Source: Muribaculaceae bacterium (lineage in GTDB: Bacteria > Bacteroidota > Bacteroidia > Bacteroidales > Muribaculaceae). From it: a stretch of 64,000 nucleotides of DNA. How positions within the stretch are numbered: position 1 is the stretch's first letter; each line of letters begins with the position of its first letter. This document shows positions 1 to 64,000 of this stretch, one piece after another. The stretch is from positions 25,356 to 89,355 of the forward strand of contig JAFZSO010000036.1 in the NCBI GenBank assembly GCA_017619355.1, given 5' to 3'. The notes under the pieces were generated by a model, which ran no database searches, was not told the DNA's origin, and saw only the letters and a list, made by a program, of their open reading frames with translations. The position numbers and the translations under genes are program-made.

Positions 1-2
1 TC

Positions 3-182
3 GATTATGCAAATGTAACTTACTATGTAACGATTTACGACGACTGGTGGAATGCCGTCATCACCGACACCAAACCCGGCGGCGGAACCATCAACGTCTC
101 CTCTCTCACCAGCGGTGACTACGTTATCGACATCACCACCTCCTGGTCCAACCAGTATGAGGGAGAGTTTACCGTACCCTAA
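3..182 (+). CDS. C-terminal end of a secreted protein, DUF3244-like (partial)
   Basis: Open from the left edge of the window to a TAA at 180-182; the start lies outside. The 59 visible residues form one beta-rich module: YYVTIYDDWWNAV, then GGTINVSSLTSGDYVIDI, then YEGEFTV at the end. This resembles the C-terminal half of DUF3244, an immunoglobulin-like domain of small secreted Bacteroidetes proteins (family resemblance by eye). It ends 35 nt before the LanC gene on the same strand. It could therefore belong to the RiPP operon or be an unrelated secreted protein; the visible part cannot decide. Confidence 0.5.
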   Translation, partial: DYANVTYYVTIYDDWWNAVITDTKPGGGTINVSSLTSGDYVIDITTSWSNQYEGEFTVP

Positions 183-217
183 AGAATTACCTTTTATAAT
201 TAATAAATCCTACGACC

Positions 218-1390
218 ATGAAGGAGATAGAAGATATTCTTGAAGGAGTTGCCAAGACTGTACGGCAGAAGCTTGAAACCACTGCCACGCTCAACTACAG
301 CCTGCTTGGTGGCAACTTTGGGGAAATCCTTTTCCTTTACTATTATTCAAGAGTCAATCACGACTATCTAGCCATAGCTGAGCAGCAGACCGACAGGATG
401 TTCGCCGACATGAGCAGAATAATGTCTATTGCCTCATACTGCAATGGGCTTGCAGGACTTGCTATAGGTTTGAACGAACTGCAGCGTGACGGGTTCATGC
501 AAGGCATTGACGATGCCATAGAGGTATTTGACGATGCCATAGAGACGCAGCAGCAAGAAGATTTCCGTTCAAACCGTCATGACTTCCTTCATGGTTTCAT
601 TGGCTTGGGATTCTACTGGCTCATGCGCTACAGGAACAGTGGCGTGGGCATAAAGCCACTCATGGAGATAGTAGAATACCTTTCAACCACATGCAATGAA
701 GTTGATGAAATGCTCAGGTGGCTTCTGCCTGAGGGTAAACGAGATAGCCGTTATAACATATCTCTTTCGCATGGATTGTCGAGCACAATCATATTGCTCA
801 CACGCATTGACCTGCTCTCGACGCTCACCAAGCATGAACACGCAGAAATAGAACGTCTTGTAAGCGGTGCTGTGAGCTATTTAAACTACAACAGGCTTGA
901 CCTTAACAGATTTGGAAGTTGGTTTCCAATGAGCTCAATAGACACTGCCAATCCAGCCAAAAGCCGTCTGGCGTGGTGCTATGGTGACCTGGGAGTGGCT
1001 CAGGCTCTATTATCGGCAAACAGAATTGGACTGGCTCTAGATGTATTTCAACATTCGGCATTGAGGCGGGATTTGATTGAAAACAGGGTCTATGATGCCA
1101 CCATCTGTCACGGTACAGCAGGCTTAGGGACCTTTTTTGATTATCTGGCACATTGCCATCCCTCTAAACTTTTCCTTGACGCGGCAGATTACTGGAGAAA
1201 TCAGACGCTCAGGAAAGTGGAATACGTGAACGGAAATGCCCAGTTCCGTCACATGTCTGGCCTCAACGGAAAATTTGAGGAAGGACATGGAATCCTGGTC
1301 GGTACAGCCGGGGTTGGTCTCTACCTGCTCGACTGCATTGGCATCAAGACACCGTTAAACAGATTTCTGCTGTTGGAACCCTATGAATAA
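218..1390 (+). CDS. LanC-like lanthionine cyclase
   Basis: 390 aa. LanC proteins catalyse Michael addition of cysteine thiols to dehydroalanine/dehydrobutyrine, closing thioether rings in the cytoplasm. The zinc-site motifs are present: WCYGDLG with Cys254, and CHGTAGL with Cys297-His298. Further double-glycine helix motifs of the alpha/alpha barrel are visible (YCNGLAGLAIGL near 74, SLSHGLSS near 185, EEGHGILVGTAGVGL near the end). Length is normal for stand-alone LanC. The start at 218 lies 35 nt after the preceding stop. The 3' end overlaps the dehydratase gene by 8 nt, indicating one transcript and coupled translation. With the split LanB next door this marks a class I lanthipeptide pathway. 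Function is family knowledge; the product is unknown. Confidence 0.88.
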   Translation: MKEIEDILEGVAKTVRQKLETTATLNYSLLGGNFGEILFLYYYSRVNHDYLAIAEQQTDRMFADMSRIMSIASYCNGLAGLAIGLNELQRDGFMQGIDDAIEVFDDAIETQQQEDFRSNRHDFLHGFIGLGFYWLMRYRNSGVGIKPLMEIVEYLSTTCNEVDEMLRWLLPEGKRDSRYNISLSHGLSSTIILLTRIDLLSTLTKHEHAEIERLVSGAVSYLNYNRLDLNRFGSWFPMSSIDTANPAKSRLAWCYGDLGVAQALLSANRIGLALDVFQHSALRRDLIENRVYDATICHGTAGLGTFFDYLAHCHPSKLFLDAADYWRNQTLRKVEYVNGNAQFRHMSGLNGKFEEGHGILVGTAGVGLYLLDCIGIKTPLNRFLLLEPYE

Positions 1391-3578
1391 GCCAGCCATC
1401 ACATACCGGCCCACAGCGAGATTTGTCATGCGGTTCCCAAGGTTTCCGCTCAAGGTTCTTGAAACAGCCGTGCAAGGCGAGAGTGAATTCATGCCCTTGA
1501 TGAAAAGTGATGAGTTCAGAAATGCCCTGCTATTTTCATCTCCTGCCCTGCATGAACAGTGGGAGAAGTTGATAAATGGGGAAAAAACAGATGTGAAAGA
1601 CAGGAACAGAGTGATTGTTTCGGCACTGAAGTATCTTGTCAGAATGTCAGCCCGCTGCACACCCTTTGCCTCTCTGGCTTCATGCGCCGTTGCCGAATGG
1701 GGCGTGAAGAACTCACTGGTTGTCAGTGACAAGCTGCAACAAGATTTCAGGATTGATATGCTCTATCAGTGCCAGTTGGCACAGTATCTCCAAAACAAAC
1801 TCTCAAAAGTGTTGCGTTACCGGTTGAATGAGTCCGTGTATGTGGTTGGTAACCAATATAGGTATGTGGCTGTCGGCATGACTAAGTCGGGGCGCACCTT
1901 CTATATAAAAGAGGTGGCAAGAACCGGACTGTTGTCCTCTGTACTCAAGTTTGCGCATGATTATCTGCCATTTGAAGAGCTTGTCTCACGGGTAACAAAT
2001 ATTTGTGACTGCAATGCCGATGAAGCTGAGGCCTACGTGAGCCAGCTGATACAGGAACAGCTGCTTACAAGCGAGATAGCACCAAATGTTACAGGCCATG
2101 ATGTCCTTGCGAGGTTGATTGATGCTGCTTCGAGTCTTGGGTGCGATGAATATGCACAGGAATTGTCGTCAATCGATGCTGTGTTAAAAGAATTTGATAT
2201 AGAAAGTTCTGTTGATGCCAACCTTGATGCGAGGAACCGTGTAAAAAGCTTTTTTATCGAGAAGAGCATACGAGTACAGGAAAAATATCTGATACAGCTT
2301 GACACATATAGGGAAATGCTCAGTGCAACCCTCGACAAGAATCTCCAGAAGCAACTGCTGCAGGGATTGAAGATGCTCAGTGCATTGACTCCCAATCATC
2401 GCCATGGCCTTCTCGAAAATTTCAAGAAGCGGTTTCAGGAGAGGTATGAGGAGCAGGAGATTCCCCTGCTTGAAGCGCTTGACCCTGATGTCGGGGTGGG
2501 CTTCATTGTCGAGGAAGACAGGATATATTCACGTCTGATTGGCGGCATCAGATTGCCTGCAGGAAAAAGCACGTCATCAATATCGCTAACACCCATAACA
2601 CGACTTCTTCTCGCCAAACTGCATGAATATGACCTGTCGGATGGCAGTTTCATAGAGTTTACCGACAAAGACATCGCAAAACTTGAATGTGGCTTCAATG
2701 ACCTTCCTCTGTCAATGAGTGCCATGTTCAAATTGCTTGATTACGATTCTCAAAAGCGGGAATATCTCATTGGCGGGCTGCACTTCACTGGTTCAAGCGG
2801 TGCAAACATGCTGGGAAGGTTTGCTGGTGGAAACGCACAGATCATGAAGATTGTCGAGTCTGTTGCCAGAAGCGAGAGTACGGCCTATGGTGATGAAATC
2901 ATGGCTGAAATTGTCCATATTCCTGACAGCCGCACTGGTAACATCCTGCATAGACCTCATGTGCGTGATTACGAAATTGCCTATCTCAGCAATACCACGC
3001 TTGACGAAGAACACCGCATTCCCATCAATGACTTGCTTGTGTCGGTGAAGGGAGGCAGGATTGTTCTGCGTTCGAGGAAACTTGGAAAGGAGGTTGTTCC
3101 ACGACTGACCACCGCTCACAATTACAGCCAGAACAAGCTGACTCCAGTCTATCGCTTTCTGTGCAATATGCAGCAGCAGACGGGTCGGATGTCTCTGAAC
3201 TTTTCATGGCAAGGGCTGGAACAGGCATTTGACCATCTGCCACAAGTCAGATATAAGAACATCATCCTTAAACCAGCACAATGGAATATAATAAGAAAAG
3301 AACTGCCATTCAAACAAAACCCACTTGATATGGAATTTGTGGAATCTTGGAGAAAAAAACTAGAACTGCCTCGACGTGTATTGCTCGTTTCGGGTGACAA
3401 CAAACTGCCCATCGACCTGAACAGCAGTCTGAGTGTGCAGGCTATGCTAAGCGAGACAGGAAACCTTGAAAGTTTTGTTTTGGAAGAGTTCATTCCCTGC
3501 CGTCATGTGACTGTGGATGAACACGGCCAAGACTACATGAACGAATGTATAATCCCTTTTATAAAAGTAAGGCAATGA
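1383..3578 (+). CDS. Lantibiotic dehydratase, glutamylation domain (split LanB, large subunit)
   Basis: 731 aa. It matches the N-terminal (tRNA-Glu-dependent glutamylation) part of LanB. This domain transfers glutamate to Ser/Thr of the precursor before elimination gives dehydro amino acids. The RxPRxP-like N-terminal signature is seen as RFVMRFPRFPLKVLE around residues 13-27. RMSARCTPFASLASC near 80-95 and the late RLTTAHNYSQNKLTPVYRFLC are typical of the family. Full-length LanB is about 1000 aa. Here the elimination domain is a separate downstream gene, as in the pinensin-type Bacteroidetes arrangement (established for PinB1/PinB2). It overlaps LanC by 8 nt, and its stop overlaps the next start. 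No frameshift is needed, so the split looks genuine. Confidence 0.85.
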   Translation: MNKPAITYRPTARFVMRFPRFPLKVLETAVQGESEFMPLMKSDEFRNALLFSSPALHEQWEKLINGEKTDVKDRNRVIVSALKYLVRMSARCTPFASLASCAVAEWGVKNSLVVSDKLQQDFRIDMLYQCQLAQYLQNKLSKVLRYRLNESVYVVGNQYRYVAVGMTKSGRTFYIKEVARTGLLSSVLKFAHDYLPFEELVSRVTNICDCNADEAEAYVSQLIQEQLLTSEIAPNVTGHDVLARLIDAASSLGCDEYAQELSSIDAVLKEFDIESSVDANLDARNRVKSFFIEKSIRVQEKYLIQLDTYREMLSATLDKNLQKQLLQGLKMLSALTPNHRHGLLENFKKRFQERYEEQEIPLLEALDPDVGVGFIVEEDRIYSRLIGGIRLPAGKSTSSISLTPITRLLLAKLHEYDLSDGSFIEFTDKDIAKLECGFNDLPLSMSAMFKLLDYDSQKREYLIGGLHFTGSSGANMLGRFAGGNAQIMKIVESVARSESTAYGDEIMAEIVHIPDSRTGNILHRPHVRDYEIAYLSNTTLDEEHRIPINDLLVSVKGGRIVLRSRKLGKEVVPRLTTAHNYSQNKLTPVYRFLCNMQQQTGRMSLNFSWQGLEQAFDHLPQVRYKNIILKPAQWNIIRKELPFKQNPLDMEFVESWRKKLELPRRVLLVSGDNKLPIDLNSSLSVQAMLSETGNLESFVLEEFIPCRHVTVDEHGQDYMNECIIPFIKVRQ

Positions 3579-4429
3579 AAAGAATTCAAACAATACAAAG
3601 GGATTTCTATCCAGGAGACCGTTGGGTTTTCTTCAAAATCTATGGCGGTCTTGTAGCTTGCGACAATCTGTTGACAACTAAGATATTTCCACTTGCCAAA
3701 CGACTGATGAAAGCCGGTGCTGTGAAAAAATGGTTCTTCATCAGGTATTCCGACCCCCGTTATCATCTTCGTGTCAGGTTTGAGATTGCCTCGCTGGAGT
3801 GTTTTGCTGCAGTGGTGGAAAGCGTGAACAGGGTCATCGCACCTTTGTGCAGAAAACGGCTACTTGACAAGATTGTAATTGACACTTACCGCCGTGAGAT
3901 AGAACGATATGGCGCGCCTCTGATAGAGATGAGTGAAACACTGTTCTGCCATGAGAGCATCTGCATCTGCAAGGTTTTGAATGCACTCGAGAGGTCGGGC
4001 CGGCGGGATGACCGCTGGATGATTGCCTTCAGGATGGCCGAACGCATGCTCACCTCTTTTGGATTGAGTCTTGAAGAAAAGAGCAATCTGTCGAAACGTA
4101 TGTGCAAGACCATGCTCAAGGAATATAGCTATGATGAGCACAACCAGAAACCGCTCAATGAGCGCTACCGTGCATTGAGAAAGGATATTGCCAACTGTGT
4201 TGAAGGAGTATTTGACAAATCCGTTACTAGTGCCATTGAAAAGTATGCACAAGTAATCAGCAATACTTTAGATAGCCGCAAGTATAAGGCTGTGAACATT
4301 ACGTCTCACATTCACATGATGAATAACCGCCTCTTTGCAGCGCAAGGCAGATTTCATGAAATGATGCTATACTTTTGCCTGTCAAGGTTCTACGAAAGCC
4401 AGCTGGCAAGAATTAAATACAACAAATAA
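3575..4429 (+). CDS. Split LanB, glutamate-elimination domain (thiopeptide-type/SpaB_C)
   Basis: 284 aa from the ATG at 3575, which overlaps the upstream TGA as ATGA. The frame is also open from an ATG at 3545, but the homologous part begins only after 3575. The N-terminus reads WVFFKIYGG, then KKWFFIRYSDPRYHLRVRFEI, the hallmark of the SpaB_C/thiopeptide-type bacteriocin biosynthesis domain. The C-terminal SHIHMMNNRLFA carries the His expected at the elimination site (H245 or H247 here). It acts with the large LanB subunit to eliminate glutamate from glutamylated Ser/Thr. It sits between the large subunit and the first precursor gene, so the order is LanC, LanB-N, LanB-C, precursor. Confidence 0.85.
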   Translation: MKRIQTIQRDFYPGDRWVFFKIYGGLVACDNLLTTKIFPLAKRLMKAGAVKKWFFIRYSDPRYHLRVRFEIASLECFAAVVESVNRVIAPLCRKRLLDKIVIDTYRREIERYGAPLIEMSETLFCHESICICKVLNALERSGRRDDRWMIAFRMAERMLTSFGLSLEEKSNLSKRMCKTMLKEYSYDEHNQKPLNERYRALRKDIANCVEGVFDKSVTSAIEKYAQVISNTLDSRKYKAVNITSHIHMMNNRLFAAQGRFHEMMLYFCLSRFYESQLARIKYNK

Positions 4430-4461
4430 TTCATTTTATTAATTTTTAAATTTTTACGATT

Positions 4462-4965
4462 ATGAAAAAGTTATCCAAGAACGACCTGAAATTGAAAGGT
4501 CAATTGGTGACAGGGCTGACAGATGGGAATGTTCCATCATGTCAAGACTCCAAGCTAGATGGAGACTGTGAAACTAAAGACACTATGCAAGAGTGTTATG
4601 ATACTCTCAGGCAATGCACTTTTGACACATTGCAGATTTGTAATTATACGGAAATCGATAGTTGTGACGGCAATGAAACAAATTATGACACTTGTGCGGA
4701 ATCCGATAATTGCATTGTTGACTCAATCTCAGGTGGTGATTTATGCTGCCTCGGTAGAACATACGATTCTGAATGTCCAGATTGCGTTGTTATACTGCCA
4801 AGTATAACTGAATGTCCGTTGACCGAAGGTGAAGATGAAACCTGTAAACTTGCCCCATGTATTCATGAAACGGATGATTGTATATCTGTAAATGTGTGCG
4901 AGCAGACCTCAGATTGTCCAGAAACAAGAATCTGTTGGGGAACTGATGCATTTTGCAAAGACTGA
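4462..4965 (+). CDS. Candidate RiPP precursor 1, Cys-rich (167 aa)
   Basis: The first 20 residues (MKKLSKNDLKLKGQLVTGLT) match those of the second precursor at 14 of 20 positions. This is the expected shape of a leader recognised by the LanB/LanC pair. The remainder has 20 cysteines, many Thr/Ser and many Asp/Glu, with a motif SGGDLCC at residues 90-96 that recurs in precursor 2. It is very long for a class I lanthipeptide, whose precursors usually have about 50-80 residues. No signal peptide or GG cleavage site is evident. It starts 32 nt after the elimination-domain gene, in AT-rich DNA. Precursor status is inferred from context, leader identity and composition. An unmodified disulfide protein is less likely because no export signal is seen. 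Confidence 0.75.
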   Translation: MKKLSKNDLKLKGQLVTGLTDGNVPSCQDSKLDGDCETKDTMQECYDTLRQCTFDTLQICNYTEIDSCDGNETNYDTCAESDNCIVDSISGGDLCCLGRTYDSECPDCVVILPSITECPLTEGEDETCKLAPCIHETDDCISVNVCEQTSDCPETRICWGTDAFCKD

Positions 4966-5050
4966 ATGAGTGTTGCTAAACAAATGAAATACAAAATGTC
5001 AATTTATTCAAGAATACTCTTTTTATAAAATCAATTTAAAGATAACCATC

Positions 5051-5788
5051 ATGCGCCAATTACTTATTTGTTATATCTCGATTTTCGTAGTGGGGCTTTT
5101 CGCCTGCGATGACGATGTGCCGAGCTGGGCAAAAGACGTAGATAGCGCCGTAGATCTTGGCCTGAGCGTGAAATGGGCTCCATGCAATCTGGGTGCCTCG
5201 CAGTCCTATGAGAGCGGTGGCCTCTATGGCTGGGGCGACCCCACTGGAAAAGCTGTTTCGGTTGATTCAATGGATTTTAACCAAGACCTGGAAACTGGCA
5301 TACGCTATGTGAAATGGAATTACCGCTCGCTCTATGGTGGACAGAACCCTCCGCAGGACATTTCAGGCACTGGTTATGACCTCGCCACAAAGATGCTGGG
5401 CAAGAACTGGCGAATGCCCACCAAGAGGGAAATGCAGGAACTGCTCAAATATTGTAGATGGGAGAAGACCGAAGAGCACGGCGTGCCGGGAATGAAGGTG
5501 ACAGGCAACAATGGCAACAGCATTTTCTTGCCCATAACCAACTTCCGCAATGGAGGAAAGGTTTATCCCACATTTAAAGACAGGGGCTATTATTGGTCCT
5601 CAACTCTTAGTACCGAAGAGGAGGAGGCGAAAAGCCTGAACTACAAGGAACTGGGCGCGTCACCCTGCTGTGCTGGAGCGCTTTACTTCAACATGACAAC
5701 AACTGTTGATACGGGCCGCATATATATCACTTTTGAGGCTAATACCAGACATTCGGGTTTAGCCATCAGACCAGTTTTGAACAAGTAG
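5051..5788 (+). CDS. FISUMP-type lipoprotein between the two RiPP precursors
   Basis: 245 aa with a lipoprotein signal peptide (MRQLLICYISIFVVGLFAC; lipobox Cys at residue 19). After that comes VDLGLSVKWAPCNLGA, YGWGDP, GKNWRMPTKREMQELL and YYWSSTLS, the signature blocks of the Fibrobacter succinogenes major paralogous (FISUMP) domain seen in many Bacteroidetes surface proteins. Expected location is the outer membrane or periplasm. It lies between the two precursor genes on the same strand, separated by 85 and 78 nt. A self-protection or surface-binding role for the RiPP product is possible, but that is inference from position. FISUMP proteins have no established biochemical activity. Confidence 0.6.
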   Translation: MRQLLICYISIFVVGLFACDDDVPSWAKDVDSAVDLGLSVKWAPCNLGASQSYESGGLYGWGDPTGKAVSVDSMDFNQDLETGIRYVKWNYRSLYGGQNPPQDISGTGYDLATKMLGKNWRMPTKREMQELLKYCRWEKTEEHGVPGMKVTGNNGNSIFLPITNFRNGGKVYPTFKDRGYYWSSTLSTEEEEAKSLNYKELGASPCCAGALYFNMTTTVDTGRIYITFEANTRHSGLAIRPVLNK

Positions 5789-5832
5789 TTTTAAAATACA
5801 TATCATTGTTTTGTCAAAACTAATTGGCTGTT

Positions 5833-5847
5833 ATTAGATAATCTAAT
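5833..5847 (+). promoter_or_regulatory. Inverted repeat upstream of precursor 2
   Basis: Arms ATTAGAT and ATCTAAT flank a single A, 19 nt before the ATG of the second precursor. It is followed by AT-rich DNA without a T-run typical of a terminator. It could be an operator, an mRNA processing site, or chance in AT-rich sequence. Confidence 0.35.
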
Positions 5848-5866
5848 AATTTAATTATTCAATATT

Positions 5867-6211
5867 ATGAAAAAGATATCAAAAGACGATTTGAAATCAA
5901 AAATTCAAGTAGTAACAGGATTAAACGAAACAGTTGATGGTTCACAAAATAATCCTGAACGTGGACTGACTGAAGATGGGGTTGAACGGTGTATCCCTGA
6001 TACCTTTTACTCTAATTGTTTATGTTATACATTGGGGGAATTAGGTTGTGTTCAGTCTAGAAATTGCCCTCAAACAGAGTCTGGTGGTGATATTTGCTGC
6101 GCTGATACACTTGATGATGTTAAGACCTGTGTAGCAGAGACACATGATGGATGTTTGGCACCTACAATAGAAAGTGAAGACCTTGCTTGCAATGATACTG
6201 AAGGATGTTAA
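5867..6211 (+). CDS. Candidate RiPP precursor 2, Cys-rich (114 aa)
   Basis: The leader (MKKISKDDLKSKIQVVTGLN) matches precursor 1 at 14 of 20 positions. The core has 11 cysteines, several preceded by Asp, Glu, Thr or Asn, and carries SGGDICC at residues 72-78, matching SGGDLCC of precursor 1. Outside the leader and this motif the two cores differ in length and sequence. That is typical of one enzyme set acting on diversified substrates. It lies downstream of the FISUMP lipoprotein and is the last gene of the apparent cluster. Transporter and leader protease genes are not in the window and may lie to the left. Confidence 0.73.
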   Translation: MKKISKDDLKSKIQVVTGLNETVDGSQNNPERGLTEDGVERCIPDTFYSNCLCYTLGELGCVQSRNCPQTESGGDICCADTLDDVKTCVAETHDGCLAPTIESEDLACNDTEGC

Positions 6212-6258
6212 CACTTTCTTATAATTGAGGGATTAATCGTAATTAATTTGCGTATTTT

Positions 6259-6290
6259 TTTGATAATTATCAAAATCAATACTATATTTG
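6259..6290 (+). promoter_or_regulatory. Bacteroidetes-type promoter for the MG2 gene
   Basis: TTTG at 6259-6262, 20 nt spacer, TATATTTG at 6283-6290. This matches the TTTG-N19..21-TAnnTTTG consensus exactly. It separates the MG2 gene from the RiPP cluster transcriptionally. Confidence 0.75.
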
Positions 6291-6311
6291 CAAAGAAAGG
6301 AGGAACTGGAT

Positions 6312-9068
6312 ATGCTGTCGAAAGGATATTATAGAGTGATTATGCTGTTGCTTGCCCTGCAGTGTTCCGTGTGTGCGCTGGCTGATGATTTTGATGTCAT
6401 CAGTGAGCGGTTGGCATTGCAGCGCTTCAACTTCCCGCAAGAGAAACTGCACATCACCACCGACAAGTCGCGGTATATGGCTGGTGACACCATCTGGCTG
6501 CGTGCCTTTGTGGTGAACGCCGCCACACATGAGCCTGTGGATGCCAGCAAGTATTGCTATGTGGAACTGATTAACCCTTTCGACAGTGTAGAACTGCGCA
6601 TCAAGGTCAAGGAGAAGGACGGGGTGATTCAGGGTTATCTTGCCTTGCCGCCCCAGCTTCCCGAGGGCAGCTACACCCTTGCAGGCTACACCCTGTTCAT
6701 GCAAAGCCTCGACGAGGGCTACTTCTTCAAGAAACGCATCGAGGTGATGAGTGCGCACTCCACACGCAGCAGCATCGTGTGTGATGTGGAACGAGACCCG
6801 AAAAGCCCTGGCCGTGTGAGGGTCACAGCACATTATCTTGACCTGCACACAAGAGCAGAGAAAGAATTCAAGTTGATGACCTATGTGACATCTGACCAGT
6901 TCAAGCGGCAGCATAGTCAGGGCAAATCACCGATGACGTTCTCATTGAACGAGAAGGAGACCCTGGGAGGAGCTGTGCTCGTTCGGTTCGACGGCTTCAG
7001 CAAGTTTGTGCCGTTGCCTCCCGATGAAAACCAGGCCGAGGTCCGCTTTTTCCCCGAAGGGGGGTATCTTGTGCCGGATGCCAGGAATCATGTGAGTGTG
7101 AAAGCTATATATGCCGATGGCAGCGAGGCCTCCGCTACAGGCCGCGTGCTGGACAGCTATGGTAACGAGGTGGCGACATTCACGACCGGCCATGCAGGCA
7201 TAGGCGACTTCTACTTTGAGCCACAAGCGGGCATGGTCTATAGAGCGGTGTGCCGTCTGCATGGCGTTGACAAAGAGCGAGAGTTTGAGTTGCCGCAGGT
7301 GAAAAGCAATGCCACCATTGTGCAGGTGGATACTGGAGCCGACGGGCAAATTCACATCAGACCGGTGGGGGCAAAGACAGCTCAGTGTCTCATCATTGTG
7401 CAGCAGCGCGGCGTTCTGCTTGCAACGGGAACCGACAGCATCACTTTGCCCGGTGAATCGTTGAGTGCAGGAGTTATTCAGGCATTGCTGCTTGACGAGC
7501 GAATGCGCCCGCTGAGCGAGCGCCTGTTCTATGTGCCAGGCACGAAAACACGTGGGGTGAAGGTGGCGTGCGACAAGAATGCCTATGCGAGTCGCGACCG
7601 TGTAGTGGTCACAACCAGTCTCGAAGGCTTTGCCGCCCCTCTGGGCAACTATGCCGTGAGCGTGACCGACGACAAGTCGGTCATAGCCGAGAGCGCGTCG
7701 GCCATAGAGGTCAATCTGCTGCTGCAGTCTGACCTGCGCGGCCATCTGCCAGATCTGGCCTACTACTTTGCCCAAGAGAGGCGTGAAAGCGAACTCGATG
7801 CCATGCTCATGACGCATGGCTGGCGGCGATACAACATACCCGATGTGCTGCGCGGGCAGCTTGCCGAACCATCATTTCCCATTGAGCAAGGCCTATCGGT
7901 GACAGGAACGGTTGTTAGCGAGTGGAAGAAGACCCCAATTAAAGGCGGCTCCGTGCAGGTGCTTGTGCCTAAGCTAGGCTATGGCAACACATTTGCCACC
8001 AACGATGAGGGCGAGTTCGTCATAGAGGGTTTTGAGCTACCCGACAGTGCGCTTCTGGTGCTTCAGGCCTACAACAGCAAGGGCGGTCAGGAGATGAATG
8101 TGGCATTGAACCTAGAGCAGCGCCCCGCAATCACCTCAGCTGCCATGAAACATGAAAATCGGGTTGTGAGGAATGTTGTCAATACGTTTAAAGACACCGA
8201 TTTAGGCGATTTTCTGGAAGCCGAGGCAAAGCGGATGCAGTATATCGACGGCTTGCGCAACATTGTGCTCGGTGAAGTGGAAGTAACGGCTTTAGCCAAA
8301 GATGAGCCTAAAGACGTGTTTCAGCAGCTTGCCGCCCGTTCGTTTGATGAGGAATATATGGAAGAGAGCCAGATTACTTCGATTGAAGATGCCGTCAGGC
8401 GCATTGCCGGCATCAGGATAACGGGTGGGCGTGTGAAGTCGGCACGTACCGGCGGCAATGTGGGATTCTTCCTCGATGGGGTATATGTGGAACCCATGAA
8501 GTATGCCTTGGGTAATGGTAGCGGTGTGTTTATAATCAGGCAAAAGCATGAACTGGACTTAGCTGATGTGAGTGAAGTCAAGTCAATTGAAGATGAAATG
8601 GAGAAGTCAGGCACGGTAAACAACGCACTTGTCTTGCAGGAACTTGACCAGCAGGTACCATTTCAGTCCATCAAGCGAATTGACTATATCCAGCCTCAAA
8701 TGGCAGTGGCCTTAGGGCATCGGGGTACCGATGGCGGAGCCATTATGATTACTACCAAAGACGGGGTCAACAAATACAGGTTTAAAGACATGAACCCCTA
8801 TCTCAAGACCTATATTATGCACGGCATCCAGAGTCCAGCTGAATTCTTCAGTCCCGACTACGACTTGGGCGACAATGGCAAGGCCCTCAACACCGACCTG
8901 CGCAACACCCTCTACTGGAATCCCTGTGTGCAGGTGGGCAGCGATGGCAAGTCAAGATTCAGTTTCTTTGCCGCCGATGTGCCTAACACCACCTACACCA
9001 TCACCATCGAGGGCATCACCGCCGACGGCAGCATCATTGCCACCACCCACAAAGTCAAGAAACAGTAG
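6312..9068 (+). CDS. Secreted MG2-domain / TonB-plug protein
   Basis: 918 aa from the ATG at 6312, which has a good AAAGGAGG-like ribosome site just upstream; the frame opens earlier only from TTG. There is a signal peptide (GYYRVIMLLLALQCSVCALA). The mature start, FPQEKLHITTDKSRYMAGDTIWLRAFVV, is the alpha-2-macroglobulin MG2 motif. A carboxypeptidase-regulatory-like fold follows around 530-600 (GGSVQVLVP, TNDEGEFVIEGFELPDSALLV). A TonB-receptor plug-like region follows (IEDAVRRIAGIRITGG, FFLDGVYVEP, GAIMITTKDG), but no outer-membrane beta-barrel. Such proteins are common in Bacteroidetes, presumably at the outer membrane, and their function is unknown. It has its own promoter, so any link to the RiPP genes is only positional. 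Confidence 0.75.
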   Translation: MLSKGYYRVIMLLLALQCSVCALADDFDVISERLALQRFNFPQEKLHITTDKSRYMAGDTIWLRAFVVNAATHEPVDASKYCYVELINPFDSVELRIKVKEKDGVIQGYLALPPQLPEGSYTLAGYTLFMQSLDEGYFFKKRIEVMSAHSTRSSIVCDVERDPKSPGRVRVTAHYLDLHTRAEKEFKLMTYVTSDQFKRQHSQGKSPMTFSLNEKETLGGAVLVRFDGFSKFVPLPPDENQAEVRFFPEGGYLVPDARNHVSVKAIYADGSEASATGRVLDSYGNEVATFTTGHAGIGDFYFEPQAGMVYRAVCRLHGVDKEREFELPQVKSNATIVQVDTGADGQIHIRPVGAKTAQCLIIVQQRGVLLATGTDSITLPGESLSAGVIQALLLDERMRPLSERLFYVPGTKTRGVKVACDKNAYASRDRVVVTTSLEGFAAPLGNYAVSVTDDKSVIAESASAIEVNLLLQSDLRGHLPDLAYYFAQERRESELDAMLMTHGWRRYNIPDVLRGQLAEPSFPIEQGLSVTGTVVSEWKKTPIKGGSVQVLVPKLGYGNTFATNDEGEFVIEGFELPDSALLVLQAYNSKGGQEMNVALNLEQRPAITSAAMKHENRVVRNVVNTFKDTDLGDFLEAEAKRMQYIDGLRNIVLGEVEVTALAKDEPKDVFQQLAARSFDEEYMEESQITSIEDAVRRIAGIRITGGRVKSARTGGNVGFFLDGVYVEPMKYALGNGSGVFIIRQKHELDLADVSEVKSIEDEMEKSGTVNNALVLQELDQQVPFQSIKRIDYIQPQMAVALGHRGTDGGAIMITTKDGVNKYRFKDMNPYLKTYIMHGIQSPAEFFSPDYDLGDNGKALNTDLRNTLYWNPCVQVGSDGKSRFSFFAADVPNTTYTITIEGITADGSIIATTHKVKKQ

Positions 9069-9503
9069 TGAAATCTAAGGGTGTTTCAGGTAAAGCTGAC
9101 ATCCAACGCAACAGGTCTCTTGTGCATCGGCCAGGTGCATTGTCAATCTGTCTCGATTCACTTTCAAGTGGGAGTCGGTTCTCTTGGCATTGGTGAGGCA
9201 ACAAAGCGAGTTGGTGCTAAGACTTTAAAGGCTTAACGTCACAATGTTTGAACCCTCATAATTGATATTGATTAAGATTATATTTTCTCAGGCATAGTTC
9301 GAGAGAATAGCACCTGTGGTGCCAAGTCACAGGACCACTGGCACAAGAGACTTTTAAATTTTAAGAGCGTTGTAGTGCAATTGTAGCGGGCTTAGCGTAA
9401 TTCACATTGCCCGCTGCTTCTCCATCCCTTATCTTCGCTCACGCGTCTACACGCACAATCGCTCTTTGACAATTTTCCCATGCAGCACAATCAGTCAGAA
9501 GGT

Positions 9504-9521
9504 CGTGAGGCACCGCCTCAC
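9504..9521 (+). repeat. Hairpin repeat GTGAGGC-ACC-GCCTCAC, copy 1
   Basis: Perfect 7-bp stem with an ACC loop, inside a segment beginning CAGCACAATC. The same segment and hairpin recur at 52424-52440, and with one wobble pair near 55351-55370. Confidence 0.6.
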
Positions 9522-9575
9522 AATATCACACAAACCCACACGATAGCACACAATGAATAACGAACCCCGAAGGGC

Positions 9576-9643
9576 TCGAGGCGATGTTGAAGCACGAGTC
9601 ACGCTTGCGAGGTGTGCGGTGCCCAAAGGGCATCAACACTCGA
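9576..9643 (+). ncRNA. Structured intergenic element, copy 1 (three-way junction candidate)
   Basis: Outer stem TCGAG (9576-9580) with CTCGA (9639-9643). Second stem TGTTGA (9585-9590) with TCAACA (9633-9638). Inside are a CG-CTTG-CG hairpin (9602-9609) and a GCCC-AAA-GGGC hairpin (9621-9631). A CCC-GAA-GGG hairpin precedes it at 9566-9574. Two further copies lie at 55759-55825 and 56155-56221. There the second stem has different bases but is again perfectly complementary, which supports selection on structure. RNA versus DNA function, and the strand, are unknown. Confidence 0.55.
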
Positions 9644-9944
9644 CTCAACATTAGCAGTATGAACTTTGACGAAAGTATATAATAAATAACGATAGTACAC
9701 AATCTAGTACGAATGCAGTATGACACCAAAACAACCAACCAGCTTAAAATCAATTAATTATGATATTTATCCGCAAATTTCCCATCTTTCCCACATGATT
9801 CACTCTTCCCGCCGTTCCCTAAAAAATCATTGCACGATTTGTTTACTATTTGCAAGATTTCTCGCGAAGCGACCACCAACAATTGTCATCCGTTGTCATT
9901 CATTGTCTGATTAATTTTTCCGGTGCAAGCCGGCTTTTTGTGGC

Positions 9945-10230
9945 TTTTCGACGAGCTCAGCTCGCCACTTTTTGAATTAATTCCCCGCGTCGTCATTGAA
10001 AACAATTGTCATCAATATAAAACATTGTCATCCGTTGTCGTCAATTGTCTGACTAATTCATGGAGACATCCCCCGCGCAGTCATTGAAAAAAAACTGGCG
10101 TAAGCCAGCTTTGCGTGTCACCCGCTTTGCGAGAGGAATCCCCCTCGCCGTCATTGAAAAATAACCGCGTTAGCGGCTTTGTGTGCATGCCCCTTTGTGA
10201 GATTATAAAACCCCGCGCAGTCAAAACTTA
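9945..10230. repeat. Cluster of short GNNA-loop hairpins and decayed direct repeats
   Basis: Seen here: CCGGT-GCAA-GCCGG near 9922-9935, CGAGC-TCA-GCTCG near 9951-9963, CTGGC-GTAA-GCCAG near 10096-10109 and CCGC-GTTA-GCGG near 10167-10178. Several are followed by CTTTxxGTG. Phrases resembling 'ccccgcgcagtcattgaaaa' recur about every 60-110 nt. A related CCGC-GTCA-GCGG hairpin occurs near 56030 in the second block. No protein is encoded. The structures look like diverged copies of one small motif. Confidence 0.45.
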
Positions 10231-10251
10231 TGTCCTTCTATGTTATTATAT

Positions 10252-12099
10252 CTAAGGATTCAGCAAGTATAGCCGCATCTCGCAGCGGCTGCAGTCGCAA
10301 TCGACGCGCAGCAGCGTATTGCCGTTGCGCAGATACAACTCATCGGTCAACTGACGTGCCTTGGGATCGAGCCTGCAGGCTCCCAATTCACGCCTCAGGC
10401 AATAGCGCGTGTGCATTACCGGAACAGGTTCTTGGCCCGCAGGTTTCTGCACCTCAATGGCCGGTGTGATGCGCTCCACACCATGGTCGCGATAGAATTC
10501 TTCAGCCAGATGATTCGCCACATTGTCGGCACTGGTAAGTTCGGTAGCGAAACAAGGAGCCTCACGGTCCTCGGTCCGACGCAAATCAAAGCGATAAGTG
10601 AGCCGTTGCGCACGGTCAAGCAACTCGATGGTTTCTCGACGCAAGCGAGTAAGCAACGACGACGGAATAAAACTGCCGTCAAGCAGTTGTGCCTCATTCA
10701 AGACATAGATTGTATTACCCAGCTTGGCAAGCACTTGACGCTGCTTGTCGGCTTGTGTCGATTGAGCAGGTTGGATGGCATCGGTCTCAAGGCGGTGTGT
10801 CACGCGGTTGCCAGGCTCGTCGGTAAGAGTGAGCGAAATGCCACCCGGCACAAGGGCCAGTTGCGCATCCACGGCAATACGTCGTTCGGTGCTGGGTTTT
10901 GCAAGTATATCGGCCATCGCCTTGTCGTGGGTGCGATAAATCATGGCACCGGCAGGAATCTGCACCTCATCGTTCAGCACCACACGGTTGCCGTTTGCAA
11001 CATTCACACGGCAGCCCTCATACTCGCCCCGAACATTCACGAAACTCAGGCCATCGCCATTGGCAAGTGGTTTTCGGGTGTCAATCTCCATAGTCTTGCC
11101 CCGCACATTGCGGGCCTTGCCCAGCGGTTCGCCCATCGACTTGGGCGTGTGCAGCGACGCCATGCTGTGACCATTGGGCAAGCGGTGACCATCGGCAAAA
11201 TAGGTAGTGAACGAGCGATTAAAGCTCTTTGCCACATCGGGGTCAAAATTGTGCACCGAGGTTCCACACGAGGCGCGCTCATAACGGTCGCCATTGGCGG
11301 CAATGAGTCTGTCAAGCGCTCGGCGATAATAGGCCACCACATTCTTCACATAGCCCGCTTCCTTGAGACGGCCCTCAATCTTAAACGACGAAATGCCCGC
11401 CTCGAGCATGGCAGCAAGGCGGCTGCTCATGTTCAGGTCGCGCAACGACAGCAAGTGCTTATTCTCCATAAGTTTATGACCCTCGCCATCTTCCAGGTCA
11501 TAGCTCAGGCGGCACATCTGGGCACACTCGCCACGATTGGCACTCCTGCCCTTCACCATCTCGCTCACTTGGCAACGGCCGCTATAGCTCACGCACAACG
11601 CGCCATGCACAAAGGCCTCGATGGGCACCTGCACGCTATCGGCAATGGCACGCACCTCGTCAAGACTCAGCTCGCGCGCAAGAACCAGCTGTGAGAATCC
11701 CACCGACTCTAAAAACCGGGCCTTCTCCACAGTGCGTAAGTCGCATTGCGTGCTAGCATGCAGCGCAATAGGCGGCAGATCAAGCCGCAGGATGCCCATA
11801 TCCTGCACAATGATGGCATCGACGCCTATGTGGTAAAGGTCTCTGATAAGACGCTCCACCTGCTTCAGTTCATGATCATAGACCAGCGTGTTCACCGTGG
11901 CATAGACGCGAGCATTGAACTGGTGCGCAAAGTCCACGGCACGTGCCACCTCGTCGAGAGCATTGCCAGCCGAAGCACGAGCCCCAAAGGCCGAAGCACC
12001 CATATACACCGCATCGGCGCCATGGCGCACCGCCTCAATGGCGATGTCAGCATCACGCGCAGGTGCCAGCAACTCTATTTTTCGTAACTGAGTTTTCAT
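10252..12099 (-). CDS. U32 peptidase-family protein (RlhA/TrhP-like)
   Basis: 615 aa from the ATG at 12099; one codon upstream is a GTG. The N-terminus KIELLAPARDADIAIEAVRHGADAVYMG and the signature EAFVHGALCVSYSGRC are diagnostic of the U32 family. GECAQMCRLSYDLED adds conserved cysteines. U32 members now assigned in E. coli are hydroxylases acting on 23S rRNA (RlhA) or tRNA uridine (TrhP). The ~600-residue length with a long C-terminal extension is closer to RlhA. It is a single gene transcribed away from the WYL gene. The only -7-like box (TAAATTTG, 12107-12114) would start the mRNA almost at the ATG. Confidence 0.85.
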   Translation of the reverse strand: MKTQLRKIELLAPARDADIAIEAVRHGADAVYMGASAFGARASAGNALDEVARAVDFAHQFNARVYATVNTLVYDHELKQVERLIRDLYHIGVDAIIVQDMGILRLDLPPIALHASTQCDLRTVEKARFLESVGFSQLVLARELSLDEVRAIADSVQVPIEAFVHGALCVSYSGRCQVSEMVKGRSANRGECAQMCRLSYDLEDGEGHKLMENKHLLSLRDLNMSSRLAAMLEAGISSFKIEGRLKEAGYVKNVVAYYRRALDRLIAANGDRYERASCGTSVHNFDPDVAKSFNRSFTTYFADGHRLPNGHSMASLHTPKSMGEPLGKARNVRGKTMEIDTRKPLANGDGLSFVNVRGEYEGCRVNVANGNRVVLNDEVQIPAGAMIYRTHDKAMADILAKPSTERRIAVDAQLALVPGGISLTLTDEPGNRVTHRLETDAIQPAQSTQADKQRQVLAKLGNTIYVLNEAQLLDGSFIPSSLLTRLRRETIELLDRAQRLTYRFDLRRTEDREAPCFATELTSADNVANHLAEEFYRDHGVERITPAIEVQKPAGQEPVPVMHTRYCLRRELGACRLDPKARQLTDELYLRNGNTLLRVDCDCSRCEMRLYLLNP

Positions 12100-12225
12100 C
12101 ACTCTGCAAATTTACGAAAAACCACCGTTATTCTCTACTTAATTTTCCTTTTTCATCTCATGAATCCTATTTTCATTACAATTCAAGCCAAATCAAACAT
12201 TAGAAATGAATTTTATTGAAAAAAC

Positions 12226-12268
12226 ATGAACTTGTGCCTCAATTGTTCATATGTTCTTAGTATCTTTG
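12226..12268 (+). promoter_or_regulatory. WYL-gene promoter with inverted repeat and TGTGCC half-site
   Basis: TATCTTTG (12261-12268) is a TAnnTTTG box 22 nt before the WYL start. Upstream, ATGAAC (12226-12231) and GTTCAT (12245-12250) form an inverted repeat. TGTGCC (12233-12238) places its TGCC exactly as far from TTTG as in the four module promoters downstream. The GGCA arm is replaced by TTCA. It is compatible with autoregulation by the WYL protein. Confidence 0.45.
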
Positions 12269-12290
12269 CAACAATCAAGCATTTTTCACT

Positions 12291-13232
12291 ATGGCAAACA
12301 AACTTATCAACAAGTATGTGTGGCTGGTCGAAACCATCTATCGGGCAGGCCGCATCACATTCGAGGAAATCAATCAACAATGGCTTGACGAAGAAATGGA
12401 CGACAAGCCCATTCCGTTGCGCACCTTTCACAAGTGGCGCATTGCCGCCGAGGAAATGTTCAACATCAACATTGAGTGCAAACGCATTGGCGGTTACCAC
12501 TACTACATTGACAACATCGATGATTTTAAAAGTGGCAGGTTACGTAATTGGCTTTTCAGCACAATTGCAGTAAGCAACCTTCTGCTTTCATGTCAGTCGC
12601 TGAAGGAGCGCATTCTTCTTGAAGATATCCCCTCGGGACAGAATCATTTGGCGGTCATCCTCGATGCCATGAAGGAGAACCAGGCGCTCAACATCACCTA
12701 CCACAGCTACTGGAAAGATGAGGAATACAACTTCGATGTGGAGCCTTTCTGCGTGAAACTGTTCAGGCAGCGTTGGTATCTGGTGGCCCTGAGCACCAAT
12801 GAATATTACAGGAAGAAAGGCCCTGCAATCTACGCCCTCGACCGCATTGCGTCGTTAATGAAGACCGGAATCACCTTTGCCATGCCCAACGATTGGGACG
12901 CCGATGCCTATTTCGACGGTTTCATGGGCGTTCTGCGTGAGAACGAATATGATAAAGAAATAGTGAAAATCAAAGTCACTGCCAGCCAGGCCAACTATCT
13001 GCGCGACCTCAAGATTCACCACTCGCAGCGGGAGGTGGAGCGCAACGAGCAATTCAGCATTTTCTCATTCTACCTGCGCCCCACCTTCGACTTCCAGCAG
13101 GAACTGCTCTGGAACGGCCCCGAATTGGAAGTGCTCGCCCCCCAGTGGCTCCGCACAATGATGGCCGAGAGAATTGAACAGATGCTGAACCTATACAAAA
13201 ATGACCCAAATAACAGCAAAAAAAGCATATAA
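12291..13232 (+). CDS. WYL-domain transcriptional regulator
   Basis: 313 aa. The N-terminal third is helix-turn-helix-like (INKYVWLVETIYRAGRITFEEINQQW, RTFHKWRIAAEEMFNINIEC). The WYL domain follows (ALNITYHSYW, FDVEPFCVKLFRQRWYLVALS), with the family's basic-aromatic patch, then a C-terminal WCX-like extension (KIKVTASQANYLRDLKIHHSQ). WYL proteins bind nucleic-acid ligands or nucleotides and often control anti-phage loci (known for BrxR and CapW). This one heads the accessory region and is followed by DUF262 genes and the ATPase/HAD module. Its own promoter carries an inverted repeat. Related stand-alone WYL genes are also common in Bacteroidetes chromosomes, so control of the neighbours is inference. 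Confidence 0.85.
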   Translation: MANKLINKYVWLVETIYRAGRITFEEINQQWLDEEMDDKPIPLRTFHKWRIAAEEMFNINIECKRIGGYHYYIDNIDDFKSGRLRNWLFSTIAVSNLLLSCQSLKERILLEDIPSGQNHLAVILDAMKENQALNITYHSYWKDEEYNFDVEPFCVKLFRQRWYLVALSTNEYYRKKGPAIYALDRIASLMKTGITFAMPNDWDADAYFDGFMGVLRENEYDKEIVKIKVTASQANYLRDLKIHHSQREVERNEQFSIFSFYLRPTFDFQQELLWNGPELEVLAPQWLRTMMAERIEQMLNLYKNDPNNSKKSI

Positions 13233-13292
13233 GGGTTTTCACCACCGAAAATAACCAATTTCACTTTTCTCGCTGATTTTCAACCATTTTTA

Positions 13293-13324
13293 CTTGCATT
13301 TCTCAAAAACATATCTTATATTTG
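13293..13324 (+). promoter_or_regulatory. Promoter of the DUF262 operon
   Basis: CTTG at 13293-13296, 20 nt spacer, TATATTTG at 13317-13324; the first gene starts 34 nt later. No TGCC/GGCA element is present, so this operon appears to be controlled separately from the module at 18.6-24.3 kb. Confidence 0.65.
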
Positions 13325-13357
13325 CAAAAACAATAAACGATTAAACTAGCAAAAGCC

Positions 13358-13912
13358 ATGACAGAAGAAAAACGTAATTCAATTGTAAACAAACTCGAAG
13401 TTTACATGAATAATGGTGATATACCATCTTTTATTCAGGTCTTGAAAGAAGACCTTTCTCAGGAATCTGCGATTAATGCATGTATATGTATTAGTGGAGC
13501 CATTTTGAAATGTCATACATTTTACAAATCTGACATGTTAGCTGCATTTCTTGAAAAAGCTATTCACTTTAACATGGATTGGGCTAAGTTCAGCGGAGGG
13601 AAGAATCCATTATTTCGTGTTGCTTTTCTAACAGGTTCTTGGGATCTGTACACATGCTTTATAGAAGAGGTAGAAGGGCTTGATGAAGTTGCATATGCTG
13701 ACGCATATGCTGACTGGCAGGATTTTAACGAGAAAATATTGGGCCACGCACAAATGTACATCAAAGGACGGGATTACAATAGTGGTTATGAAACAAATGG
13801 CCAACGAATCATCGATATGGAGGATTACGAGAAGATGAACTTTATGGCAGAAAACTACAACGCAATCATCGGCCGACATAAGATATTGAAGGACTTAGAG
13901 AATAGATTGTAA
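13358..13912 (+). CDS. Hypothetical protein, first gene of the DUF262 operon
   Basis: 184 aa, no signal peptide, no family recognised. It is helix-rich and acidic with several aromatic residues. A direct internal AYADAYADW stretch lies near residue 111. It is preceded by a good promoter and followed after only 10 nt by the first DUF262 gene, so it is co-transcribed with it. The DNA is AT-rich like the rest of the operon. A small accessory or regulatory partner of the DUF262 pair is the natural guess. It could also be an unrelated passenger. Confidence 0.6.
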   Translation: MTEEKRNSIVNKLEVYMNNGDIPSFIQVLKEDLSQESAINACICISGAILKCHTFYKSDMLAAFLEKAIHFNMDWAKFSGGKNPLFRVAFLTGSWDLYTCFIEEVEGLDEVAYADAYADWQDFNEKILGHAQMYIKGRDYNSGYETNGQRIIDMEDYEKMNFMAENYNAIIGRHKILKDLENRL

Positions 13913-13922
13913 TTAAACACTT

Positions 13923-15926
13923 ATGGCAGAAAATAAGATTGAACTAAAATCGGTGAATGAACTTCTTGGGATGAAGTTTTTTATACCTAGCTATCAGCGT
14001 GGTTATAGATGGACGGAGCAGCAAGTCAAGGACCTGCTCAATGACATTGAAGAATTCAGATTAAGGAACAAATCCATAACGGACTTTTATTGCCTTCAAC
14101 CACTTGTAGTCAGAGAGAATATTGATGACAAAAACAGTTTCATAAATAACCTACCCAAGGCAACTGATTTAGAAAAAGATGTCTTAGGTATAACACGAAA
14201 AGCGATATCTGAACATACAAAATGGGAAGTTATTGACGGGCAGCAACGCTTAACAACCATTCTCATCATTCTATCTTTTTTATCATCAAACGATGAAGGA
14301 AACAAACCTTACTCCATTGATTATCAAACCAGAAATGATTTTGATAAATTTTTAAACAAAATAAAGGATATTGATACCCCTGATATTCTTGAACAACAAA
14401 GCTTTGTTAAAGAAAAGTTCGATGAGGTTATAAAAAACGATGACAAATTCAACAATATCGATTTTTATCATATTTTTCAAACTCTAGCCACAGTCAAGCA
14501 TTGGTTTAACATTAATAATAATATTGATAAAAATGAGTTTAAGAAAACCATTTTAAATAGGGTTAAATTCATTTGGTATGAGTCTGTTGATGAAAATCCT
14601 ATTAAAGTCTTCACCCGGCTAAATATTGGCAAGATATCTTTAACCAATGCCGAACTTATTAAGGCACTATTTTTAAATCAATCAAACTTCCCGGGCATTG
14701 ACAACAATTCATTTAAGCTTAAACAACAAGAGATAGCAAGTGGATGGGATATTATTGAATACACACTGCAAAACGATGAGTTTTGGCTTTTCCTACACAA
14801 AAATGGATATAACCGCCCAACTCGAATAGACTTCATATTTGACTTAATTTGCGACCAAAATGCAATGAATTTGCCTGATAACACCCGTATTGGCACTGAC
14901 GGTTATAGAACATTCCGTTATTTTTATGAATACTTCAAACAGGGTGCGTCAGAACAAGATTCTAGAGAAATAGCAAAGGTTGAATCATGTTGGGATGAGG
15001 TGAAAAAGTATTTCCAGACATTCCAAGAGTGGTTCAACGATTTGGAAATGTATCATTATGTTGGTGTGTTATTGTCCGATGATTTTAATCGAGGTCTATC
15101 AGATATTGTGAGAAAGTGGACAGGAAGCAAAAACGAGTTTCTTAAATACTTAAAGGACATGATATCTAATGAAATTAAGGTTCCCGACGGCAAGTATTTT
15201 TGCAACGAAAATCATATTGAAGAGTCATTACATTTCGATTCTGAAAAAAAACTGATTCGGAAGATATTATTAATGCACAATATTCAAACTGTAATTAATC
15301 AGAATAAACAACTAAAAGAAAAAGAGGATTACCAACTACCCGTGTTCTATAAATTTCCATTCCACTTGTTTAAAAAAGAGAAATGGGATGTAGAGCATAT
15401 TGATTCTCATTCAAAGAATGACATGAATGATAAAGATTCAAAAAATGAATTCTTGTTGAATATTTATTACTCTGTTGATGATGAGACCCAGAAAAAAATC
15501 GAAGCATTCATCAATAATTCAGATGCTAACAATTGGGATGATTTCATTGAATATACGAAGAAACCAAAAGATTCATTGTCAGATGAAGAAAAGGACCAAA
15601 TTTGGAATTTTACTCTTTTGGATTATTCTACGAACCGCAGTTATGGCAACTCAATCTTTACTGCCAAGCGACGAATTATCATAGGTAAAGACAGAGGCAT
15701 TGCATTGCCAATACCGATAATCAAGAAAGAAAAAAACCAAAGCAAATTAAGTATTGGAGAAGAAGCAAAAGCTAAAACAGCATTCATTCCACCTTGTACC
15801 AAGAATGTTTTCATGAAATACTACACTCCAGTTTTGACGAATTACAATTATTGGACAAAACCCGATGCCGATGCATACAAACAGAATATTCTCGACATAC
15901 TGAAAGATTTTAAAGTTAGTAAATGA
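13923..15926 (+). CDS. DUF262/DUF1524 GmrSD-like protein
   Basis: 667 aa. The N-terminal DUF262 (ParB-like) motifs are IPSYQRGYRW at 21-30 and IDGQQRLTT at 104-112. In GmrS-type proteins this domain binds and hydrolyses nucleotides. Near the C-terminus, WDVEHIDSHS (His492, His496) and a later FTLLDYSTNRSYGNSIFTAKRR block match the DUF1524 His-Me nuclease layout. The family includes type IV restriction of modified phage DNA. Codon use is AT-rich: a 60-base sample at 14341 has 14 G/C, versus 32 at 27301, suggesting transfer. It shares an ATGA overlap with the second DUF262 gene. A defence role is likely; the target is unknown. Confidence 0.8.
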   Translation: MAENKIELKSVNELLGMKFFIPSYQRGYRWTEQQVKDLLNDIEEFRLRNKSITDFYCLQPLVVRENIDDKNSFINNLPKATDLEKDVLGITRKAISEHTKWEVIDGQQRLTTILIILSFLSSNDEGNKPYSIDYQTRNDFDKFLNKIKDIDTPDILEQQSFVKEKFDEVIKNDDKFNNIDFYHIFQTLATVKHWFNINNNIDKNEFKKTILNRVKFIWYESVDENPIKVFTRLNIGKISLTNAELIKALFLNQSNFPGIDNNSFKLKQQEIASGWDIIEYTLQNDEFWLFLHKNGYNRPTRIDFIFDLICDQNAMNLPDNTRIGTDGYRTFRYFYEYFKQGASEQDSREIAKVESCWDEVKKYFQTFQEWFNDLEMYHYVGVLLSDDFNRGLSDIVRKWTGSKNEFLKYLKDMISNEIKVPDGKYFCNENHIEESLHFDSEKKLIRKILLMHNIQTVINQNKQLKEKEDYQLPVFYKFPFHLFKKEKWDVEHIDSHSKNDMNDKDSKNEFLLNIYYSVDDETQKKIEAFINNSDANNWDDFIEYTKKPKDSLSDEEKDQIWNFTLLDYSTNRSYGNSIFTAKRRIIIGKDRGIALPIPIIKKEKNQSKLSIGEEAKAKTAFIPPCTKNVFMKYYTPVLTNYNYWTKPDADAYKQNILDILKDFKVSK

Positions 15927-18349
15927 TTCGTCTAACAGTCAAAATGAAGAAAACAATGGTAAACTATAAATCATCTCAAAAGATTTCTTTTTGGAAATTT
16001 CTAAAAACCACAAAAATAGAAATTCCCATCATTCAACGTGATTATGCTCAAGGTCGACTAGGAAAAGAATACCTAAGAAAAAGATTCCTTTCCAATTTAA
16101 GAGAAGCGCTAAACAATAAACAAGAACTAAAACTTGATTTTGTATATGGTTCTACTGAAAGTGGGACATTTTATCCTCTTGATGGACAACAGAGATTGAC
16201 AACACTTTGGCTCTTGCATTGGTATGTTGCTTTGATGTCCGATAATCTTAACGAAGACATCTGCAAAGTGCTTGAAAAATTTACATATGAAACCCGCATT
16301 TCGTCACGTGAGTTTTGCAAGAATTTATGTAACCCTAAATACTTTGAAAACTATGCAGACTACAAACCAGAAAGTTCAAGAAGAATTGTTGGTTTTATCA
16401 CAAGTCGCACTTGGTTCTATTCCGCTTGGAAACAAGACCCCACAATTCAAGCTATGCTTAGAATGCTTGGAGGAACACAAATAAAAGACAAAGATAACAA
16501 AGACATTATTGACGGTCTAGAAGAATTATTTCCTTGTCCTTTAGAGTGCCACATTCAGAAAAATGAAAAATTTATCCTAAAAAGAAGTTTTAAAAACTAT
16601 TGGGATGCATTAACTGGAGATGATTGTCCAATTGTTTTTTATCATTTTCCGTTTAAAGATTTTGGATTGTCAGGTGACTTGTATATCAAGATGAACGCTC
16701 GTGGCAAGCAATTAACCGCTTTTGAGAATTTCAAAGCGGATCTGATAGGCTATATTAGAAAACAAGCAGAAGAATCAACTGATAATAAAACTCAAAAAGA
16801 TTGGAATGAATTGTTAGATGCCAAGAATGGAATTCCCAAATTAATGGATACGACTTGGACAGACATTTTTTGGAATAACAAATCTGAAGAATATTCAATT
16901 GATGAAATTTACTTTGCATTCATAAACAGATTCTTCTTAAATGAACTTGTCTGCCAAAAGGATAATAACAATGAGTATCTCTACACAGCAAAACAACTTG
17001 AAGAAGATAATCCTATATTCTCTTATTTATACGGTGACAAGAGTGATGATACAATTATTGATTATGTTGGTTTTGAGAGATACAAGGATATACCACTATC
17101 ATTTTTAAAGAATCTTAGTAATACATTAAGTTGTATCCCTTATGCCATCAACTTATCTTCTTTTAATCCAAAGTGGGTTGGACAAGATTTTCAATATATC
17201 CCAATTTATAAAGAAATTTCAATATCATCGTTTGAACAAAAGGATAGGATTGCATTTCATGCCATATCAAAATATATTCAAAAGGGAACATTCGATGCTG
17301 TTTCATTCCAGCAATGGATGCGTGTCGTGTGGAATATAGTTGAGAATGCAGGAGTTAATTCTATATCTTCGATGATTGGTGTGATGCGTTTAATTGATGA
17401 ACTTTCTGAGCATTCTCATGTAATATATTCCTTCTTGTCCAAACAAGATTCATTAATCAAATCATCTGCTGCTAAAGAACAAGTATATGAAGAGCGTGTA
17501 AAAGCAAAACATATTTGTAATAAAGATTTTCGGGAAGAAGATATCATTTATGCCGAAAGTCATCCCCTATTAAAAGGATGTATAAGTGTAATTTTTAAAG
17601 ATGACAAGTGTGATGAAGTCTCTTTTGGTCAAACCATTCGAAAAAGAACAGATTTACTTGACGAGTTATACAATGCTGATGATGATTATAAGTTAGTAAA
17701 AGTTCTAGTTTCGCAATATAATAATCATCAACAAGTTGAAAAATTAAAATTGAAGAAAGACCCTGATAATTGGAAGAGTCTAGTTACAGACAAATTGAAA
17801 GATTGCTACAGGAAAAATGAGAATAATGTTATTAATAATAATTGTTCTGGATGGCAAAGTATGATATCAAAAACCCCTTTGATTAATAATAGCAGAGACT
17901 TAGGCAAGATATTAGGTGGTGATGGTAAAAGAACAGTTTTATGGGCCACGAATGGTTGCACATGGATTGCTTATGAAAATGTGATTCTTGATAAAGTTCA
18001 CAACAATCCAAGTCTTTCAGAACTAGTTAGAAACAAGACTATTGAATGTAATCAAAAGGTTAAAGATTGTGATTTCTTTTGGGGACAGAATATTGATTTC
18101 AAATATAATGAACATTTTTTTCGTTGGTATGACAACCCTAATGAAAAAGAGCTGGATGTATATTTGATGGAAGACAATTGGAAAGAATATAAACTTCGTT
18201 CCAAAGGACGAGACAGAAATACTGATGAAGGCAAAACAGACGAGGACACTTATTATTGTTTTCGAGTTGAAGATGGGATAACACCAGAACAGTTCTTAAA
18301 TAATTTGGACGATCTCATAAAAGAACATAATAACTCTGCTTCAAAATAG
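15923..18349 (+). CDS. Second DUF262 protein, long form
   Basis: 808 aa, starting in an ATGA overlap with the upstream stop. In-frame ATGs a few codons later (15944, 15956) are alternatives. DUF262 motifs: IPIIQRDYAQGR at about 34-45 and YPLDGQQRLTTLW with Asp87-Gly-Gln-Gln-Arg91. The conserved YIKMNARGKQLTAFENFKADL around 255-275 is also typical. No clear DUF1524 nuclease motif is seen in the ~400-residue C-terminal part. That part is Lys/Asn-rich with several Trp (NCSGWQSM, WATNGCTWIAYE). It is probably a functional pair with the preceding DUF262/DUF1524 protein, perhaps a sensor or regulatory half. The DNA is as AT-rich as its partner. Confidence 0.75.
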   Translation: MIRLTVKMKKTMVNYKSSQKISFWKFLKTTKIEIPIIQRDYAQGRLGKEYLRKRFLSNLREALNNKQELKLDFVYGSTESGTFYPLDGQQRLTTLWLLHWYVALMSDNLNEDICKVLEKFTYETRISSREFCKNLCNPKYFENYADYKPESSRRIVGFITSRTWFYSAWKQDPTIQAMLRMLGGTQIKDKDNKDIIDGLEELFPCPLECHIQKNEKFILKRSFKNYWDALTGDDCPIVFYHFPFKDFGLSGDLYIKMNARGKQLTAFENFKADLIGYIRKQAEESTDNKTQKDWNELLDAKNGIPKLMDTTWTDIFWNNKSEEYSIDEIYFAFINRFFLNELVCQKDNNNEYLYTAKQLEEDNPIFSYLYGDKSDDTIIDYVGFERYKDIPLSFLKNLSNTLSCIPYAINLSSFNPKWVGQDFQYIPIYKEISISSFEQKDRIAFHAISKYIQKGTFDAVSFQQWMRVVWNIVENAGVNSISSMIGVMRLIDELSEHSHVIYSFLSKQDSLIKSSAAKEQVYEERVKAKHICNKDFREEDIIYAESHPLLKGCISVIFKDDKCDEVSFGQTIRKRTDLLDELYNADDDYKLVKVLVSQYNNHQQVEKLKLKKDPDNWKSLVTDKLKDCYRKNENNVINNNCSGWQSMISKTPLINNSRDLGKILGGDGKRTVLWATNGCTWIAYENVILDKVHNNPSLSELVRNKTIECNQKVKDCDFFWGQNIDFKYNEHFFRWYDNPNEKELDVYLMEDNWKEYKLRSKGRDRNTDEGKTDEDTYYCFRVEDGITPEQFLNNLDDLIKEHNNSASK

Positions 18350-18650
18350 ATTATTTCAATCATTTGAGATTTCTTGGAGCTTCGCCAAATCGAGGTGCAG
18401 CTCCATTTTTATGAATCAAATGCGGGGGTCAAAAACTGCAAGGTTGCATTAAACTAGAGAGCAAGGATTATTGATGTAAATTTGCATCAAGTTAAGAATT
18501 ATTCCCCCTTATAAACATTGAAGTATGAAGAAAAAAACCATGTAGTATGAAAAAAATAGAAAATCCACCACCTGTGCCTTGATACGGCATAGGCTTGTTG
18601 TTTCTTTGTGGTGGAAATCTTTATTCATCACCAGTAAAAGTCATTTCATT
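18350..18650. other. Intergenic between DUF262 operon and ATPase/HAD module
   Basis: About 300 nt. There is no convincing terminator. The only clear signal is the first copy of the shared promoter element (18575-18608). The repeated phrase 'agtatgaagaaaaaa/agtatgaaaaaaata' near 18520-18560 is AT-rich and encodes nothing evident. Confidence 0.5.
18575..18608 (+). promoter_or_regulatory. Shared module promoter element, site A
   Basis: TGCC (18575-18578), 7 nt, GGCA (18586-18589), TAGGC (18590-18594), 10 nt, TTTG (18605-18608). Spacing is identical at sites B (19050), C (21601) and D (23329). The palindrome covers where the -33 box would be, and TTTG is the end of the -7 box. It is an operator or activator site in a Bacteroidetes promoter; the binding protein is unknown. 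The first downstream ATG is at 18651. Confidence 0.75.
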
Positions 18651-18755
18651 ATGCTTGAACTTAACATTGAACATATTAGAAAAGAACTAGAAGGCAAGAG
18701 CCATCTCTATATATTCACCACAACTAAAACAAAACACTATGATGAACTTCGATAA
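18651..18755 (+). CDS. Possible 34-aa leader or small protein
   Basis: ATG at 18651 lies 42 nt after the TTTG of site A. That is close to the 24-37 nt seen for the genes behind sites B, C and D, while the next gene starts 130 nt away. It encodes 34 residues (MLELNIEHIRKELEGKSHLY, then a Lys/Thr-rich tail) and overlaps the start of the 86-aa gene at 18739 by 17 nt in another frame. It may be a real first cistron that couples translation, or an untranslated leader. No family was recognised. Confidence 0.3.
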   Translation: MLELNIEHIRKELEGKSHLYIFTTTKTKHYDELR

Positions 18756-18999
18756 AGATTATTGGTTCTGTATTTATCTCGACGATGACGACGGTTATGT
18801 TGAGTTTACCATCAATTCGCTTGTTAAAGAAGAGATGGACAAGCTCTCAAAAGTAGTAAAAGAGCTTGGGGACTCTGACGATGAAATCCAAGCGATGAAA
18901 GAAGAATTTATCGATGCCTTGATTTATGATCTGACATCGTTAAAACACTCTGAAAGAATGATTCACTTAAGGCGCAAGCGACTAAATGGCTCCTCCTAA
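18739..18999 (+). CDS. Small acidic hypothetical protein (86 aa)
   Basis: 86 aa, strongly acidic in the first 65 residues (YLDDDDGYVEF, LGDSDDEIQAMKEEF) with a basic tail (MIHLRRKRLNGSS). No signal peptide and no helix-turn-helix were recognised. Two in-frame ATGs adjoin at 18739 and 18742. It is the only full-sized gene behind promoter site A, so it is probably part of the co-regulated module. DNA mimicry or a small inhibitor role would fit the charge, but this is speculation. Confidence 0.5.
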   Translation: MMNFDKDYWFCIYLDDDDGYVEFTINSLVKEEMDKLSKVVKELGDSDDEIQAMKEEFIDALIYDLTSLKHSERMIHLRRKRLNGSS

Positions 19000-19049
19000 G
19001 CACCCTATTTTGAATTGGTCAACATAAACAAAAACTTTTTTTGCACCTG

Positions 19050-19083
19050 TGCCTTGATTTGGCACAAGCCCCATCTAATTTTG
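19050..19083 (+). promoter_or_regulatory. Shared module promoter element, site B
   Basis: TGCC (19050-19053), 7 nt, GGCA (19061-19064), CAAGC (19065-19069), 10 nt, TTTG (19080-19083). The -7 box is a perfect TAATTTTG (19076-19083). The preceding ACCTGTGCCTTGAT matches site A closely. It drives the ATPase/DUF932/PLD operon, whose ATG lies 24 nt downstream. Confidence 0.75.
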
Positions 19084-19107
19084 TCCCAAAAACAAAAAAG
19101 AAATAAA

Positions 19108-19950
19108 ATGAGCGAGATTGTAAAAATGCGAGATGTGCGGTTTGACCCGGGACTGTTTGTGAACTTTCGTTCGGGAACAGTGCTTGATAACTTGCTGTGC
19201 AGTTATCAAGGGCTGCCGAAGGGAGTGAACTACATGGTCATTGGCGACCCAGGTGTGGGCAAGACCACCATCATTCTCGACCTGATAGCCAATATTGAGC
19301 GCCAAGCTGCCGGAACGCGCATCCTATTCATCAGTGCCGAGATGAACGAGATAGACCTTGCCGTGTATGTGCAACGCTATCCCAAGTTCGGCGACCTGAA
19401 CATCATGTTCGTGGAGTCGGACTTCGATAGCAAGCGCCACCACTTGCAGGAAATAGAGGATGTCCTACAACATGGTTGGGACATCGTTGCCATTGACTCG
19501 TTCCATGAGTTGCAGGGCATCGTCAAGGAGGAGGAAAACATCACCACGCGCCTTGCCGAGACCAAACTGCTGTCGCTCATCAAGCGGCACAACAAAGCCG
19601 AGAACGACACGCGCACCAACACCACCTTTCTCACCATACAACAAGTGACCAAGAGAGGGGCTTTCATTGGCTCCAACCGTCTGAAGCACATGATTACCGC
19701 CATGATGGAACTGCGGCTCGACAATCCCAAGAACATCTATAGCGACCGCTATGTGGTGTTCTCCAAGCATCGCCGAGGTGATGTGGGCGTGAAACTCTAC
19801 TACAGCCTCAGCTCAACGGGCGATGTCTCGTTTGACGAGCAGCGCTACCGCCAGGAACTGCAACTGCGCAATTTGCAAAGCAATGTCTCGACACAGCTTC
19901 GCGACTTCGCCACCCAATTCGACAATTTGTTTAATAACGAAATACAATAA
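19108..19950 (+). CDS. RecA/KaiC-like P-loop ATPase
   Basis: 280 aa from the ATG at 19108. An in-frame ATG at 19015 lies upstream of promoter site B and is rejected. Walker A is GDPGVGKTT at 46-54. Walker B is DIVAIDS at 125-131, followed by FHELQG. ISAEMNE near residue 74 and the QQVTKRGAFIGSNRLKH segment resemble RadA/KaiC/DnaB-type RecA folds. It has no lid, nuclease or zinc-finger domain, so it is a minimal RecA-fold ATPase. It starts a three-gene operon with a DUF932-like and a PLD-like gene (gaps of 4 and 3 nt). It could be a DNA-remodelling motor for the nuclease-like partner; the exact function is unknown. Confidence 0.72.
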   Translation: MSEIVKMRDVRFDPGLFVNFRSGTVLDNLLCSYQGLPKGVNYMVIGDPGVGKTTIILDLIANIERQAAGTRILFISAEMNEIDLAVYVQRYPKFGDLNIMFVESDFDSKRHHLQEIEDVLQHGWDIVAIDSFHELQGIVKEEENITTRLAETKLLSLIKRHNKAENDTRTNTTFLTIQQVTKRGAFIGSNRLKHMITAMMELRLDNPKNIYSDRYVVFSKHRRGDVGVKLYYSLSSTGDVSFDEQRYRQELQLRNLQSNVSTQLRDFATQFDNLFNNEIQ

Positions 19951-19954
19951 CATT

Positions 19955-21016
19955 ATGGACACCACTGAATTTTACCAAATCAAGCAGGAGGTGCTGTCAC
20001 GCCCCATCTGCTATCGCGAACTTGAAGCGAAAGAAATCATCGCCCTTGGCGAGAACCACTACACCGTGGGCAATGCCACATTTGAAGTCGAGCCCCGTGT
20101 GGCATCTAAAATCGACCGTTTTGCAGGAATTAGAAGCGGGCAATCGGCCGTTGCACACGACAGCTATGGCGAGCAGGGCTTGACCAACCTGCGCAACTTC
20201 TTTGGCCAGGCTGTCCCAAGAAAAAGCAAACGCATCGTCCTTGCTGCCGACACACAGTCAAAGCAGATTGTCGATGCCATCCCCATCCACGACCGTATGA
20301 TCACGCCCGAAGTATTCTTCGACTTCGCCGAGATGTTCATGGACAAGAATCAGTATCTTCCCGACAATGTAGAATACTCAATGGGCGGAAACGGCAACAT
20401 TTCCATTCTCATGAAGCCTGTCACCGAACAATTCATGGAATTTGCTCCGGGCGACGAATTCATGTTCAACGGCATCCAACTATTGTGGTCACCAGGCGAA
20501 GTCAGCCTGAACAATTATTATGAGCGACTGGTGTGCTCTAATGGTCAAACTCAGACTTCGCAGCATAGAATCGCAAAGGCTTTCTCGCCCGAAGCCTCCA
20601 AACTTGAGGCGTTGCTTGACGTTACTGTCGAATCAGAGCCCCTCAAGAAGAACCTTGACCAAATGCTTCTCAGCGCAAGGTTGGCTATGCGCACTTCAGC
20701 TTCGGTGCATGAACTGAAAGCCGCCATGAAAATGCTTAACGGTCATGGTTTGACGGAACAAGATGCCAACCAAATCGTCCCTTACGAGCAAACCAGATCG
20801 AAATATGAAACCGCTGGATTTCTCCTGAGTTCCACCGAAGAAGCACAAGCCAAGAGCGACCGCACGATGTGGGAGGTGTTCAACCTGCTCACTTTCTTTG
20901 CAACTCATAACACCGTGTGGGCACGGCAGGACATTCGCCGCTCATCGCTCATGGAAGCGAGCATGAACCTGCTGTTGCGAGAACGGGACATCAAGGAGTA
21001 TTACAACATTTTCTAA
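19955..21016 (+). CDS. DUF932-like protein
   Basis: 353 aa from the ATG at 19955, 4 nt after the ATPase stop. The longer frame from 19823 would overlap the ATPase gene and is rejected. The central MKPVTEQFMEFAPGDEFMFNG and NNYYERLVCSNGQ blocks recall DUF932 (phage/plasmid-like proteins, where an RxVCTNG motif is typical). The C-terminal half is helical (LEALLDVTVESEPLKKNLDQM, KAAMKMLNGHGLTEQD). DUF932 proteins are found on prophages, plasmids and defence islands, and their biochemistry is not established. Position between a RecA-fold ATPase and a PLD protein suggests a complex or pathway of the three. Confidence 0.55.
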   Translation: MDTTEFYQIKQEVLSRPICYRELEAKEIIALGENHYTVGNATFEVEPRVASKIDRFAGIRSGQSAVAHDSYGEQGLTNLRNFFGQAVPRKSKRIVLAADTQSKQIVDAIPIHDRMITPEVFFDFAEMFMDKNQYLPDNVEYSMGGNGNISILMKPVTEQFMEFAPGDEFMFNGIQLLWSPGEVSLNNYYERLVCSNGQTQTSQHRIAKAFSPEASKLEALLDVTVESEPLKKNLDQMLLSARLAMRTSASVHELKAAMKMLNGHGLTEQDANQIVPYEQTRSKYETAGFLLSSTEEAQAKSDRTMWEVFNLLTFFATHNTVWARQDIRRSSLMEASMNLLLRERDIKEYYNIF

Positions 21017-21019
21017 GAC

Positions 21020-21532
21020 ATGATTGAGTATATTGCTGACACCGACCATTACAACAAGGTGCTCGCTCAGGTGGCTAATGTGAAGCAGAGCCTATGGATT
21101 GGAACTGCCGACATCAAGGACTTGCACGTTAAAGTTGGAGCAACGACCAAGCCGTTTCTTGCCGTCATTGCCTTGCTCATCAGGCGAGGCGTGGCGGTAC
21201 GGCTCATTCATGCCAAGGAACCAGGACCAAACTTCCGAGAGGACTTCGATCGCTATCCTGTGCTGTATGACCGACTTGAGCGGGTGCTGTGTCCACGTGT
21301 GCATTTTAAAATGATGGTATTCGACGGCAAGGAAGTGTATATTGGCAGTGCGAACCTCACAGGTGCCGGCATCGGCATGAAAACCGCAGACAAGCGCAAC
21401 TTCGAGGCGGGAATCCTTACGGACGTTCCTGTTATCATCGAACAAGCCATGACGCAGTTTGATGATGTATGGCGTGGTTACCATTGCAAGTCTTGCCGTC
21501 GCAGGGACTTTTGCCCCGCCCCAATCAAATGA
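21020..21532 (+). CDS. Single-HKD phospholipase D-like nuclease with Cys tail
   Basis: 170 aa. One HKD motif: His95, Lys97, Asp102, then GSAN at 109-112 (VHFKMMVFD...IGSANLTGAG). Proteins with one HKD motif usually dimerise; the Nuc/bacterial endonuclease and NucC-like PLD nucleases are of this size. The C-terminal CKSCRRRDFCPAPIK forms a CxxC-x5-C cluster that could bind metal. It starts 3 nt after the DUF932-like gene, so translation is coupled. It is the probable effector (nucleic acid cleavage) of the operon, by family knowledge; phospholipid hydrolysis is less likely without a signal peptide. Confidence 0.78.
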   Translation: MIEYIADTDHYNKVLAQVANVKQSLWIGTADIKDLHVKVGATTKPFLAVIALLIRRGVAVRLIHAKEPGPNFREDFDRYPVLYDRLERVLCPRVHFKMMVFDGKEVYIGSANLTGAGIGMKTADKRNFEAGILTDVPVIIEQAMTQFDDVWRGYHCKSCRRRDFCPAPIK

Positions 21533-21600
21533 ATATAATGCACGAGAAAATTCTCTTTCTTGATGATTTTTCAAAAAAAATGATACCACCCTGCGAGTTG

Positions 21601-21634
21601 TGCCCCAAAGCGGCATAGGCCGTCTCTATCTTTG
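21601..21634 (+). promoter_or_regulatory. Shared module promoter element, site C
   Basis: TGCC (21601-21604), 7 nt, GGCA (21612-21615), TAGGC (21616-21620), 10 nt, TTTG (21631-21634). The -7 box is a perfect TATCTTTG (21627-21634). The AAA+ gene begins 37 nt downstream. A weak GAGAA-AA-TTCTC hairpin at 21544-21555 may end the upstream operon. Confidence 0.75.
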
Positions 21635-21671
21635 CCATGAAAGTTCACATGTAACAAAAAGGCATAAGATT

Positions 21672-23306
21672 ATGGCAACAAAACAGAAAATGGATTTGCT
21701 CACAGCAGTGGAGAAAATCGTCGACAAGGCAAAAGGTAGCGGGCTTAGCCCAGAATTCTACCAAAAGGCTAATAGGTATATAAAATATGTGTCAGAGAGG
21801 CTGGACCTCACCAGGGAACAAGCCGTCATGATGGCGTTGTTTATTGACAATAGCGACGACACGAGTATAACATTAGGACAATTCCTGGAATGCAGGACCA
21901 CAAGAATCATTAAACACATGGCAGACATTGATGAGTTGGAGAAAAAAGAACTCGTAAGGTGTAGCCGAGGATGCCGTCAAGTTTCGTATCGTGTTCCCAT
22001 AGAGGTGATTGAGGCATTCAAAAACAATGAGAAGTATGAGCCTAGAGATTGCTCTGGTCTTTCTTGCATGGAACTGTTCGGTGAGTTGGAAAGCATTCTT
22101 GAACAACGCCGTGATGATGAGTTGACTTACGAGGGGTTGATAGAAAAAATCCACCACTTATTTGAGGGCAACAAGCAACTTCTTTTTGTTCAAAAAGTGT
22201 TAAGCTATGGTTTGGATTACGATGAGGAAATGCTGCTGATATTATTCTCTCATCTGTTTGTCAACAATAACGACGACAACATCACGTTTGATGACATTAG
22301 ATTCTTATATGAGAAATGGTTGTGGAATCATGCGAAGTCACAGTTTAACCGCGGCGATCATGTGTTGTTAAAGAAAAAGCTGATAGAATACAACAATAAT
22401 GATGGTTTTATAAATAGAGAATGTTTTCGCATGACCAGCGAGGCAAAGCGTGAGCTGCTCTCTGAACTCAACTTGAAATCATTGGAATATAAAGCCAAGC
22501 GAAACGATGTCGTCAAGTGCGAAGACATCACGCCTAAAACGCTGTTTTACGGCGAGAAAATCAGTTCACAAGTAAATGAACTGGGAAAGTTGCTCGACGC
22601 CGAGCAATATAACAAGATTAGGACGCGCATGAAAGACACAGGATTCCGCTGTGCTTTCACTTGTCTGCTTTACGGTGCTCCAGGAACCGGCAAGACCGAG
22701 ACTGTGCTGCAGCTGGCACGGCAGACCGGCCGCGACATCATGCAAGTGAATATTTCTCAAATCAAGAGTTGCTGGGTTGGCGAAAGCGAGAAAAACATCA
22801 AGCAGGTGTTTGACAACTACAAGGCAAAGGTGAAAGAGAGCACGATTACGCCCATCCTCCTCTTCAACGAGGCCGACGCCATCATCGGAGAGCGTTTGGA
22901 AGGCGCAAAAAGCGCAGTTAATAAGATGGAAAACAGCATCCAGAACATCATCTTGCAGGAAATGGAAACACTCGATGGAATACTTATCGCCACGACCAAT
23001 CTTGCCCAAAACATGGACAAGGCTTTCGAGCGCAGGTTTCTCTATAAAATCAAGTTTGAGAAGCCAACCGTTGAAGCCCGCATAAGCATGTGGCACGAGA
23101 TGATTCCGAACCTGAACGAGGAACAATGTCGCACGTTGGCTTCAAAATACGACTTTAGCGGTGGACAAATCGAGAACATCGCCCGCCACTATGCCATCGG
23201 GAACATCCTGCATGGAGAACCAGAGAATGTAATTGAAGCGCTCTCGGCATATTGCGACAGCGAGCGACTGGAAACAAAAGAGCACCACAAAGTGGGATTT
23301 CGTTAA
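21672..23306 (+). CDS. AAA+ ATPase, FtsH/Cdc48-like module with N-terminal domain
   Basis: 544 aa from the ATG at 21672, placed correctly behind promoter site C; the longer frame from 21600 would start inside the operator. Residues 1-300 are helical with no recognised family. Walker A is GAPGTGKTE at 335-343. Walker B is PILLFNEADAI with Asn399-Glu400, where most AAA+ proteins have Asp-Glu. Sensor 1 is LIATTN, and an arginine pair in AFERRFLYKIKFEKP is placed as an arginine finger. The C-terminal lid (YDFSGGQIENIARHYAIGN) is classical AAA. No protease domain is present. It probably unfolds or remodels a partner, possibly of the neighbouring operon. Confidence 0.78.
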   Translation: MATKQKMDLLTAVEKIVDKAKGSGLSPEFYQKANRYIKYVSERLDLTREQAVMMALFIDNSDDTSITLGQFLECRTTRIIKHMADIDELEKKELVRCSRGCRQVSYRVPIEVIEAFKNNEKYEPRDCSGLSCMELFGELESILEQRRDDELTYEGLIEKIHHLFEGNKQLLFVQKVLSYGLDYDEEMLLILFSHLFVNNNDDNITFDDIRFLYEKWLWNHAKSQFNRGDHVLLKKKLIEYNNNDGFINRECFRMTSEAKRELLSELNLKSLEYKAKRNDVVKCEDITPKTLFYGEKISSQVNELGKLLDAEQYNKIRTRMKDTGFRCAFTCLLYGAPGTGKTETVLQLARQTGRDIMQVNISQIKSCWVGESEKNIKQVFDNYKAKVKESTITPILLFNEADAIIGERLEGAKSAVNKMENSIQNIILQEMETLDGILIATTNLAQNMDKAFERRFLYKIKFEKPTVEARISMWHEMIPNLNEEQCRTLASKYDFSGGQIENIARHYAIGNILHGEPENVIEALSAYCDSERLETKEHHKVGFR

Positions 23307-23328
23307 AACAATCATCACAAACAAATTA

Positions 23329-23362
23329 TGCCCCTATTTGGCATAGGCCAATTGTTTCTTTG
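23329..23362 (+). promoter_or_regulatory. Shared module promoter element, site D
   Basis: TGCC (23329-23332), 7 nt, GGCA (23340-23343), TAGGC (23344-23348), 10 nt, TTTG (23359-23362). It lies in the 92-nt gap between the AAA+ gene and the HAD gene, whose ATG is 36 nt downstream. The HAD gene thus has its own copy although it follows closely on the same strand. Confidence 0.75.
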
Positions 23363-23398
23363 CCAAGTGAGTAATAACCAATAAAACAACACTATAAT

Positions 23399-24274
23399 AT
23401 GAATCGGGCAGAATTAGTACGACAAATACAACAAAAATACCAAATGAGGCAGTTGTTATTTGACTCCAAAGATGATGAAAAGGACAATATGTCAATTTGG
23501 CCATCTCAAGATGAAGCCCCATACAATATCGATAACATCTATCCTTTGACCATCATCAAGGATCGTTACCACGAAAGCGGATACTATTATTTGGCATTTA
23601 ATCTGGAGCCTTGGGATGTGCCCAAAGAAATCAATGATGACGGACTGGACTTTTGCGGATTCTTTCGCAACAAAGGCAAAAAACACATCATTGGCAAAGG
23701 AAACACGCCACAAGAGGCTCTTGATAATCTAATAGAAAAACTGCGTCCTGCGTCTGACAATCCTCTTGTGGACAAATATCTCTTTCTTGATTTTGATGGC
23801 GTGCTGAACACCGAGTTCTACCAAGACCTTTTGTTGTCTCAAGGCAAGCAATGGCAAGACGAGCATGGTGCGTTCTTCGACCCGGAGACGGTGAAGCAAC
23901 TTGAACGAATCATTGATGCCACGCAAGCCAGCATCGTGATAGAATCATCGTGGAAATATCTTGGACTCAAAGCCATGCAGGAAATGTGGCATGATCGCCA
24001 ATTGCCTGGACGAGTGATTGACATCACCTCATCCTGCGCCAGCGACAGTTGGTTGCAAGCTACCAGCATCGACGAAAACGACCTCAATCACTCCAAAGGA
24101 ATTGAAATCGCCTCTTGGCTTTTTGACCATGCTGCCGAAGGCACCCGATATGTCATCATTGACGACGAGTATGTGATACTGGATTCCCAGTTACCGCACT
24201 TTATCATGACCAATCCTTTTGATGGCATAACCGAAGAAGTGGCTAATCGGGCCATCGCCCTCCTCAACAACTAA
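23399..24274 (+). CDS. HAD phosphatase-like protein (HAD_SAK type) with N-terminal domain
   Basis: 291 aa. Residues about 50-115 form a separate domain (YPLTIIKDRYHESGYYYLAFN..., GKGNTPQEALDNLI). The HAD domain begins with FLDFDGVLN: nucleophile Asp131, acid Asp133. IVIESSWK supplies motif II, KGIEI motif III, and VIIDDEYV (Asp255/Asp256) motif IV. The IVIESSWK form is typical of the HAD domain described in 'Swiss army knife' RNA-repair proteins (PF18143-like, by memory). These are thought to remove 2'- or 3'-phosphates or act on nucleotides. Behind promoter site D it belongs to the same regulon as the PLD and ATPases, suggesting nucleic-acid end processing. Confidence 0.72.
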   Translation: MNRAELVRQIQQKYQMRQLLFDSKDDEKDNMSIWPSQDEAPYNIDNIYPLTIIKDRYHESGYYYLAFNLEPWDVPKEINDDGLDFCGFFRNKGKKHIIGKGNTPQEALDNLIEKLRPASDNPLVDKYLFLDFDGVLNTEFYQDLLLSQGKQWQDEHGAFFDPETVKQLERIIDATQASIVIESSWKYLGLKAMQEMWHDRQLPGRVIDITSSCASDSWLQATSIDENDLNHSKGIEIASWLFDHAAEGTRYVIIDDEYVILDSQLPHFIMTNPFDGITEEVANRAIALLNN

Positions 24275-24456
24275 ATTTTTTTTAAAAAAAATGTCACCAT
24301 CTTTTAAACATGAGCATGGCCGTTTTTGGCAATAAGCACTATTGTTTTCACCCCAATTATTCACTTTTGGAGACATGATTTAAAAGTTTTTTGGTTTTAT
24401 ATGCTTGTAATGTCTAGAATTATGAGTAATTTTGCGGGTCGAAACGCCATGCTCTC
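24275..24456. other. Intergenic with A-T palindrome and possible decayed promoter element
   Basis: Directly after the HAD stop is an 18-nt palindrome (A, eight T, eight A, T; 24275-24292), possibly a terminator. At 24316-24350 the sequence ATGGCC-GTTTTT-GGCA-ATAAGC followed by ATTGTTTT resembles site D. It has spacing errors and no TTTG, so it is best read as a decayed copy or chance. Confidence 0.35.
24404..24434 (+). promoter_or_regulatory. Promoter of bamD-rpoZ
   Basis: CTTG at 24404-24407, 19 nt, TAATTTTG at 24427-24434. Confidence 0.6.
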
Positions 24457-24483
24457 ATGAGCACGGCATTAATGGTTATGCTA

Positions 24484-25293
24484 ATGAGATATATTTTCAT
24501 CATATCGGTTTGCGCTACAGCCCTGCTATTCACCTCATGCGGTGAGTATAACAAGGCCATGAAGAGTTCAGACTTCAACTACAAGTTTGAATATGCCAAG
24601 AAAGCCTTTGAGCAGAAGAAGTACTCACAGGCCTACACGCTGCTGGAGGATGTGATTAGCGTGTTCCGCGGCACCGACAAGGCCGAGGAGTCGCTCTACC
24701 TGCTGGGCTTGAGCTACTATGAGAACAAGGACTACCTGAATGCAGGTTCCTACTTCAAACAGTACTACACGCAATACCCGAGAGGCCAATACACCGAGCT
24801 GGCACGCTACTATGCCGGTTATGGCTACTATCTCGACTCGCCCGATCCGCAACTCGACCAGACGCTCACCATCAAGGCCATCGAGGAGCTGCAAGCCTTC
24901 CTCGACTACTTCCCCAAGAGCGACAAGGTGTCGATTGCACAGAACGCCATCTTCGAGCTTCAAGACAAGCTTGTGAAGAAGGAACTCGAAAATGCCACGC
25001 TCTACTACAATCTGGGCAACTACATGGGCAACAACTACGAGAGTGCGGTGATTACCGCCAAGAACGCCATCAAGGACTACCCCTACAGCAAATACAAGGA
25101 AGACCTTGAGATGATCATACTCAAGTCGCGCTTCAGCGAGGCCGAGCAGAGTGTGAACGAGAAAAAGGAAGAGCGTTATCGCACCGTCATCGACGAGTAC
25201 TACGCCTTCATCAACGACTACCCCGACAGCAAGTATCGCAAGGAAGCCGACAACATCTTCAAGATTGCAAGCAAACACGTCAACAACAATTAA
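24484..25293 (+). CDS. bamD: Outer membrane assembly lipoprotein BamD
   Basis: 269 aa from the ATG at 24484, chosen because MRYIFIISVCATALLFTSC is a clean lipoprotein signal with the lipobox Cys at 19. In-frame ATGs at 24457, 24472 and 24478 would add up to nine residues. TPR-like repeats follow (YAKKAFEQKKYSQAYTLLEDV, ESLYLLGLSYYENKDYLNAGSYF, ELARYYAGYGYY). NAI-YPYSKY and DYPDSKYRKEAD at the end are typical of BamD. BamD is the essential lipoprotein of the beta-barrel assembly machine at the inner face of the outer membrane. It is followed 15 nt later by the omega-subunit gene, a usual Bacteroidales pairing. Confidence 0.9.
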   Translation: MRYIFIISVCATALLFTSCGEYNKAMKSSDFNYKFEYAKKAFEQKKYSQAYTLLEDVISVFRGTDKAEESLYLLGLSYYENKDYLNAGSYFKQYYTQYPRGQYTELARYYAGYGYYLDSPDPQLDQTLTIKAIEELQAFLDYFPKSDKVSIAQNAIFELQDKLVKKELENATLYYNLGNYMGNNYESAVITAKNAIKDYPYSKYKEDLEMIILKSRFSEAEQSVNEKKEERYRTVIDEYYAFINDYPDSKYRKEADNIFKIASKHVNNN

Positions 25294-25308
25294 TTTTATA
25301 TATTCACA

Positions 25309-25647
25309 ATGGATTACAAAAAGACTAACGCACCTCTCACCACATCGGTGCACGATCTCATTGAGATGGCTCAACCCACCGGTAACATCTATGAAACTGT
25401 GGCCATCATTGGCAAGCGCGCCAATCAGATTTCGGCTGAGATGAAAAGCGACCTCGAGAAGAAGCTCCAAGAGTTTGCCACACTCAACGACAACCTCGAA
25501 GAAATCTCCGAGAACCGTGAGCAGATTGAAATCTCAAAGTACTACGAGAAGCTGCCAAAGCCCACTCTCATTGCCACTCAGGAGTATTGCGACGAAAAGC
25601 TCATGTTCCGCAACGTGGTGAAGGAGAAGGACGACTTCAACTTCTGA
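25309..25647 (+). CDS. rpoZ: RNA polymerase subunit omega (Rpb6-like)
   Basis: 112 aa. MDYKKTNAPLTTSVHDLIEM, then NIYETVAIIGKRANQISAEM, matches the Bacteroidetes form of omega/Rpb6, where the NxYExVxxxxxRAxQI block contacts the beta' C-terminus. The acidic, Lys-rich C-terminal extension (KEKDDFNF) is usual in this phylum. It lies 15 nt after bamD and before a strong terminator, so the pair is one operon. Confidence 0.85.
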   Translation: MDYKKTNAPLTTSVHDLIEMAQPTGNIYETVAIIGKRANQISAEMKSDLEKKLQEFATLNDNLEEISENREQIEISKYYEKLPKPTLIATQEYCDEKLMFRNVVKEKDDFNF

Positions 25648-25700
25648 TCGCTACAGCTCACGCGGCCCTGCTGCCTGTGAGCCACGGCAACACACACTAC

Positions 25701-25737
25701 AACACCCTGATGTCATCCCGACATCAGGGTGTTCCGT
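25701..25737 (+). terminator. Terminator after rpoZ
   Basis: Perfect 14-bp inverted repeat: AACACCCTGATGTC (25701-25714) with GACATCAGGGTGTT (25720-25733) around ATCCC. The T-run is weak. Confidence 0.75.
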
Positions 25738-25856
25738 TCTTGGATTTCTACTGTTTGAAGTGTTTCTGTGTATTTTTGTTACTAACGTTATTCATTCAAT
25801 AGACGCGTCATCGGACCATTTTGTTGCAAACAAACAACACTTTTTTTGAGAAAAAT

Positions 25857-25888
25857 GTTGGAAGTACAGAAAAAAGTACTTATTTTTG
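25857..25888 (+). promoter_or_regulatory. Promoter/operator of the YefM-YoeB pair
   Basis: GTTG at 25857-25860, 20 nt, TATTTTTG at 25881-25888. AAGTAC (25862-25867) and AAGTACTT (25874-25881) repeat between the boxes. That is the usual place for autoregulatory binding by antitoxin and toxin-antitoxin complex. Confidence 0.55.
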
Positions 25889-25907
25889 CATCCTAAAGCA
25901 AAATAAT

Positions 25908-26198
25908 ATGAGAACAACGAATTATACAGACCTCCGCTCAAACCTGAAGCATCATCTTGACGCCGTTGCCAACGACAATGAGCCGCTCATCGTCAACCGT
26001 TCGGGCAACAACAGTGTAGTCATCATGAATTTAGATGACTATAATGCTCTTGTCGAGACCCATTACATCCTCAACAACCCGCACCTGATGAGCGCCATCG
26101 CAGCTGCCGAGGATGAAATCAAGTATGGCAAGACAACGCCTCAAAACCCGAACGAATCAATTGACGACTATCTGAAACGACTGTCATGTACCGACTAA
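25908..26198 (+). CDS. Antitoxin, Phd/YefM family
   Basis: 96 aa from the ATG at 25908; the upstream extension of the frame lies over the promoter. MRTTNYTDLRSNLKHHLDAV, then EPLIVNRSGNNSVVIMNLDDYNAL, is the Phd/YefM DNA-binding fold. The C-terminal segment (HYILNNPHLMSAIAAAEDEI) is the toxin-wrapping part. It overlaps the toxin gene by 13 nt, so both are made from one message. It neutralises the YoeB toxin and represses its own promoter (family knowledge). Confidence 0.9.
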   Translation: MRTTNYTDLRSNLKHHLDAVANDNEPLIVNRSGNNSVVIMNLDDYNALVETHYILNNPHLMSAIAAAEDEIKYGKTTPQNPNESIDDYLKRLSCTD

Positions 26199-26458
26199 TC
26201 TTTACCGACACGGCCAAAGCGCACTACCAGTTTTTCCTCAGGAGCGGCAACAAGAAAGTAATAGATAAAATCAACCGCCTACTTGCCGACATTGCCCAGC
26301 ATCCCTATACAGGCATTGGAAAACCCGAGGCCTTGCGATTTTCCCTTGCCGGTAAGTGGTCGCGACGCATCACTCACGAGCATCGGCTCATATATAGTGT
26401 GCACGACGACCTTGTCATCGTCTATATATTGGCGCTTCATTCTCATTACCACTCCTGA
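26186..26458 (+). CDS. yoeB: Toxin YoeB, RelE-superfamily mRNA interferase
   Basis: 90 aa. YRLIFTDTAKAHYQFF, IDKINRLLADIAQHPYTGIGKPEAL, KWSRRITHEHRLIYSV and the terminal HSHYHS contain the expected YoeB blocks, including the GKPE glutamate, the RRI arginines and the C-terminal His-Tyr pair. It is a ribosome-dependent endoribonuclease active when the antitoxin is degraded. Length and all key motifs are intact, so it is probably functional. Confidence 0.92.
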   Translation: MYRLIFTDTAKAHYQFFLRSGNKKVIDKINRLLADIAQHPYTGIGKPEALRFSLAGKWSRRITHEHRLIYSVHDDLVIVYILALHSHYHS

Positions 26459-26515
26459 ACCAATTCGAGACGACAGCCGCGTTAATATCTTGTGAATAAG
26501 TTTAGGGGGCATTGT

Positions 26516-26547
26516 GTTGGGCTTCCAGAGCATCTGTACTAACTTTG
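26516..26547 (+). promoter_or_regulatory. Promoter of dnaB
   Basis: GTTG at 26516-26519, 20 nt, TAACTTTG at 26540-26547, 26 nt before the dnaB ATG. Confidence 0.65.
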
Positions 26548-26573
26548 CACCAGAACAAAAACTGAACACCACT

Positions 26574-28163
26574 ATGGAATTTGAACTCACCAAAGAACAG
26601 CAGCGCAACAGGCGCCAGCGTCCTCGCCACGAGAGCGAGATAACATCAGAATACGGCAAACAGCAGCCCCAGGACCTTGAAGTCGAGGAGGTGGTGCTGG
26701 GAGCCCTTATGCTTGAGAAAAACGCCTACTCCATTGTGTGCGACATATTGACGCCCGACAGCTTCTACGACAATGCCAATGCCCGAATCTACGAGGCTAT
26801 TCAGACGCTTGGCGCCAAGCAGCGACCCATCGACATGCTCACCGTGACCGAGCAGCTGCGCAACAACGGCACACTCGACGAGGCGGGCGGCCCCGTGCGC
26901 ATCTCCACGCTCACCAGCCGCGTGACCAGTGCCGCCAACGTGGAGTATCATGCTCGCATCGTGGCGCAGAAGTACATAGCACGTGAACTCATAAGCTTCA
27001 GCTCGCAGATTGGCACACTTGCCTTCGACGAGTCGATCGACGTGTATGACCTGATGCAAGAAGCTGAAGGCAAACTCTTTGAAATCTCAAAGAAGACACT
27101 CAAGCGTGAAGTGACACAAATCGACCCCATCATCAACGAGGCCATTGCCAATATTGAGCTTGCCGCTGAAAAGAAAGACGGCTTTAGCGGACTTCAGTCG
27201 GGATTCCGTGCCCTCGACAAGATTACCTCGGGCTGGCAAAACAGCGACCTGGTGATCATCGCGGCACGACCTGCCATGGGTAAAACTGCCCTCGTGCTTT
27301 CGATGGCCAAGAACATGGCCGTGGACTTCAACATTCCTGTGGCATTCTTCTCGCTCGAGATGTCGAACCTGCAGCTCGTGAACCGCCTCATCAGCAACAC
27401 CTGCAACCTCGAGAGCGAGAAAATCAAGAGCGGAAATCTGCAACCCCAGGAATGGGACAACCTCATGACCCGCGTCAAGGGGCTTTACACCGCGCCGCTC
27501 TATGTCGACGACACGCCATCACTCTCGGTATTTGAGTTACAGACCAAAGCCCGCCGGCTGGTGAGTGAGCATGGGGTGAAAATCATCATCATCGACTACC
27601 TGCAGCTAATGAATGCCTCGGGCATGAGATTTGGAAGCCGTGAACAGGAGGTGAGCACCATTTCGCGTTCACTCAAGCAGCTTGCCAAGGAGCTCAACAT
27701 CCCCATCATAGCCCTGTCACAGCTCAACCGCAGTGTGGAGCAGCGTGGCGACGACCGCAACGGCAAGCGGCCGCAGCTGAGCGACCTGCGCGAGTCGGGT
27801 GCCATTGAGCAAGATGCCGACATCGTGTGCTTCATTCACCGACCCGAGTACTACACCAAGTCGAGCGAGAATGCCGAGGGACAGGACATCCGCGGCCTCT
27901 CCGAGTTCATCATTGCCAAGCACCGTAGCGGTGCCGTGGGCGACGTGAAACTGCGCTTCATTGCCAAATATGCACGCTTCGAGAACTGGGACGACAGCCT
28001 GGTCACCACACAAGGCACCATCGAGTCGAGAATGAACAGCGAAGAACCTGACAATGCCGCGCCGCAGCCCGACTCCATTCCGCCATTCATCGGAGGCACC
28101 CCCGACATTCCCGCTAACGTCAACTTCATGCAAGACTCCGACGAAGACAAGCCGCCCTTCTAA
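26574..28163 (+). CDS. dnaB: Replicative DNA helicase DnaB
   Basis: 529 aa from the ATG at 26574. The frame opens 60 nt earlier, but that would lie over the promoter. The N-terminal DnaB domain is EVEEVVLGALMLEKNAY. Walker A is AARPAMGKTALVLSMA. VAFFSLEMS follows, then the Walker B-type IIIIDYLQLM and LSQLNRSVEQR, with SDLRESGAIEQDAD before the arginine-finger region. These are all diagnostic. It unwinds DNA at the fork as a hexamer. Intact and normal in length; core chromosomal gene. Confidence 0.96.
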   Translation: MEFELTKEQQRNRRQRPRHESEITSEYGKQQPQDLEVEEVVLGALMLEKNAYSIVCDILTPDSFYDNANARIYEAIQTLGAKQRPIDMLTVTEQLRNNGTLDEAGGPVRISTLTSRVTSAANVEYHARIVAQKYIARELISFSSQIGTLAFDESIDVYDLMQEAEGKLFEISKKTLKREVTQIDPIINEAIANIELAAEKKDGFSGLQSGFRALDKITSGWQNSDLVIIAARPAMGKTALVLSMAKNMAVDFNIPVAFFSLEMSNLQLVNRLISNTCNLESEKIKSGNLQPQEWDNLMTRVKGLYTAPLYVDDTPSLSVFELQTKARRLVSEHGVKIIIIDYLQLMNASGMRFGSREQEVSTISRSLKQLAKELNIPIIALSQLNRSVEQRGDDRNGKRPQLSDLRESGAIEQDADIVCFIHRPEYYTKSSENAEGQDIRGLSEFIIAKHRSGAVGDVKLRFIAKYARFENWDDSLVTTQGTIESRMNSEEPDNAAPQPDSIPPFIGGTPDIPANVNFMQDSDEDKPPF

Positions 28164-28260
28164 AACCTGCAAGGAGGTGGTCACCATCATCAAATCGTCC
28201 ACAAGAAATACGAGCGATGCTTTATTGAAAGCACCGCTCAACTTTTATGGGTTGTAAGGC

Positions 28261-28578
28261 TTATTTCTTTTTGGGTTTGGGAGCTGGCAGAGCCTTGCAG
28301 GTTTCCTTGACCAGCATCTTCATGTAGTCATGGTCATCGATATCTTCGATGTAGAAATAGTCTTTTGCTCCCTCGTAGGGCGGACGCATATCAACCTTCC
28401 GAAGAAGCGGACGGACGGCATCAGTAGGTTTCAAGTAGAAGCAATCGTCACATATCAAGCCGAAGATTTTTCCATCACAATAAATTCCATAATCACCAAA
28501 CATCTTTTTGGTGATGATTTCTCCGGCTCCAGCGCACTGGTCGGCGATATACTGAACTAAATCCTGATTACTTGCCAT
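28261..28578 (-). CDS. TfoX N-terminal domain protein
   Basis: 105 aa: YIADQCAGAGEIITKKMFGDYGIYCDGKIFGLICDDCFYLK is the TfoX_N pattern, with a short Lys-rich tail (PAPKPKKK). Stand-alone TfoX_N proteins have no proven role. Only the longer Sxy/TfoX proteins regulate competence. It begins 1 nt after the radC stop, so it is the last gene of a GT2-radC-tfoX operon. Confidence 0.85.
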   Translation of the reverse strand: MASNQDLVQYIADQCAGAGEIITKKMFGDYGIYCDGKIFGLICDDCFYLKPTDAVRPLLRKVDMRPPYEGAKDYFYIEDIDDHDYMKMLVKETCKALPAPKPKKK

Positions 28579-28579
28579 A

Positions 28580-29314
28580 TCATTTTAAAATGCGAGAGTT
28601 ATCGGCATAACTGTAGAAGTTGCCGCCACGGCACACAATGATGTGGTCGAGCAGAGAGATGCCCACGGCATCGCAACCCGCCTTGACCTGACGGGTGAGA
28701 TTATCGTCCTGCGGACTGGGCTTGACGGTATCAGAAGGATGGTTGTGCGCCAGAATCATGCCATCGGCAAGATGCTCGAGGGCTGTGCGCAAAATGATTT
28801 TCACATCGCCCACCGCCATGGCCGTACCGCCCGAACTCACGCGATAGCTGCCCATGATGCGGCGTCCGCGGTTGAGCAGCATGATCCATATCTCCTCATG
28901 CTCAAGATGCTCCATGCGCTGACGCAGATACTGGTAAGCATCTTTGCTCTCACGCACCACCGAGTCTTCCTCAAACTTCTCGAGCTGATAGCGCCGCGAG
29001 AGCTCGAGGGCGGCAAGCACCTCGATGGCCTTGACCTCGCCAATGCCCTTGTAGCGCATAAGGTCGCGAATGCTGTTGCGTGCCACAAGATAGAGCTTAC
29101 CGTTGTGGTCGCGCAAGATGCGCTGACACAGTTCCACAACCGACTCTCCTGGAGTGCCGCTGCCAATGATGATGGCAAGCAGTTCAGCCGTAGTGAGTGC
29201 TTCAAAACCCTTGAGCTTAGCCTTCTCGCGAGGGCGGTCTTCGGCAACAAGCTGCTCCTTGAGTGCACGCGATAACTGACTATTTATGGTGATATCCTCT
29301 TCCATGACAATCAA
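28580..29314 (-). CDS. radC: RadC family protein
   Basis: 244 aa. An N-terminal helix-hairpin-helix region (ELLAIIIGSGTPGESVVELCQRIL, RYKGIGEVKAIEVLAALELSRR) precedes a JAB1/MPN metal site. The site reads MILAHNHPSDTVKPSPQD, with the usual HxH-x7-S-x2-D ligands. RadC was linked to DNA repair historically, but its real function is unclear. An in-frame ATG at 29305 is an alternative start. It starts 3 nt after the glycosyltransferase stop and ends 1 nt before the TfoX_N gene. Confidence 0.9.
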   Translation of the reverse strand: MIVMEEDITINSQLSRALKEQLVAEDRPREKAKLKGFEALTTAELLAIIIGSGTPGESVVELCQRILRDHNGKLYLVARNSIRDLMRYKGIGEVKAIEVLAALELSRRYQLEKFEEDSVVRESKDAYQYLRQRMEHLEHEEIWIMLLNRGRRIMGSYRVSSGGTAMAVGDVKIILRTALEHLADGMILAHNHPSDTVKPSPQDDNLTRQVKAGCDAVGISLLDHIIVCRGGNFYSYADNSRILK

Positions 29315-29317
29315 AAA

Positions 29318-30316
29318 TTACTTGCCCTTGCGCATGGCTATCTCCTGCTGCACATCGCGGCCATGCCCCAACACGATTTTCCACACAAAGGCCTTCAGGA
29401 ACCCATAGCCGTAGCAGCCAAGCTGCACGAAACTGGTAACAACTGCCATCGAGGCAATCTTGAGACTGCGCGTCTTGAAAAGGGCACTCACCCACAACAG
29501 CACCACATAGAGCGCCAACGGCAGAATGCACCACCAGCGCCAGAAGATGGCGAGCAGTATGAGTGCAAGGCACCCCAACACAAACACGGCAGGCAATGTA
29601 TGGACGAGCTTGAGCGAGTCGGGGTAAAGCAGTTTGAGGGAGATGCGCGACATGCCGAAGACGTAGGTCTGGCGGGCAAACTTGGCAAGACTAGTACGGC
29701 GCTTGTGGTAAACATAGGCCTCTCGGATGAGCCTGATGTCAAAGCCAGCCTGGCGGATGCGGGTGCTCATGTCAATGTCTTCGCTGAACATCTCGCGGAA
29801 GCCCCCCACCCGCTCCCACACCTCGCGGCTATAGCCCATGTTGAAGGAGCGCGGCACAAACTTCTCGAGCTGAACCTTTCCGCCACGTATGCCTCCCGTT
29901 GTGAGGAAAGACGTCATCGAGAAGTTGATGGCCTTCTGCACATCGGTGAAGTCGTCGCTCGCCCCATCGGGTCCACCAAAGCACGGCACATAGTGCCGCT
30001 TGAGTGCCCTGGCAAGGGTGGCAAAATACTGGTCAGGGATGACGCAATCACTGTCGAAGAAGATGAAATACTGGCCACGGGCGCGCTCTATGCCATAGTT
30101 GCGGGCAATGCTGCGCCCCTCGTTCTCCTTGTAGTAGTAGTGCAGGTCCAGCTTGCCCTCGAAAGCCTTCGCCTCGGCCTCGCAAGGCACAGTGGAGCCA
30201 TCCTCTACCAGCAGCACCTCAAAGTCTTTCGATGTCTGGCGGCTTAGGCTTCGCAACAGGTCGCGCACCTCGTCGGTGCGGTTATACACGGGAACTATGA
30301 CTGAAAAATAAGGCAT
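29318..30316 (-). CDS. Family 2 glycosyltransferase, membrane-anchored
   Basis: 332 aa from the ATG at 30316, chosen because MPYFSVIVPVYNR is the standard GT2 opening; the frame extends ten codons upstream. Other motifs are VEDGS, NEGRSIARNYGIERARGQYFIFFDSDCVIP (the DxD-type metal site) and EDIDMSTRIRQAGF, matching an inverting GT2 that uses a nucleotide sugar. Two or three C-terminal hydrophobic segments (LPAVFVLGCLALILLAIFW, ILPLALYVVLLWVSALF) anchor it in the inner membrane. The acceptor is unknown; a cell-envelope polysaccharide is likely. Confidence 0.85.
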   Translation of the reverse strand: MPYFSVIVPVYNRTDEVRDLLRSLSRQTSKDFEVLLVEDGSTVPCEAEAKAFEGKLDLHYYYKENEGRSIARNYGIERARGQYFIFFDSDCVIPDQYFATLARALKRHYVPCFGGPDGASDDFTDVQKAINFSMTSFLTTGGIRGGKVQLEKFVPRSFNMGYSREVWERVGGFREMFSEDIDMSTRIRQAGFDIRLIREAYVYHKRRTSLAKFARQTYVFGMSRISLKLLYPDSLKLVHTLPAVFVLGCLALILLAIFWRWWCILPLALYVVLLWVSALFKTRSLKIASMAVVTSFVQLGCYGYGFLKAFVWKIVLGHGRDVQQEIAMRKGK

Positions 30317-30391
30317 AACAGGCGCTTTGAATGGTTTTCTATGCAAATTTAGAGAAGATTCTCGGCTCAGGCAACTTTCATCAGCATTATT

Positions 30392-30423
30392 TTTGGTTAT
30401 TAATGGAAATCAACTTAACTTTG
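30392..30423 (+). promoter_or_regulatory. Promoter of the endonuclease I gene
   Basis: TTTG at 30392-30395, 20 nt, TAACTTTG at 30416-30423; the ATG is 41 nt downstream. Confidence 0.75.
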
Positions 30424-30464
30424 CATAATTATAAATACCAGATATAAACTAATAATAGAAATAT

Positions 30465-32138
30465 ATGCGCAAGATTTACCTTACCCTCGCCCTTGTGATG
30501 GCAGCCATAACTGCCATGGGTACCGTATCTAAAGGCTACTATAAGAGTCTCGACGGCAAAAGCGGACAGGCACTGAAAGATGCCATTTTCAACCTCATTC
30601 GTCCTCACACAGCTGTCTACTACAGCAGTCTGTGGTACTACTTCTGCACCACCGACTGCAGAGCCGACGATCCCAGTCGCGTGTGGGACATGTACTCTAA
30701 CGAGGAGTATTACTTCCGCGGCTCCAGTTCTGTTCCCGGCATGAACAAAGAGCACTCCCTGCCCAAGAGCTGGTGGGGAGGAGGCGACGATATCACCATT
30801 TATCCGAGTTACACCGACCTGTATCACCTCTACCCCAGCGACGCCGAAGCCAACACTGCCAAGCTGCACTGGCCACTGGGCGAGGTTTCGACTGTATCGT
30901 TCAATAACGGTGTATCAAAGACGGGTACACCCAAAACCGGACAAGGTGGTGGTGCTGGCACCGTGTTCGAACCCGATGACCAGTACAAAGGCGATTTTGC
31001 CCGCACCTACTTCTATATGGCAACCTGCTATCAGGACTACACTTGGAAGTACACTTTCATGATGAGCAACAATAGCGCTGACTGGAAGACGCTCAACGAA
31101 TGGTCGGTAGCACTGCTGCTGCGCTGGGCCCGAGAAGACCCTGTGAGCGACAAGGAAAAGAACCGCAACGATGCTGTTAGCCGCATCCAGAATAACCGCA
31201 ACCCGTTTATCGACAATCCAGAACTCATCGAGTACATCTGGGGCGATAAGCAAGGCCAGGTGTATAACGGTGAAGGAGGCGATGTGGATGGTGACCCCGA
31301 GATCATCAGCCCCACCCAGGGCACTGTGCTCGACTTTGGCGAGGTGGCCATAGGCAAATCTCTGCAGTACACCGTTTATATCAAAGGCCAGAACCTGACC
31401 AACGACCTGAGCGTCCAACTCTACAAAAACGACTACAAGATGTTCTCCATCAATGTGACGAGCATCGACCGCACCATTGCCAACTCTGAAGACGGCTATC
31501 CGCTGGTCATCACCTACACCCCGACGACCGTAGGCGACCACACTGCCAAGCTGCTCATCAGCGACGGCGGACTTGTAGGCAGCATAGGCGTGGAATTGCT
31601 TGCAAAATGCTGCGAAGTGCCCACTCTCACCGCCATTAATGCACTGCCGGCCACCGAGATCACCGACAACAGCTATTTGGCCAACTGGGAACCTGCCACA
31701 CAGGAGATTGACCACTACCTGCTGACCCGCACCGTTTATGACAAGGACAACAACATCGTGCTCAACGAGACACTCAATATTGATGCCGAAGAAACCAGCT
31801 ACGGAGTTACCGACTTTGCAGCCGACCAGACGCAGACCTACAGTGTGCAGACCTCACGCTTGGGCTACGAATCGCCTGCCTCCAATGTGATTACCGTGAC
31901 CCGCACCGGCATCGACAATGTATTCGTCAGCAAGCCGCTTGCCATCATTCCCATGGACGGCGCCATTCTGGTGAAGTGCAGCGAACCGCTTGGCAAGGCC
32001 CGCATCTTCAATGTGAACGGACAACTCGTGAAAGAAATCCGCAATCTTGAGAACGATGTCATCATCGAGCTGCCCAGAGGTGTCTACTTCATGACGACAA
32101 GCTCCAGCAACAAGGCATTTAAAGTGATTATCAAATAA
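30465..32138 (+). CDS. Secreted endonuclease I with C-terminal sorting-type domain
   Basis: 557 aa. The signal peptide is MRKIYLTLALVMAAITAMGT. Residues about 25-270 are the endonuclease I (NucM-like) beta-beta-alpha-Me domain: MNKEHSLPKSWW with His97, and DLYHLYPSDAEANTAK with Asn130. A DUF1573-like beta domain (TVLDFGEVAIGKSLQYTVYIKG) follows, then a fibronectin-like segment. The C-terminus ARIFNVNGQLVKEI...LPRGVYFM resembles the type A sorting domain of the type IX secretion system. It probably degrades extracellular DNA for nutrition or defence. It is followed after 38 nt by an aminotransferase, possibly on the same message. Confidence 0.85.
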   Translation: MRKIYLTLALVMAAITAMGTVSKGYYKSLDGKSGQALKDAIFNLIRPHTAVYYSSLWYYFCTTDCRADDPSRVWDMYSNEEYYFRGSSSVPGMNKEHSLPKSWWGGGDDITIYPSYTDLYHLYPSDAEANTAKLHWPLGEVSTVSFNNGVSKTGTPKTGQGGGAGTVFEPDDQYKGDFARTYFYMATCYQDYTWKYTFMMSNNSADWKTLNEWSVALLLRWAREDPVSDKEKNRNDAVSRIQNNRNPFIDNPELIEYIWGDKQGQVYNGEGGDVDGDPEIISPTQGTVLDFGEVAIGKSLQYTVYIKGQNLTNDLSVQLYKNDYKMFSINVTSIDRTIANSEDGYPLVITYTPTTVGDHTAKLLISDGGLVGSIGVELLAKCCEVPTLTAINALPATEITDNSYLANWEPATQEIDHYLLTRTVYDKDNNIVLNETLNIDAEETSYGVTDFAADQTQTYSVQTSRLGYESPASNVITVTRTGIDNVFVSKPLAIIPMDGAILVKCSEPLGKARIFNVNGQLVKEIRNLENDVIIELPRGVYFMTTSSSNKAFKVIIK

Positions 32139-32176
32139 CTATCATAAAACAACTTATAAAAAACTTACAGAAAACT

Positions 32177-33373
32177 ATGCCAAAGATTTCACAACGCGGC
32201 TTCGACATGCCCGCATCGCCCATCCGCAAACTGGCGCCCTTTGCTGTAGCAGCAAAGCAAAAAGGCATCAAGGTGTATCACCTCAATATCGGACAACCCG
32301 ATATCGCCACCCCTCAAGAGGGCCTCGACGCTCTCAAGAACGTGGATCGCAAGGTGCTCGAGTATTCCCCCTCACAGGGCTACCAGAGCTACCTCGACAA
32401 ACTCGTGGGCTACTACAATCGTTACAACATCAACCTGGAATCTGGCAACATCTTAGTCACTTGCGGTGGTAGCGAGGCCCTGCAGTTTGCCTTCCTCGCC
32501 TGCTTCAATCCCGGCGACGAACTCATTGTTCCCGAACCAGTCTATGCCAATTATATGGGCTTTGCCTGTGAGATGGGCGTGAAAGTGCGCACCATCACCA
32601 CCAAAATCGAGAATGGCTTTGCCTTGCCACCGATTGAGGAGTTTGAAAAACTTATCAACGAGCGCACTCGTGCCATCATGATATGCAACCCCAACAACCC
32701 CACCGGACAACTCTATTCCGACGATGAACTCATGCAGTTGCGCGATTTGGTTAAGAAGCATGACCTGTATCTCATCAGCGATGAGGTCTATCGTGAATTC
32801 CGCTATAGCGACAAGCCGTATCTGAGCGCTTTGCACCTTGAGGGTATCGAGGACAACGCCATTGTCATCGACTCGGTATCCAAGCGTTACAGCGAGTGCG
32901 GTATCCGCATCGGCGCTTTCATCACACGCAACAAGCAACTCATGACCACTGTCATGAAGTTTGCCCAGGCCCGCCTTAGCCCCCCATTGATTGGTCAGAT
33001 TGTCGCCGAGGCTTCACTCGACGCACCTCAGGATTACCATCAGGGAGTGTATGACGAGTACATCGCTCGTCGCAATTGCCTGGTTGAGGGTCTGAACAAG
33101 ATTCCCGGAGTCTTTGCCCCAATGCCCACCGGTGCATTCTATGCTATGGTCAAGTTGCCGGTGCAAGACTGCGACGACTTCTGCCGCTGGTGCCTCGAGG
33201 AGTTCAACTACGAGGGCGAGACCGTGATGATGGCTCCTGCCACCGGTTTCTATGCTACCCCAGGCTTAGGCAAGAACGAGGTGCGCATGGCCTACGTGCT
33301 CAAGAAAGCCGACCTGGAACGCGCGCTCATCGTGCTCGAAAAAGCCCTTGAGGCCTACAGTGCCTGCAAATAA
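32177..33373 (+). CDS. PLP-dependent aminotransferase, class I/II
   Basis: 398 aa. Fold type I motifs: NIGQPDIATP near 37, TCGGSEALQFAFL for the cofactor phosphate, CNPNNPTGQLY, ISDEVYREF with the PLP Asp, and SVSKRYSECGIRIG with the Schiff-base Lys236. EVRMAYVL supplies the substrate-carboxylate Arg. It is close to aspartate/aromatic aminotransferases of the bacterial I-gamma group. Exact substrate cannot be read from sequence alone. A terminator follows directly. Confidence 0.88.
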   Translation: MPKISQRGFDMPASPIRKLAPFAVAAKQKGIKVYHLNIGQPDIATPQEGLDALKNVDRKVLEYSPSQGYQSYLDKLVGYYNRYNINLESGNILVTCGGSEALQFAFLACFNPGDELIVPEPVYANYMGFACEMGVKVRTITTKIENGFALPPIEEFEKLINERTRAIMICNPNNPTGQLYSDDELMQLRDLVKKHDLYLISDEVYREFRYSDKPYLSALHLEGIEDNAIVIDSVSKRYSECGIRIGAFITRNKQLMTTVMKFAQARLSPPLIGQIVAEASLDAPQDYHQGVYDEYIARRNCLVEGLNKIPGVFAPMPTGAFYAMVKLPVQDCDDFCRWCLEEFNYEGETVMMAPATGFYATPGLGKNEVRMAYVLKKADLERALIVLEKALEAYSACK

Positions 33374-33389
33374 ACCCGAATGATAACCC

Positions 33390-33428
33390 GATGTGCCGAA
33401 AGCCTACACTTTTGGCACATCTTTTTTT
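33390..33428 (+). terminator. Terminator after the aminotransferase
   Basis: GATGTGCC (33390-33397) pairs with GGCACATC (33414-33421), with further AAAG/CTTT pairing inside. A run of seven T follows. Confidence 0.85.
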
Positions 33429-33452
33429 CAACTGCCATCGTCTTCACGCTTT

Positions 33453-34316
33453 ATGCTGCACAACAACACCAAAGCCAAGAACACGCCACTTATTATCTAT
33501 GCCATCCTGCTCATCATAGCTGTGGTGGCGATGATTGCACTCAAGCGTTGTGGCAATGCGCACTTTGGCACAAAGGCCGGCTTTGCGCAAAGTGGTGGCG
33601 ACACGCTCGACATAGGCATCGAGTACTCTCCCATCACCTACTACACCTACAACGACACGCTGGGCGGCTTCGACTACGATCTGCTCAGGCTCATCTCCAG
33701 CCAGCAGCAGGTGCCCATGAAGTTTCACCCCATCGTCACGCTCGAGAAAGCGCTCGATGGTGTTCAGAAAGGTGATTTTGACCTGGTGGCGGCACAGTTC
33801 CCAGTCACCGCTCAAAACAAGAAGCAATTCCTGTTCACCGACCCTGTGTATCTCGATCGGCAGGTGCTTGTGCAGCGCAAGGACCCGAAGAACGGCAAGG
33901 CACATGTGAAGTCGCAGCTCGACCTTGCCGGCTGCACGCTGCACATCGTGAAAGGGTCGCCCATGAAGGAGCGCATCGAGGGGCTAAGCCGCGAGATTGG
34001 TAGCGACATACACATCGTGGTCGACGACGTTTACGGTCCCGAGCAACTCTTCCTGCAGGTGGTGACCAGCGAAATTGACTATGCCGTGATGAACGAGGCC
34101 ATTGCTACGAGTCTGGCCAAAAATTATGCCAAGAAGGTAGACGTGAACACAGCCATCAGCTTTTCGCAATTCCAGTCGTGGGTCATCAACAAGCGCAATG
34201 CCGAGCTTTGCGACAAGTTCAATGAGTGGCTCCAGCAGGCCAAGGAGTCAAAGCAATACCAGCGGCTCACCGCACGCTATTTCCCGAACAACAACCAAAA
34301 CGACATCTCTAATTAA
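33453..34316 (+). CDS. Membrane-anchored family 3 solute-binding protein (MltF N-domain-like)
   Basis: 287 aa from the ATG at 33453, giving a single N-terminal membrane segment (LIIYAILLIIAVVAMIAL). The frame is open 20 codons upstream, overlapping the terminator. The rest is a periplasmic binding fold: LDIGIEYSPITYYTYNDTLGGFDYDLLRLIS, FDLVAAQFPVTAQNKKQFLFTDPVY, DYAVMNEAIATSLAKNY. The MltF/YfhD-type N-domain is the best fit, but the lytic transglycosylase domain is absent. It may sense or bind amino acids or peptidoglycan fragments. Confidence 0.78.
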   Translation: MLHNNTKAKNTPLIIYAILLIIAVVAMIALKRCGNAHFGTKAGFAQSGGDTLDIGIEYSPITYYTYNDTLGGFDYDLLRLISSQQQVPMKFHPIVTLEKALDGVQKGDFDLVAAQFPVTAQNKKQFLFTDPVYLDRQVLVQRKDPKNGKAHVKSQLDLAGCTLHIVKGSPMKERIEGLSREIGSDIHIVVDDVYGPEQLFLQVVTSEIDYAVMNEAIATSLAKNYAKKVDVNTAISFSQFQSWVINKRNAELCDKFNEWLQQAKESKQYQRLTARYFPNNNQNDISN

Positions 34317-34338
34317 ACATCTATAACACGCATATAAT

Positions 34339-35205
34339 ATGAAAACTGTAACCACCCTGCTCGCTGCCTTACTCATCGGCGTCACCGCTGTGGCATGCGG
34401 CACACAAAAAACTGCACAGATGAACAACAAACCAGAAAAGCTCGAAGAGACGCAAATCGAAAAGTTCGTAACCTTCCTTGAAAAGCCCGACTACTCATTC
34501 CGAGAGGCTCTTTTCATGGAGGCCCCCGACTATTTCATCTCTAAGATGCCATTGCTCTCACTCGACCAGCTCGAGGGTTTCCTGAAAATCGTTGAAGGGA
34601 TGGAAAAAGAGAACAACATGCATCTTAAAAGGAAAGATCAGATCGACGCTTCCATGAAAGGAGGCTTCGAGGCCGCTGTCGCGAAATACAGTTCGAAACC
34701 CGACGAGGTCATGAAGAACATCCAGGAGAGAGTCGATAACAGCCAGAAGCTTGCCCTGCTCAAGTCCATGCTCAGCAGCAACATCGAGAAAAAGCGTGAC
34801 CAGGTGTTCAAAGTGCCTGAAGGTGACCTCGTGTACTACGAAGACCGCACCTTCGGCGGCATGATGCCTGGCACCACCTATAGGCTTGAGAAAAAGACCG
34901 ACGGCAAGACCTATCTCACCTCCACCCTGGGTTGGAGAGGCGACACCACCATCGTGGTGCCCGACGCCACACTCGCCCATGTGCAGAAGCTCTTTATCGA
35001 GGGCAAGGGCTACGAAGTGGCTCCCCTCTACATGACCCCTTTCCGCATCTACGATGCACCGTCATGGTCGTTGGAGGTAAGGTTCTCCAGCGGCGAAAGA
35101 ATCTCATCAGACGGCCGTCAGTCGCACACCGACATCCAGGCCATTTGGGATATTCAGAAGTACCTCAAGGAAATCGCTCCCAAACCCAAACCCACCGACT
35201 ATTGA
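34339..35205 (+). CDS. Lipoprotein of unknown function
   Basis: 288 aa with lipobox MKTVTTLLAALLIGVTAVAC (Cys20). The mature part is mostly helical and charged up to about 170. A beta-rich domain follows (DLVYYEDRTFGGMMPGTTYRLEK, WSLEVRFSSGERISSDG). The pattern GxTYRLEKKTDGKTYL...TTIVVPDATLAHVQKLF is consistent within itself, but no family was recognised. It starts 22 nt after the solute-binding protein gene and may be co-transcribed. Probably anchored in the outer membrane. Confidence 0.7.
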   Translation: MKTVTTLLAALLIGVTAVACGTQKTAQMNNKPEKLEETQIEKFVTFLEKPDYSFREALFMEAPDYFISKMPLLSLDQLEGFLKIVEGMEKENNMHLKRKDQIDASMKGGFEAAVAKYSSKPDEVMKNIQERVDNSQKLALLKSMLSSNIEKKRDQVFKVPEGDLVYYEDRTFGGMMPGTTYRLEKKTDGKTYLTSTLGWRGDTTIVVPDATLAHVQKLFIEGKGYEVAPLYMTPFRIYDAPSWSLEVRFSSGERISSDGRQSHTDIQAIWDIQKYLKEIAPKPKPTDY

Positions 35206-35232
35206 TCCCGCCCCCATAACCCCTCTAAACAA

Positions 35233-35286
35233 TTCCGAGGTCTCCAAGCTTTCAGAGTCCTCCGAGCACTCCGAGGTCTCCGAGAT
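35233..35286. repeat. 9-bp tandem repeat, six units
   Basis: Six consecutive 9-mers: TTCCGAGGT, CTCCAAGCT, TTCAGAGTC, CTCCGAGCA, CTCCGAGGT, CTCCGAGAT. The same unit (CTCYGAGAT) is repeated at 55673-55726. It lies in the gap between two convergent genes. Confidence 0.7.
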
Positions 35287-35308
35287 CTTTAAACAACAAG
35301 CAAAAAAC

Positions 35309-35346
35309 AGAAAGGGAACGCTCTTGCATGAGCGCTCCCTTTCTTG
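35309..35346. terminator. Bidirectional terminator between convergent genes
   Basis: AGAAAGGGAACGCTC (35309-35323) pairs with GAGCGCTCCCTTTCT (35330-35344) with one mismatch around TTGCAT. A-rich and T-rich flanks serve both strands. Confidence 0.75.
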
Positions 35347-35369
35347 TATATCGACAAATCTAAATTGTC

Positions 35370-38300
35370 TTAGAAGATGCGTTTGTCGCTAACAACCGAA
35401 CCGTCGGTGTAACGAGTCACCACAATATTCACGCCCTCAAACGGACGGTCACTCTCAATACCGGTCAGGTTGTAGTACTTCACGCCAGCCACTTCCTTGG
35501 TCTTCTGAACCACTTCAACACCAGTTACCACCTGGCTTGGATTGTCAGAAATCGTAGCCTTCCATTCTACCTCAAACGGGAACAAATTGTCGCCTGTCAC
35601 CTCTGTTCCATCACTAGAGATAGTTTGACTTATATAGTAGTTCTGTTTCTTCGCCTGGGTATCCAATTGTCCCTCAGGATTAACAACACTTGCGCTTTGT
35701 TCATCCTGCTTCGTGTTATACAGATATGCAATCTTACCTGTCACTTCTTTCTCGCCTTCACCATCAGCAATGTTATACAAGCCCAGTGAAAGGATATCAC
35801 CTACGATCAAATCAGGATCCAGTTCCGTAGGAGAAGCCTTGCCAAGCACGCGGTTTCCGCTCACAAGCTCAATATCCTTTTCACCCTCAAGACGCACCCA
35901 ACGGTTCACACGGCTCATCTTGAAGTTAGTGGGACCCACTTCAGCCAAACCTAATTCGAAAGTGCTTTCTTTTTCCGACGACATGTTGTCATCCATTCTC
36001 AAGTATAACAGATAAGTGTACACATTGGGAGTAACATCGCGGTCAATATACACAAGCGATACATCGGCCTTCATTTTAGTCGGAATCTGACTATTGTAGC
36101 CATTATGTATAATGTGATCTGCCAATAATGTGGGATACTTATTCGTTAAGTTGTAGTTGTAGTTTCTTGGTGCAGTCTCATCCAACACACCGGTTACACC
36201 TGTGAGGTCAAGAGCACGCAGATAGTTACTGTTAAAAGTGAATGTTGAGTTTTGATTAACTGGACCACCATGTTGTGAAGCTTGTTTTGTGCCCAGATTG
36301 GTACAACCATTCAATATGATTTCACGCAATTCACAACCTATAACACTTACATTATATAGATAGCGGCAACCAGTCAAATCAAGCACATTGTCCTCAAAGG
36401 TGTTGTAGTCAGCCACAAGATTTTCCAAACCGGTCATGTCTTTACAAACGCCGACAATATGATTCTCCTTTCCTAATTGCCACAATGTCAAAGAGTAAAG
36501 ATTGACATCACCTGTCAGGTCTAATGTTTTTCCTGCAAATGAAGCACAACTTCTAAGAGTTATTTTTTCCAGTGACACAAGTGGTGTTGGAATTGACAAC
36601 TCAGCAAACTGAGGACAACTTTCAACAACTATTTCAGCCATTTTGTTGTTGCTCGTCAAATCTAATTCTGTAATGACATCTTGATACATCAGCTGGATGT
36701 AATTAAGATTTGTGCAACCTGATACATTCACCTCAGTAAGATTGCTGCCATACCTACAAGTGAAGCTTTCCAGATTAGTCAGATTTGACATGTCAAGAGC
36801 CTCGACAACCAATTTGTTGGTAGATGTTCCTGCAAAGAAGAATGTCTTCAAATTGGTGAACCACTCAATACCTGTGAAGTCGGTAATCTTGGCATAGTCG
36901 GCATTACTCGAAGCGTAGATGTTCATACTAGTCACGGCGTCAAGTTCGGCCCGGCTCAGCCACCAGTTGTCATTCTTGTCATACTTGTCTTGAACAAACT
37001 GACGGAAATTTGGATCGGGGAAGTATTCAGCAATGATAGGAATCACCTCCAGACGAGTCACCATCCACTTGCTGGCGGTGCCATTATCTAGCGTGAAGCC
37101 GAAGGTGTCATCGTTATCTACACACAGATAGTGACGCTTGCCAGGTGTCATGTGGCTCAAATAGAAGGTAACTGCCTGATTGCCACCAGCCTTCTCAATG
37201 AGATAATCACGAATCCCGTTAAAGTTAGGTATCAATGGAATATCTACGCACAGGTAAACCGAAGCGTCATCGTCGCCAGTCTTCACAATGCGCATAGTGA
37301 ACATCTGGTCGAGGAAGTCGGTAGGATAACCACCTTCTTCAAGTGCATCCTTGAAGCTGCTCTTAATCATGTCCAGAGTAGCAATCATGTCGCCATCGCC
37401 ACGATATTGCTTCATCACGCTTACATTGCCATCTTCATCAAAGTCAAGGGCGATGATGTCGGCATCGTCTTCAGTCTCGGCAGTCACATCAGCAAGGGTT
37501 GCGTTCACAAGTTGTACGTATTTGCCTGTCAACTTGTTGTTGATGTAGTAATACCAAGGTTCGGTGAACAAGTCGTCATCGGTAGGATTAATCTGTGCAT
37601 TTTCAACAAGCCACTTGCTGGCGGTACCGTTGTCGAGCGTGAAGCCGAAGGTGTCATCTCCATCAACGCACAGGTAGTGGCGCTTGCCAGCCGTCATGTT
37701 GCTTAAGTAGAATGTGACAGCAGGATTATCTGTCAGCCCGAGCAAATACCCTTTGATATCGCCGAAGTTCTCAATTGCGGGAACATCAACTGCCAAGTAA
37801 ACTGAACCGTCGTCGTCACCAGTCATGACCATCTTCATGGTGAACATCTGGTCGAGGAAATTGGTTTCAAAGCCACCTGCCTCAAGAGCATCCTTGAAGC
37901 TGCTCTTAATCATGTTCAGGGTAGCAATCATGTCGCCATCACCATCATACTGCTGCATTGTCGAAACAGCACCTTCATCGTTGAAGTCAAGTATGATAAT
38001 GTCGGCATCATCCTTGTTCTCAGCAGTCACATCGGCAAGTTGAGAGTTCTCAAGCTTCACATACATGCCGCTCTGCTTATTATTAATGTAATAGAGTCCT
38101 GGAGTGGTGAATAGGATATCGCCATCTTCAGTGATTTTAGCCTCATTAACGAGCCACTTGCTTGCTGAGCCGTTATTGAGAGAGAAACCGAAGGTGTCGT
38201 CACCATCAACGCACAGGTAATGGCGCTTGCCTGCAGTCATATTGCTTAAGTAGAATGTGACAGCAGGATTCTCAGTCATACCGAGCAAATATGCTTTGAT

Positions 38301-40934
38301 TTCATCAAAATTCCTGATTTTGGGAACATCAACAACCATATACACCGAACCGTCATTGTCACCAGTCATGACCATCTTCATGGTGAACATCTGGTCGAGG
38401 AAGTCAGTCGCATAACCGCCAGCCTCGAGTGCATCCTTGAAGCTGCTCTTAATCATGTTCAGAGCAGCAATCATATTGCCATCACCTTCATACTGCTCCA
38501 TCACACTTACAGCACCATTCTCGTTGAAGTCGAGGGTGATGATGTCGGCCTGAGCTTGATTCTCGGCAGTCACATCAGCAAGTTGCGAATTCTCAAGCCT
38601 TACAAATTTTCCAGTCTTTTTGTTGTTGATATAGTAGTTGCCGGGAGTGGTGAAGAGTTCATCCTCATAAACTTCGGCTTCTTCAACAAGCCACTTGCTA
38701 AGGTTTCCATTGTCGCGAGTGAAGCTCAATGACTTGTTGTCCTCGCTGTTGACGCACATGTAAACGCGTCTGCGAGGTTGCAGCAATTGGTTAAGATACT
38801 CTTTAACCTGAGCATTGTTCACAGTACTTTCAATAGCAGCTCTTATCTCATCAATATTCTTGATTTTTGGAATATCTAAGCACAGATATATCGAACCGTC
38901 GCCGTCACCCGTGTCAACAAGTCTCATCTTGAACATTTCCTCGAGGAAGTCGGTGTTGATGTTGCTGTCATACTGATGTATCTTATCAGCCAAGACTTGT
39001 TTCACAGTGACCAAGGTTTCCATCACATCGCCTTCGCCAGCATAATTCTTCATTGTGCTCACAGTACCGTCCTCATTGAATCCGAGGGTGATGATATCGG
39101 CAAAGTCTTTCTCCGGCTCTGAAACTTCAGCATCGGTGGAACCATTGATTACAACATACTGTTTGTTTCCTTTGTTCTTGATGTTATAATTTCCTGGTGT
39201 CGTGAAAAGAACATCCTCAACTTTCACATACTCCTCAACCAACCACTTGCTTGCGTTTGCAGTCTTGTCTTGAGTGAAGCTGAAGGTGCCATTATCATCG
39301 GCAGTACACAGGTAAATGCGTTTACCAGGTTGCAGAAGCAGGTCAAGGTAATCTTTTACAAGCTGGTTGTTGATACCCTGGCCCAACAAATAAGCTCGAA
39401 TGTTGTCAATGTCTTCAATATAAGGAATATCGAAGCAGAAGTACATCGAACCGTCACTGCTGCCAGTCTTAACAAGCTTAATCTTGAACATGTCGGCAAC
39501 GAAATCTGCGTTCATGTTGTTTTGAGTAAGCTTATTTGTCAAGACCTCCTTGACAGTCTCAAGAGCGGCGATGAGGTCGCCGTCACCATCATAGTTCTTC
39601 ATCGTGCTCACGGTACCGTCAGCATTGAATCCAAGGGTAATGACATCGGCATCTTCCTTCTCGGCAGCCGAAGCAGCCGCATCGGTTGTACCATCAATTA
39701 CAACATACTTGTTGTTCCCCTTATTTTGGACATAATAATTCCCCGCTGTTGTGAAGAGAGCAGGAGCACTGGCCGTAACGGCAACTTCTTGTGTCAAATC
39801 GCCACTCGTGAGTGTAATTGTAGCATTAGCATTGCTTGATGTACCACGGTAAAGCACCATGACATCAACATTGCTTACTGAACCATTATTAAGGCCGATG
39901 GTGGTAGGACCTACGACAAAACCATCGTCTGATCCAGCCTTAATGGTAACAGATACATCATCAGACAAGTATGCACCATTTACAGCAAAAGATGCACTGG
40001 GTTCAGTGCCTAAAGCAAGAGTATTGCTGCTTACAATCAATGAAGGTACTGGCTTCGTTGCAGTAACAGCCACCTCCTTAGTGATATTACCGCTCTTAAT
40101 AGTTATCGTAGCAGTAGCTAAAGCCGCATCGCCAGTGTAAGTAACTGTCACATTAGTGTTTACTCCGTAGTTGTCAAGCGCGATGCTTGATTGGTCAACA
40201 GTAAAATCAGGATTTGAACTTGTGATGGTTACATCTTTGAGCAGGTTCTCACCAGTCAATGCAAATGTCGCTGTCTCCTCCATATCAAGAGTCTCAGGTG
40301 CATTTAAACTGCTTTTGCCAGCCTGAACATATAGATAACTATCAAAGAAAGTTTGATCTGCAGCATCAAGCAACTTAAAGGAAGCAGAGCTAGTCTGTTG
40401 CCGAATTGAACGAGAAGTATATGCTGCATTCTTTAGTACAAAGTCATCTGTGATTATCCATTTAGAATAATTGTTATTAGTGTTGGATTGTTCGGAAATT
40501 GAGTTATTACCGGTACCTGTTGGTTCCGTAGATGGTCCTGACAAATATTTCCCATTAGGGAATTTGAATGTCCAGGCGCCAGCTTCTCCTCCCAGTTCGA
40601 ATTCAGACACATAACCAGCACTATGACCAGTAGTCAATACGCTAATATCAATCGCATTGTTGTCATTTGAGACATAATTGTAATTGGCATTTGTATTAAC
40701 AGCCTTATAATAAAAATACCTGCGGGATAATCCTGTGTTTGCCCATCCTCCAGCAACATTGACATATGTATTGGTTCCAGGATACACATGCACAAGAATG
40801 TACTTATTTCCAGCTTGAAGTTGACCCGCACTAGTCACCTTCACATACACATTACTTTCTGCTTCTTGCGCCCACGTGACAGGTATAGCCAGCAGGGCAA
40901 ATAGCAATAGGAAAATTAGTTTTTTTCGTTTCAT
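35370..40934 (-). CDS. Giant secreted protein: five 182-aa repeats, LRR-like region, sorting tail
   Basis: 1854 aa. Signal peptide MKRKKLIFLLLFALLAIPVTWA. A beta-rich N-terminal region with two Ig-like domains spans about 220-390. Five tandem repeats of 181-184 aa follow, each opening with LFTxPGxYYINNK and containing SSFKDALEAGG, FLDQMFTMKMV, GKRHYLCVDGDDTFGF and SKWLV. Next is a leucine-rich, BspA-like segment (FPDPNFRQFVQDKYDKND, LSRAELDAVTSMNI, ITDFTGIEWFTNLK). The C-terminus GVKYYNLTGIESDRPFEGVN...RYTDGSVVSDKRIF is shared with the protein at 41404, which suggests one secretion tag. Probably exposed at the cell surface; ligand unknown. Confidence 0.8.
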   Translation of the reverse strand: MKRKKLIFLLLFALLAIPVTWAQEAESNVYVKVTSAGQLQAGNKYILVHVYPGTNTYVNVAGGWANTGLSRRYFYYKAVNTNANYNYVSNDNNAIDISVLTTGHSAGYVSEFELGGEAGAWTFKFPNGKYLSGPSTEPTGTGNNSISEQSNTNNNYSKWIITDDFVLKNAAYTSRSIRQQTSSASFKLLDAADQTFFDSYLYVQAGKSSLNAPETLDMEETATFALTGENLLKDVTITSSNPDFTVDQSSIALDNYGVNTNVTVTYTGDAALATATITIKSGNITKEVAVTATKPVPSLIVSSNTLALGTEPSASFAVNGAYLSDDVSVTIKAGSDDGFVVGPTTIGLNNGSVSNVDVMVLYRGTSSNANATITLTSGDLTQEVAVTASAPALFTTAGNYYVQNKGNNKYVVIDGTTDAAASAAEKEDADVITLGFNADGTVSTMKNYDGDGDLIAALETVKEVLTNKLTQNNMNADFVADMFKIKLVKTGSSDGSMYFCFDIPYIEDIDNIRAYLLGQGINNQLVKDYLDLLLQPGKRIYLCTADDNGTFSFTQDKTANASKWLVEEYVKVEDVLFTTPGNYNIKNKGNKQYVVINGSTDAEVSEPEKDFADIITLGFNEDGTVSTMKNYAGEGDVMETLVTVKQVLADKIHQYDSNINTDFLEEMFKMRLVDTGDGDGSIYLCLDIPKIKNIDEIRAAIESTVNNAQVKEYLNQLLQPRRRVYMCVNSEDNKSLSFTRDNGNLSKWLVEEAEVYEDELFTTPGNYYINNKKTGKFVRLENSQLADVTAENQAQADIITLDFNENGAVSVMEQYEGDGNMIAALNMIKSSFKDALEAGGYATDFLDQMFTMKMVMTGDNDGSVYMVVDVPKIRNFDEIKAYLLGMTENPAVTFYLSNMTAGKRHYLCVDGDDTFGFSLNNGSASKWLVNEAKITEDGDILFTTPGLYYINNKQSGMYVKLENSQLADVTAENKDDADIIILDFNDEGAVSTMQQYDGDGDMIATLNMIKSSFKDALEAGGFETNFLDQMFTMKMVMTGDDDGSVYLAVDVPAIENFGDIKGYLLGLTDNPAVTFYLSNMTAGKRHYLCVDGDDTFGFTLDNGTASKWLVENAQINPTDDDLFTEPWYYYINNKLTGKYVQLVNATLADVTAETEDDADIIALDFDEDGNVSVMKQYRGDGDMIATLDMIKSSFKDALEEGGYPTDFLDQMFTMRIVKTGDDDASVYLCVDIPLIPNFNGIRDYLIEKAGGNQAVTFYLSHMTPGKRHYLCVDNDDTFGFTLDNGTASKWMVTRLEVIPIIAEYFPDPNFRQFVQDKYDKNDNWWLSRAELDAVTSMNIYASSNADYAKITDFTGIEWFTNLKTFFFAGTSTNKLVVEALDMSNLTNLESFTCRYGSNLTEVNVSGCTNLNYIQLMYQDVITELDLTSNNKMAEIVVESCPQFAELSIPTPLVSLEKITLRSCASFAGKTLDLTGDVNLYSLTLWQLGKENHIVGVCKDMTGLENLVADYNTFEDNVLDLTGCRYLYNVSVIGCELREIILNGCTNLGTKQASQHGGPVNQNSTFTFNSNYLRALDLTGVTGVLDETAPRNYNYNLTNKYPTLLADHIIHNGYNSQIPTKMKADVSLVYIDRDVTPNVYTYLLYLRMDDNMSSEKESTFELGLAEVGPTNFKMSRVNRWVRLEGEKDIELVSGNRVLGKASPTELDPDLIVGDILSLGLYNIADGEGEKEVTGKIAYLYNTKQDEQSASVVNPEGQLDTQAKKQNYYISQTISSDGTEVTGDNLFPFEVEWKATISDNPSQVVTGVEVVQKTKEVAGVKYYNLTGIESDRPFEGVNIVVTRYTDGSVVSDKRIF
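37029..39758 (-). repeat. Five tandem ~546-bp intragenic repeats
   Basis: Repeat starts (5' on the minus strand) are at 39758, 39209, 38657, 38114 and 37571, spacing 549, 552, 543 and 543 bp. Units 3-5 are most alike at the DNA level, with long identical stretches around the SSFKDALEAGG and GKRHYLCVDGDDTFGF codons. The first two are more diverged and share KNYxGxGD and LLQPxxRxYxC variants. Confidence 0.85.
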
Positions 40935-41403
40935 AGTGATAATATTATAAAGTTTTTAATAAGTTTTGCCAATGTTTTAGTAATGTAACATTAAAATTGA
41001 TGCAAATTAATAGTTTATCGTATATAAAGACAAATATTTTGTTTGAAATCTATCGCAATGACACATTATTTAACAATCCCGTAATACTAGTTAAAGTTTA
41101 TTAACATTTGGTGGTTTTTTCCCCAACGAAAATGGAAAACAAATTACATTTAAAACAAGCAGATTGTACCCATTCACTGGCAAGGCGTATCATTTTTGCT
41201 AAGCATTTACCTCAATTTGTCAAAAATCATCTTTTCACATATTTTGTGACCAAATACAATAGAAAAAAGTATGAGAAAACATGTTGTATTTTTGGCAATG
41301 GCATTCTAAAATTAATAGTTATTTCTTGCATCCTTCAAGAATCTTACCTACTTTTGCAAGTTGAAACAAAATGATTGACCACTTTAACTAATTTAATAGG
41401 ACT
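40935..41403. other. Divergent intergenic region
   Basis: 469 nt between two divergent giant-protein genes. The only confident signal is the rightward promoter at 41325-41356. An ORF of 88 codons at 41108 runs through that promoter and has no supporting feature. On the minus strand, TTAATTTG near 41000 could be the -7 box of the leftward gene. Otherwise AT-rich with nothing recognised. Confidence 0.5.
41325..41356 (+). promoter_or_regulatory. Promoter of the 1000-aa secreted protein gene
   Basis: CTTG at 41325-41328, 20 nt, TACTTTTG at 41349-41356; the ATG is 47 nt downstream. Confidence 0.7.
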
Positions 41404-44400
41404 ATGTTTTCGCTATTCAAAAAAGAATTTTCAAAAAAGAACTTGCTAATTCTATCATTCATTTTATTTTCTTCATTTTCAATAATAGCTGCACCATGGT
41501 GTGACTGCCATGTTTATGTAAAAGCTGTTAAAGAAGATGGAAGTATTGGAGGAGGATGGGTGTTTGTTAGTAGATTGTCAGATGAACAAACTACTGCAAG
41601 ATGTACATATAGGGAATTACGCAGATGCATCTTAGGAAATTCGCATAATACCGGCAATTTCCCATGTGCCGTTTATCTCGCTGCAAAACCCGACGATGGT
41701 TGGGAATTTGATTATTGGGAATGTACAAAAAGAGAGGGAACTTATTACCCAAATTTATATAGTGGCACTTCAGTAGGGACAAAATTATACACCCCTCTTC
41801 CTGCCAAGCAAAAAGCTTGTGTATCCAAGCGTGGGGGCACAAATACAGGTGCTGATGGCCAAACCACAACTGAGGCAACCGATACCAATGCCATTTGGAT
41901 TGCCCATTTCAAGCGTGCTGCAGCACAGACGGTTAAGGTTGCCTCAGAACAAACGTCGTTAGGCACGGCTAATATTGATAAGGTCACCAATTATGTCGAT
42001 GATCAAGTAACAATTACCGCTTGGTGTGGTAATGCAAGCAACAACCCTCGCAGTGAGAATATTATGTTCCTCGGTTGGTATAGACTTAATGAAACTACTG
42101 GTGAAAAAGATTTGGTCACAAGAGATAACATTTACACATTTACTATTACTGAAGCAAATAAGGGAACATACTATGCTCGTTTTGCCAGTGATTACTATTT
42201 TTGGAGAATAAAAAACAATAAATACAACAATTATCTAACTGCTGTTGCTAAATATACAGGGAGTGTTTCAGCATCTGCAATACAAACGGCGCTACAGACC
42301 CAATTATCATTTAATGATGATCTGGCTGCGTCAATTACTGATGAAGGGTCCATGATGAAAGTCTGGGTATCGAGCCACCAACCTAATACAGGTAAGGAAG
42401 TTTGGGATATTTATGTCCAAGACGAACATACCAACCAATATTATGATGCTAATACGATAAGCCAGGGAACTTTTCTGCAAGTAACTCATAATTCTGATAA
42501 TACCTATATTTTTAACGGAAACAACAATAGTTTCTATCTCTACGAGAAAGACAACAAAATGACTGGAGGAGTGACCTTGTTGGAAAGTGCCTATTGGCGT
42601 CTTGAGGGGATGGATAAGGATTTGACGACGAAGGAGAACTACTTTGCGGTAGATCCAAGCGAGTTCATTGGACCTGATAGCGAGGGCAAATACTGGACCA
42701 CGCTGCGTGTGTGCTTCAACATGCTGTATGAGACCAGCGAAATCACCCCTTACATCGTCACCGCAGCCGATGCCACTACTGGCACAATGGAACTCACCGA
42801 AGTCACCGGAGGCATCATTCCCGAGAAGACCTGCGTGCTGCTCAAATGCAACTCGACCGATGTCACGCGCAATGTGATGATTCCCACCACCTCGACCAGT
42901 TCGTTCAACACCAGCGGAAACCTGCTCACCAGCAGCACCTATTATTATAAGAACCAATCTGTGAGCAGCAGTCTTAACCTGAAAGGCATCAAGCTCGTTG
43001 ACGGCAGAATCGGCTTTGGTGGCAGCACTTTGACGAAAGTCGACGGCAACCGCGCCTACCTGCCCATCGCCAGCGATGTGTCAATCATTCCCCCGTACAT
43101 CTCCACCACCCTCGCGGCACTTATCGCTTCGGGTGACACCCAGCACACCTATATAATCACTGACCTCACAGGCGTTGATGTTGTTGACCATGACAGAATT
43201 CTGATTTGCAAGGACAACAACGGATATGCTGACAAAGATGAGATTTCCGAGAATTACATTGACTTTATGCACACTGCCACGGGATTGGCGATAGATGTTC
43301 CCGCAACCTATGACCAAAGCAATTGGATTGGACTTCGTTTGCCCGAGGGAGAAGAGCTTACATCGGTGGTATTTGGCAGTCCTTTGAAAGGGGTTGTGGG
43401 TAAACTGGTTGATACCGTCAACCCCGAATTCCAACTTATTCAGATGCCCGAGGCCACAACAGGAACACCTGCTTCAACAAACTTGAATCCCTTTATTGCC
43501 GCAAGTTTCTATGGTGCCAACCATCAGACTGGCAATAACAACAAGGTGTATTTCTTTGTCCAGCCCAAGCCCATGGAACTCGCTAACATCGAGATGGCGC
43601 AATGGGATGGAACCAAATTCATCACACCTGTTCACGATGCCGCACATCCCAACTGGAACACCGCAGAGTTGACGGGTGGATTTGAATTCAACGGCTCCTA
43701 TATGACCAATGTGGACATGAGCGTGCTTCAGACAGGTCACAGTTACAAGATGACCCCATCTCTGATCAAGCTCAAAACCATCAATAACCCGACTCATGTC
43801 TATGTACTCGGCAATGTGAACGGACTGGACTGGAGTCCAATGAAAGGCGTTGAGATGTTCACAAATGATGGAAATGTATATACCGCCACATTAACTGTGA
43901 AAGATGTCAACAATGGTTATGGTTATTTCAGTTTCTCCAAGAAGTTGAATACTGACTGGGAAGGTGATAACGGCATTTTAAATTATCGTTTTGGTGCTGT
44001 TGCTAATGGTAATAACTACACGATTTTCGATAATTTGTTGAACCAACAGTTACCATTAAGCGAAATGGGACAAACAAAATCATTTGAAATAGCATCAGGC
44101 ACTTATTCTCTGACCGTGAACCTTCAAAACAAGACTTTGGTTGTCAAACCAGCCACAACCCAGGCTCCTCGTCTCAATGAGGCCTCGAATAAGTCCTATG
44201 TTGTGTATCCCTTGTCGCTGACGAAGGTGACCACCACCCAAGATGGTGTGATCACTGAAGTGGCTGACATCAGCAGCAAGCAGGTGGCGGGGGTGAAGTA
44301 TTATAATCTGGCGGGCATTGAGAGCAGCGAGCCGCATCAGGGAGTGAACATCGTGGTCACCACCTACACCGACGGCAGCCGCTCCAGCGCCAAGGTGCTC

Positions 44401-44406
44401 CGCTAA
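41404..44406 (+). CDS. Large secreted protein with repeat-type domains and shared sorting tail
   Basis: 1000 aa. The signal region is LLILSFILFSSFSIIAA, after a charged start. Residues 30-290 contain InlB/Listeria-Bacteroides-repeat-like modules (DDGWEFDYWECTK, IWIAHFKR, IMFLGWYRLNETTGE). The centre is beta-rich and repetitive in Thr/Ser. The C-terminus VAGVKYYNLAGIESSEPHQGVN...TYTDGSRSSAKVLR matches the tail of the 1854-aa protein. The first 1.2 kb of the gene is clearly more AT-rich than the rest, suggesting a mosaic origin. Surface-exposed adhesin or substrate binder is plausible; no enzyme motif was seen. Confidence 0.75.
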   Translation: MFSLFKKEFSKKNLLILSFILFSSFSIIAAPWCDCHVYVKAVKEDGSIGGGWVFVSRLSDEQTTARCTYRELRRCILGNSHNTGNFPCAVYLAAKPDDGWEFDYWECTKREGTYYPNLYSGTSVGTKLYTPLPAKQKACVSKRGGTNTGADGQTTTEATDTNAIWIAHFKRAAAQTVKVASEQTSLGTANIDKVTNYVDDQVTITAWCGNASNNPRSENIMFLGWYRLNETTGEKDLVTRDNIYTFTITEANKGTYYARFASDYYFWRIKNNKYNNYLTAVAKYTGSVSASAIQTALQTQLSFNDDLAASITDEGSMMKVWVSSHQPNTGKEVWDIYVQDEHTNQYYDANTISQGTFLQVTHNSDNTYIFNGNNNSFYLYEKDNKMTGGVTLLESAYWRLEGMDKDLTTKENYFAVDPSEFIGPDSEGKYWTTLRVCFNMLYETSEITPYIVTAADATTGTMELTEVTGGIIPEKTCVLLKCNSTDVTRNVMIPTTSTSSFNTSGNLLTSSTYYYKNQSVSSSLNLKGIKLVDGRIGFGGSTLTKVDGNRAYLPIASDVSIIPPYISTTLAALIASGDTQHTYIITDLTGVDVVDHDRILICKDNNGYADKDEISENYIDFMHTATGLAIDVPATYDQSNWIGLRLPEGEELTSVVFGSPLKGVVGKLVDTVNPEFQLIQMPEATTGTPASTNLNPFIAASFYGANHQTGNNNKVYFFVQPKPMELANIEMAQWDGTKFITPVHDAAHPNWNTAELTGGFEFNGSYMTNVDMSVLQTGHSYKMTPSLIKLKTINNPTHVYVLGNVNGLDWSPMKGVEMFTNDGNVYTATLTVKDVNNGYGYFSFSKKLNTDWEGDNGILNYRFGAVANGNNYTIFDNLLNQQLPLSEMGQTKSFEIASGTYSLTVNLQNKTLVVKPATTQAPRLNEASNKSYVVYPLSLTKVTTTQDGVITEVADISSKQVAGVKYYNLAGIESSEPHQGVNIVVTTYTDGSRSSAKVLR

Positions 44407-44517
44407 ACTCGAATCAAAGAGCGTCCGGCAAACGACTTAGAGTGCTCCGCTAAACCCGCTAAAGAGCGCCTCGCAAACCAGTTGCTCTGCCAAAACGAAT
44501 CTCAAAACACTCAACAT

Positions 44518-44549
44518 AAAGGGCTGACGCTTCAATGTGCCAGTCCTTT
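44518..44549. terminator. Terminator between convergent genes
   Basis: AAAGGGCTG (44518-44526) pairs with CAGTCCTTT (44541-44549), with one G-T wobble. No long T-run. Confidence 0.5.
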
Positions 44550-44689
44550 AATTGTATCATCCCAATCGTTCAGCCTGGACCGAATTGGGACTATCAAACA
44601 AAACAGAATATTTCAAGATTTAGCTCCCTTGAGCTTAATCTGGTTGCCTTCGAGCGATTCAACGATGGCAATGTCAAGTGATCAAGTTG

Positions 44690-44983
44690 CTAAATCGTTT
44701 TCTCGATGCTCCACATGAAGGCGCGCAACCCCAGTTTGGGCGTTGCCACATCCATCTCATGCAGCTTGTCGAGCACCAGTTCGGCCTTGCTGTCTTCCAC
44801 CATGGTCATGATCGACGATGCCATCGAGGGCCACGCATGGGAACCATAATGCGGATCGCCCGTGTTCGAGCCCCTGCCCTGCACTTCCTGCCAAGCCGTG
44901 AAGCCGCGGCAGCCAGTGCGCAAGAGCATATCGGTAATGCGTTCATAGTAGGCCTGGTCAAAGGCTATAAATATCGCTTTCAT
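44690..44983 (-). CDS. PG0541-type, PII-like transporter-associated protein
   Basis: 97 aa: MKAIFIAFDQAYYERITDML, RGFTAWQEVQGRGSNTGDPHYGSHAWPSMASSIMTMVED. This is the pattern of the small proteins encoded after RND pumps in Bacteroidetes (PG0541 family). The fold resembles PII/CutA nucleotide- or metal-binding trimers, with a T-loop-like GRGSNTGDPHYGSH segment. It starts 14 nt after the RND pump stop. It is likely a cytoplasmic regulator or ligand sensor for the efflux system. Role unproven. Confidence 0.8.
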   Translation of the reverse strand: MKAIFIAFDQAYYERITDMLLRTGCRGFTAWQEVQGRGSNTGDPHYGSHAWPSMASSIMTMVEDSKAELVLDKLHEMDVATPKLGLRAFMWSIEKTI

Positions 44984-44997
44984 AGTTGTGTCTTGTT

Positions 44998-47900
44998 TTA
45001 GTTGTTATTTGATTTATTTGCCTTTTTAGCAGCCTTGTGCATACTCTTGCGTTTGCGCTTCATGCCGTTATGGGCAAAGATGGTGTACATGGTGGGTACA
45101 AACAGCAGCGTGAGGATGGTGGAGAATGTCAGACCGCCAATCACAGCCGTACCCATGGGTCGCCAAATCTCGGCACCCTCACCGGTTCCCACTGCCATAG
45201 GCACCATACCCAAGATGGTGGTGAGCGATGTCATGAGCACGGGACGCAAACGCGAGCGGCCGCCATGAATCACGGCTCGGCGCACGCTCATGCCACGCTC
45301 GCGGTTCAGCGTGATGTAGTCGATAAGCACAATACCATTCTTCACCACGATACCAATCAGCATGATGCCGCCAATCAGCGACATGATGCTCAGGTTTGTG
45401 CCTGTAATGAGCAGTATCAGGATCACACCCGAGAATGCAAACATGATAGACGACATGATGATGCCGGGATAAGTGAATGACTCGAACTGCGACGCCATCA
45501 CAATATACACAAGGATGATGATGAGCACACCCAGCATACCCAGGTCGCGGAACGAATCCTGCTGATTCTCATACGAACCACTCAGCTCTATGGTCACACC
45601 CGACGGCAAATCGAGTTTGTCGATGAGCGGCTGAGCTTCGGCTATCACCTCACTCATGGGGCGATTCTGCACCACCGTCGATACCGTGATAATGCGCTCG
45701 CGGTCCTTGCGCTCGATGGTAGGCGGCGTGAAGCGTTCCACCACAGTGCCCACTTCCTTGAGTCTGATGCCCTTACCCTGCGCATTGAAGAGCAGGATGT
45801 TCTCAATGTCGGTCAACGATTGACGATGGGCAGGGTCATACATCACTTTGATATCATACTCGTCACCATCTTCGCGGAAGTAGCTGGCCGTCGTACCGTT
45901 GATGCGGTTACGCAGCGCATTGGCGGCCGTGCTCAGGTTCAGGCCATAGATGGCCAGCTTCTCGCGATCGAAGTCCACCTGATATTCGGGCTGGTAGTCG
46001 CTTCGGCTGATGTTGATGTCGGCAGCGCCTTCCACACCCTCCAACACGCGCTTCAATCGTTGAGCCACGCTATCGGTCTTTTCAAAGTCGTAACCATATA
46101 TTTCATAGTTCAGCGTCGACTGGCCGCCCATGCCGCCACCACCACGGTAACCACCCACATTCACCAGTGCCTTCTTCAGTTCCGGGTAATGTTTCAGGTC
46201 CTCACGCATGCCGGCTGCAATCTCAGTAATAGAACGGGAACGGTCCGACGGGTTCACAAGCCTGATGTTCATCGAAATGATGTGCGAACCGTTGCTCTGC
46301 ATCGATGCATAGGTATTGTCGCTGCTTGCCTGGCCCACGGTGTAGTTGAACACCATGATTTCAGGATACTTCTTTCGCCACTCTTCATAGAGGCGTTCAC
46401 TCACATCCTTGGCAATCTCCACTCGTGTGCCGATGGGTAACTCCAGATTCACGCCCAGGCGGCTGTTGTCGCTTGTAGGCACAAACTCGCTGCCCACAAA
46501 CCGCACGAGCATCATCGAACCGACAAACACACCCAGCACCACCAGGGTTGTGATCCAACGGTGCTTCACACAGTGCTTGAGCAGCCAGGCATAACCGTCG
46601 TCAAGCTTGTCAAGCACTTTCTCGACGGGGCCATATACTTTCTTGAACCACTCGCTCTTCTTGGGATTCAGGCGAAGCAGACGGCTGCACAGCATCGGGG
46701 TGAGCGACAAAGCGCAAACGGTGGAGATAATCATCATGATGGTCACCATCCAGCCCAACTGGCGGAACAGCACACCGGTCATGCCCGTCACCAGCGTGAG
46801 CGGGAAGAACACCGCAATCAGCGTCAGCGTCGACGCCACCACCGAGATAGCCACCTCGTTGGTGCCATGCACAGCGCCCTGCTTGGGTTGCGCACCTCGT
46901 TCTATGTGTGTGGTAATGTTCTCAAGCACCACAATGGCATCGTCCACCACCATACCGATGGAGATGGACAGTGCCGAGAGCGACACGATGTTGAGCGTGT
47001 TGCCCGTGGCATACAGATAAATGAATGAGGCAATCAGTGAAAGCGGGATGGTGATCACGATAATCACCGTCGCGCGCCAGCGACCCAGGAACAGGAACAC
47101 CACTATCACCACAAAGAGCAGCGCAAAGAGCACCGTCTCCACCAGCGAATTGATGGTGTTGCGAATATTGTCGGAAGTGTCCACGATGTAGTCGAGATGG
47201 ATGTCGCTGGGCAGGTTCTTCTGGATGCTCGGCAAAATTTTCTTGATCTTGTTCGAGATTTCAACCGAGTTGGCACCACTCTGCTTCTGCACAATAATCA
47301 TGGCACCCTTCACACCGTTATTATAGGTCTCCTGTGCGCGTTCCTGCAGCGAGTCGTCGATGCGTGCCACATCACTCAGATGCACCACGCCACCATTATA
47401 CGAGCCCACCACCAGGCTGGCCAGTTCTTGCGGTTCCTTGAACTCGCCCTGCACGCGCAGCGCATAGGTGTCAGAACCAATATCGAACGTACCGCCAGGA
47501 ATGTTGCGGTTCTCCGCACCCACCAGTGAGGCTATCGATTCCACACTCAGATTGTAGGCTTCCAGCCTCATGGGGTCGAGATAGATGTGTATCTCACGCT
47601 TAGGAGCACCGGCAATCGACACCGAACCCACACCGTCGACACGGGCCAGCGTGTTCGCCACATTCTCGTCAAGAATCTTATAGAGGCCCGGCATACTCTC
47701 ATCGGCCTGTGCCGAGAGCAGCACAATCGGGATCATGTCGGTACTGAACTTGAAGATGATGGGCGTCTGCGCATCGTCGGGCAAGAAGCTCGAAATCATG
47801 TCGAGCTTGTCGCGCACATTGTTTGTCAATGCGTCGATGTCGTAGCCATACTCAAACTCCAGTGTGATGATGGAGATGTTTTCTTTCGAACTGCTTGTGA

Positions 47901-48138
47901 TGTGCTTCAGGTGCTCCACAGCGTTCAGCGTGTTTTCGAGCGGGCGCGTCACATTCTGTTCTATATCTTGCGCACTTGCTCCCTGATAGGTCGTCATCAC
48001 CATAATGGTGTTGGTATCAATGTCGGGATACAAGTCGATAGGCAGTTTTTGCAGCGAGAACAAACCAATGATCACCACCGCCACAAACACGAGCGTGGTG
48101 GTCACCGGGCGTTTTACTGCACTGGAATATAAACTCAT
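44998..48138 (-). CDS. RND efflux pump, inner-membrane permease (AcrB-like)
   Basis: 1046 aa, normal for the HAE1 family. The N-terminus [32 protein letters not shown], the periplasmic [20 protein letters not shown], and the transmembrane [14 protein letters not shown] (TM4 Asp pair) and [22 protein letters not shown] are standard. It exports drugs or other small molecules by proton antiport as a trimer with the adaptor and TolC partner. The C-terminal Lys-rich tail is cytoplasmic. Encoded after the adaptor in the operon TetR-TolC-MFP-RND-PG0541. Confidence 0.95.
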
Positions 48139-48197
48139 AGTATATTACTGATGTTTATGATGTTGCTTTTTTGTTCTGAGTTTCTCTTTGCTGTGGA

Positions 48198-49262
48198 TTA
48201 TTGCTGAACCTCCACCTTGGCGCCGTCAGACAGGCGCGATTGGCCCGAGGTCACCACCTTCATGCCGGGTGAGAGACCGCCAGTCACTTCATAGCGGTTC
48301 TCGAGACGACGGCCCAGCTGCACCTCGCGGAACTTCACCGTGCCGTTCGACTCCAGCGTGTACACATAGCGCAAGCCGCTGCCGGTCTGCTTCTGGATAG
48401 CGCGGTCGCTCAGCACCACACTGCGGTGTGAACCAAAGTTGAATATCACGCGGGCAAACATACCCGAGTGAACCTTGTTGTCACGGTTGTTGATGGTCAC
48501 TTCCACCTCAAAGGTACGGGTATTGGGGTCGATAGTGGGGTGAATCAGATGCACCTGACCTGAGAAACTCTCGCCCTCGTAGGTGTCGAAACGCACATTC
48601 ACGGGCAAGCCCACCTTCACCTTGGGGAAGTCGCTCTCGTTCACCTTCACAATCACCTTGAGCGGTTGCTGCTGCTCAATCACGAGAATGGGCTGCCCCA
48701 CGGGCAGGTCGCCATTGTCGTAGTTGCGGGCTGTCACCACACCGCTGATGGGGCTGGTGAGCACCGTGTTCTCCTGCATGTTGCGCAGCGAGCGGTTGCT
48801 GGCGTCGATGGCGCGGGCCTGTGCGTCATATTGTGCCTGCAGCTGGTCTACAGTCTGCTGGGTGCCGCCGCCTATCTTCACCAGTTCCTTGGCGCGATCC
48901 AGGTCGCGCTTTTGATTGGCCAGGGCTATGCGCTGCTGGTCAATGGCAATGCGCTGCTGGTCGATGGTCACATCGTCGAGTATCACCACGGCCTGACCTG
49001 CACGCACATGGCTTCCCACATCTACCAGAATGCGCTTGATGCGGTTACCAGTAGCCGATGTGATGTTGTTCGACTTGAACGCCTCAACCGTGGCGGTATA
49101 CTCACTCACGGCATCCACCGTCCCGTCGGTCACGGTTTCAACTTTCACAATGGGGAGTTCTTCTTTCATGCCGCCCATCTTGTCGTCCTTCTTGCTGCCG
49201 CACGAAGTGAGCAGGGCGCATCCCATTGCCACACATAGTAATGATTTCAATGTTGTCTTCAT
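48198..49262 (-). CDS. RND efflux periplasmic adaptor (MFP)
   Basis: 354 aa lipoprotein (MKTTLKSLLCVAMGCALLTSC, Cys21). A barrel-sandwich domain with NRIKRILVDVGSHVRAGQAVVILDD, a coiled-coil hairpin (QQRIAIDQQRIALANQKRDL), TSPISGVVTARNYDNGDLPVGQPILVI, and the beta-barrel and membrane-proximal parts match the AcrA/HlyD family. The direct QQRIAIDQQRIALA repeat in the hairpin is notable. It links the pump to the outer-membrane channel. Confidence 0.94.
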   Translation of the reverse strand: MKTTLKSLLCVAMGCALLTSCGSKKDDKMGGMKEELPIVKVETVTDGTVDAVSEYTATVEAFKSNNITSATGNRIKRILVDVGSHVRAGQAVVILDDVTIDQQRIAIDQQRIALANQKRDLDRAKELVKIGGGTQQTVDQLQAQYDAQARAIDASNRSLRNMQENTVLTSPISGVVTARNYDNGDLPVGQPILVIEQQQPLKVIVKVNESDFPKVKVGLPVNVRFDTYEGESFSGQVHLIHPTIDPNTRTFEVEVTINNRDNKVHSGMFARVIFNFGSHRSVVLSDRAIQKQTGSGLRYVYTLESNGTVKFREVQLGRRLENRYEVTGGLSPGMKVVTSGQSRLSDGAKVEVQQ

Positions 49263-49281
49263 AGTCTATATTCTTGTTTTG

Positions 49282-50625
49282 TTATTTGCTTGTGTATTGA
49301 TTGATGGGGGCATTGCCCAGCACATGCTCCAGATTGCTCTCGGCAATCAGGAAGTTGTAGATGGCCTGATAATAGGCAAGTTTGGCACTCATCAGCGCAT
49401 CTTCAGTGTCACGCAGCTGGATGAATGTGCCCGACCCTATCTTGAAGCTCTTCTGCATGATTTCGTTGGCCTTCACGGCCTGACGCATGCCACCTTCGTT
49501 GGTCTCTATTTGCTTCAGACTCTTGTTGATGTTGTCAATCTCGTTCTGCACCTGCACATGAAGCGAGCGCTCCAGGTTCTCGCGCTGCCACTTCATTTCG
49601 CGCACGGCTATCTCGGCCTGTTTCTGCTTGTAGTAGCGACGGCCGCCCTGGAACAGAGGCACTGCGAGTGTCAAGCCCACGGCCGACGACTTGCTCCACA
49701 TGAAGTCCTTGAACGGGTTGCCGTTCGACATCGAGTTCCACATCAGGCTGGCGCTGCCCGTCAGCGTGGGCCACCAAGCTGCCTTTTGTGTATCGAGGAC
49801 TTTTTGCAGGTAGTCGGTCTGCAGGTCGAACGACTTCATCGCCGTGTTGTTCACCAGCGAGGTATCTACCAGCGCATGCTCATACATGCTGCCCTTGAAA
49901 TCGTCGAGCGTCTGGCTCGGTTCAATGGCGATGCGGGCATCCATGCCCATAAGCAGTTTCAACTGCAGTTTCAGCTGATTGATGGAGTTCTCGGCTTCCA
50001 GAATCGACGGTTCCAGATTGGTCACAGCCACATTGGCACGGAGCATGTCATATTCCGATGCCACACCCAGTTCATACTTCTTGGCAAAGATGTCGGCATT
50101 CAGTTTGGCTGTCTCGTGATTCTCCTCTATCACCCTCTTCGAGTCGTTGGCGAGCAGCAGCGAGTAATAGGAATTCTTCACCTGATTCACCAGGTCAATC
50201 TTCGATGCGCGAGCGGCCTCCATGTTCTGCAGTATCTGGTTGTCGCTCAACTTCAGCGACTTCCACAACTGAGGCATCACCAGCGGTATAGAGGCGCTGA
50301 AACCTGTGGTGTAGGTATTGTCGCGACCCATCTTGATGGCGCGTGTCTGTCCGTCGCCCGCATCCATGTAGATGGTCTGCAAGGCCAGATTGCGGGTATA
50401 CTGGCCGCTGAAGTTCACCTCAGGCAGCAGCTGACCCAGTGCCTCCTTCTTCGAGTAATCTACTCGCTCTATTTCCATCTGAGCCACCTTGATGGTGGGA
50501 TTCTCGTTCAGCGCTATCCTGATGCAGTCGTCCAGACTCAGCAGCAGGCTGCCATCGGCACTCTGGGCCTTCATCCCTATTGCCGTGACAACTAGCGCAA
50601 GCATTAAAAGTAATCTTTTATACAT
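49282..50625 (-). CDS. TolC-family outer membrane efflux protein
   Basis: 447 aa from the ATG at 50625, one base after the TetR stop. The frame extends 25 codons upstream into the TetR gene, but MYKRLLLMLALVVTAIGMKAQS is a proper signal peptide. LSLDDCIRIALNENPTIKVAQ, the central VAVPLFQGGRRYYKQKQAEI and SFKIGSGTFIQLRDTEDALMSAKLAYYQAIYNFLIAESNLE are the two OEP repeats. It forms the outer-membrane tunnel of the tripartite pump. Translation is coupled to the TetR gene. Confidence 0.93.
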   Translation of the reverse strand: MYKRLLLMLALVVTAIGMKAQSADGSLLLSLDDCIRIALNENPTIKVAQMEIERVDYSKKEALGQLLPEVNFSGQYTRNLALQTIYMDAGDGQTRAIKMGRDNTYTTGFSASIPLVMPQLWKSLKLSDNQILQNMEAARASKIDLVNQVKNSYYSLLLANDSKRVIEENHETAKLNADIFAKKYELGVASEYDMLRANVAVTNLEPSILEAENSINQLKLQLKLLMGMDARIAIEPSQTLDDFKGSMYEHALVDTSLVNNTAMKSFDLQTDYLQKVLDTQKAAWWPTLTGSASLMWNSMSNGNPFKDFMWSKSSAVGLTLAVPLFQGGRRYYKQKQAEIAVREMKWQRENLERSLHVQVQNEIDNINKSLKQIETNEGGMRQAVKANEIMQKSFKIGSGTFIQLRDTEDALMSAKLAYYQAIYNFLIAESNLEHVLGNAPINQYTSK

Positions 50626-50626
50626 A

Positions 50627-51244
50627 TTATAATTGTTTTTGATTGTTATCTTGGTAATAAGCCTCAATGGTCTTGATGCCTTCAATCGTCGAGATGCCAC
50701 GCAAGAAGTTCAGGAATGCGGCATCAAACACATCAATGGCCTGAAAACCGAAGTCCTCATGGCGGCGGTTCTCGCTGATGTCACGCATATTGTTCAGGAA
50801 CAAGAACGCGGCTATCTGGGTATCGATACTCTTTTCCACATAACCCTCCACCTGAGCCTGGCTCAAGATCTTGCTCAATCCCGATACCAGGTTCTTTTCC
50901 TTTTCACGGCGCTCCAGGAACAAATCGGGATACAGCCGTTTGATGTCGGTCACAAACACGAGCGAAGTGTTGTCCATATACTTGCGGATATACAGGTAGG
51001 TCTTGAACAGCGCATCATAGCAGTTCGACGCACTGTGGAATATCTCATTCAATTGGCGGTCACGCTCCCTGTGGCTCTCGGCCATACAGGTCTTCACAAG
51101 CGTCTTCTTGTCCGGAAAAGTCTCATAAAGAGTGCGTTTCGATATGCCACAGTTGCGGGCCACCATGTCCATTGTCATGGCCGACACGCCTATGCGCGTC
51201 ATCAGCTCGCGCGTTTCTTTAATGATTCTGCTTTGAGTGGTCAT
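50627..51244 (-). CDS. TetR-family repressor of the efflux operon
   Basis: 205 aa. N-terminal helix-turn-helix: IIKETRELMTRIGVSAMTMDMVARNCGISKRTLYETFPDKKTLV, classical TetR. The C-terminal ligand domain is helical (SVYIRK-like DALFKTYLYIRKYMDN, SLVFVTDIKRLYPDLF). It is the first gene of the pump operon and lies directly behind an 11-bp inverted repeat covering its promoter. Autorepression and operon repression, relieved by a pump substrate, are expected. Confidence 0.92.
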   Translation of the reverse strand: MTTQSRIIKETRELMTRIGVSAMTMDMVARNCGISKRTLYETFPDKKTLVKTCMAESHRERDRQLNEIFHSASNCYDALFKTYLYIRKYMDNTSLVFVTDIKRLYPDLFLERREKEKNLVSGLSKILSQAQVEGYVEKSIDTQIAAFLFLNNMRDISENRRHEDFGFQAIDVFDAAFLNFLRGISTIEGIKTIEAYYQDNNQKQL

Positions 51245-51274
51245 TCTCTAACATTATTATTAATAAAACCGCCG

Positions 51275-51316
51275 CAAAATTACATGAAAACTTTCAAAAC
51301 TCCAAAAGTTTTCATG
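51275..51316 (-). promoter_or_regulatory. TetR promoter and operator
   Basis: Minus strand: TTTG (51303-51306), 20 nt, TAATTTTG (51275-51282), a perfect promoter. Superimposed is an inverted repeat: CATGAAAACTT (51283-51293) and AAGTTTTCATG (51306-51316), 11-bp perfect arms with a 12-nt spacer. The arms fill the spacer and cover the -33 box, as expected for a repressor site. Confidence 0.8.
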
Positions 51317-51408
51317 GTTTTTCATGGTATTGTTTTTTATATTTCACATTTAAATATTAAATTTGCAAATCTAGTTACCTCTTTTTCATCACCATTAAAC
51401 TCTACGAC

Positions 51409-52281
51409 ATGAAGAAATTTCTACTTTTTCTCGCATCAATCATAGCAAGCCTCACTGCTTGGGCCGACGAGGGTTATGCCATCTACAACCATGCCGACTT
51501 CACACTCACATTCTACTATGGTACGATGCCCAAATCGGCGGCTTACAGCATAGACACTTATAGTTCTTTTCCTGATTGGATCAACAATTATCATAATACT
51601 TATATCGAAAAAGTGGTTTTCGACCCATCTTTTGCACAGGCTCGCCCAACAAAAACCGATGCGTGGTTTTATGAAATGGAAAGGCTTACCACCATCATAG
51701 GGTTAGAATACCTCAACACCAGCGAGGTTACTTCCATGTCAGCGATGTTTTACTCATGCAGGCGTCTGAAATCACTTGACCTGAGCCACTGCCACACACC
51801 CAAAGTCACCAATCTTTCCACCATGTTCTCTGCTTGCGATAGCATCACCACCATCGACCTGTCCAATTTCAACACATCTCAGGTACGCACCACAAATTAC
51901 ATGTTCAAAGATTGTCGCATGCTCAAAACAGTGTATGTCGGTAGCGAATGGACTACAAATAGTATTAATGAATCAACCAATATGTTCCATTGGTGCAGTT
52001 CTATTGTCGGCGGTGCTGGAACCACATACAGTTACTGGCACATCGACAAAGAATATGCACATATCGACGGTGGGCCCGAGAATCCTGGCTATTTTACCGG
52101 AAAGAACATACAGGGAGACGTGAACGGCGATGGAGAAGTCGATGTGCGCGATGTCACAACACTCATCAACATGATTTTGGGCACTATTGATATGAATGAA
52201 GCGGGCAATGTGAACGGCGACAATGATATCAATGTCATGGATGTCACCGCCCTCATCAACCTCATCCTCGGCATCTTGTAG
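51409..52281 (+). CDS. BspA-like DUF285 surface protein with dockerin-like tail
   Basis: 290 aa. Signal peptide MKKFLLFLASIIASLTAWA. DUF285 repeats follow: IGLEYLNTSEVTSMSAMFYSC, LKSLDLSHCHTPKVTNLSTMFSAC, TIDLSNFNTSQVRTTNYMFKDC. The C-terminus has two calcium-loop motifs of dockerin type I: GDVNGDGEVDVRDVTTLINMIL and GNVNGDNDINVMDVTALINLIL. Likely secreted and surface-attached. The same tail is on the next gene. A possible TAAATTTG -7 box lies at 51358-51365, sharing the intergenic region with the divergent TetR operator. Confidence 0.82.
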   Translation: MKKFLLFLASIIASLTAWADEGYAIYNHADFTLTFYYGTMPKSAAYSIDTYSSFPDWINNYHNTYIEKVVFDPSFAQARPTKTDAWFYEMERLTTIIGLEYLNTSEVTSMSAMFYSCRRLKSLDLSHCHTPKVTNLSTMFSACDSITTIDLSNFNTSQVRTTNYMFKDCRMLKTVYVGSEWTTNSINESTNMFHWCSSIVGGAGTTYSYWHIDKEYAHIDGGPENPGYFTGKNIQGDVNGDGEVDVRDVTTLINMILGTIDMNEAGNVNGDNDINVMDVTALINLILGIL

Positions 52282-52335
52282 GGACAGCGCGTGCGGTGTC
52301 CACCAAATAATCGCAAGTTACAAATGATTAATCCA

Positions 52336-52362
52336 GGGCTGGCATCACCGCCAGCCCTTTTT
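52336..52362 (+). terminator. Terminator after the 290-aa BspA-like gene
   Basis: GGGCTGGC (52336-52343) with GCCAGCCC (52350-52357), followed by five T. Confidence 0.85.
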
Positions 52363-52423
52363 CGTCTAGTCCCTGTATTGCGAGCCGCAGTCTTGTACCG
52401 TCAGCACAATCCGTCAGATGGTC

Positions 52424-52440
52424 GTGAGGCACCGCCTCAC
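52424..52440 (+). repeat. Hairpin repeat GTGAGGC-ACC-GCCTCAC, copy 2
   Basis: Identical 7-bp stem and ACC loop to copy 1 (9504-9521), inside the CAGCACAATC segment. Confidence 0.65.
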
Positions 52441-52739
52441 GATATACCCCGCTATGTGCCGTCCGTCCCGTTCGTGCAGTCCCTGCCGTCCAAGGTTGTG
52501 CCTGGAAAATATCTTCTCACCCTCCCTAGAGCCCCTCGTCAGCTCGTTCCCTTGTTAGCTCGTTTACTCGTCAGATTGTTTGCTTGTTTCCTCGTCTGCT
52601 CGCAATTCGTTCTAAATCTAATCAAAAACACACTTTTTCACACCATTTCTTGCTTTTCCTCTCATAATTCATTATTTTTGCACTTTATCCTTTGAAATAC
52701 CATTTTAGTGTCAATAATAAGTATTAAAAACAAACACTC

Positions 52740-55244
52740 ATGAAACAAACTAAACTACTTAAACCTATTTTGCGGGCGGCAATGCTATTGCTGCTATGCG
52801 CTTTGCCATTCACCGCAAGCGCTTACGACTTTATGGTCGATGGCATTGCCTATAATTATAATGAAGATAGCACTTCGGTTACTGTGACTTATACTTCAGA
52901 AACGGGCTATATAAATTACATGGCACTGACATCGGCTGATATTCCTTCATCTGTGATATATAATGGATCAGCCTATTCCGTCACTAAAATCGGTTCCAAT
53001 GCGTTCTCTAACTGCTATAGACTGACCAGCGTCATCATCCCCAACTCCGTCACTGAAATCGGTGAAGGTGCCTTCTACTCCTGCACCGGCCTGACGAGCA
53101 TCACCATCCCCAACTCCGTCACCACAATCGGTAGTAGTGCCTTCAGCTGCTGCATGGGCTTGACAGGCGAATTAGTTATCCCTAACTCCGTCACCACCAT
53201 CGGCAACTATGCTTTCTCTGTTTGCAGCGGCCTGACCAGCGTCACCATCGGCAATAATGCTTCCTCTGTTTGCAGCGACCTTACCATCCCCAACTCCGTC
53301 ACTGAAATCGGTGAACGTGCCTTCATGCGCTGCAGCGGCCTGACCAGCGTCACCATCGGCAGCAATGTTACCTCAATAGGCTATCGTGCTTTCAATCTAT
53401 GCAATAACTTGACCAGCATCACTTTTCCAAACACGATAATTTCATTTGGATATGAAGCTTTCTTTGAAACACCATGGTACGACAACCAGCCCGACGGTTT
53501 GGTCTATGCAGGCTTGATGGCATATACATATAAAGGATCTATGCCAAGCGGCACAGTTATAGAACTCAATGAAGGGACACTGGGAATTGCATATCTATGT
53601 TTTTTTAATTGTAGTGGTTTGACGAGTATCACTATCCCAACTTCTGTCACTTCTATCGACGATTATGCCTTCGCTAACTGCACCGGCCTGAAGTGTTTGA
53701 TTTGGAATGCTGTAAAATGCCTTGATAATAATATGCCAAAATCCAACATAGAGAATGTTACAATTGGAGAAGCAGTTGAAATTATTCCCAAAATGTTTGT
53801 CTATGGATCAAAGATAACTGAAGTATATATACCCAACTCCGTCACTGAAATCGGTGAACGTGCCTTCTCATACTGCAGCGACCTGACAAGCGTCACCATC
53901 GGCAACTCCGTCACCTCCATCGGTGAATATGCCTTCAGGTATTGTGACAGCTTGACCTCAGTGATTTGGAACGCTGAGAACTTTATTACACCAGAATCTG
54001 GCGTTGATGGTCCTGATTATTATAATAAGGATCTGCCATTCTATTATGTAAAAGACAACATAACCTCCTTCACATTCGGAAACAATGTGAAAACCATACC
54101 AGCATGTATATGTTATGGAATGTCTAAATTGTCTAACATCACTATTCCAAACTCTGTCACCTCGATTGGTGCTTATGCGTTTAATGGCTGTAGTAGCTTG
54201 AAAGGCGAAATGGTCATTCCCAACTCTGTCACTTCTGTCGGCAAGTATGCATTTTCTGGCTGCAGCAGTCTAACTTCTGTGACTATTCCTAACTCGGTCT
54301 CCTCCATAGAGCGCTATACATTCTCTAATTGTACAGGATTGACCTCTGCACCCATCCCCAACTCAGTCACCTCAATAGGCTATTCTGCTTTCTTGGGTTG
54401 CAGCAGGTTGACAACTTTCGCCATACCCAACTCTGTTACCGCTATTGGTGACTTTGCTTTCCGTGACTGTAGCGAGTTGACAAGCATTACAATCCCCAAT
54501 TCAGTCACATCTGTTGGTAAAGCCAGTTTCTCTGGTTGCAGCAGCTTGACTACGGCCACTCTCGGCAACTCCGTCACCTCCATCGATGAGCAGACATTCT
54601 ATGGCTGCAGTAGGATGACCTCGGTAAAGATTGGCAAAGCAGTGAAGACGATTGGCACGGCTGCTTTCTATGAATGTAGCAAACTGAATGCTGTTGTTAT
54701 CCCCAATTCCGTCAGCTCTATTGGGAAATCTGCTTTCTATAAATGCAGCGGTTTGACTGAAGTGAAGATGGGCAACGCAGTGAAGACGATTGGCGAATCT
54801 GCATTCTGGCTTTGCAGCAGTTTGGCCTCGGTAAACATACCAGGTTCAGTCACTGAAATCGGCGGGTCAGCGTTTGCTGATTGTGGCAACTTGACACGAA
54901 TTGAGGCATATCCTGACCCGACAAATGTTTCATTAGGTTCTTATGTGTTTTTAAATGTGCCGAAAGACGAGACCTTGCATGTGCTGCCTCAGTATCTCGA
55001 GACCTATCAGACTGCTGAGCAATGGAACGAATTTACAAACATCGCAGGTGATCTGGTTGAACCGACAACAACCGGCGATGTGAATGGTGACGGCAAAGTG
55101 AATGTGAGCGATGTGACAACTCTAGTTAACATGATTCTCGACGTTATCCCAAAAGACATGACCCGTGCCGACTTGAATGGTGATGGCAAGGTCAATGTCT
55201 CCGACGTCACCGCCCTCATCAACATCATCCTCGGTGTCATCTAG
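52740..55244 (+). CDS. BspA-like LRR_5 surface protein with dockerin-like tail
   Basis: 834 aa. Signal peptide LRAAMLLLLCALPFTASA. About 25 leucine-rich repeats of the BspA/TpLRR type follow, with unit LTSVTIPNSVTSIGxxAFxxCSG (about 23 aa). Residues near 700-765 leave the repeat pattern (IEAYPDPTNVSLGSYVF..., LHVLPQYLETYQTAEQW), a common cap in this family. The end carries GDVNGDGKVNVSDVTTLVNMIL and ADLNGDGKVNVSDVTALINIIL, a dockerin-type calcium pair. BspA-like proteins bind host matrix or other bacteria. The highly repetitive DNA makes unit number likely to vary. Confidence 0.88.
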   Translation: MKQTKLLKPILRAAMLLLLCALPFTASAYDFMVDGIAYNYNEDSTSVTVTYTSETGYINYMALTSADIPSSVIYNGSAYSVTKIGSNAFSNCYRLTSVIIPNSVTEIGEGAFYSCTGLTSITIPNSVTTIGSSAFSCCMGLTGELVIPNSVTTIGNYAFSVCSGLTSVTIGNNASSVCSDLTIPNSVTEIGERAFMRCSGLTSVTIGSNVTSIGYRAFNLCNNLTSITFPNTIISFGYEAFFETPWYDNQPDGLVYAGLMAYTYKGSMPSGTVIELNEGTLGIAYLCFFNCSGLTSITIPTSVTSIDDYAFANCTGLKCLIWNAVKCLDNNMPKSNIENVTIGEAVEIIPKMFVYGSKITEVYIPNSVTEIGERAFSYCSDLTSVTIGNSVTSIGEYAFRYCDSLTSVIWNAENFITPESGVDGPDYYNKDLPFYYVKDNITSFTFGNNVKTIPACICYGMSKLSNITIPNSVTSIGAYAFNGCSSLKGEMVIPNSVTSVGKYAFSGCSSLTSVTIPNSVSSIERYTFSNCTGLTSAPIPNSVTSIGYSAFLGCSRLTTFAIPNSVTAIGDFAFRDCSELTSITIPNSVTSVGKASFSGCSSLTTATLGNSVTSIDEQTFYGCSRMTSVKIGKAVKTIGTAAFYECSKLNAVVIPNSVSSIGKSAFYKCSGLTEVKMGNAVKTIGESAFWLCSSLASVNIPGSVTEIGGSAFADCGNLTRIEAYPDPTNVSLGSYVFLNVPKDETLHVLPQYLETYQTAEQWNEFTNIAGDLVEPTTTGDVNGDGKVNVSDVTTLVNMILDVIPKDMTRADLNGDGKVNVSDVTALINIILGVI

Positions 55245-55267
55245 ATGCATTAAACCTCGAAATCTAA

Positions 55268-55292
55268 GGGCTGGCGAGATGCCAGCCCTTTT
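55268..55292 (+). terminator. Terminator after the 834-aa BspA gene
   Basis: GGGCTGGC (55268-55275) with GCCAGCCC (55281-55288), then four T. The stem is the same as after the preceding BspA gene. Confidence 0.85.
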
Positions 55293-55672
55293 CGTCTAGT
55301 CCCTGTATTACAAGACAGTCTTGTACCATCAGCACAATCCGTCAGATGGTCGTGAGGCACCGTCTCACGATATTCCCCGCTCTGCACCGTCCGTCCCGTC
55401 TGTGCCGTTCATGCAGTCCGTGGTTGTGCCACGGAAAAATAAATATGCAAGATTTGTTTTTTGTGTAATTTTTCGTGCGTCAGCACGACTCCCTAACTCC
55501 TCAACTCCTTAGAAACCCGTAATTGTGTGCAATTACCATGGCATAGCCATCCCCCAACCACTATCTTCGCCCACGCGTTCACCCGCGCAAGCGCTCTTTG
55601 ACAGTTTTCCCATTCAGCAGCACAATCAATCGGACGGTCGGCTGTAGGGACACGGCGTGCCGTGTCCGCCCA

Positions 55673-55726
55673 CTCTGAGAACTCTGAGTCCTCTGAGATC
55701 TCCGAGATCTCCGAGATCTCTGACGA
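55673..55726. repeat. 9-bp tandem repeat, about 5.5 units
   Basis: CTCTGAGAA, CTCTGAGTC, CTCTGAGAT, CTCCGAGAT, CTCCGAGAT, then a broken unit. Same family as 35233-35286. Confidence 0.75.
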
Positions 55727-55875
55727 AAGTATACAATGATCGACGAACCCCGAAGGGCTCGGGGAGATGGTGCAGCTAGAGTCAGCCGAAGGCTGGTATG
55801 CGGTGCCGAAGGCAGCACCACTCGACCCAACACAAGTACCATAAACTATAACGAAAGTATACAATGATCGACGAA
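55723..55875. repeat. Perfect 25-bp direct repeats flanking structured element copy 2
   Basis: The 25-mer at 55723-55747 (beginning ACGAAAGTATAC, ending GATCGACGAA) recurs identically at 55851-55875, 128 bp apart, on both sides of structured element copy 2. In block 1 the same positions hold degenerate versions (near 9541-9564 and 9671-9690). Confidence 0.75.
55759..55825 (+). ncRNA. Structured intergenic element, copy 2
   Basis: Outer TCGGG (55759-55763) with CTCGA (55821-55825), one G-T pair. Second stem TGGTGC (55768-55773) with GCACCA (55815-55820). Internal hairpins AGCC-GAA-GGCT (55784-55794) and TGCC-GAA-GGCA (55804-55814). Same layout as copy 1 with different paired bases. Confidence 0.6.
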
Positions 55876-56154
55876 TGCAGTATAATAAACAACGAATTCG
55901 GTATAATGCTAAAATTGCTATATCACTTAAAACCAAACACTTATGTAATCAGGCCGCAAATTTCCCATATTTCCCAAAAGTTTCATGTTTCCCACCGTTC
56001 CCATGCGTCCCCACCATCCAAAATAATCCGCGTCAGCGGCTTTTTGAAACTCCTTTTCGTGCTTTTTGCGAGAGGTTCCCCGCGTTGTCGCTCTTAACGG
56101 CGGAGCCGTTTAAATTTTTAATGAAATAATTTTAGCGCAGCTATAACCTTTAGC

Positions 56155-56221
56155 TCGGGGAGATTCCAAAGTCTAAGTCGTGCGAAGCACGGTGGACGGT
56201 GCCAAAGGCATTGGAACTCGA
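56155..56221 (+). ncRNA. Structured intergenic element, copy 3
   Basis: Outer TCGGG (56155-56159) with CTCGA (56217-56221). Second stem TTCCAA (56164-56169) with TTGGAA (56211-56216). Internal hairpins GTGC-GAA-GCAC (56180-56190) and TGCC-AAA-GGCA (56200-56210). A CCC-GTA-GGG hairpin follows at about 56234-56242. Confidence 0.6.
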
Positions 56222-56382
56222 CCCAATTTTAAGCCCGTAGGGCGTCCATCCCCCGCGTCGCCATCAGCCCTATTCACTATTTTACTATTCACTACTCACT
56301 ATCCACCCTATTTATTCGTTAAAAACCAAATCTTTTTTGTAAGTTTGCATATTGATTCTACAATTTACTAAATATCATCATT

Positions 56383-57720
56383 ATGAAACATTTTCTTTTA
56401 CTGCTGACGCTCACATTGAGCCTCATCACAACTGCCTGCAATCCCAACAAGAACAAAGCAGGCGACAACGACTTCAAGCTGCCCGAGGTGACCGACATCG
56501 CCATGTATCAGGTCAACCCGCGCGTGTTTGCACCCCAGAACTCCCTCAATGCCGTTGCCGAGCGCATCGACTCCATCAAAGCGCTGGGGGTAAATGTTAT
56601 CTGGGTCATGCCCATCTACCCCATCGGTGAGGTGAAAAGCAAGAACTCGCCCTACTCCATCAAGGACTACAAGGCTGTTGCCCCCGAATTCGGCACCATC
56701 GACGACTTCAAGAACCTGGTCAAGGTGTGCCACGAGCACGGCATGGCCATCATACTCGACTGGGTGGCCAACCATACCGCTTGGGACAATGCCTGGGTGA
56801 AGGACCATCCCGAGTGGTACACACAAGACAAGAAGGGTGAAATCATCTTCCCCGAGAACACCGACTGGACCGATGTGGCCGACCTCAACTACGACAACAA
56901 GGAGATGCGCGCTGCCATGATCGACGCCATGAAGTTCTGGATTACCGAAGTAGGCATCGATGGTTTCCGCTGCGATGTGGCCGACGCCGTTCCCACCGAC
57001 TTCTGGAAAGACGCCATCACCCAACTGCGCAAGGCTGCAGCCCCACGCAACATTGTGATGCTCGCCGAGGGCAACGACAAGGAAAACTTCATCAAAGGCG
57101 GATTTGACATGAACTATGCCTGGGACTTCAAGGATGCCGTCATTGCCACTTTCAAGGGCGAGAGCGCCAAGAAACTGCTCGAAACCGACTCAGCCGAATA
57201 CGCCGGAATTCCCGATGGCAAAGTGAAACTGCGCTTCACCACCAACCACGACGAGGCCAACAAGGAATCGCCTGTGGTGCTTTTCGGCAACGAGCGCGGC
57301 TCTATGGCTGCCTTTGTAGCCACCTCTATGCTCCACGGCGGCCTGCTCGTCTACAGCTCGCAAGAAGTGGGCTACGAGAAACCCATCAACTTCTTCCACT
57401 ATGTGCCCATCGACTGGACGCAGCATCCCGAGCTCTACAAGGAATATCAGCAACTCATCAAGGTCTATAACGAGAACGCCGCCCTGCGCAAAGGCAAGAT
57501 GGCCGATGCCGGCACCAACGATGATGTGCTGCTGTTCACACGCACCCTTGACAATGACACTTTCATCCTCGCCGTCAATGTGCACAACAAGCTCGTTCAA
57601 CTGCCCACTAAAGACTTGGCAGGAACAAATGTCACCGATGTCATGACAGGTAAAGATGGCACGATTATTGATAAAACAACATTGAAACCTTACGAATATC
57701 GTATTTGGAAGAAGAAATAA
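56383..57720 (+). CDS. Lipoprotein alpha-amylase family enzyme (GH13)
   Basis: 445 aa with a lipobox (LLLTLTLSLITTAC, Cys near 19), so membrane-anchored. GH13 regions: LGVNVIWVMPIYPI, ILDWVANHTAWDN, GIDGFRCDVADA with nucleophile Asp198, MLAEGND with acid/base Glu229, and TTNHDEA with His289-Asp290. All catalytic residues are present. It hydrolyses or transfers alpha-glucans. No SusC/SusD genes are near, so it is not a standard utilisation locus. It is followed after 14 nt by a DUF1893 gene, possibly on the same message. Confidence 0.9.
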   Translation: MKHFLLLLTLTLSLITTACNPNKNKAGDNDFKLPEVTDIAMYQVNPRVFAPQNSLNAVAERIDSIKALGVNVIWVMPIYPIGEVKSKNSPYSIKDYKAVAPEFGTIDDFKNLVKVCHEHGMAIILDWVANHTAWDNAWVKDHPEWYTQDKKGEIIFPENTDWTDVADLNYDNKEMRAAMIDAMKFWITEVGIDGFRCDVADAVPTDFWKDAITQLRKAAAPRNIVMLAEGNDKENFIKGGFDMNYAWDFKDAVIATFKGESAKKLLETDSAEYAGIPDGKVKLRFTTNHDEANKESPVVLFGNERGSMAAFVATSMLHGGLLVYSSQEVGYEKPINFFHYVPIDWTQHPELYKEYQQLIKVYNENAALRKGKMADAGTNDDVLLFTRTLDNDTFILAVNVHNKLVQLPTKDLAGTNVTDVMTGKDGTIIDKTTLKPYEYRIWKKK

Positions 57721-57734
57721 AATGAGCAACTTGA

Positions 57735-58160
57735 ATGATGAATGAACTCATTGACATACTCGACAACCAGAACGCATCGCTCGTGATACGCGACGCGCAG
57801 GGCGAGATCCACACCTGTCACGGGCGTGGCGTGAGCGACTTGCATCACATCCTGCACAACACGCCCCAATGGCTAAAAGATGCCATGGTGGCCGACAAGG
57901 TGGTGGGACGCGGAGCAGCGGCACTCATGATTCTGGGCGGAGTGAGGCAGCTTCACGCTGCACTCATCAGTGAGCAGGCCATCAGTTTTCTCGAAATGGC
58001 CCATGTCAAGTTCTCTTACGGCAAACGGGTGCCTGCCATCATTAACCGGGCAGGCACCGGCCTTTGCCCCGTAGAGACGCTCACTGCTCATTGCACCTCT
58101 CCACAAGAGGCTCTTCCGCTTATCGACCGGTTCGTGAGTTCATTGCCATCTTCATGTTAA
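57735..58160 (+). CDS. DUF1893 family protein
   Basis: 141 aa: SLVIRDAQGEIHTCHGRGVSDLHHIL, AMVADKVVGRGAAALMILGGVRQLHAALISEQA and VPAIINRAGTGLCPVETL are the DUF1893 blocks. The family resembles the cytidine-deaminase-like fold but lacks known activity. A role in nucleotide or quinone metabolism has been proposed only loosely. The gene end overlaps the upstream part of the next frame but not its chosen start. Confidence 0.8.
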   Translation: MMNELIDILDNQNASLVIRDAQGEIHTCHGRGVSDLHHILHNTPQWLKDAMVADKVVGRGAAALMILGGVRQLHAALISEQAISFLEMAHVKFSYGKRVPAIINRAGTGLCPVETLTAHCTSPQEALPLIDRFVSSLPSSC

Positions 58161-58183
58161 ACCTCTTTATTCAAAAAATTAGT

Positions 58184-59902
58184 ATGTCTATTTTCAATCG
58201 TTTCAAACAACTCTCGACCCAACAGCAACCCCAGGTCGAAGACCTTTTCAAGCAGTTCCTGAACAACTACAACTGCAAATTCAGTATTGACCAGAATGAG
58301 GGAGAAGATTACCACCGCTACTTCTTCGATTATCAAGGAGGGCACTACATTGCCATCTTCTACGACAACATTCAGGGCGTGGAAATCATTTTTCCGCGCT
58401 TCCTCGACACCACGCCCGATAACATCAATGTGTTGCGCTCGCTCAGCAACAGGGCCAACTCCTTCAACATCCGTTACAAGTTCCACTACAGCATCGACGA
58501 GAAGGACAACTCGGCGACCATGAACCTCAGTTTCTTCCTGACGGTCATCAACCACGCCGAACTCAAAAGCATGCTGGAACACTGCTTTGTGGAGCAACGC
58601 GAGTTTAACGATGCCTTCAGCCGTGCCCTGAAAGACGCCAAAGATGCCGACTCTGACGACTTCGAGACCGATGTGAAAAACAAGATGCGCGAGAAGTTTC
58701 TCCTGCGTCAGCAAGAATTCCTGGCTCAGCATCACGACCTGCAGTTCCGCACCGACCAACTGCAGACCCTCACGCTGTCGCAAATCCTGATGCGGCTCGA
58801 AGACGCCCAGTCGCTCCAATTCACGGCGATGCACATCATCAAAAACGGGCAAATGGAGAGCATCGACGGCTCCGACAATATTGCCAACTACGACCTGTCG
58901 TCGGCCATCATCGAGGGCGACAACTTCAGCGCCGACCATGCTGTGGCCGTTATCCGCTACAACAAGATTTCGGCCTTCGATAACGACGACACGGTACACC
59001 AGGACCTCATTTCCACCATCACCTTCAAGCGCGACGACACCGACGGCACCACACTCTACTACCGGCTGCAGGTGACACTTGACGACGACCAGCCGCTCAC
59101 CAGTGTGGCAGCACCTCGCTCGGTGAACAAGACCAACAGCTTCACGCTGCTCGTGGCACACGACCTGAGCAACCCGAAAAAGAAACTGCAGGAATTTGAC
59201 TACATGTGGAAAGACGCACAGATCAAGCTGCGGGACAAACAGATGGACGAACTCACCGATGAGCAGAAACTCATTCTGAACATCGACATCCCTAATGTAT
59301 CCTACTGCGTGTATTGGGGCATGAAATACTACCGCCAGCAACGATTCTACGAGGCTCTCCACTTCCTGGAAGCCGCCTACGAGCCCTGGCGCAAGTCGTT
59401 CTTCATCATGAAGGAAGACGAGAAATCTGCCTTCTTCGATGTCTGCTACCACATCGGGTTCTGCTACTGCGAGCTGCAACTCTACAAGCAGGCATTCTAC
59501 TACCTCGACATCGTGGGCGACATTGGCCGCATCGACTTTGCCGTGGAGCATGTCAACGCCCTCGCCAATGCCGGCGATGTGCGCATATTCCACACAATCA
59601 ACAACATACTGCACGACATCCAGGAACAATACAACCTGAATGACGAGGAAGAAGATGTGCCCGACAACATCTGCCGGCTCGTGAGCTTCCTCAAAAGGCG
59701 CAATGCTTTCTCGCTCATCGAGTTCGGCAAACTCGACGACGCCGAGACTGAATTCAAGAAACTCCTCAATGACCCTGCCAGCCGCGACTACGCCATTCAG
59801 GAACTCGCCTACATCCAGCGCCTCCGCAACAACAGCGGCAACCATGACAACGGCAATGAGCAGCAGCACGAGCCAAACTCTGAGGCACAAAACACGCTCT
59901 AA
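58184..59902 (+). CDS. Hypothetical cytosolic protein with TPR-like C-terminus
   Basis: 572 aa from the ATG at 58184; the frame is open from 58064, but that overlaps the DUF1893 gene. No signal peptide. The N-terminal 150 residues read like a YbjN/bacterial sensory-type fold (FNRFKQLSTQQQPQVEDLFKQFL, GHYIAIFYDNIQGVEIIFPRFLD). The C-terminal third has TPR-like helices (KYYRQQRFYEALHFLEAAYEPW, CELQLYKQAFYYLDIVGDIGR). Function unknown. The full-length antisense ORF is a codon shadow. Confidence 0.7.
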   Translation: MSIFNRFKQLSTQQQPQVEDLFKQFLNNYNCKFSIDQNEGEDYHRYFFDYQGGHYIAIFYDNIQGVEIIFPRFLDTTPDNINVLRSLSNRANSFNIRYKFHYSIDEKDNSATMNLSFFLTVINHAELKSMLEHCFVEQREFNDAFSRALKDAKDADSDDFETDVKNKMREKFLLRQQEFLAQHHDLQFRTDQLQTLTLSQILMRLEDAQSLQFTAMHIIKNGQMESIDGSDNIANYDLSSAIIEGDNFSADHAVAVIRYNKISAFDNDDTVHQDLISTITFKRDDTDGTTLYYRLQVTLDDDQPLTSVAAPRSVNKTNSFTLLVAHDLSNPKKKLQEFDYMWKDAQIKLRDKQMDELTDEQKLILNIDIPNVSYCVYWGMKYYRQQRFYEALHFLEAAYEPWRKSFFIMKEDEKSAFFDVCYHIGFCYCELQLYKQAFYYLDIVGDIGRIDFAVEHVNALANAGDVRIFHTINNILHDIQEQYNLNDEEEDVPDNICRLVSFLKRRNAFSLIEFGKLDDAETEFKKLLNDPASRDYAIQELAYIQRLRNNSGNHDNGNEQQHEPNSEAQNTL

Positions 59903-59946
59903 AGAGCAAGTTTTTCAAGTTTTAGGAAAAAAATGTGCTTGAGGCG

Positions 59947-59977
59947 CTTGCAGGTTCACAAATCTTTTGTAACTTTG
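59947..59977 (+). promoter_or_regulatory. Promoter of rpsO
   Basis: CTTG at 59947-59950, 19 nt, TAACTTTG at 59970-59977. Confidence 0.7.
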
Positions 59978-60027
59978 CACCGCTATTTTTAAAACATACA
60001 CTTTTTATTAATCAAAATTTTCGCAGA

Positions 60028-60303
60028 ATGTACTTAGATTCAGAGAAAAAGAAAGAAATCTTTGGCACCTACGGCGCAAGCAATACTGATACTGGGTCCC
60101 CCGAGGCGCAGATAGCATTATTCTCCTACCGTATTGCCCACTTGACCGAACATCTTAAGGTCAACAAGAAAGATTATACTACGCAGCGTGCACTGAAGAT
60201 GCTTGTTGGTAAGCGTCGTCGTTTGCTCGATTACCTGATTCGCAAAGACATCAACCGTTATCGTGCAATCATCGCTAAGAAAGAACTCGGCATCCGCAAG
60301 TAA
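60028..60303 (+). CDS. rpsO: 30S ribosomal protein S15
   Basis: 91 aa from the ATG at 60028; the longer frame begins before the promoter. TDTGSPEAQIALFSYRIAHLTEHLKVNKKDYTTQRALKMLVGKRRRLLDYL is the conserved S15 core that binds the 16S rRNA central domain. Single-gene operon with its own promoter and a strong terminator. The ~50-nt leader may carry the autoregulatory site known for S15 in other bacteria (not shown here). Confidence 0.97.
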   Translation: MYLDSEKKKEIFGTYGASNTDTGSPEAQIALFSYRIAHLTEHLKVNKKDYTTQRALKMLVGKRRRLLDYLIRKDINRYRAIIAKKELGIRK

Positions 60304-60356
60304 GCACACACTAAGCGTGGTGATGGCGGCCTCAACAACCGCCCTCTAAACTAAAA

Positions 60357-60398
60357 AGAATCGTCGCAGGACATGTGCCTTGCGACGATTCTCTTTTT
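60357..60398 (+). terminator. Terminator of rpsO
   Basis: AGAATCGTCGCA (60357-60368) with TGCGACGATTCT (60381-60392), 12-bp perfect stem, then CTTTTT. Confidence 0.92.
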
Positions 60399-60413
60399 AT
60401 CTCAGTCTCTCGT

Positions 60414-61127
60414 TTATTCGCTGAAAAGCAGCTGGTTATAAGCATTCACGATGCGCTGCCAGTGCTTGGGCAGGTTCGCCTTGCTGTCAGTGCTCACCTG
60501 CACATTGCGGTAGTAGCCGTTGGCGTCAGGCTCCTCGTCGGTTGTTACCGTATAGGTCGCCTTCACGCCATAGGTGCCGTATTCGCTGCGATCGGTGATA
60601 TACACCAACTGGTCCTTCAGCTTCATGGCGGTGCCCTCAAAGCCATATCGCTCATAGAACATCGAGCACCACGAAGCACTGCCTTCCAGCAGCAGCGTCT
60701 TCGACTGCGGGTCGAGCATCAGCAAGCCATTCATGTCGTTGTCGACCTTCTTGAAACTCTGCTTCTCCTCATTCCACAGGAGCAGCACGCTGTAGTTGCG
60801 GCTCTCGCCACTGCCAATCAGGATGTCGATGTAGCCATCAAAATTGGCATCCAGATAGTGCACCTCTGTGCGCTTAGCGCCGCTCACCTCAAAATCATCA
60901 TACCACAGTATCAGAGTTTTGCCCACATAGACCTTTGCCCGCAGGGTGCCATCTTCTTCATCATAGACAAAGGTGCTCACATGCATGGCCCTCCTGGGGC
61001 AATCATTGAGAGTAATGTAGCCCATCTCGTTGGGCTTGATCACCGGAGCCACCACTTCGCTCTTATCCACCGCATTCACGCCCAAGGCGCACAGCAGCGA
61101 CATCATCAAAACAGCAATCTTCTTCAT
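60414..61127 (-). CDS. Secreted protein of unknown function
   Basis: 237 aa from the ATG at 61127, with signal peptide MKKIAVLMMSLLCALGVNAV. The frame extends to 61178, but a minus-strand promoter (TTTG 61184-61187, N18, TAAATTTG 61158-61165) lies inside that extension, supporting the shorter start. YLDANFDGYIDILIGSGESRNYSVLLLWNEE resembles an FG-GAP/VCBS-type repeat as used for calcium-binding propeller blades. No enzyme motif. Divergent from the NlpC-like gene. Confidence 0.75.
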   Translation of the reverse strand: MKKIAVLMMSLLCALGVNAVDKSEVVAPVIKPNEMGYITLNDCPRRAMHVSTFVYDEEDGTLRAKVYVGKTLILWYDDFEVSGAKRTEVHYLDANFDGYIDILIGSGESRNYSVLLLWNEEKQSFKKVDNDMNGLLMLDPQSKTLLLEGSASWCSMFYERYGFEGTAMKLKDQLVYITDRSEYGTYGVKATYTVTTDEEPDANGYYRNVQVSTDSKANLPKHWQRIVNAYNQLLFSE

Positions 61128-61219
61128 AATATCGTTATTTGACATGACTAATATCTGCAAATTTAAGAAATATTCCAATAAATCAAAAACAAATGAAACT
61201 ATTTAAGTATTTTTGCAGT

Positions 61220-61876
61220 ATGAAGTGGCTTGTAACATTTATCATTTCTTTAGTCTCCCTGTTCACACTTGATGCACAAGAGGTTCTTACCCGTGAGCAA
61301 CTTGTGGCGGGCCAATGTGCCCTACTGCATGAGGCCGACCTCATTTTTGTGGTCAATAGCGAGGGTAATGCCATTACCCAGAGTACACAGGCCCGCGGCG
61401 ATTGGCCCATCGACCATGTTGCCGTCTTTCACCGCACCACCGATGGCAACCCCTGCGTGATTCAGGCCGTGCACAAGGGCGTGTGCATCGAGCCGCTCAA
61501 CTCGCTCCTGACCGATGAAGACGCTTCAGCACTGCTCATAGGTCGCGTGAGTGATGTTGATGCCAAAGTCACCATCAGGAGATGCCTGGCGTTTCTGGGC
61601 AAGCCCTATGACCACTACTTTGCTCCCAGCGACAGCGCCATCTATTGCAGCGAACTGGTCCAGAAAAGCTATGTCGATGCAAAGGGCAACCTCATCTTCG
61701 ACCCCATTCCCATGAGCTTCCACTCGACCGATGGCAGCATTCTGCCCTACTGGACCGAGCATTATGGCCGCATCGGCTCACGCGTGCCCGAAGGTGCACC
61801 CGGCACGAATCCCGCCGAGCTCTCGCGTCGCCCGCAGGTAACAATACTTTATATCGTGGAATTATCACACCCCTAG
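61220..61876 (+). CDS. Permuted NlpC/P60-like cysteine peptidase (YiiX type)
   Basis: 218 aa from the ATG at 61220, with signal peptide MKWLVTFIISLVSLFTLDAQ; the frame also opens at 61193. WPIDHVAVFHRT gives the permuted-papain His, and IYCSELVQKSY the Cys nucleophile (Peptidase_C92/YiiX family). These enzymes cut amide or ester bonds in peptidoglycan or lipids. A -7 box TATTTTTG at 61208-61215 ends only 4 nt before the ATG, which would give an almost leaderless mRNA. Its 3' end overlaps the next gene on the opposite strand by 12 nt. Confidence 0.82.
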   Translation: MKWLVTFIISLVSLFTLDAQEVLTREQLVAGQCALLHEADLIFVVNSEGNAITQSTQARGDWPIDHVAVFHRTTDGNPCVIQAVHKGVCIEPLNSLLTDEDASALLIGRVSDVDAKVTIRRCLAFLGKPYDHYFAPSDSAIYCSELVQKSYVDAKGNLIFDPIPMSFHSTDGSILPYWTEHYGRIGSRVPEGAPGTNPAELSRRPQVTILYIVELSHP

Positions 61877-63667
61877 CTCATCAGCAATGGGCTGGGTCTC
61901 ATCAAACTCATACACATCAGCCTCAGGTTCATCAGGATAAGTATAAGCGCCATATTCGTCAGTCTCTTCACGCACCACTTCCTCATCAATATCCGAACCA
62001 TTCAGGGTGAGCCTATACCATACCGCCTCGCCCATGTGTGCCATCATTTGAATCACATACCCGCTTCCACAATAGAACGAAGAATGGCTTGCACTAGTGT
62101 AATGCATTAATGTGAGCCCATTCACATCGTAACGGTAGACATAGAGCGTATAATCGGCTTCACAAGTACCTTTCGTCACCCATAACTCAGGTATACCATC
62201 GCCAGTTATGTCGTGGAGGAAATACTCACCAAATTCATCCTCACCCATCTCATAGTTCAGGGTCTCCAACTTGTTGACATAGGCTTCATAGATTATTCTT
62301 TTCATATCAGCTGTATCGGCATCAACCGACAATTCCTCCGGTACATAAATGGCAGTATCAGATGCACTGAAATCGGCATCATATCCGCTATTGCTACTAT
62401 CGGAATTGTTGATATGATAATTTGCGATAAACACCACAACAATGCCCAACACCAACAGCGCGATAAACACCGCAAGCATTTTGGTTGAAGACTTGGAGCT
62501 ACCTCCGTTCTCATTGTGCGAAGGCTCAACAGGTGCATTTCCGCCAGCAGAATCTTTATCACGGCTATCAGTGGGGAGTTCGGCTATTCCAAATAAGGGC
62601 GCATTAGTTTCATCGACTTCAATTTCAGGGGGTGTGGGCGGAACGGGAGGCATAGGATAAACCTTCACGACCTCAACGCCATCATCGCCTGAAAAATCCT
62701 CTAACATCTCTACGCCATTGCTATCTGAAGGTTTATCAAGCTTCTCAATGCCATCGTTACTTGAAGGTACATCAAGAACCTCAACACCATCGTCAGACGA
62801 CAAGGCTTCATTCTCATCACCCAGTTCTCGGGAGTAACTTACAGCATCAAGATTGGCCTGCTCGACATCAGCATCTTCATCAGTAGACGGGATTACCACG
62901 ACCTCCACATCAGCAGGGTCCCCCTGATCACTTTCCTCCTGTTGAACTGGATCTTCAGTTTTCACATCTTCAATAACCGTCACTTCAGGCTCCGGTTCCT
63001 CCAGCACTTCTGGTTCCGAGGTTTCAACAACTTCGGGTTCCACAATGATTTCTGGCACAGGTTCAGGCTCGGGGGCAGGTTCAGGCTCGGGAATCACCAC
63101 GGGCACATCTGAGATGTTGATGCCATCGCAGACAATTCCGCTTTGGGCATCGATGAGCAGCACCGCACGGTGCTGGGCATAAGCCGGCTGGAATAGGCAA
63201 CGGCTGTCGAGCAACAGCTGAAGCGTGTCATCGGTCCATTCCTCGATGCGGCAGGCAATTGTCTTGCCATGCTGAGGCTCAAATGGCGGCAGATAGTCCT
63301 TGTCGGGGTATTCGGTGGCAAAGAGGTGGTCGAGGGCAGCCGTGTTGAGCATGGTGCCACGCAACTGCTTGCGCACCTCGTCAATCAAGTGTTGCAAGGT
63401 ATTGCCATCAACAGCCAGATTCTGTGGCACAAAGATGCTAGCGGCAATGCACAGGCCATTGAAACCCTGCTTGAGCAGATGAACGAAACCCACATAGCAA
63501 CCATCGGAATCATGCGACAAAATGAGCAGACCCTCACCCTCGTCTATATTGTCGAGGGTGAGCAGGCACGCATTGAAGTCGACCGTGTGTAATTCCCAAT
63601 CGTGATTGGGGTTTGCCACATAGGCCTCCCTGCCATTATTCGTTATTCTCAGGCCAAGTTTGTTCAT
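61865..63667 (-). CDS. Single-pass membrane protein with acidic linker
   Basis: 600 aa. Residues 1-185 form a globular domain without signal peptide (NLAVDGNTLQHLIDEVRKQLRGT). Residues 190-390 are a low-complexity Glu/Pro/Asp linker, including PEPEPAPEPEPVPE and four variants of [SD]xxGVExLxxxS. One transmembrane helix follows near 400-420 (MLAVFIALLVLGIVVVFIANY). The C-terminal domain (FLHDITGDGIPELWVTKGTC, LYVYRYDVNGLTLMHY) has FG-GAP-like ELWV patterns and would be periplasmic. No family is known to me. Cytoplasm-to-periplasm sensing is a possible role. Confidence 0.65.
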   Translation of the reverse strand: MNKLGLRITNNGREAYVANPNHDWELHTVDFNACLLTLDNIDEGEGLLILSHDSDGCYVGFVHLLKQGFNGLCIAASIFVPQNLAVDGNTLQHLIDEVRKQLRGTMLNTAALDHLFATEYPDKDYLPPFEPQHGKTIACRIEEWTDDTLQLLLDSRCLFQPAYAQHRAVLLIDAQSGIVCDGINISDVPVVIPEPEPAPEPEPVPEIIVEPEVVETSEPEVLEEPEPEVTVIEDVKTEDPVQQEESDQGDPADVEVVVIPSTDEDADVEQANLDAVSYSRELGDENEALSSDDGVEVLDVPSSNDGIEKLDKPSDSNGVEMLEDFSGDDGVEVVKVYPMPPVPPTPPEIEVDETNAPLFGIAELPTDSRDKDSAGGNAPVEPSHNENGGSSKSSTKMLAVFIALLVLGIVVVFIANYHINNSDSSNSGYDADFSASDTAIYVPEELSVDADTADMKRIIYEAYVNKLETLNYEMGEDEFGEYFLHDITGDGIPELWVTKGTCEADYTLYVYRYDVNGLTLMHYTSASHSSFYCGSGYVIQMMAHMGEAVWYRLTLNGSDIDEEVVREETDEYGAYTYPDEPEADVYEFDETQPIADELGV

Positions 63668-63715
63668 GACTCATATTCAAGTCTATTCAAAAAGCATGCC
63701 AAGAACAAGAATGTG

Positions 63716-64000
63716 TTATTCCCACTCGATGGTTGCTGGTGGTTTCGACGAAATGTCGTAGCACACGCGGTTCACGCCACGCACCTTGTTGATGATCTCA
63801 TTACTCACACTTGCCATGAAATCGTAGGGCAAGTGCGCCCAGTCGGCAGTCATGGCATCGGTGCTGGTCACCGCACGCAATGCCACGGGGTGCTCATAGG
63901 TGCGCTCATCGCCCATCACGCCCACGCTGCGCACTGTGCTGAGCAGAATAGCGCCGGCTTGCCAGATTTTGTCATAAAGCACCTCGCCATCGGGGCATAC
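63716..64000 (-). CDS. guaA: GMP synthase, C-terminal part (cut by window edge)
   Basis: The last 94 residues are visible and the gene continues beyond 64000. [40 protein letters not shown] and the terminal [20 protein letters not shown] are the strongly conserved GuaA dimerisation domain. It makes GMP from XMP and glutamine. The stop is at 63716-63718. Confidence 0.93.

What the first reader, a model, noticed from the sequence alone, without database searches (positions are those of the whole stretch)
18575..23362. Four identical-geometry promoter operators define an unknown regulon
Sites at 18575, 19050, 21601 and 23329 all read TGCC-N7-GGCA-[TC]A[AG]GC-N10-TTTG with no spacing change. In two of them the last eight bases are a perfect TAnnTTTG -7 box. 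Each stands 24-42 nt ahead of a start codon and serves a different unit: small proteins, the ATPase-DUF932-PLD operon, the AAA+ gene, the HAD gene. Sequences between the fixed blocks differ, so this is not recent duplication but a selected regulatory code. The genes share no obvious family otherwise, which argues they act as one system under one DNA-binding regulator. I know of no described Bacteroidetes operator of this form.
Basis: seen in the sequence. Interest (0 to 1): 0.88.

Follow-up and report, generated by a model that had tools for sequence, protein, structure and literature searches.

The report
Promoter code of a WYL regulator
Four matching promoter sites in this gut bacterium most likely bind a WYL-domain switch protein encoded nearby, and sister sites in related bacteria stand before recA, which points to a DNA-damage response in a group reported to lack the usual LexA switch.

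Summary
The four sites are real and far above chance. The likely binder is in the window: a WYL-WCX protein (12291-13232), with a degenerate fifth site before its own gene (12233-12268). In relatives the dyad precedes many WYL genes, its arms change symmetrically, and one operator class goes with one recognition-helix class. Sister sites precede recA, FtsK, RarA, Cas3-like, Cas6 and small-protein genes. Another part of the genus has a different palindrome at nearly the same place before bcp-recA. Geometry and nearest solved relatives fit DriD and PafBC, ssDNA-sensing activators, rather than the repressors CapW/BrxR. Best reading: a DriD-like WYL activator regulon, probably DNA-damage responsive, with an island-borne paralog running this cassette. 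Binding, activation and signal are inferred, not shown.

The parts
12233..12268 (+). fifth, degenerate operator-promoter before the WYL gene: TGTGCC-TCAATTG-TTCATA-N9-TATCTTTG, same 36-nt geometry
   Evidence: the same degenerate right half (TTCATA) stands before WYL genes in L113 and L115
12291..13232 (+). WYL-WCX transcription regulator, 313 aa; proposed binder of all five sites
   Evidence: Pfam WYL 8.2e-13 and WCX 5.7e-11; found by profile A1 at 9.9e-132
13358..13912 (+). 184-aa protein of unknown family, island gene
   Evidence: no PHROG or NCBIfam family at the thresholds used; not run against Pfam
13923..15926 (+). GmrSD_N (DUF262-type) protein, 667 aa
   Evidence: Pfam 1.5e-30
15923..18349 (+). 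second GmrSD_N protein, 808 aa
   Evidence: Pfam 5.4e-18
18573..18608 (+). operator-promoter A (TGTGCC-N7-GGCATA-N9-TTTCTTTG)
18651..18999 (+). unit A: 34-aa ORF (18651-18755) overlapping an 86-aa ORF (18739-18999)
   Evidence: the 86-aa protein has a 92% homolog in L043
19048..19083 (+). operator-promoter B (TGTGCC-N7-GGCACA-N9-TAATTTTG), perfect core palindrome and perfect -7 box
19108..19950 (+). RecA-fold ATPase, RadB/RadA-like, 280 aa
   Evidence: RadB model 5.8e-11, below its cut-off
19955..21016 (+). 353-aa protein, unknown family
21020..21532 (+). PLD-like nuclease-type protein, 170 aa
   Evidence: Pfam PLDc_2 4.4e-13; DrmC/NucT-like, below cut-offs
21599..21634 (+). operator-promoter C (TGTGCC-N7-GGCATA-N9-TATCTTTG)
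21672..23306 (+). AAA+ protein, 544 aa, IetA/IteA-like ATPase domain
   Evidence: Pfam AAA 7.6e-25; IetA 2.7e-30; IteA 6.8e-27, below cut-off
23327..23362 (+). operator-promoter D (TATGCC-N7-GGCATA-N9-TTTCTTTG)
23399..24274 (+). HAD_SAK_2 protein, 291 aa
   Evidence: Pfam 5.4e-23

Best explanation
The sites are activator-type operators of WYL-WCX transcription factors. A dimer binds the dyad TRTGCC-N7-GGCAYA, which covers the place of the -33 element, and by contact with RNA polymerase lets the ordinary sigma factor start at the TAnnTTTG -7 box 9 nt downstream. This is how DriD of Caulobacter is reported to work (7-bp spacer, site over -35, constant distance to -10). In this genome the island-borne WYL protein (12291-13232) runs the WYL-GmrSD-ATPase-PLD-AAA-HAD island and, weakly, itself; a second, core WYL protein (contig C73) probably runs a chromosomal set that includes recA. 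The inducing signal is most likely ssDNA from damaged or invading DNA. Shown: sites, geometry, conservation, dyad symmetry, symmetric letter changes, WYL adjacency. Inferred: which protein binds, activation rather than repression, the ssDNA signal.
For: Fixed geometry: 50 of 55 matches with a free gap of 0-30 nt have exactly one spacing, control 0; 120 matches (my sum of the table) in 55 of 101 genus genomes at <=1 mismatch, reversed control 1. WYL link: of 29 usable WYL loci retrieved by protein, not by motif, 15 have a site within 3 mismatches in the 200 nt upstream; 0 of 2900 shuffled copies do. WYL is the first downstream ORF at 11 of 116 sites in named contigs retrieved by DNA pattern alone. 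Dyad: at the fixed place before the -7 box nearest the start codon, 27 of 44 WYL promoters pair >=6 of 9; at ten other offsets at most 5 of 44; only spacer 7 works. Co-change: TCGG-type operators go with K-R-W helices (8 of 9, against 1 of 25 elsewhere). recA: 8 of the 30 best-scoring recA loci carry the dyad at >=11 of 12; RecA follows 9 of 260 unique sites. Second operator type ATGGGYAA-N5-TTGCCCAT: 16 of 21 genus hits precede bcp (usually bcp-recA), control 0, and one precedes the 100-aa family that has TGTGCC sites elsewhere. Nearest solved relatives are PafBC and DriD chains, 7.9e-21 to 5.9e-17; chains named BrxR or CapW 0.0089-0.015.
Against: No binding, expression or structure data; the structure predictor was never free. 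46 of 101 genus genomes have no site at <=1 mismatch, and 22 of 30 recA loci no dyad at >=11 of 12. The own recA site is imperfect and one base longer to the -7 box, as is that of G092. The window's WYL gene has only a half-matching site. The core WYL gene has no such site before itself, so its link to recA rests on adjacency in one lineage and on operator change there; core helix and operator do not pair cleanly (L407 has RTFYNYR with the second operator; L406, RTFYNYR, has a bcp promoter without the palindrome). The RTWDNHRRE WYL class (L048, L101) has no palindrome before itself. The K-R-W test is not corrected for relatedness. 4 of 96 other ORFs in the WYL loci also have a site within 3 mismatches.
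Confidence: 0.6

Rival explanations
1. The WYL protein is a repressor like CapW or BrxR: it binds the dyad and blocks RNA polymerase, and a ligand made during phage attack releases it, switching on the island.
For: The island looks defence-like (GmrSD pair, PLD, IetA-like AAA+), and WYL repressors are reported for such islands (passages of PMC9122588 and PMC9122601). A site before the regulator's own gene fits either sign.
Against: CapW sites overlap the -10 and the BrxR site lies downstream of a predicted -10 (passages); here the dyad lies upstream at the -33 place, with one near-constant spacing. Sequence is much nearer to DriD and PafBC than to CapW and BrxR.
Confidence: 0.23
2. The sites are read by a different DNA-binding family, and WYL genes are only frequent targets of it.
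For: The core WYL gene does not carry the site itself, and in G001, G022, G039 and G065 (86-95% complete) the one WYL protein found is that core type.
Against: Operators before WYL genes change letters on both arms and one class goes with one WYL helix class; the 7-bp spacer and the position are those reported for a WYL factor.
Confidence: 0.11
3. The 36-nt unit is the promoter of an alternative sigma factor, GGCAYA being its -35 box.
For: Near-constant spacing to the -7 box.
Against: The -7 box looks like that of ordinary Bacteroidetes promoters (consensus recalled, from no call; letters), and the upstream block is a dyad with paired changes on both arms, unlike a sigma -35 box.
Confidence: 0.04
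4. The four sites are recent copies of one promoter spread by duplication within the island.
For: They lie within 5 kb.
Against: Spacers and flanks differ while geometry is kept, and the same unit precedes unrelated genes in many other genomes.
Confidence: 0.02

Closest known systems
DriD of Caulobacter crescentus (WYL activator)
   Same: WYL-WCX protein; palindrome with 7-bp spacer (ATACGAC-N7-GTCGTAT); site over the -35 place at constant distance from the -10; DNA-repair targets (passages of the preprint PMC12340889); PMC11804915 states that it regulates recA (passage)
   Different: Other half-site letters; Bacteroidetes-type -7 box; here paralogs with diverged operators and an island cassette; ssDNA sensing not shown
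PafBC of mycobacteria
   Same: WYL activator of the DNA-damage response (passages of PMC11804915); best PDB sequence match
   Different: PafBC is a heterodimer reading a -26 motif and did not bind promoter DNA without polymerase; here one gene and a palindrome
CapW and BrxR (WYL repressors of defence systems)
   Same: WYL proteins beside defence-type genes, palindromic sites
   Different: Their sites overlap or follow the -10 (passages); sequence match weak
Non-canonical LexA of Bacteroidetes (PMC8565304)
   Same: A damage-type set including recA
   Different: Other protein family (S24 peptidase) and motifs (GGA-N5-TCC, CTAA-N5-TTAG); both groups stated to be absent in Bacteroidales (abstract and passages)

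Membership tests
WYL-WCX transcription factors | WYL and WCX domains | tested here: met
   window 12291-13229: WYL 8.2e-13, WCX 5.7e-11, both above cut-off
[quoted passage not shown]
   no Pfam HTH match at 0.01; a conserved N-terminal block in 38 aligned proteins; structure prediction could not be run
DriD-type activator | palindromic site with 7-bp spacer | tested here: met
   spacer 7 gives 29 of 44 WYL promoters with >=6 of 9 pairs, other spacers 3-13 at most 1 of 44
DriD-type activator | site over the -35/-33 place at constant distance from the -10/-7 | tested here: met
   50 of 55 at one spacing; start sites themselves not mapped
DriD-type activator | activates transcription; ssDNA in the WYL domain | not testable with these tools
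   needs protein and expression work
PafBC | two different WYL subunits acting as a pair, or their fusion | tested here: not met
   two WYL matches in the genome as held, on different contigs, one in the island and one core; no tandem pair or fusion seen
CapW/BrxR repressors | operator overlapping or just downstream of the -10 | tested here: not met
   the dyad ends 9 nt upstream of the -7 box at all five window sites
Bacteroidetes LexA (S24) regulon | GGA-N5-TCC or CTAA-N5-TTAG operator | tested here: not met
   letters and spacer differ
Bacteroidetes LexA (S24) regulon | S24 peptidase repressor present in the genome | not tested
   absence in Bacteroidales is taken from PMC8565304

The most novel reading that the evidence does not exclude
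In Bacteroidales that lack LexA, WYL activators run the DNA-damage response through one promoter architecture (dyad over the -33 place plus TAnnTTTG), with recA and small unknown proteins as a core whose operator letters drift over time, while mobile islands carry their own WYL paralogs and use the same promoter code so that defence genes fire on the same ssDNA signal.
Probability: 0.48. Interest if true: 0.9.

Novelty: new variant of a known kind. Interest (0 to 1): 0.78.

Why it matters
PMC8565304 (abstract and passages) reports LexA-like SOS repressors in Bacteroidetes but their absence in Bacteroidales, which leaves open how these common gut bacteria respond to DNA damage. If the reading holds, it supplies an operator, a regulator family and a gene list that can be tested at once, extends WYL activators beyond mycobacteria and Caulobacter, and shows a defence-type island using the same promoter geometry as recA. 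It also brings to light small protein families (40, 100, 75 and 45 aa) whose only common trait known here is this promoter.

Tried and rejected
Sigma-54 promoter: the -24/-12 elements do not fit (read by eye; consensus recalled). LexA-like repressor: rejected for the fixed spacing and because the known Bacteroidetes LexA motifs differ. Recent duplication: rejected. RNA hairpin: the dyad lies upstream of the -7 box and would not be transcribed; no folding was run. Relatives of the ATPase in viral contigs gave 3 loci, not pursued.

Controls and dropped rows. The family-wide search has 8 control matches in 347 genomes as I read the table, against 71 true-direction matches that I count outside the genus, so part of its 15-of-30-genera tally will be chance. 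A control on other ORFs gave 63 of 410 with >=6 pairs; many of these loci had been fetched because they hold the motif, so I rely on the slid-offset control. The first offset test picked the box with the best palindrome; one search repeats it with the nearest box (27 instead of 29 of 44). Both use 44 WYL promoters, some from loci fetched by motif. One search covers 112 of the 118 loci (L369-L374 left out by my script). In one search one of 30 loci (L114) had no usable ORF. One search looked at the 30 best recA matches, not at all. One search used 18 bcp promoters; L406 (G023), which has a bcp gene and a TT-type box but not the palindrome, was left out, as were regions without a found bcp gene (for example L411, L413). 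In one search my script did not resolve the WYL start of G022 and G072.
Full report
The pattern TGCC-N7-GGCA-YARGC-N10-TTTG is present exactly at the four stated places on the + strand. With 3 mismatches allowed the window has 5 matches against 0.57 expected; the fifth is site B on the other strand. The genome as held has no other match at one mismatch, and the reversed control has none. Among 101 genomes of the genus, 39 have a match at one mismatch; I read two control matches in that table.

THE UNIT IS A PALINDROME PLUS A PROMOTER. Relatives showed that the motif is TRTGCC-N7-GGCAYA-N9-TAnnTTTG. In that form 55 of 101 genus genomes have 120 matches at one mismatch and the control 1. In a family-wide draw 74 of 347 genomes and 15 of 30 genera match; outside the genus I count 71 matches against 8 control matches, so some are chance. 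With the gap to the -7 box left free between 0 and 30 nt, 50 of 55 matches have one spacing and the control none. The other 5 are SAR86, Ruminococcaceae, Eubacterium, Brachymonas and Granulosicoccaceae; about 30 chance matches would be expected over the whole collection (my estimate). The genus is probably Candidatus Sodaliphilus: locus L270 of that name carries the same site at the same contig place as G002:C112 (inference). In 118 unique sites, positions not demanded by the pattern are also conserved: T before GGCA (0.78) and CA after TTTG (0.86, 0.73), with A/T-rich DNA upstream.

THE REGULATOR. In relatives the site stands before genes for WYL proteins. A profile of these finds a match in 99 of 101 genus genomes and two in this genome: the window gene 12291-13232 and one on contig C73. 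The window protein has WYL and WCX domains. Its promoter has a site of the same geometry with a full left arm and a poor right arm (12233-12268); the same degenerate form recurs before WYL genes in L113 and L115. Of 29 usable WYL loci fetched by protein similarity, 15 have a site within 3 mismatches and 24 within 5. Shuffled copies reach 3 in 0 of 2900 and 5 in 61 of 2900; of 96 other ORFs in these loci 4 are within 3 and 6 within 5. At the fixed place before the -7 box nearest the start codon, 27 of 44 WYL promoters are palindromic (>=6 of 9 pairs); at ten other offsets at most 5 of 44 are. Spacers other than 7 give at most 1 of 44. The arms change together: TATGCC/GGCATA, TGTGCC/GGCACA, TCTGCC/GGCAGA, TCGGTC/GGCCGA, TATGCA/TGCATA. 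TCGG-type operators go with K-R-W recognition helices, 8 of 9 against 1 of 25 elsewhere, Fisher p 4e-6, not corrected for relatedness. Against this, the RTWDNHRRE class (L048, L101) has no palindrome before itself, though in L048 the WYL gene and an ATPase homolog diverge from one site-bearing region.

THE WIDER SET. By similarity clustering, of 260 unique sites 28 precede a 40-aa protein family, 18 an AAA+ family like window gene C, 16 a 100-aa family, 14 WYL genes, 9 recA, and 7 the window's ATPase family (a mixed collection of loci). Single or few cases include FtsK, RarA/MgsA, a Cas3-like protein, Cas6, a PD-(D/E)XK protein, CoiA and RtcB. Of the 30 best recA loci 8 have the dyad at 11 or 12 of 12 positions. 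In this genome the recA promoter has TGTGCA-N7-GGCACG-N10-TAAATTTG, one base longer, and the 100-aa homolog (48% identity, 1.4e-19) has TGTGCA-N7-GGCATA-N9-GAACTTTG, the exact geometry with two mismatches.

A SECOND OPERATOR TYPE AT NEARLY THE SAME PLACE. In part of the genus the core WYL gene lies directly upstream of bcp-recA. Ten of these genomes (G019, G023, G026, G045, G048, G070, G076, G083, G090, G097) have no TGTGCC-type site; others, such as G010, G031, G077 and G098, have one or two. Most of their bcp promoters carry ATGGGYAA-N5-TTGCCCAT, centred one base further from the -7 box. Over 18 such promoters pairing peaks only at that centre (mean 5.44 of 8; 10 of 18 with >=6; other centres at most 1 of 18); L406 has a bcp promoter without it. 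A genus-wide search at 3 mismatches gives 21 hits in 18 genomes and no control hit. Of these 16 precede bcp, and in G077 one precedes the 100-aa family that carries TGTGCC sites in other genomes. So part of the set is kept while the letters change. Core WYL helices in these genomes read R[ST]FYN followed by YR, FR or HR. In genomes with TGTGCC recA sites, where resolved, they read R[ST]F then HT, HH, YR, NN or MT, then YR. L407 and L406 share RTFYNYR yet differ in operator, so the pairing is loose. In G001, G022, G039 and G065 one WYL protein was found, of the core type. This makes the core WYL the best candidate for recA, though its own gene lacks a site.

MECHANISM. Passages on DriD give a palindrome with a 7-bp spacer that overlaps the -35 and keeps one distance to the -10 (preprint PMC12340889); PafBC reprograms the sigma-A polymerase on ssDNA binding (PMC11804915, passages). 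CapW sites overlap the -10 (PMC9122588, passages), and the BrxR repeats lie downstream of a predicted -10 (PMC9122601, passages). The present sites have the DriD geometry. A profile of 38 of these WYL proteins matches PafBC and DriD chains at 7.9e-21 to 5.9e-17, and chains named BrxR or CapW only at 0.0089-0.015. I therefore prefer activation, with ssDNA as the most likely signal; neither is shown.

THE ISLAND. WYL, GmrSD-like pair, RadB-like ATPase, PLD, AAA+ (IetA-like) and HAD_SAK genes recur with sites in G063, G012, G050, G062 and others in varying combinations, often with an RNase_T-type exonuclease next to the WYL gene. This looks like a variable defence or repair island; what it does is unknown.

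LITERATURE. PMC8565304 (outline with abstract, and passages) reports two LexA-like groups with other motifs and their absence in Bacteroidales. The searches listed no paper on such an operator or on WYL control of recA in Bacteroidales; the library holds only open-licence papers, and of the other papers listed I saw only the listings.

Noticed in passing
L273, L295, L301, L312, L317 and others: A family of 40-42 aa proteins (MNT..TL..L.SM.SSE.SY..LVDM..EMDLELMD) directly behind the operator: 28 of 260 unique sites by similarity clustering, 19 by a stricter letter pattern; no NCBIfam match for one member.
   Followed up: partly
L206, L204, L241, L437, own genome L445: A 75-106 aa family (NGR.LA...F.S.DEVV...AG.F.GLARLT.RN.TQGWS) found with both operator types; no Pfam or NCBIfam match for one member; candidate core member of the recA set.
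   Followed up: partly
L280, L167, L174: Paralogs of about 280-470 aa (KYVLTDDSITVDGRRLYRIE...GGYIEHEGNLSH), in tandem in L280, each with its own similar operator-promoter.
   Followed up: no
L041, L160, L161, L223: 45-aa membrane-like peptide (MKEIINIIE...) behind the operator, reminiscent of SOS-induced small membrane toxins (recalled comparison).
   Followed up: no
genus table: Many genomes of the genus show two recA matches on different contigs.
   Followed up: no
G039:C40 (L383): Core WYL protein in an unusually long open frame (684 aa from the chosen start), possibly a fusion.
   Followed up: no
window 18565-18615: Site A is flanked by a further inverted repeat, CCACCAC upstream and GTGGTGG downstream (seen by eye).
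   Followed up: no
L240, L145, L367: CRISPR-type genes (Cas3-like, Cas6) behind the operator, so CRISPR expression may be tied to the same signal.
   Followed up: partly
L034, L035 (IMG/VR contigs): Relatives of the window's ATPase (40% identity) on long contigs held as viral.
   Followed up: no
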